A DNA stretch of 25,191 nt, taken from IMG/VR virus record IMGVR_UViG_3300005511_000076, positions 1 to 25,191 of that record; one strand, written 5' to 3'. The position numbers and the translations under genes are program-made. Positions 1 to 25,191 of the stretch are shown here, in pieces. The DNA is from a virus. Within the stretch, counting starts at the first letter, position 1. Each line of letters opens with the position of its first letter. The notes beneath the pieces were generated by a model. It had not been told where the DNA came from. It saw nothing but the letters and a program-made list of their open reading frames with translations, and did not search any database.

Positions 1-111
1 CGGAAAAATGGACGAACGCCTGCGAAGCCTTGTGGGGCTTGGGATTGCGGCGTTTAGTGGCAGGAATTGGAGCTTATTGGCAATGTTGCGGAAGGGCAAC
101 ATTTTGGGAGG
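1..111. other. Left host flank, no gene seen
   Basis: This short stretch lies outside the left attachment repeat and should be chromosomal DNA that lay downstream of the tRNA-Leu gene before integration. No convincing coding region is visible. It contains a stem-loop at 82-105, described separately, and a weaker hairpin near 24-43. Confidence 0.6.
82..105 (+). terminator. Possible rho-independent terminator
   Basis: A perfect 8-bp inverted repeat, AATGTTGC and GCAACATT, encloses the 6-nt loop GGAAGG, and the right arm runs into TTTT. Read on the plus strand this resembles a weak intrinsic terminator, for a host transcript entering from the left or as a barrier at the prophage edge. The T tract is short and the stem is not especially GC-rich, so activity is uncertain. 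Confidence 0.35.
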
Positions 112-139
112 TTGGTGCGAGGGAGGGGACTCGAACCCC
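112..139. repeat. Left attachment site (tRNA-Leu 3' fragment)
   Basis: These 28 bases are identical to 25071-25098 and diverge at base 140. On the minus strand they read as the T-arm, the 3' acceptor strand and CCA of a tRNA-Leu, with no D-arm or anticodon arm beyond them, so the fragment is not a functional tRNA. It marks where the phage joined the chromosome on the left. Confidence 0.93.
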
Positions 140-167
140 CGCAATCCATAAGCCACAGAATGACATA

Positions 168-185
168 AGCGTATGGCGCGCGTAA
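168..185 (+). promoter_or_regulatory. Left integrase arm-type site pair
   Basis: Two copies of a GCGTA-centred 7-mer, AGCGTAT at 168-174 and CGCGTAA at 179-185, are 11 bp apart and in the same orientation. The same core occurs five times at the other end of the prophage. The location, 28 bp inside the att core, and the helical spacing suggest binding of the integrase N-terminal domain. This is inference from pattern only. Confidence 0.5.
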
Positions 186-297
186 CGCAATAGGCAATCA
201 AGGCGGCGATGCCATCGTGGGCGGGAGGCCGGGATGCGGGAAACTGGACGCCGACGCCATAGTACACTGCCACCCCGCACACAGGAGAGAGTCACAA

Positions 298-1164
298 ATG
301 TCCGCAGACAAGATCAAGAAGGTTGGCCATGGCACCGTCGAAATGGGCGAGCGCTGCTCGGTAGGCGAAGGCGTACAGATCATCTTCGCCAAGCATGGCA
401 CGGTGAAGCTCGGCGACTACGTGAACCTGGGCGATGGCGTCAAGATGATCATCGACGGCGGCAACGTCACCATTGGCGACTGGACCACCCTGCATGCCGA
501 CACCCTGGTTCTGTCCAAGACGGGCGTGTCGATCGGACAGCATTGCTGGTTTGGCCAGAACACGGTGCTCGACGGCACCGGTGGCCTGACCATCGAGAAC
601 GGCGTGCGCGTGGGCATGTACTCGCAGCTGTGGTCGCACGTGGCGGCCGGCGAGCAGATCGAGGGCTGCACCCTGTTCGGCGAGCGCCCTATCCACGTCG
701 AGTCCGATGTCTGGCTGGTTGGATCGTGCATCGTGGCATCCGGAGTGCGTATTGGCCGGCGCGCGGTTGCGCTGATCGGTTCGAACCTGACGAAGGACAC
801 ACCGGCTGACGTGGTGCTGGCCGGCTCCCCTGCCAAGGTCAAGGAAGGACTGAGCTTCTACAAGCCGGTCACGCTCGACGAGAAGTTCGACATGCTGGAA
901 GGCTGGCTGCACCAGATCACCAGCAATCAGACCACGCTGGATGCACCTTTCACCGTGCGCAAAGGCGACATGATCACCGTGGACTATGGGCGCGAGAAGA
1001 TCGTGTTCTTCAAGACGTCCGCCGACTTCGACCGTGCCGAGCGCGCGACTGCCGTGACGCTCTGCTGCGTGGAGAACAAGCGCTATGTGAAGGCGCTGAC
1101 CGATACCGAGCAGCGCGTGATGAAGTACCTGGGCGGCAACAAGGCGCGGTTCTTCAGCAACTGA
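298..1164 (+). CDS. Left-handed beta-helix (hexapeptide repeat) acyltransferase, probable cargo gene
   Basis: The 288-residue protein is built from hexapeptide-like turns over residues about 15-180, with repeated [I/V]G motifs such as VKLGD, VTIGD, VSIGQ and VRIGR. This is the fold of the LacA/NodL/WbbJ acyltransferases. His114 in QLWSHVAAGEQ sits where the catalytic histidine of this family is found, and the helix closes with the usual AGSPAK segment (175-180). About 105 further residues form a C-terminal domain I do not recognise. The start at 298 follows a good ribosome site (AGGAGAGA); the frame is open further upstream. It lies between the left att site and the lysis genes, on the opposite strand to the late operon and tail-to-tail with the holin, which is typical of a lysogenic-conversion gene. 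A plausible role is acetylation of surface polysaccharide, altering the phage receptor. The substrate is unknown. Confidence 0.85.
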   Translation: MSADKIKKVGHGTVEMGERCSVGEGVQIIFAKHGTVKLGDYVNLGDGVKMIIDGGNVTIGDWTTLHADTLVLSKTGVSIGQHCWFGQNTVLDGTGGLTIENGVRVGMYSQLWSHVAAGEQIEGCTLFGERPIHVESDVWLVGSCIVASGVRIGRRAVALIGSNLTKDTPADVVLAGSPAKVKEGLSFYKPVTLDEKFDMLEGWLHQITSNQTTLDAPFTVRKGDMITVDYGREKIVFFKTSADFDRAERATAVTLCCVENKRYVKALTDTEQRVMKYLGGNKARFFSN

Positions 1165-1173
1165 GAGCCGCGG

Positions 1174-1692
1174 TTAGCCGGCGAGCTTGTTGATCGTCTC
1201 GTCCTTCGTCTTGTTGGAACGGGTTGTGCCGAACTCGAAAGAGAACAGTTGCTCAACCCAACCCAGCGCGCGGCCGAGGATCAGGCTGATGCCGCCCTTG
1301 GCATACTCGTTCAGGTCGCCCATCCAGATCACCACGGCCAGGCAGATCAGTACCAGCAGCAACGCAGCGCCGGCCAGCACATTGGCCCGGTCGTTGCGGA
1401 TTCCCACCTTGGCAAGCTCAACATCGCGCTGACGAGCGTTCGCCGCATCGGCCAGATAGGCTTTCTCCAGATCGACCTGCTGCGCGCTCATGGCCTGCTG
1501 GAACTCCAGCACCTTGTTCGGATCGGCCTTGATCGCGGCCAGTGCCGCTTCAGGGCTCACCTCGCCGGTGATGGTTTGGGCGATCCCGACAACGTGCGCG
1601 GCCACGTCCTCGGCCTTGTCGCTGCCGGTCAGGAGCTTGATGATTCCCGGCGCGAACTGCGCCAGCGCCATGGCGATTGGGATGAGGGGCAT
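1174..1692 (-). CDS. Putative holin (three-TM GTA/phage holin type)
   Basis: This 172-residue protein has one strong membrane segment (residues about 104-123, LAGAALLLVLICLAVVIW). A hydrophobic N-terminus (about 1-22) and a weaker hydrophobic C-terminal stretch (about 133-152) could form two more. The middle, with ADAANARQRDVELAK-like sequence, resembles the three-TM holin family known from phages and gene transfer agents. It begins one base after the endolysin stop, so the two genes are probably translated together. The product would permeabilise the inner membrane to release the cytoplasmic endolysin. It is the last gene of the late operon and ends 9 bases from the convergent acyltransferase. 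Confidence 0.75.
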   Translation of the reverse strand: MPLIPIAMALAQFAPGIIKLLTGSDKAEDVAAHVVGIAQTITGEVSPEAALAAIKADPNKVLEFQQAMSAQQVDLEKAYLADAANARQRDVELAKVGIRNDRANVLAGAALLLVLICLAVVIWMGDLNEYAKGGISLILGRALGWVEQLFSFEFGTTRSNKTKDETINKLAG

Positions 1693-1693
1693 A

Positions 1694-2224
1694 TCAAACT
1701 CCCAGTTGCTTCCGAGCGAGCGCCCAGAAATGCTTGCGGTCTTCGAGGCCGTTCAGTCCGCCATTGATCCGGCGTGTCAGCCCAGCGAAATCGTCTTTGT
1801 CTGCATAGCGATTCAGGTCCGAGTTGAACCAGAACCACGCGGCAGATCGGCAGGCGCTCTCGGGCTCTTCGAGGGTTTCCGGCTGGGCGATCAGATCGAG
1901 GCCAAGCGCGAACCCGCATTTCACGTAGTTGCTGCGCCCGGTGATCTGAATGAGACCGCGCCCCATGAAACGCTTGCCATCACCCGGTTCCACGTTGCCG
2001 AGATCGGTGCGCCCTTCGTAGCGCGTCTGCGCGATGGTCGGCCCCCACAGTTCCCGCGTGTAGCGAAGCTGCCCGGACTCGTGCGCGATCTGTGCGATGA
2101 ATGCGGCCTGGCGCTGCGCAGTGTCGATGTGGAATTCCGCCATCGCCTCGCTCAGAGGGATGGCGAATACCTGGGCTCGCATGCCGGCCAGCGGCATGAT
2201 GGCGCGAAGCTGGTCAGAGGTCAT
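1694..2224 (-). CDS. Endolysin, GH19 chitinase/lysozyme family
   Basis: The 176-residue protein degrades peptidoglycan at lysis. It shows the GH19 landmarks: AHES with probable catalytic Glu49, FMGRGLIQITGRSNY (residues 87-100) matching the family signature, and RRINGGLNG near 151-159. There is no signal peptide, so it should depend on the adjacent holin. I chose the ATG at 2224, which overlaps the stop of the upstream gene as ATGA; 22 extra in-frame codons upstream would overlap that gene and are unlikely to be used. Length and motifs are normal for a phage endolysin. No spanin gene was found near it. Confidence 0.9.
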   Translation of the reverse strand: MTSDQLRAIMPLAGMRAQVFAIPLSEAMAEFHIDTAQRQAAFIAQIAHESGQLRYTRELWGPTIAQTRYEGRTDLGNVEPGDGKRFMGRGLIQITGRSNYVKCGFALGLDLIAQPETLEEPESACRSAAWFWFNSDLNRYADKDDFAGLTRRINGGLNGLEDRKHFWALARKQLGV

Positions 2225-2424
2225 TTGTGAAAGTACCCCGCACCGTTCAGCCAAGCAGCCACCGCAAGAGTACCCGCGCCAACCAGCCACAGGAACTTCG
2301 ATACAACTGACTTTCCGATCTGTGTGTAGACGCGTTCCAGTGCGACCTGGGCGGCCCGCTCTGCAATCTGTTCGATCTGGTCTTCGGTGAGATGTGGAAT
2401 GGATGCATGACTATCTCGCTGCAT
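2221..2424 (-). CDS. Small lysis-cassette membrane protein (possible second holin)
   Basis: This 67-residue protein has a polar, probably helical N-terminus (EDQIEQIAERAAQVALERVY) and one membrane segment at residues about 44-60 (FLWLVGAGTLAVAAWLNGA). Its stop overlaps the endolysin start by four bases, which ties it to lysis. Size, topology and position suit a single-TM holin or holin modulator, but I cannot assign a family. The ribosome site upstream of the ATG at 2424 is weak. Confidence 0.6.
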   Translation of the reverse strand: MQRDSHASIPHLTEDQIEQIAERAAQVALERVYTQIGKSVVSKFLWLVGAGTLAVAAWLNGAGYFHK

Positions 2425-2460
2425 ACTTTGGACCCCAGTCTTGCCGTCGTCGCGGCTTAT

Positions 2461-3423
2461 TTATCGAATGCGCCGCACGCGCAGAATCCCCTGCCCGGTC
2501 ATCGTGCCGCCCGAGTGCGTGGCGTTTGCCACGCAATAGACCGTGGTAGTGCTGGCCAGGGAAAAGCGCCGCAGAGTGGAATCGCGCGTGACACCGGTGC
2601 CTGCCGGGATGCTGATGTTTCCGGAGTGGTTGTAGAGTGGTACCGCTGGCAACGTGGCGCTAGTCGTGTTGAGGGCAACGATCACTGATGTGGCGGTGTC
2701 ACCCGCGCCAGTCAGAAAGAACACGTTGCAATATGCGTCGTAATCGCCTGCCGCCAAGCTCTGCGAAGTGATGTTGGTGGTCGTCGCCGTGGTGAGGCCG
2801 ACGGCTGCCGGCGACACTTCAACATACTCGCCCCATGCACCCGCATTCGCGTTGTTGTTCGTCGTGGTGCCTACGATGCCAGCGGTCTGCGATGGCGTGA
2901 TCGTGCTGGTGAAGGTGACGTTGCCGCTATAGGTCGGCGTGCCGCTGAAGGTGCCCGAGAGCGCCGCGCCAGCAATCGTCGGTGTGGTCAGCGACGGGGA
3001 TGTGCCGAACACCGCCAAGCCACTGCCCGTCTCATCCGACAGCACGCCCAGCAACTGCGCCGATGTAGTGGCCGCGAACTGCGACAGGTTGCCGCTCGTC
3101 AGCGCGAACGTCGTGCCGCACGAGAAGCCCGTGGCGCTGGTGTACTTCAGCGCGCTGTTGCCGGTGCTGCAGCTTGGCAGTGCAGCCGCAGTCGGTGCGG
3201 CGCTGGAGCCGGTAACGTTGGCGATGGCGGTGTTTGCGGCAACCGGGCCGAGCGCCGTGGCGGTGACGTTGCCCCACGCGGGCGCCGTGCTGGGCCCGGT
3301 CGAAACGATCGCCTGCCCCGATGTCGAACCAGCAGGATTGATCAGCGTGACCGGCGTGGTGGTGGCGCCGATCGCCAGTGCCGAGAAGGTGAGGGCCAGC
3401 AGGCCCGTGAGAATCTTGCGCAT
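2461..3423 (-). CDS. Fibre-like virion or exported protein with apparent signal sequence
   Basis: The 320-residue product is rich in Ser, Thr, Ala and Gly. It includes the segment AVFGTSPSLTTPTI (about residues 138-151), a phrase common in phage tail-fibre shafts. The C-terminal 140 residues look like a compact beta domain and contain two Cys. The N-terminus, MRKILTGLLALTFSALAIGATTTP, reads as a classical signal peptide with likely cleavage after AIGA, which is odd for a tail protein assembled in the cytoplasm. It follows the tailspike by 8 bases with a good ribosome site (AAGGA). It could be a minor fibre or receptor-binding accessory, or a protein released to the envelope. Function is not established. 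Confidence 0.65.
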   Translation of the reverse strand: MRKILTGLLALTFSALAIGATTTPVTLINPAGSTSGQAIVSTGPSTAPAWGNVTATALGPVAANTAIANVTGSSAAPTAAALPSCSTGNSALKYTSATGFSCGTTFALTSGNLSQFAATTSAQLLGVLSDETGSGLAVFGTSPSLTTPTIAGAALSGTFSGTPTYSGNVTFTSTITPSQTAGIVGTTTNNNANAGAWGEYVEVSPAAVGLTTATTTNITSQSLAAGDYDAYCNVFFLTGAGDTATSVIVALNTTSATLPAVPLYNHSGNISIPAGTGVTRDSTLRRFSLASTTTVYCVANATHSGGTMTGQGILRVRRIR

Positions 3424-3431
3424 GGTCGTCC

Positions 3432-5618
3432 TTATGGGTTGGCGTTGTAGCTCATCTTGAGGTGTGCGGTTCCGCTGGTCGGCAGGTCGAACAGCACCGG
3501 CGTAGTCCCAGCGACGGGGATTTGGGTCACAGAGATATCTGTCCCATTCCCGTTGAAGTAGGCGTTTAGAATCGGCCCCGTGTACGGCACGCCCTCAATG
3601 ACAACGTGGGCAATGCGTAGGGGGCCAGGTGGGTTGGATGATGGCGAGTAGCTTTGCGGCGCATAGCCCAGAGGAAGCCCCTTAATGACCAGCTTGCCGG
3701 TGCCAGTGTGAGCACTCCATCCGACCGTCAGTGCAACGTCAACCTGCTCACCGTGAAGGGAAATGCGACCTTGCTGGGCGGTGTACGTGCCAACGCCTGC
3801 AGACGTGCTACCCGCAATGGTCGGCGTGAATACATTGTTCGAGCGCGGGCTGTGCTGCGGCAGGTACGTGACGTCTCCCAGCGGGAAATCGTTGCCGTAT
3901 TGGCTACCGGACTCAGCGCGGCTGCAGTTCGTGTTGCTAGAGTCAACGTCGTATTTCTGCGTGCGGCCACCGGACACCATCTTGTTGTAGAACGCACGGA
4001 CGCCATCGCAATTGCGCATCTTGATGCAGCACGGGCCGGCATTTGCAGAGTGCTGCGTGTCTCGCGCAGAGCTTGCGATTGCACCTTGGAAGAAGATGTC
4101 GCCAAGGTCGCATTGTTCGAAGTAGGTGCGCTCGATGCGGGTTCCGTTGCCGCTGTCCAGGACGCCGTAATCGAAGCCCTGGATGAAGCCGCCGATGATG
4201 CCAACGCCTTCGTTGACAATGCCCGCTCCAGTCACATAGATGCCGTTGCCACTGTGGCTGTTCGGTCCGTCGGTGTTCTCCAAGCATGGGTTCGTGATGT
4301 CGATGACGGACCCGTTCTCGACCACCTGAATCGGGTTGGGCACCCCGTAGTACGACGTGAAGTTGTCGCACTTAGCGCCGAAGCAGCCGCTTCGGAAATA
4401 CGCACCGATCTGCACCTTCGTCACGTAGCAGTTGAACAGCCCGGCTTGCAAACGGAAGTTCGTCAGGTCGAAAGCAGTGATACCTGACTTCCCGTTGCCA
4501 TCCACCGTCGCGCCATGGATGCGCGAGAAGTACGCGTGCGAGGTCGATTTGAAGATCGTCATCGTGTTCGACGCGGGGATGAAGAACGCATCCTTGTCGC
4601 AATCGATCACGAGGTTGTCGCGCAGTTCGATGGCGGTGTCGATCAGGTACGTGCCACGGCTGACGTGGACACGCCCCGCGCCGCTGTCGATTGCCGCCTG
4701 GATCGCAGCGCTGGCGGGCGTCACACCGTCGCCCTTCGCGCCGAAGTCCATGACATGGACCTGATCACGGAGCTTGTCCATCACCGAGCGATAGACCGCA
4801 CCGGCACCGCTGGCGATGAACTTCAGCTTGGAGACGATCGCGGCCAGTGCGGTGTTGCTCGATGCCAGCGAATCGGCGGTGACAGAGTCATCGGACGGGG
4901 TAAGCGTCGATAGTGTTGTGCCGATGTAGCCCCAGATCTTGGTGACGCCTGGCGGGATCGGGGTTGTGTAATCCACCGACAGGCCGCCCAAGGACCATTC
5001 GCCGAATTCTTGTGGCGCCGCATCCCAGAACATTTCGAGATTTCCCTTCGTTCCCGGCGCGCGCGGCAACGTGACAGTGGTGTCACCGGGGTTGAAGTCA
5101 ACGCCGACATTTAGCGTAAATGGCATGCGGTCACCGGCCCCTACCGAGGTCGGGAACGGCACCATCATGTGGCGGCCGTTCGACAGGTTGAAGCCAAGCA
5201 GCATGCCCTTGCGGGCGTTGGCGTCAGGCAGTTCGCCGTCCAGGTTCTCGACGGTCGGGTATCGCAGGGACAGCAGCTTCGTGCGGATGAAATCCTGCAG
5301 CGCCATCCACAGGCGATCGAAGTCGTTGTTGACCGTCTGCGCACGGAAGTCGCCGTTGCGCTGGTAGTCGGTCAGGCGTTCGATTGCGACATCGCGATAG
5401 AGCACCACGGACACGCCGTCTGCTGGCGGGGTCGTGAAGATGACAGCGCCACCGGTTTGGCTGCCAACGCCATTGACGGTGAAGCCGGATGTCACCGATG
5501 CGCCGTTGACGTTCACGACGAGGTCATCGGCTGACAGCAGGTAACACCCGTAAGCAAACGTGGTGGTTACCCCGTTGCCGACGTAGGAAAAGATTGTGGG
5601 CTGATCTGGTACGGACAT
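3432..5618 (-). CDS. Tailspike: T7-type N-terminal adaptor plus beta-helix (pectate-lyase-like) domain
   Basis: This 728-residue protein should bind and probably cleave surface polysaccharide during adsorption. Residues about 4-120 match the T7 gp17 N-terminal tail-attachment domain (for example VVLYRDVAIERLTDYQ and NNDFDRLWMALQDF). A linker and small beta domain follow. From about residue 290 the segment VMDFGAKGDGVT starts a right-handed beta-helix of the pectate-lyase-3 type used by many depolymerase tailspikes. The last 130 residues look like a trimerisation or receptor-binding tip. Catalytic residues cannot be named by eye. It lies directly downstream of terL and upstream of the second fibre-like gene. 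Confidence 0.88.
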   Translation of the reverse strand: MSVPDQPTIFSYVGNGVTTTFAYGCYLLSADDLVVNVNGASVTSGFTVNGVGSQTGGAVIFTTPPADGVSVVLYRDVAIERLTDYQRNGDFRAQTVNNDFDRLWMALQDFIRTKLLSLRYPTVENLDGELPDANARKGMLLGFNLSNGRHMMVPFPTSVGAGDRMPFTLNVGVDFNPGDTTVTLPRAPGTKGNLEMFWDAAPQEFGEWSLGGLSVDYTTPIPPGVTKIWGYIGTTLSTLTPSDDSVTADSLASSNTALAAIVSKLKFIASGAGAVYRSVMDKLRDQVHVMDFGAKGDGVTPASAAIQAAIDSGAGRVHVSRGTYLIDTAIELRDNLVIDCDKDAFFIPASNTMTIFKSTSHAYFSRIHGATVDGNGKSGITAFDLTNFRLQAGLFNCYVTKVQIGAYFRSGCFGAKCDNFTSYYGVPNPIQVVENGSVIDITNPCLENTDGPNSHSGNGIYVTGAGIVNEGVGIIGGFIQGFDYGVLDSGNGTRIERTYFEQCDLGDIFFQGAIASSARDTQHSANAGPCCIKMRNCDGVRAFYNKMVSGGRTQKYDVDSSNTNCSRAESGSQYGNDFPLGDVTYLPQHSPRSNNVFTPTIAGSTSAGVGTYTAQQGRISLHGEQVDVALTVGWSAHTGTGKLVIKGLPLGYAPQSYSPSSNPPGPLRIAHVVIEGVPYTGPILNAYFNGNGTDISVTQIPVAGTTPVLFDLPTSGTAHLKMSYNANP

Positions 5619-5639
5619 TGGCGGCGGCCTTTGTAGGAG

Positions 5640-5659
5640 GCGCCGCCAGTTGACGGCGC
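5640..5659. other. GC-rich hairpin between terL and tailspike
   Basis: GCGCCG and CGGCGC form a 6-bp stem around an 8-nt loop in the 42-bp gap between the two genes. There is no T tract on the minus strand, so this is not a classic terminator. It could be an mRNA processing or stability element, or chance in GC-rich DNA. Confidence 0.3.
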
Positions 5660-5660
5660 G

Positions 5661-7310
5661 CTAGTCGACCTCAAGGGTCACTTCGTGGACCCCTGCGGAT
5701 TGCCGCCAATCTTTGACGTTCTCGGCTGTCGGTTTCCCGACAAGGTGGTTAATGCGCACAGGCGATTCGAGGATGGCGCCAGAACCGGAATCGAGGTATC
5801 CGTCCGGCTGCTCTTTGACCGCCGGGTTCCAGTCCTTCATTTCGTCCCACATCGGACCGTTCAGCACGTCGACGTGCGCCCACAGCACGCCCGATTTCAT
5901 GGGCGGCTCCAGGCCGGCAAGGATTCGCTCGTTCTTGTTGCCCTTGGCGATGTGCTCTTTGACACCGCAGCGCAGCCCTTCCTGCTTCAGTGCCCGCTGC
6001 AACAGCTTCGGCATGAAGGCGCCGAGGCCGTTGGTTTCCACCGAGACGTGGACGATGTTGAAGCGGCGCACCAACTCTGCGATCTGCATCACCTGGCCGC
6101 CGATGATCTTCGTGTTTCGGCTGTCGTCGAACACCGCCGCCTCACCGGTCAAGCCTTGGGCTACGTGCCAGTAGTGATTGCCGTAGCCGTCGTCGAGCAT
6201 CAGCGAGAAGGCCGAGGTATCGCCGCCGATCTTGCCCTTGGCCGGGTCCCAATACGCTCTGCCGCTCACGATCTGCACGTTCCCCAGCATCATGCGAACG
6301 GCGCGATTCGCAGTCTCCAGACGCGGGTGCATGTCGTATGCCTTGATCAGCTCAGGATCGAGTCGGCTCTCGGTGATCGGCTTGGCTTCGAGCATGTATT
6401 GACTGTCCCAGTAGTTGAGCGTCCGTACCTTGCGGCGGCGTTTCAGGATGTCGGCTCGGTCGAAACGTTCGGGCCATGCGCACCGGGCGTAGATATCCAG
6501 CACCGCGCCGACCGGGCGATTGAGCACAACCATCCTGCCGTCGAGGGTGTAGTCGTCGCCTTCCTTCAGGAGACGAGCCGCCTTGTGGATGCCGCTGATC
6601 ACGTAGATACCGTCAGGGCCCGGCTCGAACGGGAAAGGGAACCGCGTGCGCGTGTCCATTTCCTTGTCGTACCGGATCGCGTCTTCGAACAGAGGAATCT
6701 TCAGAAGCGCCGCGCCAGCACTGACCAGTTCCGGATAGACCGAATCGTGGGTGTGTGGCGTTCCGATGTAGGTTTCGCGTCCGCCAGGCACCAGAATGAA
6801 CGTGCCTTCCTGGATCTTCGAGCGGAGGTTCTCGCGGGCGTCGGCGGTGCGGATGTTCTTCGGCACCTCCACATCGTCGTAGTCGATATCGCGCGCGCGG
6901 GCAGAGGTCACGTTCTGGTTGACGCCCACGGCTGTCATGCTGGCGTTACGCGCGTCGTTGGCGCCGGTCACCCAGAACATCTGCGAACCGGGTTTCGTGG
7001 GAAGCATGCCGCCGCACAGAGGGTGCCGGCGCAGCACGTTGATCGTGTCGCGGGTCAGCTTCGCCGCGAGTTTGCCGTCTGCTGCCCAGATCAGGGACAC
7101 CCATGTGCCGTCGTTGTAAAGCTGCCAAGCCTTGTAGACGGCGTAGATGGTGGACTTGGCCGCGCCACGGAAGACCATCAGCACACGCTCAGTATCCTCG
7201 CAGAACTCCAGCCAGTGGCAGATACGCACGTGCAGTGTGGGAACCTGCCAGTTCATGACCTTCGCCCAGAGCAGGAAGAAGGCCAGAAAGCTGATGCGCT
7301 TATTTGCCAT
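5661..7310 (-). CDS. Terminase large subunit (T7 gp19-like)
   Basis: The 549-residue protein is the ATP-driven DNA packaging motor and headful/end-cutting nuclease. The ATPase domain shows a Walker-A-like loop FRGAAKST (residues 47-54), a Walker B region DYDDVEVP (143-150) aligning with ADDVEIP of T7 gp19, and the coupling motif YIGTPHT (181-187). The C-terminal nuclease domain has candidate acidic residues at Asp355, Glu425 (VETNG) and Asp504/Asp507. Length and motif order are complete. Its start overlaps terS by 11 bases. It appears intact although the head it would fill is no longer encoded here. Confidence 0.93.
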   Translation of the reverse strand: MANKRISFLAFFLLWAKVMNWQVPTLHVRICHWLEFCEDTERVLMVFRGAAKSTIYAVYKAWQLYNDGTWVSLIWAADGKLAAKLTRDTINVLRRHPLCGGMLPTKPGSQMFWVTGANDARNASMTAVGVNQNVTSARARDIDYDDVEVPKNIRTADARENLRSKIQEGTFILVPGGRETYIGTPHTHDSVYPELVSAGAALLKIPLFEDAIRYDKEMDTRTRFPFPFEPGPDGIYVISGIHKAARLLKEGDDYTLDGRMVVLNRPVGAVLDIYARCAWPERFDRADILKRRRKVRTLNYWDSQYMLEAKPITESRLDPELIKAYDMHPRLETANRAVRMMLGNVQIVSGRAYWDPAKGKIGGDTSAFSLMLDDGYGNHYWHVAQGLTGEAAVFDDSRNTKIIGGQVMQIAELVRRFNIVHVSVETNGLGAFMPKLLQRALKQEGLRCGVKEHIAKGNKNERILAGLEPPMKSGVLWAHVDVLNGPMWDEMKDWNPAVKEQPDGYLDSGSGAILESPVRINHLVGKPTAENVKDWRQSAGVHEVTLEVD

Positions 7311-7683
7311 GGACGCGCTTGTCGAAGGCTTCCTTGCTGGTCGCGCCGCCGATCTTGTTCAGCAGGCGCTGCGCCTCCTTCTCGGCTGCACGGATCTCGC
7401 CATCGAGGCCATCCGGCTCGTCGCTCTCGGGCTGCACGCCTTCAGGCGCGCCGGCCGCGCTCCGATGCTGAATCACGCCGATCAGGCCGGTGGTCTTCAT
7501 GATGACGGTGAGCGTGGCAGCGGCGTTCTTCTTGCACCAGTACCGGTCGCCCCGGGTCTGCTGGTCCATGGCGTTGGCATCAATGCCGTGGCCGGGCCAT
7601 TTGCTCGGCTCCGCTTCATCGAGGAACACGTCCGTCAGCTTCTCGGTCAGCGCTTGGAGGCGCTCGAATTGGTCCTGCCTCAT
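7300..7683 (-). CDS. Putative terminase small subunit
   Basis: This 127-residue, charged, mostly helical protein (RLQALTEKLTDVFLDEAEP at the N-terminus; an Arg/Lys/Glu-rich C-terminal helix) sits directly before terL and overlaps it by 11 bases, the normal place for the DNA-recognition subunit. I chose the ATG at 7683, which has GGAG six bases upstream and lies one base after the previous stop, over an in-frame TTG at 7695. Assignment rests mainly on size and position; no diagnostic motif is visible. Confidence 0.75.
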   Translation of the reverse strand: MRQDQFERLQALTEKLTDVFLDEAEPSKWPGHGIDANAMDQQTRGDRYWCKKNAAATLTVIMKTTGLIGVIQHRSAAGAPEGVQPESDEPDGLDGEIRAAEKEAQRLLNKIGGATSKEAFDKRVHGK

Positions 7684-7684
7684 A

Positions 7685-10186
7685 TCACTCTCCAAATGCG
7701 GCGCCGAGGTTCGGCGCTCGATCCGGTGCCCCTGTGCCGGGGTTCCAGTAGTAGTCCTGTCGCCACTCTTTCTGTGCCCGCGCCTTCATCTTCGAAAGAT
7801 AGCCGGGAGAGAGGTTCTCTTGCAACGACTGCAGGCCAGCGTGATCAAGCGCAGCCTTCGCGTACCAGAGATTCACGTATGGAAGGTGGCTGCGTCCGAA
7901 GCGGAAGGCTTCCGCACCAGCATGCGTATCCTTTCCCGCCGCAGATTCGAACAGATTGCCTTTGCCGAGCTTAATTACCAATTCTGCAGCGCTGCCAATC
8001 GTCGGACCTGCAGCACTTGCAATCGCTTTTGTGGCGTCGTCTCCGTAACTATCGCTAGGATCGGTAAGCAGAAAGTCGCCAACAATACTGAGACCGCCGC
8101 CCTGCGCCAACGCGCGCAGCCAAAACTTGCCCTGCGACATATCAATCGGATCTTTACCACTGACGATCTGCTTGTTCTGATAGGCGATGGCGCCGAGCGC
8201 TGTGAGACTGACCATCATTGCGCCACCGTAGAGAGCGCGATTCGCCAGCGCCGGTGCGCCCTGGATGCCGCCGGGCGCCTCGACCATCCGCGACCAGTGT
8301 CTAGAAACCATCGCGATGGGAAAAGACTTGAACTGCATTACAGAACGAGCAAATTCGCCCAATGGTGTACCACGCTGCAAACCGCCCCATGATGCCGACG
8401 CCTTGGTGGCAAGGTCCGGGTTCAGCACCGCATATTCCGACTCGTCGGTGATCAGCCCGAGAACCTTCGCCACCACCTCGTCGGCGCGCGGATCTCCGCC
8501 GGCCCGGATCGACTCAGGCGTCAGGAAGTCCATCCCGTTGTAGGGCGTGAGCTGCGCCTGTCGGACGACATCCCAATCGGCCTCTGTAAGCCCCTTGCTC
8601 GTCATGCGCCAGCGGTCGTATTCGGTCAGCGCCTTCCAGTCCGTCTTCGAGAGCTTGGCCATACCATTCATCATGGTCATGCTGTACGCGCGGCGCAGCG
8701 TGTCGGTCCACGCGTTCATCAGCGACAGCTTCATGGTGCTGTTCGCGAGGCGCCCACTCCACGTCTGGCGGATGTTGTCGCCGCTCCAGCGGTTCAGGTC
8801 AGAGATCATCGACTCGGCGATGATGCCGTGCATGCTCAGGAAGTCACGGGTGTCGCCGTCGAACTGCTTGCCGATGTTCTTCAGCGCGTCCCAGTAGCTC
8901 AGGCGGTTATAGCCGGTGGTCACGAAGTACGTTCCCACGTCGGTCACGCTGGAGAGCACCGCGCCGGCCAGTTTGCCGAACGTCTGGATGTTGCGCAGAT
9001 GGGTGCCGATCTCGGCGATGCGCCCGCTAACCGGCGCGCCAGTGGTGCCGCTCAGAACGTCCCAGTACGACTGCGGCAGCATGCCGAAGGTACGGTCGAT
9101 GCCATGGTCAGCGCGGTCGGCAAGATCGAACTGCAGACGCATCTGCTGGTTCGGATTGGGACCGTACCGCTCGACCAGTCCGATATCGCGCGCGAGACGG
9201 CCGACGTGCCCGAGCATGGCGTCATACATGCTGCCCGCGCCGTACTGCCCCATGTACTCCAGATAGGCGTTGCCGTCCTTGTAGTGGATCTGGCGGCTCT
9301 GACTGCCGGCGTTGGCCTTGGCCGCGCTGCCCGCCGCCGGCCGGCTGCCCGGTGTCGTCTTGTTCAGGCCGTCCGTGGCGATGGTCGTCCACGCCTCGCG
9401 CAGGAAATCCAGCGTCTCGGCGTCGTTCATGCGCGCGCCATCCTCACGCACGTACTGGCTGCGGTCGAGCAGCGGCAGCGTCTTCTGCGCCCAGTCGTCC
9501 TGCGCCTTGGCCGAGCCGTCGCCGCGCACGCGCACCGTGTCGTGGGGCTGCGGCAGGTAGCCGTAATCAAGTTGGCCGACATCGCCGCCGGATGCGTTGA
9601 AGCGCTGTCGCATGCGCTCGATGGTATCCAGCCATGCCCGCGCGCCCTTCTGCGCCAGCGTGTTGCCCGTCGCACCGTTGGCACCGGCGATGATCTCGAC
9701 GGCCAGATCCCGCGTCATGCCGGGATTCTCGGCGTCGAACAGGAACATCAGACCCCGGCGTGCCGCGCTCGTCCCCTGCGTGCTGACCGAGGCATCGAGC
9801 AGGTCCATCAGTTGCGCCATGTTCTCGCGCTTGACGCCCTCGATGTAGGCGCCGGTGATGTCCATTTCCCGGACCAGCGCCTTGCTGCGGTTGTCGCTGA
9901 ACTGGGTCATGAGGTCGGTCACGCGTGTATCCATGGCCGCCGTCTTGACGATCTGCAGGCTGGCGCGCGTCACCTTCAACGCGGCTTCCTGCTGGATTTG
10001 GGTCATCGCCTCCTGCGCGGCGGCCAATACCCGAGCGTCGCGGGGCATGGCCTGCCACGTTGCCGGGTCACGGCGTGCAAGCTGGCGCATCGTGGCGGAT
10101 AGCCGGTCGTCGATCTTTTTGACCTCGGCATCGGTCAGCGCGCGGCCAGCGGCGGCGCTGACAGCAGTGCGGCATTGCGGTGTCAT
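7685..10186 (-). CDS. Large internal virion / DNA-ejection protein
   Basis: The 833-residue protein is mostly helical, with an N-terminal region rich in Ala, Gln and charged residues and several hydrophobic stretches late in the chain (around ALYGGAMMVSLTALGAIAYQ). The segment VMQFKSFPIAMVSRHWSRM near the C-terminal third recalls large ejection proteins of T7-like phages. Together with the transglycosylase-bearing protein upstream it probably does the job of a single T7 gp16-like protein, forming the channel that carries DNA across the envelope. The start at 10186 has GGGAG seven bases upstream. A 297-bp gap separates it from the preceding gene, unlike all other junctions in this operon, and that gap holds the plus-strand gene at 10199. 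Confidence 0.75.
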   Translation of the reverse strand: MTPQCRTAVSAAAGRALTDAEVKKIDDRLSATMRQLARRDPATWQAMPRDARVLAAAQEAMTQIQQEAALKVTRASLQIVKTAAMDTRVTDLMTQFSDNRSKALVREMDITGAYIEGVKRENMAQLMDLLDASVSTQGTSAARRGLMFLFDAENPGMTRDLAVEIIAGANGATGNTLAQKGARAWLDTIERMRQRFNASGGDVGQLDYGYLPQPHDTVRVRGDGSAKAQDDWAQKTLPLLDRSQYVREDGARMNDAETLDFLREAWTTIATDGLNKTTPGSRPAAGSAAKANAGSQSRQIHYKDGNAYLEYMGQYGAGSMYDAMLGHVGRLARDIGLVERYGPNPNQQMRLQFDLADRADHGIDRTFGMLPQSYWDVLSGTTGAPVSGRIAEIGTHLRNIQTFGKLAGAVLSSVTDVGTYFVTTGYNRLSYWDALKNIGKQFDGDTRDFLSMHGIIAESMISDLNRWSGDNIRQTWSGRLANSTMKLSLMNAWTDTLRRAYSMTMMNGMAKLSKTDWKALTEYDRWRMTSKGLTEADWDVVRQAQLTPYNGMDFLTPESIRAGGDPRADEVVAKVLGLITDESEYAVLNPDLATKASASWGGLQRGTPLGEFARSVMQFKSFPIAMVSRHWSRMVEAPGGIQGAPALANRALYGGAMMVSLTALGAIAYQNKQIVSGKDPIDMSQGKFWLRALAQGGGLSIVGDFLLTDPSDSYGDDATKAIASAAGPTIGSAAELVIKLGKGNLFESAAGKDTHAGAEAFRFGRSHLPYVNLWYAKAALDHAGLQSLQENLSPGYLSKMKARAQKEWRQDYYWNPGTGAPDRAPNLGAAFGE

Positions 10187-10191
10187 ATACT
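10186..10191 (+). promoter_or_regulatory. Candidate -10 element for a leaderless transcript
   Basis: TATACT matches five of six positions of the sigma-70 -10 consensus and lies 7 bases before the ATG at 10199, so transcription could begin at the start codon. No Shine-Dalgarno sequence precedes that ATG, which fits a leaderless message. A -35 at standard spacing is not evident; CTGACA at 10158-10163 is 22 bp away, too far for a normal promoter. Tentative. Confidence 0.3.
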
Positions 10192-10198
10192 CGCTCCC

Positions 10199-10486
10199 AT
10201 GGTTCTGATTCGATTTCTCACCCACACCGCCGGTATCTGGTGGATCTTGCTCGGCGTCCCGGCGCTCGGCATGCTCGCGGCAGTATTGCCGTCGCAGCAC
10301 CCGATTGCATACGTGGCGGCGTTCGTCTGGGTGTGCGGCGTCGTGCCTGCGTGCGTGCTGTCAGGGACCAGCAGCAGGAACCTGCCTGCGGACTTCCGGG
10401 CCGCGTGGCGTGCCTTCCGCGCCTGGTTCTGCATCGTCGGCACTATCGCGGCGGCCGGCATCATCCTGTCCCTGATCATCCGTTAG
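10199..10486 (+). CDS. Small three-TM membrane protein on the opposite strand (probable moron)
   Basis: The 95-residue protein has three predicted membrane segments: residues about 13-31 (IWWILLGVPALGMLAAVLP), 36-56 (IAYVAAFVWVCGVVPACVLSG) and 77-95 (FCIVGTIAAAGIILSLIIR), with a basic loop between the second and third. It is transcribed against the late operon and fills exactly the one large gap in it: 13 bases from the divergent ejection gene start on one side and overlapping the convergent gene stop by four bases on the other. That is the classic geometry of a moron, an independently expressed cargo gene. Superinfection exclusion by blocking DNA entry is an attractive guess, since it sits among ejection genes, but nothing in the sequence proves it. 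Confidence 0.7.
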   Translation: MVLIRFLTHTAGIWWILLGVPALGMLAAVLPSQHPIAYVAAFVWVCGVVPACVLSGTSSRNLPADFRAAWRAFRAWFCIVGTIAAAGIILSLIIR

Positions 10487-12774
10487 GCGTTACGCAAGAA
10501 GCACTCTGCGGCGACCTGCAGCAGCGGCGCATCAGCGGCGTCACGCGCGGCCTCGGCCTTCACCGCTTCCAGCGCATCGGCCAGCCTGACCGGCGCATCC
10601 ATCCCTTCCAGTTGCACCATCATGTCGGGCGATAGCTTGGCGATCTCAGCGGCCTGAGCGTCAACCGATGCGGCGGCTGACTGCGCGCCTGTCCCACTTT
10701 CCCCCGGTTTCGTTGCTCCGGCGGCCGGTTCTGTTGCAGGATTGCCGCCCGGCGTTTCATTGAGCGGGGGAATGCCACCGCCTTCCGCCTTCTCGCCGGG
10801 TGCCTTGGCGGGCGTCTCTTTCGCGGTCTGCTTGGCTGCCAGTGCCGTAGCCTTGACCGGGCTGGGCGGCGCATCGAGACTGGCACGCGTGGCCTTGGCC
10901 CCGGCGATCTGCTCGTCAAGCTGCTGCACCGCCTGCCGCGCCTGCTCGGCGCTCCGGTTCGTCTCTACCTGCCGCTCCAGCGAATCGAGGCGCGCGGTGT
11001 GCTCGTCGAGCGCAGCGGTGATTTCCTTCTTTGCTGCAGCCTGCGCCTGCTTGTAGCTAACCCGGCCGGCGCCCTCGTCCTGCAGTTCCTTGGCGCGCGT
11101 GCGGATCGCCTCGTCGCTGTTGTCGGGCGCAGCGCGGCGCAGTTGATCGATCTCGGCGCGCAGGGAACGGATGGCGCCAGGCTCTGCCGCCTGCCCAGCC
11201 TCGCCCAGCAGATCGGTCCGCGCGGCTTCGAAGCGGCCGACCATGTCGTCGAGCATGCGGGTCTGCTGCAGCGTGTCCCACTGGATGGTGTCGCTCACGT
11301 CCACACGCGTGCCGGCGCCCAGTTGATCAGATGCCCGGACGATGGCGTGCAGATGGTCCTGAGCGGCAGCAATATCGGTCGGGTCTTTCAGGTTCCAGCT
11401 ATCCACCGTGTCGCGGATGAGTTGGGTGCGGGCGGCTGCCTGGGCATCTGGATCGTTGGCGGCGGCGCGGCCGGCGGCTTCTCCACCGCGCTCGGCCATG
11501 TAGTCTTCGACGCGACGCAGGTAGCGGGATGTCTCGGCGGCCGGAGGAAGCTTGCCTTCCAGCACGGCCTTGGCTTGGCGCGGGCCGCCGTTGTAGTCGG
11601 CGATCACCGCGCGGATATCGCCGTTGTACTGCTTCAGCGTGTCCTTCAGATACTTCGCCATGCCGTCCAGCGACTGCACCGGGTCGGTCGGGTCTTTCAC
11701 CCCGTACTTGATCAGGTTCTCGGGAATGAACTGGGCCACGCCACGCGCGCCCTTTGGGGATACCGCCGTGGAACCGGACTTCTCGCCCGCGTTTTTCAGA
11801 GCCACCATCAGTTCTGCCGGCACGCCCTCGCGCTGGGCCGCAGTCACGGCATACGCATCAAGGCGCGGGTCGTCGTACCGCAGCGCCTTCCGTTCGTTGC
11901 CGGCCATGTCTACTAGCGCGCGCGACGCTGCGGCATCACCAGCCGGCGCTGGCTTGGCCGCACCGCGCATGCCGCGCGCCGCCCACGCTCCGAAGCCAGC
12001 AGGGATCAGCGTCGACACTGCCAGACCGACCGGGTCGAATGGGTCGTACTGGTCAGCGATCTTGGTGTAGTCGGCGCTTTTCAGAATCTCGCGCGACGCG
12101 GCCTGCTGGGCGATGTAGGCCGCAGGTCCACCAGCAACCACCAGCGCGGCGGTCTGCGCGATCGTGCGGCCGGCAACAGGCAGCGCCACGCCAGCGCCAG
12201 CAGCGAGGCCGGCCACCGCACCGACCTTCGTCCGCGTCTCGATATCGACGCCCTCGGCCTTCAGGCGATCAGCCTCGGTCAGCGCCTCGTCGCCGGCAAC
12301 CAGCGTGGCGCCCAGCACGGGGCCCGCCGCTAGCGAGTAGCCCACGGCCTTGCCACCGAATCGGCCCAGTTGGAACAGCGTCTGCTCGACCACGTTGGAG
12401 GTTGCCGGATCGGGCAGCATGCTCCGCGCCGTGGTGCGCAGGCCGGTGCCGATATCGGTGCTGAAGGCTTCGCCGCTCTGAACCTGCTCGCGCGCCTGCT
12501 CGCCTGCGTCGCGGCGCTTCTGCATCTCATCTGGCGACAGCAGCAGGGATGGGTCAGCCATGGCTCCGTAGCCCGCCTGCACCTGGCCGAATGCGCCAAG
12601 CACGTCGGCGCCAAAGCCGCCCGCCTCGACGCCGCCGGCTGCCGCGCCTACCACCGGAGCTTTGATCGTGTTCCAGACCGAGAACCCGGACTGCTGCTTC
12701 GGGGCGGCTACGGGCCTGGCCTGCCGGTCGTCTAGGGTTTTATCGATGCTGTCTTGCAGCAAGCCGTCGATCAT
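10483..12774 (-). CDS. Internal virion protein with lytic transglycosylase (SLT) domain
   Basis: The 763-residue protein probably enters the cell envelope with the DNA and opens a local path through peptidoglycan. An SLT domain occupies residues about 305-430: candidate catalytic Glu331 in KNAGEKSG, AVSPKGARGVAQFIP (337-351) and the YNGGPR motif (394-399). The spacing from the Glu to AVSPKGA is one residue shorter than the form I know, so the alignment should be checked. The N-terminal 300 residues contain long Gly/Ala-rich hydrophobic stretches, and the C-terminal 300 are charged and coiled-coil-like with a Pro/Ala/Lys-rich linker. The start overlaps the upstream gene by ATGA. It is a gp16-like ejection component. 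Confidence 0.82.
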   Translation of the reverse strand: MIDGLLQDSIDKTLDDRQARPVAAPKQQSGFSVWNTIKAPVVGAAAGGVEAGGFGADVLGAFGQVQAGYGAMADPSLLLSPDEMQKRRDAGEQAREQVQSGEAFSTDIGTGLRTTARSMLPDPATSNVVEQTLFQLGRFGGKAVGYSLAAGPVLGATLVAGDEALTEADRLKAEGVDIETRTKVGAVAGLAAGAGVALPVAGRTIAQTAALVVAGGPAAYIAQQAASREILKSADYTKIADQYDPFDPVGLAVSTLIPAGFGAWAARGMRGAAKPAPAGDAAASRALVDMAGNERKALRYDDPRLDAYAVTAAQREGVPAELMVALKNAGEKSGSTAVSPKGARGVAQFIPENLIKYGVKDPTDPVQSLDGMAKYLKDTLKQYNGDIRAVIADYNGGPRQAKAVLEGKLPPAAETSRYLRRVEDYMAERGGEAAGRAAANDPDAQAAARTQLIRDTVDSWNLKDPTDIAAAQDHLHAIVRASDQLGAGTRVDVSDTIQWDTLQQTRMLDDMVGRFEAARTDLLGEAGQAAEPGAIRSLRAEIDQLRRAAPDNSDEAIRTRAKELQDEGAGRVSYKQAQAAAKKEITAALDEHTARLDSLERQVETNRSAEQARQAVQQLDEQIAGAKATRASLDAPPSPVKATALAAKQTAKETPAKAPGEKAEGGGIPPLNETPGGNPATEPAAGATKPGESGTGAQSAAASVDAQAAEIAKLSPDMMVQLEGMDAPVRLADALEAVKAEAARDAADAPLLQVAAECFLRNA

Positions 12775-14834
12775 TGCGCGCTCCTTGCCGGCATGCCTTG
12801 GGCGCCATTTGGCGGCGCTGCAGTCGGGCGGGACGGGTTCAGGTCGATGGTGATCCGCTGCCCGACGTTGTTCGTGACGAAGCCTTGCCCCGCGCGGATG
12901 TTGTACCGGCCCTGCCCGGCGTGCACCAGCGAAGATTGTGGCAGTTGCTGGATGAAGCGATCGAGCGGGATGGCTGTCGCCCCGCTGTAGACTTCTCCAC
13001 CGATGGCCTGAGCTGCGAGATCGTTGGCGGTGATCCCGGCAATCCGCTGCGTGAAGGTATCGTCGGACATGCCGTATGGGCGCGGGACTTTCGTGCCGTC
13101 GCGCTGCTGGCGTACGCCGCCGGTCGCGAGGTTCACTGCCTGGTCGACGTCGGGAGACTTACCCTCAGCCACCAGCCCTGCCATGATCATGAATGTCGAA
13201 TCCTTCCACGCGCGCGAGGTGTCCTGATTCATGGTCAGGCCGTCGATCTTCTTGGCAATCTCTGCCTTCCAGCCGGTTTCCTTGGCCTGGTCGACCTTGG
13301 CCGTGCCGTCCTTCATCGCCTGCTGACCGCGCAGGACGAGTTCAGCGGTGTAGCGGCCCACGGAAGTCTGGGCGTTCGCATAGGCCATGGCGTTGGCCAG
13401 AACGGCGTTGTCGCCCCCCATCTGCTTTGCCAGCGCAGAGACCCGGTCCATGTCCTTCACCATGCCGCCGAGCGACCCCAGCGCCGTTGCTGCCTGCTCG
13501 GGCGGGAGGGATTGCACCAGCCGCCCAAGCATCCGGGCCTCGCCAGCCTGCAGTGGACTTTCCTTCTTCCCGGTCCAATCCTCGACCTGGCCGATCTGCT
13601 GCATGCGGACCCCGATGATCTGCTGCGCGTCCTGGATGTTGCCGATGTTGATGGTCGGGGCGCGGGTCACTACACCGCTTTCCTGTGCCGCTTGCCAGAC
13701 GTCATCCTTCACTGCGTTGTCGATGTTCAAATCGATGCGGCCGAGTTGATCCAGTTGTTTCTGGCGCGCGGGGCTGATGCCCTGGCCCTTGGTCACTGCC
13801 GCAGCGTTCTCCCGCTCGAGCAGCGCCTTGCGCTGAGCCGACGGCATCGTGGCAAAGCGCGCGGCCTCGCCCTGGTTCTTCACCAGTTCCTGCGCCTGCG
13901 CCGCATAGCCCGTGCCTGCTGTCGTCGTTGCAAGGCTGTCGATGGTATCGATGTCCAGATACTTGCCGCGCAGCACGATATCGGTGGCGGCGTTGACCGC
14001 GTCCTTCGCCTTTTCCTCGCGTGCCTTGGCCTCGCGCTCGGCCTTCTCCTGCGCCCGAATGCCAGCCGCCTCGATGCCGTTCAGGTAGCCGTAGCCCTTG
14101 GTCATCAGTGCGGTGCGCTTGGCCGGATCCAGCGGCTCGCCTTCGGCACCGCCAATCTTGTCCATCGCCGCTTTCACGAGGTCGGCATTGCCGGTCTGAG
14201 CGGCACCTTCCAGCGTGGCATTGGCGAAGTTGTAGGTGGCACCCTCGGTGAATGCCTGTTTCTTCTGCGCCATCTGCTCCGGGGTCAGCCCGGCCTGCGG
14301 TCCAAGCTGGTCGACCGCGCCGTGGTAATTGGCAATGGAACCCGGCAGATCGCGCATGGCGTTGCGCTGGAACTGCTCGCCGAGACCGTCCAGGCTGGCG
14401 CCGATCTCGCTCTGCTGGCGCTTGACCACCGCGCCTTGCAGATTTCGCTCCAGTGCGCCGGTCGTGCGCAGTAGGTTCGGTTCGATTAGTTGCCTCGTCT
14501 GAGCGTCCATCCCTTCGAAGCGTTGCTTCTGCAGGTCACCGATCTGCTTGCGGTACTCGGGGATGGCGTCGGCCGCCTTGATCTCGCCGCTCTCTAGGCG
14601 CCGTCCGACCGTGTCGTGAGCGTCGCGCACGTCGTTGTCGAACTGGGCGAGAGACAGCGCGGCGTCGGCGCGTCGCTGGGTGTCAGCCTGTTCCTGAATG
14701 ACCTGCCCGAAACTGCCAACTGCCTGACCAATGCTGGCCACGCCCTGCGCGATGGCTGCGCTAGTGTTCGGGACCTGTACGTCTGGCGCTGGCCGCGCGA
14801 CAGTGTTACCGAAGTTGCCAAGGCTGATCTTCAC
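12771..14834 (-). CDS. Internal virion protein (T7 gp15-like ejection protein)
   Basis: The 687-residue product is almost entirely helical and rich in Gln, Ala and charged residues (for example AREKAEREAKAREEKAKDA around residues 270-290), like ejectosome proteins of T7-type phages. I chose the GTG at 14834: it has AGGAG seven bases upstream and overlaps the preceding stop as GTGA, whereas the in-frame ATG 15 codons upstream lies inside the previous gene. It ends in a four-base overlap with the SLT-domain gene. No enzymatic motif is visible. Function is inferred from composition, size and order. Confidence 0.75.
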   Translation of the reverse strand: MKISLGNFGNTVARPAPDVQVPNTSAAIAQGVASIGQAVGSFGQVIQEQADTQRRADAALSLAQFDNDVRDAHDTVGRRLESGEIKAADAIPEYRKQIGDLQKQRFEGMDAQTRQLIEPNLLRTTGALERNLQGAVVKRQQSEIGASLDGLGEQFQRNAMRDLPGSIANYHGAVDQLGPQAGLTPEQMAQKKQAFTEGATYNFANATLEGAAQTGNADLVKAAMDKIGGAEGEPLDPAKRTALMTKGYGYLNGIEAAGIRAQEKAEREAKAREEKAKDAVNAATDIVLRGKYLDIDTIDSLATTTAGTGYAAQAQELVKNQGEAARFATMPSAQRKALLERENAAAVTKGQGISPARQKQLDQLGRIDLNIDNAVKDDVWQAAQESGVVTRAPTINIGNIQDAQQIIGVRMQQIGQVEDWTGKKESPLQAGEARMLGRLVQSLPPEQAATALGSLGGMVKDMDRVSALAKQMGGDNAVLANAMAYANAQTSVGRYTAELVLRGQQAMKDGTAKVDQAKETGWKAEIAKKIDGLTMNQDTSRAWKDSTFMIMAGLVAEGKSPDVDQAVNLATGGVRQQRDGTKVPRPYGMSDDTFTQRIAGITANDLAAQAIGGEVYSGATAIPLDRFIQQLPQSSLVHAGQGRYNIRAGQGFVTNNVGQRITIDLNPSRPTAAPPNGAQGMPARSAQ

Positions 14835-15322
14835 GAGTTGGCTCCTGTTGAGGTGGTTGCGGTCGGCCTCTTCCCCCACCCGGACTTATAAGTTGCCGAA
14901 GCACCCGACAGCAGCGAGCCAGCGCCACTCAGGATGCCGCCGGTCATCGCCGCGTCGCCACTGGAACTCAGTAGACCTGCCTGCGTCACCCCGGACTGGT
15001 ACGCGCGGTTGCCGCTCAGTATTGTCTGATACGCATCCTGCTCCGCTGTCTTGTAAATCTCATTGCTGATGCGCAGAGGCGTACCGGTGCCCACCGACAC
15101 GCCCGATGCCGCAAGGTTCGCAGTTGCCTCGGCCTGTTGCTGGCGGGCGGCCTTGCGGATCTTCTCGGCTTGCGCTACGGCAGCATCCTTGTCCTGCGCA
15201 GCCTGGCGCTGCGTCAGTTCCGCCTGGGTGTCCGCCTGGCTTTTTTGCTGAATTCCCCCGTAGATGGAGGCCCCGGCAGCCAGTGCTGTGCCGGCCGCAA
15301 GCAGTGCGACTTCAACGCCCAT
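14831..15322 (-). CDS. Internal virion protein (T7 gp14-like)
   Basis: The 163-residue protein starts with a hydrophobic Ala/Gly segment (ALLAAGTALAAGASIYGG), followed by a Gln/Ala-rich coiled-coil (QADTQAELTQRQAAQDKDAA) and a Ser/Gly/Ala-rich C-terminus. This architecture and its place ahead of the two larger ejection proteins match small T7 gp14-like internal proteins, which insert in the outer membrane during DNA ejection. The ATG at 15322 follows GGAG by seven bases; 11 upstream in-frame codons lie within the overlapping GNAT gene and are less likely. It overlaps the GNAT stop by 11 bases. Confidence 0.78.
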   Translation of the reverse strand: MGVEVALLAAGTALAAGASIYGGIQQKSQADTQAELTQRQAAQDKDAAVAQAEKIRKAARQQQAEATANLAASGVSVGTGTPLRISNEIYKTAEQDAYQTILSGNRAYQSGVTQAGLLSSSGDAAMTGGILSGAGSLLSGASATYKSGWGKRPTATTSTGANS

Positions 15323-15770
15323 AGTGAAACTCCAGTCCAATGGCACAACGAACAAATCCGAGACGCTCGTACAACTTGGCTGTCATCTCTGCGTCCAGTC
15401 CCGTAGATGTGCCAGCGTGCAGCCACGCAGCACCTTTGATTTTCGCCCATGCCACCAACGCGCAGATCAGGCGGCAGGCCGCCAAACCGCCCCGGTACTC
15501 GGGGTCGATGACGAAGCTAAGTTCGTGGGCAATGTTCGCGTCACATGCCCAGTGGGGCTGTATTGAGCCAGCAATCCCGCCCACTACCACACCATCTACC
15601 TCGTATAGGTAGACCACACCTTCAGTGCTAAGAATCGTTCGCGACATCGTTTCCGCGGCACGCGCACGGTTGAATGGAATACGGGACCAGCGTGGCGACT
15701 CGGTATGGAGGGCCGCACCCAGTTCCACAATGCGGGGCACGTCAGCCGTGGTAGCAGTTCGGATGGTCAT
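15312..15770 (-). CDS. GNAT-family N-acetyltransferase
   Basis: The 152-residue protein has the GNAT layout: N-terminal MTIRTATTADVPRIVELGA, the central strand and acetyl-CoA loop LSFVIDPEYRGGLAACRLI (about residues 84-102, RGGLAA as the pyrophosphate loop) and the C-terminal AKLYERLGFV (about 130-139). It would move an acetyl group from acetyl-CoA to an unknown amine. It overlaps its upstream and downstream neighbours by 4 and 11 bases inside the virion operon, so it is expressed with late genes. Similar genes occur between tail and ejection genes in other podoviruses; the substrate is not known. Confidence 0.85.
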   Translation of the reverse strand: MTIRTATTADVPRIVELGAALHTESPRWSRIPFNRARAAETMSRTILSTEGVVYLYEVDGVVVGGIAGSIQPHWACDANIAHELSFVIDPEYRGGLAACRLICALVAWAKIKGAAWLHAGTSTGLDAEMTAKLYERLGFVRCAIGLEFHYGR

Positions 15771-16189
15771 GAGTTCACCGTGAGTTTGCGGACAATGGCC
15801 AGCACGTGGAATGGGTACGGCTGGTCTTGGATCAGCGTAAGCGGGGAATCGCCACGCTGCCAGCCCAGAACGCCGATCGTGTCGAAATCGCTGACGATCT
15901 CCGGCGGCATGTCGAGCACGTTCTCACCGAATTGCCGGAATGGGATCTCGATTTCCTTGTATTCGGGGTTGAGATCGCCGGTATCGACCTTGCACCCGGT
16001 CGTGTTCAGGAACAACGGCATGACCTCGCTGGTGCTCATCTGATTGCCCTGCGCGCTGCCCTCGCCGGTCTGGATCTCGGGGCGAAGCAGCTTGATCCGG
16101 TTGGTGAAGTTCAGGCCGATCTCGATACTGTTGGCCGGGCGCTCGATCGTGATCTGACCGCCGTTCACTACCACCTGGCCGAGATACAC
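15767..16189 (-). pseudogene. C-terminal remnant of tail nozzle (tail tubular B-like) protein
   Basis: Only the last 140 codons of this gene remain. Segments such as IEIGLNFTNRIKLLRPEIQTG and GSAQGNQMSTSEVMPLFLNTTG match the C-terminal region of podoviral nozzle proteins, which contain a recurring GLPYTSxIKTLRPE...GTAQG pattern. Complete family members run to several hundred residues. The frame continues upstream, but its sequence there (Arg-rich, antisense to the replication gene) is not nozzle protein, and there is no start or ribosome site at the break. The remnant overlaps the GNAT start by four bases, so the downstream operon is untouched. Confidence 0.78.
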
Positions 16190-16196
16190 GCTACAC
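16185..16196. other. Deletion junction replacing the head module
   Basis: On the minus strand the replication reading frame ends in GTGTAG, and 7 bases later a second GTGTA opens the nozzle remnant (copies at 16192-16196 and 16185-16189). The five-base microhomology at the meeting point of two unrelated partial genes suggests an illegitimate recombination event. The lost segment should include the rest of the replication module, the late regulator, portal, scaffold, major capsid, tail-tube protein and most of the nozzle gene. Confidence 0.65.
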
Positions 16197-16241
16197 GGTG
16201 TCCAGCATCTTGGCGAATGCCGGGAAGTCTTGCTCAACCAT
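16191..16241 (-). pseudogene. First 16 codons of a replication-module gene
   Basis: The peptide MVEQDFPAFAKMLDTV is followed immediately by TAG created at the junction. It is preceded by a perfect ribosome site, GGAGGTGATCC, complementary to the 16S rRNA tail, and overlaps the stop of the DUF1376-type gene by 8 bases, so a real and well-translated gene once started here. The opening pattern FPxFAKMLD resembles N-termini of replication-associated proteins in Burkholderiales phages; this is recalled resemblance, not a proven match. Confidence 0.6.
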
Positions 16242-16779
16242 GGATCACCTCCGGTAGGGTGTCGTCGCCGAACAGCAGTGCGGCGGCTTCTGCGTTCACG
16301 GCATCGTTGTCGACGCCAACGCCTTGGGCTTGCGATGCCAGCACGCGGTCGACGTAGCTGGGCAGGAATGCGATGGGCTGCTTGGCTTGCTTGCGGGCCT
16401 GGATCACGGCCTCGTCGATCTGCTCCAGCGTCAGTCGTGCGTTGCACCAGGCCGTGAAGATCGGCCAGACCTTTTTCCGTTCGTGGACGCTGGACACGTC
16501 GATCTCCACGCCGTAGCGGTCACGGAAGTAGCTCGCCCAATCGCCAGCGTTGCGTGGCGGGTTCGCATGCGCACGCGAGGCAGAGGTACCACTGACGATA
16601 GAAGTACCACTGTCTTTCTCTGGTTCTTGGTGTTTGGTGATTGGTGATTGGTGAGCATTGCCTTCGCTATGCGTTCGCATGTCCGACGCATCATGCGTTT
16701 TAGATGCGTTCGCATTGCCTTCGGACTTATTCCAGCGTGCGTTTGCCGATGCTTGAGCCTTGCGCTGCTTCTCCGCATA
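16234..16779 (-). pseudogene. C-terminal part of a DUF1376-type phage replication protein
   Basis: About 180 codons remain. YAEKQRKAQASANARWNKS (residues following 16779) is typical of the region just after the DUF1376 domain. A polar Asn/His/Ser-rich linker follows, then a C-terminal helical domain (DWASYFRDRYGVEIDVSS and PIAFLPSYVDRVLASQ). The N-terminal domain of about 95 residues is missing. The open frame runs on to 16872, but that part is antisense to the plus-strand gene and has no plausible ribosome site. These proteins sit where lambda O sits and are thought to act in replication initiation. The linker DNA holds repeats that may be the origin. Confidence 0.7.
16564..16723. repeat. 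Iteron-like repeats inside the replication gene, candidate origin
   Basis: Two kinds of repeat lie in the linker-coding DNA. Four tandem heptamers, TTGGTGT then TTGGTGA three times, occupy 16627-16654. Next to them, ATGCG and its complement CGCAT recur as ATGCGTTCGCAT (16669-16680 and 16704-16715), CGCAT at 16687, ATGCG at 16693 and the palindrome CGCATGCG at 16564-16571; several spacings are 11 bp. GCATTGCCTTCG also occurs twice (16655-16666 and 16712-16723). Iterons inside the initiator gene are known from lambda O. Origin function here is inferred. Confidence 0.5.
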
Positions 16780-16819
16780 CGGCAATGGGCCTGAAGCACA
16801 ACAGCGTATCGAGCGCGAC

Positions 16820-17188
16820 ATGCAGGAACGCTGCGACGAAATCGCCGCCGACATCAAGCGGCATGTGGACAACGTTGGATCAGTCGGTATCGAGTTCGAT
16901 CAAGAGCACGTATGCGAGCACTGCGGTTGGACTTGGACGGAGCAGAGCGACACCTACAACGGCGGTTGCTGCTCGAAGGATGAAGAGAACGCGCCACAGG
17001 AAACCGGAGAGCCCGCAAAGATGACCGACCTGCGCCACGTCGAGACCGGCCTGAGCGACGAGGAAAAGCAACTGGCGATCCTCGAATCGCGGCGCCTGCA
17101 GCAGATCCGCGACCTCGGCGACAAGTGGCTCGGCTCGCTGAATTACTCCGGCCACTATCAGCCGGTGCTGACCAACAAGCTGCATTGA
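16820..17188 (+). CDS. 5'-truncated early protein with zinc-binding motif
   Basis: The frame is open back to 16784, where protein-like sequence (GPEAQQRIERDMQERCDEI) already begins, so the natural start has probably been lost at the junction near 16780. From the ATG at 16820 it encodes 122 residues, but that ATG has no ribosome site. CEHC followed 14 residues later by CC suggests a small zinc-binding fold. The C-terminal part from MTDLRHVETGLSDEEK (ATG at 17021, with GGAGAG nearby) could instead be a separate 55-residue gene in the same frame. It precedes the exonuclease gene by 7 bases. Function unknown. Confidence 0.5.
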   Translation: MQERCDEIAADIKRHVDNVGSVGIEFDQEHVCEHCGWTWTEQSDTYNGGCCSKDEENAPQETGEPAKMTDLRHVETGLSDEEKQLAILESRRLQQIRDLGDKWLGSLNYSGHYQPVLTNKLH

Positions 17189-17195
17189 GGCAATC

Positions 17196-18062
17196 ATGAA
17201 CGCACCTCGCACCCTCACCGAAATGTGGACCGGCGTTCAGCACGGCCTGTCGATCGATGCCTACCACAGCATGGAAGGCGCGTCGAAGACGGTGCTCGAC
17301 TCGGTGGCCAAGTCGCCGGCTATCGCCTACGCCCGCCACCTGGACCCGAAGCGTCCCGCAGCAGTGCAGAAGTCCGGCCAGTTGGAAGGCGAACTCGCGC
17401 ACTGCGCAATCCTCGAACCGGACCAGTTCGACGTGCGCTATGTGGTCGGCCCGGACTGGAACCGAAACACGAACAAGTGGAAGGACTACGTGGCTCAGAT
17501 GGCGGCAGAGCGCCCGGGCGTGACGATCCTGAAGCCTGAGCAACGCGATACGGCGATGCGCCAGGGTGAGTCGGTGCGCCGCCTGCCCGAGATCCGCGAC
17601 GCGCTCGCCAAGGGGCATCCCGAAGTGTCCGCATTCTGGATCGACCCGGAGACGGGAGTGAAGTGCCGCTGCCGGCCGGACTGGGTACATCCCTGCGGCG
17701 ATGCCGGCTCGATCCTGCTGGACGTGAAGACCTACAGCGATGCCAGCCCCGCCGAGTTCCGCCGTCAGGTCGCGCGCAAGCGCTACCACGTGCAGGACGC
17801 CTTCTACTCGGACGGCTTCCAGCGCGCCAGCGGCCTCGAAGTGCTGGCCTTCGTGTTCGTCGCGGTCGAGACGGAATACCCGTACGCCGCCAACGCGCTG
17901 ATGCTGGACGACCTCGCGAAGACCACTGGGCGCGACCTGTACCGCCGCGATCTGGACACCTATGCCGAGTGCCAGCGCACTGGCGTGTGGCCCGGCTACA
18001 GCGACCAGATCGAAATCATCAGCCTGCCCAACTGGGCGATCTCCAACCTCAACGAGGAATAA
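17196..18062 (+). CDS. RecE-like 5'-3' exonuclease (PD-(D/E)XK, DUF3799 type)
   Basis: This 288-residue protein should resect double-stranded DNA ends to give 3' single strands for the RecT protein encoded next. Visible motifs are GELAHCAILEP with His69, CRPDW with Asp162, LLDVKT with Asp176 and Lys178, and the helix YHVQDAFY with Gln200 and Tyr204. This is the order seen in RecE C-terminal nuclease domains. Length matches the phage-encoded nuclease core rather than the long E. coli RecE. The ATG at 17196 has GAGG five bases upstream. It lies 4 bases before the recT start and is the main evidence that this half of the phage is the early recombination operon. Confidence 0.88.
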   Translation: MNAPRTLTEMWTGVQHGLSIDAYHSMEGASKTVLDSVAKSPAIAYARHLDPKRPAAVQKSGQLEGELAHCAILEPDQFDVRYVVGPDWNRNTNKWKDYVAQMAAERPGVTILKPEQRDTAMRQGESVRRLPEIRDALAKGHPEVSAFWIDPETGVKCRCRPDWVHPCGDAGSILLDVKTYSDASPAEFRRQVARKRYHVQDAFYSDGFQRASGLEVLAFVFVAVETEYPYAANALMLDDLAKTTGRDLYRRDLDTYAECQRTGVWPGYSDQIEIISLPNWAISNLNEE

Positions 18063-18066
18063 CACT

Positions 18067-19047
18067 GTGGCACAGACCAACCTTACCGCCATCAAGAACG
18101 GCGACAAGCCCCAAAGCCCCGTAGACAAGGTGGCGCACATCCTGGCGGGCGCGAGCATGCAGGCACAGATCAAGGCCGCGCTTCCCCGTCACATGACGCC
18201 CGAGCGCCTGGCCCGCATCGTGACGACCGAGATCCGCAAGGTGCCGAAGTTGGCCGAATGCACGCCAGTGTCGTTCTTCGGTGCAGTGATCCAGTGCGCG
18301 CAATTGGGACTTGAACCCGGTAACGCCCTGGGCCACGCCTACCTTCTGCCCTACGGCAAGGATGTGCAACTGATCATCGGCTATCGCGGCATGATCGATC
18401 TCGCGCGCCGCTCGGGGCAGATCGTCAGCATCGACGCCCGCGCCGTGTACGAAGGCGACAAGTTCGAATGCACGCTGGGTCTGGATCCGCACATCGACCA
18501 CGTGCCGGACTGGAACAACCCGAACCGCACGAAGGCCGACAAGCTGCAGTTTGTCTACGCAGTGGCGAAGCTAAAGGACGGCGGCATCCAGTTCGATGTA
18601 ATGAGCCGCGCCGAGATCGAAGGCATCCGCGCGCGCAGCAAGGCCGGCAACGGTGGCCCGTGGAAAACCGACTACACGGCCATGGCGCTCAAGAGCGTGG
18701 TACGCCGCCTGTTCAAGTTCCTGCCGGTGAGCATCGAGATGCAGACCGCTGTCGGCCTGGATGAACGTGCCGATGCCGGCCTGCCGCAGGACAACGGCGC
18801 CATCATCGATGGTCAGTTCAGCCACGTTGACGAAGACGGCGTGATCGAAGACGCGCCGCAACTCGGCAACCAGCCCACTGGCGAGGCGCTGAACTTCGAT
18901 GTCACCGGTTTCAAGGATCGCATTGGCCGGTGCACTGATGCTGACACGCTCGATCTGCTGGCTGACGAGATCCGCGAGGTGCCCGAAGAACACCGCGCTG
19001 AACTGACCGACGCCTACCACGACCGGCGCGCCGCGCTGGAAGGCTGA
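18067..19047 (+). CDS. RecT-family single-strand annealing protein
   Basis: The 326-residue product anneals complementary single strands and pairs functionally with the upstream exonuclease. Family hallmarks are CTPVSFFGAVIQCAQLGLEPG (residues about 67-87), LIIGYRGMIDLARRSGQIVS (about 101-120) and WKTDYTAMALKSVVRRL (about 200-216). I chose GTG at 18067, preceded by GAGGA, because the upstream frame is an unrelated shadow. The region after about residue 240 is acidic and variable, as is usual in the family. It probably supported phage replication by recombination and mosaic exchange. Confidence 0.93.
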   Translation: MAQTNLTAIKNGDKPQSPVDKVAHILAGASMQAQIKAALPRHMTPERLARIVTTEIRKVPKLAECTPVSFFGAVIQCAQLGLEPGNALGHAYLLPYGKDVQLIIGYRGMIDLARRSGQIVSIDARAVYEGDKFECTLGLDPHIDHVPDWNNPNRTKADKLQFVYAVAKLKDGGIQFDVMSRAEIEGIRARSKAGNGGPWKTDYTAMALKSVVRRLFKFLPVSIEMQTAVGLDERADAGLPQDNGAIIDGQFSHVDEDGVIEDAPQLGNQPTGEALNFDVTGFKDRIGRCTDADTLDLLADEIREVPEEHRAELTDAYHDRRAALEG

Positions 19048-19117
19048 CCACCCCTTTCGCCGGGCTTACGTCCCACGTCCCCCGGCCATTTTATTCCTGA
19101 CCATCGGAGGAACCACG

Positions 19118-19654
19118 ATGTTTGAACTCTTCGACAAACGAGTGAAGTTGGCCAGCGTCAATCCGCGCGCTGAAATCCACGGCGACAAGAAGAAACCGGC
19201 GTGTGATCTGAAGTTCGAGTACGCAGCCGAGAACGAAATCCTGTTCGACTTCGATGCTGGCCTGCTCGTCTCCCTCTACACCACTCCGTCGGATCAGGAA
19301 GATCTGATCGAGCCGGGCCGTCTTTCGCAACTCCGTTACCCGAAGATGGGCGCTTTCAAGTGGGACATCACCGGCAAGGGCTACACCATGCATATCGACT
19401 ATGGCTTGGGCGGCCCGAGCGACATCGAGCAGGGCGGTGTGGACATCGACGGCTTCAAGCTAGTCCCGCAGAACGGCGGCACGGTGATCGTTGTGTTCCG
19501 CGCCATCGTGCATCCCGATGAAGTGGTGTTCGGCAAGCTGTGCAGTCTAGTGCAACAGGACGTCACCATTACGCTGAAGGCCCCGGCACCGCAGACCGTC
19601 GGCGAACTCTTCGGCGACGAGCCGCAGGAGCAAGAGCCGGAGGCAGTGGAGTAA
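19118..19654 (+). CDS. Conserved-looking early protein of unknown function with acidic tail
   Basis: The 178-residue protein has a strong ribosome site (GGAGGAA) and follows recT after 70 bases. The body alternates beta-strand-like stretches (KFEYAAENEILFDFD, YTMHIDYGLGG, GTVIVVFRAIV), and the last 17 residues are strongly acidic (LFGDEPQEQEPEAVE). Position beside recE/recT, a beta-rich body and an acidic C-terminal tail would fit a single-strand DNA-binding or recombination accessory protein, but no OB-fold signature is readable, so this is a suggestion only. Confidence 0.6.
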   Translation: MFELFDKRVKLASVNPRAEIHGDKKKPACDLKFEYAAENEILFDFDAGLLVSLYTTPSDQEDLIEPGRLSQLRYPKMGAFKWDITGKGYTMHIDYGLGGPSDIEQGGVDIDGFKLVPQNGGTVIVVFRAIVHPDEVVFGKLCSLVQQDVTITLKAPAPQTVGELFGDEPQEQEPEAVE

Positions 19655-19657
19655 GCC

Positions 19658-19837
19658 ATGGAAGACATCCTTCATCGCCTCGAAGCGTTCAACGAATACG
19701 GGCAGACATCCGATTCACGTCAGGTGATGAAGGATGCCGCCGCCGAGATCCGCGCCCTTCGCCTGAAGGCCCAGCAACTCGAAGCGCTGATCCAGCGCCG
19801 CGCGTCGCAGAAGATGGCGCGAGGAGCGATGGCATGA
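19658..19837 (+). CDS. Small coiled-coil phage protein
   Basis: This 59-residue gene starts at ATG 19658 with GGAG six bases upstream and ends in an ATGA overlap with the next gene. The sequence is largely helical with a leucine-rich stretch (EIRALRLKAQQLEALIQRR). Similar short leucine/arginine-rich proteins are frequent in phage early operons. The good ribosome site and tight packing on both sides support it as a real gene. Function unknown. Confidence 0.7.
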   Translation: MEDILHRLEAFNEYGQTSDSRQVMKDAAAEIRALRLKAQQLEALIQRRASQKMARGAMA

Positions 19838-20238
19838 GCCGCTACGTCAATCTTCGAAAGGTGATCATCGGAGAGCTTCTGAAGCACGACGAGCTATGCG
19901 CCACCCTTCTCGCCAAAAAGATCAAGTGCGATCCCAACAGCGCCAATCGTGTAATGCGCGAACTGTCGCAGTACTTGGCAAAGCGACCGGCACCGAATGA
20001 GCCAGGAAAGAACAGGGTCTATTACAGGGTGGTCGACCGAGAGGGTCTGGTCGCACTGGGCAACGAGAAGCGCATCGGCAACAACGGGACCACGTCGGGC
20101 ACGCTTGCACCGAAGCGGATTGACTTCGAAGCGCTGCTGAGCGCCTGGCACATTGCCGCTCCGCGCGGCTGCGATCTTCCGACCACGGTCCACCGGATCA
20201 ACATGGAAGACGATCAACTATTCGAGGAAGCAGCATGA
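19834..20238 (+). CDS. Putative winged-helix-like DNA-binding protein
   Basis: The 134-residue product begins with a helical region, KVIIGELLKHDELCATLLAKK, followed by CDPNSANRVMREL and a basic stretch ending in GKNRVYYRVVD. Helix, helix-turn-helix and then a beta wing is how many small winged-helix proteins read. The C-terminal half (FEALLSAWHIAAPRGCDLP) is of unknown type. It overlaps its upstream and downstream neighbours by four bases each, so it is co-translated with them. It might regulate the early operon or assist recombination. Confidence 0.6.
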   Translation: MSRYVNLRKVIIGELLKHDELCATLLAKKIKCDPNSANRVMRELSQYLAKRPAPNEPGKNRVYYRVVDREGLVALGNEKRIGNNGTTSGTLAPKRIDFEALLSAWHIAAPRGCDLPTTVHRINMEDDQLFEEAA

Positions 20239-22019
20239 CAACGAAACCGCAGGATCAGCGAGACAGCGAGGCTAATGAACCCCTTGGCATTGCAAGCAAG
20301 ATGACGGGAACCGGGTTCACCATGGTTGTTTTTGAGGCAGAAAGGGTTCCTGCAGGGACCCCCGTCTACGCCCGCCCCGCCCCGGAAGCGTTGCCCGTTG
20401 GTTTTATTGAGGCCAGATCGCTGGAAAAGCTGCAAAGCGATGACTTTGGTGCACAGCCTGAATCGCATGTATCGCTATGGCATGCAGGTAATCCGCCATC
20501 ACGTGCGCAGGTCCCGGTTTATCTCGCCGCCCCGGAAGCGTTGGGCGCTAAGTTGACCGATGCGCGAATCATGGAAATCCGGTCTTCGATCAAGTATGGC
20601 GATGGTTGGGATGGCGACGCATGGGACTTGGCTTTAGCGCGAGCTATTGAACAAGCATTGACCTTTAATTGCGCGACGTGTGGAAGTGAGGGGTCTGACC
20701 GTGCAAAGCGCTTGGCCCGTCAAGCAATCGCATCGAAAACGTCAGGCCGAATCGATGGCGAGGAAGGATTCTCTCTGCGCGTCCCTTTGGATCTCGACTC
20801 CATCGAGCGCGAATGCAACGAAGGAACGCCGCCGACATTCAGCGAAACTCTCGCAATGGTGTCTCGTATCCGAGAGTTGGAAGCGTTGGGCGCTGCGAAG
20901 GGGGAGTTGAGCGATGCGGAGATTCACCATCTGTGGGACACGCACGTCGGAGAGCCATCGCCATCGTGGCCGCTGGAAGATAAGGACAAGCTAGCGTTCG
21001 CCCGCGCCATCCTCGCCGCCCATTCTGCGGATGCCCGCAATGAAGACGCCGAATTCATGCGCGACGCAGCAATGCGCACGGTGCAGGCGATGGGCTTGCA
21101 ATACACGCCAGGCGCTGATCGCTGGAAGCCTGTGTTCTGGAAAGAGGATGCCCGCAATATGGTTGAGGGGGCGGCGCTGACGCGCTACGGGTTCACGGGA
21201 TCGCGTGACCGGGCTTTCGGTGAAGCGGCCGATGGCGAATTCGTGCGGTACGCCGATGTTGCGTCCCTACTCGCCGCGCCCGCCGCACCAGCGCCGAAAT
21301 GCGATACCTGCAACGACACCGGCCATATGCCCGTGGGCCATAGCGGCCGGGAATCAGACGGCAATGCCATGGAATTCGAGCGCTGCCCGGAGTGCGGGTA
21401 TGGCGATGCCGCGCCGGCACCCGCTGCGCAGGCGGAACTTATCGACATTCTTCGCAGCGTTGACGAGCAATTCAGCCGCTTCGGCAACAGCTTGCCGGAT
21501 GGCTTTGATTCGCGCGTACTGCGCTGGGTCAAGGATGCACTTGCGGGGCACACGCGCCAGCAATCCGCCACCCCGGCAGAGCCTATCTATCAAGCGTGGG
21601 ACGAAATCGGCAACAGCATGGGATGGCGAGATGTTGAGCGTCAGGAGTACGACGCCGCAAAGCCCCAAAGTCGTCGCATTCTCTACACCACCCCGGCAGA
21701 CGCGGCGAGCGAGGCGGACAAGAGGGATTGGCAGCCTATCGAGACCGCGCCAAAGACGGGACGAACCCTGCTACTCGGCTATCACAATAGCGCGGGGAAC
21801 TGGCGCACGGTTCGCGGGCAATGGATGTCGGATGCCTACATCCAGGACAACTGGGACGATCCTGATTCCGGCGTCGTCGGATGGTACGAGACATCCGCAG
21901 AGGCAGATGAAGCGCCAAGCGCTTGGCACATCAAACCTACGCATTGGATGCCGACACCGGCTGAGCCATGTGCTTTTGTCCAGCGCAAGCGGCAACAGGG
22001 GGCGTGGAATGGCAATTGA
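20235..22019 (+). CDS. Mosaic accessory protein with DUF551-type C-terminus
   Basis: The 594-residue protein reads as a string of small modules. Two related helical units occur, TDARIMEIRSSIKYGDGWDG...LALARAIEQAL and SDAEIHHLWDTHVGEP...LAFARAILAAH, each preceded by an EALGA segment. A CxxC...CxxC zinc module (CDTCNDTGHMP...CPECG) follows, then a module with AWDEIGNSMGWRD. A C-terminal segment WQPIETAPKTGRTLLLGY...HWMPTPAEP is typical of DUF551. The module borders are marked by repeated DNA such as CCGCCCCGGAAGCGTTG-like sequence near 20373 and 20529. Such fused, reshuffled genes are common in Burkholderiales and enteric prophages. Function unknown. Confidence 0.7.
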   Translation: MTTKPQDQRDSEANEPLGIASKMTGTGFTMVVFEAERVPAGTPVYARPAPEALPVGFIEARSLEKLQSDDFGAQPESHVSLWHAGNPPSRAQVPVYLAAPEALGAKLTDARIMEIRSSIKYGDGWDGDAWDLALARAIEQALTFNCATCGSEGSDRAKRLARQAIASKTSGRIDGEEGFSLRVPLDLDSIERECNEGTPPTFSETLAMVSRIRELEALGAAKGELSDAEIHHLWDTHVGEPSPSWPLEDKDKLAFARAILAAHSADARNEDAEFMRDAAMRTVQAMGLQYTPGADRWKPVFWKEDARNMVEGAALTRYGFTGSRDRAFGEAADGEFVRYADVASLLAAPAAPAPKCDTCNDTGHMPVGHSGRESDGNAMEFERCPECGYGDAAPAPAAQAELIDILRSVDEQFSRFGNSLPDGFDSRVLRWVKDALAGHTRQQSATPAEPIYQAWDEIGNSMGWRDVERQEYDAAKPQSRRILYTTPADAASEADKRDWQPIETAPKTGRTLLLGYHNSAGNWRTVRGQWMSDAYIQDNWDDPDSGVVGWYETSAEADEAPSAWHIKPTHWMPTPAEPCAFVQRKRQQGAWNGN

Positions 22020-22710
22020 TCCGTTCAAGGTCGATGGTCCGACCTGCATCAGCCTGAGCGGAGGCAGAACGTCCGGCTACATGCTCCATCGCATCTTGCA
22101 GAGCAATGGCGGACTGCCGGATGGTTCGATGGTGTTGTTCTGCAATACCGGCAAGGAAGAAGAAGCGACCCTCCGTTTCGTTCGCGATATGGCCGAACAC
22201 TGGCAAGTCTCGGTGACGTGGCTGGAATACCGCATTGGCGGCCAGTTCCAGGTGGTGACGTTCGACGCCGCCAGCATGGAAGCTATGTCGAAGGCTGCCG
22301 TGCGGTTTGCGTTGGCTGATGCGAAGACTGATATCACAGCGCTGGCCGCTCGCGTTGCCGAATTGGAAAGCGAACTTGAGCGCGCCAGCCAGCCTGGCAG
22401 CGGGGATAAGCACGTAGACGACATCATCGAGCGCTTCAAGAATCCGATGACGCCATACGGGATGATCGTGCGCGCTTTCAGGATCGCAACGGGATCGACG
22501 CTGATGCAGATGGCAGACTACCTCGGCGTATCACCAGCACAACTGTCTGGCATGGAGCATGGACGCAAGCCCGTGACCAGTGACGACGCAGCGAATGCAG
22601 CCGGGTTCTTTGCGAGCCTTGGAATGGCTCCGACCCTTCATGTGCTGCGTTTCGCTCTCGCTAACCCAGACGCAGCCCGCGCTTCGCTGGACGGGCGGAG
22701 GGATGGGTGA
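22009..22710 (+). CDS. Chimera: truncated PP-loop (PAPS reductase-like) domain fused to XRE-type HTH
   Basis: Residues 1 to about 90 of 233 match the start of phage PAPS-reductase/PP-loop nucleotidyl hydrolase-like proteins: CISLSGGRTSGYML (PP-loop), VLFCNTGKEEEATLRFVRD and VTWLEYR. The match stops at FDAASM, before the C-terminal half that normally completes the fold and carries the later motifs. The rest is a leucine-heptad coiled coil (ALAARVAELESELE) and an HTH of XRE type (STLMQMADYLGVSPAQLSGMEHGRKP, about residues 163-188). It overlaps the previous gene by 11 bases and the next by one. It may be a deletion-made fusion, with the HTH still usable and the PP-loop domain probably inactive. 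Confidence 0.7.
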   Translation: MAIDPFKVDGPTCISLSGGRTSGYMLHRILQSNGGLPDGSMVLFCNTGKEEEATLRFVRDMAEHWQVSVTWLEYRIGGQFQVVTFDAASMEAMSKAAVRFALADAKTDITALAARVAELESELERASQPGSGDKHVDDIIERFKNPMTPYGMIVRAFRIATGSTLMQMADYLGVSPAQLSGMEHGRKPVTSDDAANAAGFFASLGMAPTLHVLRFALANPDAARASLDGRRDG

Positions 22711-23537
22711 TGGCTGAAATCAAACGCCCGGTTCTGCGCTACCACGGCGGGAAGTTCCGTCTTGCCGATTGGATCATCAGCCATTTCCCGGAGCATGCCG
22801 CGTATGTTGAGCCATTCGGCGGCGCGGCTTCCGTGCTGATGCGGAAGCCGCGTAGTCATGGCGAGGTGTACAACGACCTGGATGGCGACATCGTAAATGT
22901 GATGCGCGTCCTGCGAGACGAGTTGCAGCGCGACCGGCTGATCGAGGCGCTGACTCTCACGCCATATGCTCGAGCTGAGTTCGATTCGGCATGGGCACCC
23001 ACTGACGACCAGGTCGAACAAGCGCGCCGCACATTTATCCGTGCCGAGATGGGATTCGGTTCTGCAGGCGCCACGAAAGGCACCACAGGCTTCCGCATCG
23101 ATACCAAGCGGAACTATGGAACTGCAATGCATGTGTGGGCGGCTTTACCTGCGAAGCTCGCAGCATTTGGGCAGCGCCTGCAGGGTGTTCTGCTGGAGAA
23201 CCGGCCAGCCATTCAGGTTCTGCAGGACCATGACACGGCGCGCACGTTGTTCTATGTTGACCCGCCGTATGTCCACGACACTCGGAAGATGGGATCTGCA
23301 TGCTATCGACACGAAATGGACGATCAGCAACACGCAGAACTTCTTTCCAAATTACTCGAGCTGGACGGCATGGTCGTTCTGAGTGGCTATCCCCATCCTA
23401 TGTACGAGGAAAGTCTGAAGGGCTGGCAACGCGTGGAGACGCAGGCCCGCATGGCTGCTGGCCGTGGGACTGGTATTCGGACTGAAGTATTGTGGCTTTC
23501 GCCCAAGATCCAACGACGCGACCTGTTCGCAGCTTGA
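22710..23537 (+). CDS. DNA adenine N6-methyltransferase (D12 class, Dam-like)
   Basis: The 275-residue enzyme transfers methyl from S-adenosylmethionine to adenine in DNA. D12-class motifs are clear: YHGGKFRLADWI with GGK at 13-15, YVEPFGGAASVL (32-43) for cofactor binding, and the catalytic YVDPPY (DPPY at 184-187). I chose ATG 22710, giving a TGATG stop-start overlap; GTG 22707 is also possible. There is no neighbouring restriction enzyme, so it is an orphan methyltransferase, as in many phages where it protects DNA from host restriction or alters regulation. Its recognition site cannot be read from sequence. Confidence 0.9.
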   Translation: MAEIKRPVLRYHGGKFRLADWIISHFPEHAAYVEPFGGAASVLMRKPRSHGEVYNDLDGDIVNVMRVLRDELQRDRLIEALTLTPYARAEFDSAWAPTDDQVEQARRTFIRAEMGFGSAGATKGTTGFRIDTKRNYGTAMHVWAALPAKLAAFGQRLQGVLLENRPAIQVLQDHDTARTLFYVDPPYVHDTRKMGSACYRHEMDDQQHAELLSKLLELDGMVVLSGYPHPMYEESLKGWQRVETQARMAAGRGTGIRTEVLWLSPKIQRRDLFAA

Positions 23538-23545
23538 ACGAAGAA

Positions 23546-23644
23546 ATGGAAACAGCGGCACAAGCACTACTGGCACTCACGCGCAAGCATTGGAATCTGG
23601 AGAAGGAAGATGAGCGAGCAGGAACTACTCGACCGAATCATTGA
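23546..23644 (+). CDS. Possible 32-residue small ORF
   Basis: ATG 23546 opens a short frame (METAAQALLALTRKHWNLEKEDE at its start) that fills the gap between the methyltransferase and the next gene and overlaps that gene by 35 bases. The ribosome site is weak. The first half looks like a helix of a real small phage protein, the second half is dictated by the overlapping gene. It may equally be chance. Confidence 0.25.
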   Translation: METAAQALLALTRKHWNLEKEDERAGTTRPNH

Positions 23645-23918
23645 GGAGCTGGACAAGCGGATCAAGCCGGCGCCAGTCTCTGCTGTGCCGCTGGAGGTTC
23701 AGCTCTGGTCTACCAAAGAGATCGGCGAATACCTACAGCGGCCGGCGCAGGTCGTACGTGATCGCGTCGTCTCTGTGCCTGGATTCCCAGAGCCGATCCG
23801 CCTGCCGAACGGCGATGGCCACGGCAAAGCCTATCCGCGATGGAAGGCGGTCGAGGTTATCAAGTGGGCCGAGTCCTACCAGGGTGGCAAGATGGGGCGC
23901 CCGCGAAAGGCTGACTAG
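23610..23918 (+). CDS. Probable excisionase / AlpA-like DNA-binding protein
   Basis: The 102-residue basic protein has a short acidic N-terminal helix and then a MerR/excisionase-like segment: LWSTKEIGEYLQRPAQVVRDRVV, a loop GFPEPIRLPNGDGHGKAYPRW, and a helix AVEVIKWAESY. This matches the winged-helix layout of AlpA and Xis proteins, where the central PxPIxL...W element is common. It has a good ribosome site (GGAGAAGG) and ends tail-to-tail with the integrase, overlapping by four bases. That position supports a role in directing integrase toward excision. Confidence 0.72.
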   Translation: MSEQELLDRIIEELDKRIKPAPVSAVPLEVQLWSTKEIGEYLQRPAQVVRDRVVSVPGFPEPIRLPNGDGHGKAYPRWKAVEVIKWAESYQGGKMGRPRKAD

Positions 23919-24919
23919 TCCAGTCGCTTTGCCAGTTCCTCGGCCGATTCGTTGTAGTAGGTGCGCAGTTCGCTCAGGTTGGTGTGGCCCGTCATCCGGG
24001 CCAACGCCAGCACATCGAGCTTCTTCGACAGCCGGGTAATTGCCTCGTGCCGGGTGTCGTGAAAGGTCAGGTCGGTTATGCCGGCCTTTTCTTTTGCCTT
24101 GCGAAACAGTGCATCACGACTGGCTGACGGCAATGCGAACAGCGGCTTACCTTCGTCGACGGCCGGCAGCATCTTCAGCAACTCCACAGCGCGCGTGGAT
24201 AGCGGCACGTCCCGCGCCCCGCCGTTCTTCGTCAGCGGCAGATGAGCGACCCGCCGCACGAGATCGACGGTGCGAGATGTCAGCCCGAGGATTTCGCCCG
24301 AGCGCATGGCTGTCTCGATGGCGAACAAGAAGCAGACCGCCACGCGCTGCGACGACAGCCGCACCGGCATGCCTTCCTGGTACCCGAGCGCGAGCGTGAT
24401 GGCCTCGATTTCCTTGTCCGATATCAGCCTGTCCCTCGGCGGCGAATCAGGCGGCCGGCGGACATTCTTCATCGGGTTGTGGGTCAGCCAGCCCCATTCC
24501 TCGTGCGCCACCTTGAAGGCGTGAGACATCAGGGACATTTCCCGGGACACCGAGGCGCCTGCAATATCCCGTTCGCGCGCATCACGCCAGGCGGCGATAT
24601 GGGAAGGCAGCAGATCGGTCAGCTTGATGTCGCCGAACTTGCGCCCTTGCACTTCCTTGTCGGCAATTAGCGACAGTCGGATCACTTCCCAGCGCTCGCC
24701 GCGCTTCGATGGGCTGACCTTCTCGGCATAGGTGGAGAGCGCATCCCGGACGGTATGGGTCTTGCTGCCTTGGCCGCCGCTGATGGATCGCAGCTCGGTT
24801 TCCCGCTTGGATGCCCAGGCTTGCGCCTCAGACTTTGTATCGAATGTCTTGGAATCCCGAGTGCCCTGGACGTAGACCTCGGCGCGCCAGCCGCTTTTGA
24901 TCTTCCGGAAGGAAGCCAT
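23915..24919 (-). CDS. Tyrosine-recombinase integrase
   Basis: The 334-residue integrase inserts and excises the prophage at tRNA-Leu. The catalytic set is complete: Arg206 (ETAMRSGEILGL), Lys231 (LTKNGGARDVPLS), His287 and Arg290 (FHDTRHEAITRL), His312 (GHTNLSELRTYY) and Tyr321. The N-terminal 50 residues (FRKIKSGWRAEVYVQGTRDSKTF) look like a three-stranded arm-binding domain, followed by a SAM-like core-binding domain at about 55-140. Full length, no visible damage. The start codon overlaps one of the presumed arm sites, and a promoter lies among the others, suggesting that the protein limits its own synthesis. Confidence 0.95.
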   Translation of the reverse strand: MASFRKIKSGWRAEVYVQGTRDSKTFDTKSEAQAWASKRETELRSISGGQGSKTHTVRDALSTYAEKVSPSKRGERWEVIRLSLIADKEVQGRKFGDIKLTDLLPSHIAAWRDARERDIAGASVSREMSLMSHAFKVAHEEWGWLTHNPMKNVRRPPDSPPRDRLISDKEIEAITLALGYQEGMPVRLSSQRVAVCFLFAIETAMRSGEILGLTSRTVDLVRRVAHLPLTKNGGARDVPLSTRAVELLKMLPAVDEGKPLFALPSASRDALFRKAKEKAGITDLTFHDTRHEAITRLSKKLDVLALARMTGHTNLSELRTYYNESAEELAKRLD

Positions 24920-24979
24920 GCGTAACCCCTGCGTAAATTTCGCGTAGTGCCGCGTAGTTTAGTGGGGTGCCGTGCGTAA
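24919..24979 (+). promoter_or_regulatory. Five phased arm-type sites (YGCGTAR) upstream of integrase
   Basis: Copies of TGCGTAA or CGCGTAG start at 24919, 24930, 24941, 24951 and 24973, all in one orientation. Spacings of 11, 11, 10 and 22 bp place every copy on the same face of the helix. A related pair lies inside the left att site. Arm-binding repeats flanking the core are characteristic of lambda-type integrases, so these are probably integrase, and perhaps excisionase, binding sites. Confidence 0.65.
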
Positions 24980-24985
24980 TTTCAA
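24956..24985 (-). promoter_or_regulatory. Candidate integrase promoter
   Basis: On the minus strand TTGAAA (24985-24980) and TAAACT (24961-24956) are separated by 18 bp, a fair sigma-70 promoter pointing into the integrase gene. An arm-type site fills part of the spacer and another overlaps the -10 edge, so bound integrase would block RNA polymerase. Confidence 0.5.
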
Positions 24986-25070
24986 GGTGTTTCATCTACC
25001 ACACGAAGTACCGGAATCCCTTGCAAACACGTGGGATGCCGTCTATATTCGCGCCGTGTGGCAATGAGGT

Positions 25071-25098
25071 TTGGTGCGAGGGAGGGGACTCGAACCCC
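25071..25098. repeat. Right attachment site within tRNA-Leu 3' end
   Basis: These bases repeat 112-139 exactly. They encode the 3' strand of the T-stem and acceptor stem plus CCA, so integration at this end leaves the tRNA gene whole, with its 3' end facing the integrase, as expected for tRNA-targeting phages. Confidence 0.93.
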
Positions 25099-25158
25099 TA
25101 CACCATTGCTGGCGTCAGGACCTAAACCTGGTGCGTCTACCAATTTCGCCACCCTCGC
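25072..25158 (-). tRNA. tRNA-Leu, anticodon UAG
   Basis: The 87-nt minus-strand gene begins GCGAGGG and ends CCCTCGC followed by encoded ACCA, giving a 7-bp acceptor stem. The D-loop contains GGTAGACGC, the anticodon loop reads TTTAGGT with UAG in the centre, a long variable arm marks it as class II, and the T-loop is TTCGAGT. It would read CUA leucine codons. The outermost anticodon-stem pair looks like a C-A mismatch, which is tolerable. It is the intact copy of the integration target. Confidence 0.95.
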
Positions 25159-25191
25159 GGTCCTTGGAAACGGCTTCGGAAAACAAAAAAG

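Follow-up and report, generated by a model that had tools for sequence, protein, structure and literature searches.

The window analyzed here, the whole stretch of 25,191 nt, is a prophage record that carries on its minus strand a gene for a tyrosine integrase of 334 amino acids (int, positions 23,915–24,919). The protein matches the integrase profiles PF00589 (E 1.4e-20; 74.2 bits, cut-off 27.1) and phrog_1 (E 2.8e-56). Tyrosine recombinases are recognized by the catalytic signature R..K..H-x-x-R..H..Y, and in an alignment of 20 sequences R206, H287, R290, H312, and Y321 were invariant while K231 and Y322 were conserved in at least 90%. The structure model (mean pLDDT 86.9) places 3 strands (residues 2–7, 10–17, and 20–26) and a helix (residues 29–47) at the N-terminus, with block pLDDT values of 86 to 92, and this predicted beta-beta-beta-alpha layout fits the fold of an arm-binding domain (PMC8138268). 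The assignment is based on the predicted strands and helix because the structural aligner (Foldseek) barely covered residues 1–46; the Pfam profile Arm-DNA-bind_4 stayed below its cut-off (12.4 versus 22.3 bits). From the core-binding domain onward the model aligned with lambda Int over 242 residues (Z 18.3, rmsd 2.6), and it also matched Tn1549 Int. A sequence search of the PDB with the integrase returned 3 weak matches, one of them a capsid protein.

Upstream of int and on the same strand lies a tRNA-Leu gene (anticodon tag; positions 25,072–25,158, identified with ARAGORN), the integration target. At its 3' end lies the int-side copy of the att core (25,071–25,098, minus strand), a 28-bp exact repeat of the copy at the distal prophage end (112–139, minus strand; positions 108–139 match at 97%). 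The int-side core and int are separated by 151 bp, part of which is occupied by the repeats described below. Searching phage-record DNA with the window returned only distant matches to the integrase and tRNA-Leu regions.

Phased GCGTA repeats at the two prophage ends

Five copies of the word GCGTA start on the plus strand at positions 24,920, 24,931, 24,942, 24,952, and 24,974, forming a putative int-side (P'-type) arm array at 24,920–24,979 whose first site touches the ATG of int. Read in the orientation of int (minus strand), these sites have a TACGC core: TTACGCA, TTACGCA, CTACGCG, CTACGCG, and TTACGCA. Two further plus-strand copies start at 169 and 180, roughly 30 bp inward from the distal core, and make up a candidate distal (P-type) arm pair (169–184, minus strand in int orientation) that reads TTACGCG and ATACGCT. 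All 7 sites thus share one orientation and resemble TTACGC(A), and the left pair agrees with the int-side motif in 11 of 14 letters. These positions bear out what had been proposed from the sequence-only reading, namely 7 copies on one strand with steps of 11, 11, 10, and 22 bp at the right and 11 bp at the left. The description of the repeat as a GCGTA-centered 7-mer was looser, since only the 5-mer stays constant and the flanking letters vary between copies.

The bare word is not enriched: GCGTA occurs 44 times in the window against a mean of 35.2 in shuffled sequences, 6 of 100 of which reached 44, and we discarded this non-significant count as evidence. Clustering and phasing gave a different picture. 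Five same-strand copies fall within 60 bp at the right end, where the maximum in 1,000 Markov simulations of the window was 3. Same-strand pairs spaced 10 to 12 bp apart number 4 in the 25-kb window, 3 in the right array plus the left pair, compared with a simulated mean of 0.085 per window and at most 2 in 400 simulations. Of the expectation that the motif would be rare in the interior, therefore, the part concerning the bare word fell, as this is equally common there, whereas the phased words are confined to both ends.

A constant spacing with variable letters among related integrases

We gathered integrase homologues from viral and genome contigs as well as from 299 genomes belonging to a single family, 109 of which gave a match. 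In this way the integrase was located in 123 loci (63 plus 60, the latter hand-chosen from homologue matches, mostly those starting near residue 1). Thirteen were removed (11 for want of usable sequence upstream of int, L018 because it equals L017 over the stretch compared, and L036 because of its broken N-terminus), and exclusion of 26 near-duplicates from the remaining 110 left 84 non-redundant loci. Alignment served to set the start codons, of which a few (L127, L080) are probably in error. A repeat at a lag of 11 bp with at least 6 of 7 letters identical was present within −60 to +3 of int in 68 of the 84 loci, and in 49 of them the identity was 7 of 7. The phased repeat thus abuts int in most relatives, as predicted for sites conserved with the integrase. 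A repeat by this criterion was found in 1 of 84 coding and 3 of 84 far-upstream control regions, and shuffled sequences gave a mean of 3.1 and a maximum of 11; the lags beside 11 showed a far smaller excess among the 84 loci. At this threshold and in this interval, 16 of the 84 relatives had no lag-11 repeat. A few of these probably have a misassigned start, as in L127, where the array lies further upstream. The end of the second repeat copy had a median position of −13 from the start codon among the family loci.

The letters of the repeat vary by integrase group (TTACGCA, CCCCA-type, TTACGCC, TTACACC, TGCACC, TGTCCAA, TGTCACC, and others) and the lag of 11 bp is kept; it is the spacing, then, that is conserved and the sequence that varies. 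In a 4-way alignment of the window with its nearest homologues with upstream sequence (L020, L007, and L078), the 4 int-proximal sites are kept in all 3 relatives (one reads TTCGC in L007), together with a −10-like box and a CAAGGG-TT element, and most other sequence has diverged. The outermost fifth site is weakly conserved, surviving in L020 as a degenerate form. As a separate observation, 22 of the 84 loci carry a second phased array, whose repeats have a lag of 10 (and 20) and lie directly inward of the core at about −170 to −87 upstream of int (for example L023, L067, and L078), compared with a mean of 3.4 and a maximum of 8 in shuffled sequences. These are possibly excisionase sites; no such lag-10 array was seen in the window.

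We then compared the 2 ends within elements. Distal ends were examined in 18 elements, 3 of which had no core repeat (G002, G004, and G295), leaving 15 to be scored. In 14 of the 15, a pair with 10- to 12-bp spacing that resembles the element's own int-side motif starts 46 to 66 bp from the core. Scoring each int-side motif against its own distal arm gave a total of 170, compared with a mean of 143.7 for permuted partners (sd 4.9, maximum 161 in 20,000 permutations; p = 5e-5 for the 15 elements). Two of the 15 elements failed this own-motif test, G016 (9 versus 9.07 on others) and G204 (8 versus 10.21, with a doubtful core). No other result argues as strongly as these matched distal pairs that a single DNA-binding protein of the element recognizes both arrays; the simplest candidate is the integrase.

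Halfway along the second predicted strand, residue 14 varies with the motif. It is E in 19 of the 70 loci with clear repeats, and as raw counts a CGC motif accompanies E14 in 18 of 19 loci and other residues in 3 of 51; R14 goes with a TCC motif in 11 of 15 (read by eye from the residue/motif table). On a tree built without the N-terminus and with few columns, the E14/CGC association comprised 2 independent pairs on supported branches and 6 on all branches, and the R14/TCC association 1 and 3, respectively. Four loci go against the rule (L009 and L011 with Q14, L130 with L14, and L079 with E14). A residue-14 recognition code was therefore dropped as an established result, being phylogenetically insecure, and it stays a lead because the independent phylogenetic contrasts are few. 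Tentatively, the domain that binds the arms and the DNA word that it reads may evolve rapidly together in this integrase family while the 11-bp register stays fixed. Hundreds of natural domain/site pairs would then be readable from the sequence alone, and a recognition code linking residues to bases might be extracted from them, with residue 14 among its determinants (E for CGC, R for TCC).

Probable binding by the integrase and predicted control of int

Position, phasing, conservation with the integrase, matched ends in 15 elements, and the predicted N-terminal arm-binding fold all support the proposal that the phased repeats are integrase arm-type sites. Going by sequence and structure model, we consider it very probable that they bind the prophage's own integrase. 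The N-terminal 3-stranded sheet would dock on TTACGC(A) words that follow each other at intervals of one helical turn, 4 or 5 of them on the int side (P') and 2 on the distal side (P), and the core-binding and catalytic domains would act at the 28-bp tRNA-Leu core. With its N-terminus on the arms and its other domains on the core, the integrase would bridge arm and core in an intasome, as lambda Int does. Co-operative binding and intasome bending, which the sequence-only reading had derived from the common orientation and helical face, would be expected by the same analogy; we infer binding, bridging, bending, and repression alike.

Repression concerns int itself. A predicted int promoter of weak consensus (9 of 12 positions) lies at 24,956–24,985 on the minus strand, with TTGAAA (24,980–24,985) and TAAACT (24,956–24,961) separated by 18 nt. 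One arm site falls inside the spacer and a second one shares the final base of the −10 box; counted from int, the first 4 sites of the right array reach from the ATG up to this box. The −10 box is kept as TAAACT in L020 and L078 and reads TATACT in L007, and across 70 loci −10-like hexamers peak 8 to 12 nt before the first repeat (19 versus about 5 from the control density). Coverage of the predicted promoter and start codon, a point absent from the sequence-only reading, suggests a second role of the array in int autoregulation: integrase bound there should repress int, a step that we hold to be somewhat probable. The layout is that of KplE1 (STI), with the tRNA gene followed by int on the minus strand and the predicted int promoter inside the arm array, and from this sequence arrangement and the analogy, autoregulation as in KplE1 is likely.

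Operators, too, sit where the right array does, between the predicted −10 box and the start codon, and excisionase sites are likewise helically phased direct repeats (PMC7498355). The repeats could accordingly be operators through which another regulator, a phage repressor or an excisionase, represses int, the integrase not being the binder. This is improbable, as a matched pair lies at the far prophage end by the other core, where there is no int promoter, and arrays are present in 3 elements with no match to the 102-aa ORF described below (G004, G005, and G151). If instead the right array is of arm type and the left pair a chance match, the true distal arm sites would lie elsewhere. The left pair is imperfect (TTACGCG/ATACGCT), and 2 unphased GCGTA words within 60 bp are common by chance; however, this pair is the sole phased one in 25 kb outside the right array, and the distal pairs of the relatives lie equally far from the core, which makes such a coincidence unlikely.

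That the repeats before int are low-complexity or translational signals, present by chance or shared ancestry, is the least probable reading and in our view barely credible. Related loci are indeed not independent, and some arrays overlap the ribosome-binding region, but from group to group the motif takes on other letters and keeps its 11-bp lag, and neither the control regions nor the neighboring lags show a comparable excess. Sites for the integrase thus remain the preferred explanation of both arrays.

Between the core and the right array, the element CAAGGGATT (25,015–25,023, minus strand) contains the CAAGGG-TT letters that are invariant in the 4-way alignment. Placed like the H' site of lambda, it is a possible IHF (H'-like) site, of which the window would hold an imperfect copy. 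CAANNNNTTR is concentrated at −150 to −60 across the integrase family, and the window copy fails at the last position. IHF matches of at least 8 of 9 positions occur at −140 to −60 in 13 of the 84 loci (shuffle mean 2.3). A strict IHF site in the window was rejected, the best match to WATCAANNNNTTR in this interval being 6 of 9.

Relation to known systems and neighboring features

Lambda Int is likewise a heterobivalent tyrosine integrase with arm-type sites in both arms and a duplicated core; here, in contrast, the target is a tRNA 3' end, the words are of GCGTA type in one orientation, and the array reaches the int start codon (PMC4880445). KplE1 shares the order of tRNA, core, arm sites, and int on one strand and the overlap of arm sites with the int promoter, but its arm sites have TAAA in common where ours have TACGC, and repression of its own gene by IntS from the arm sites was measured there and is predicted here (PMC2951348). 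In the attP of cluster K mycobacteriophages, pairs of 11-bp arm repeats flank the core, phage Pixie having a direct pair on one side and 3 repeats on the other, and integrases related to one another use different arm motifs and have different N-terminal residues 17/19; that work concerns predicted sites in a handful of phages of an unrelated host group, whereas ours is a family-wide series (PMC3203893). IntS of ICEMlSymR7A has 5 P/arm-type motifs, all of them stated to be needed for efficient integration there, and bound IntS stops intS transcription, so that it represses itself; the consensus differs (TGKTGGTATC), and the element is conjugative with a remote rdfS (PMC11963761). Already in print are arm-type sites, 11-bp repeat pairs, sites in direct orientation, and divergent motifs in related integrases (PMC3203893, PMC4880445). 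What extends this knowledge is the combination of an unvarying 11-bp register with motifs that switch fast and are matched at the two ends. Our search of the open-access literature found no paper surveying arm-site motifs family-wide for this integrase group, which is no proof of absence as most subscription papers were outside its scope, and the available portions of PMC12884075 and PMC13023037 contain nothing on arm sites.

Arm-type sites have usually been mapped by footprinting, phage by phage. In most of a large integrase family they are readable here beside int from the 11-bp phasing, together with the matching pair at the far end. This would allow complete attP prediction for integrases used as tools, supply a natural data set on DNA reading by a small beta-sheet domain, and predict which int genes repress themselves.

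On the other side of int, a 102-aa ORF (23,610–23,918, plus strand) is convergent with it. It belongs to phrog_4996, of unknown function, and has homologues in 15 of the 18 elements, beside the int stop in 11. Searches of Pfam, NCBIfam, and PDB gave no match for it, and its model is poor (mean pLDDT 62.3). Its position beside the int stop makes it a candidate excisionase, and its naming as a recombination directionality factor is a guess.

In the left host flank (1–107), just outside the distal core, we observed a hairpin-like sequence, TTGCGGAAGGGCAA, followed by T's (in minus or plus reading), and a similar stem lies outside the distal core in other elements (G001 and G116). This may be the terminator that belonged to the tRNA gene, moved away from it by the insertion. 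G116 has a longer core repeat some 37.4 kb downstream of int: it runs over 139 bp at an identity of 96%, which would fit tandem integration of a second related element or of what is left of one.
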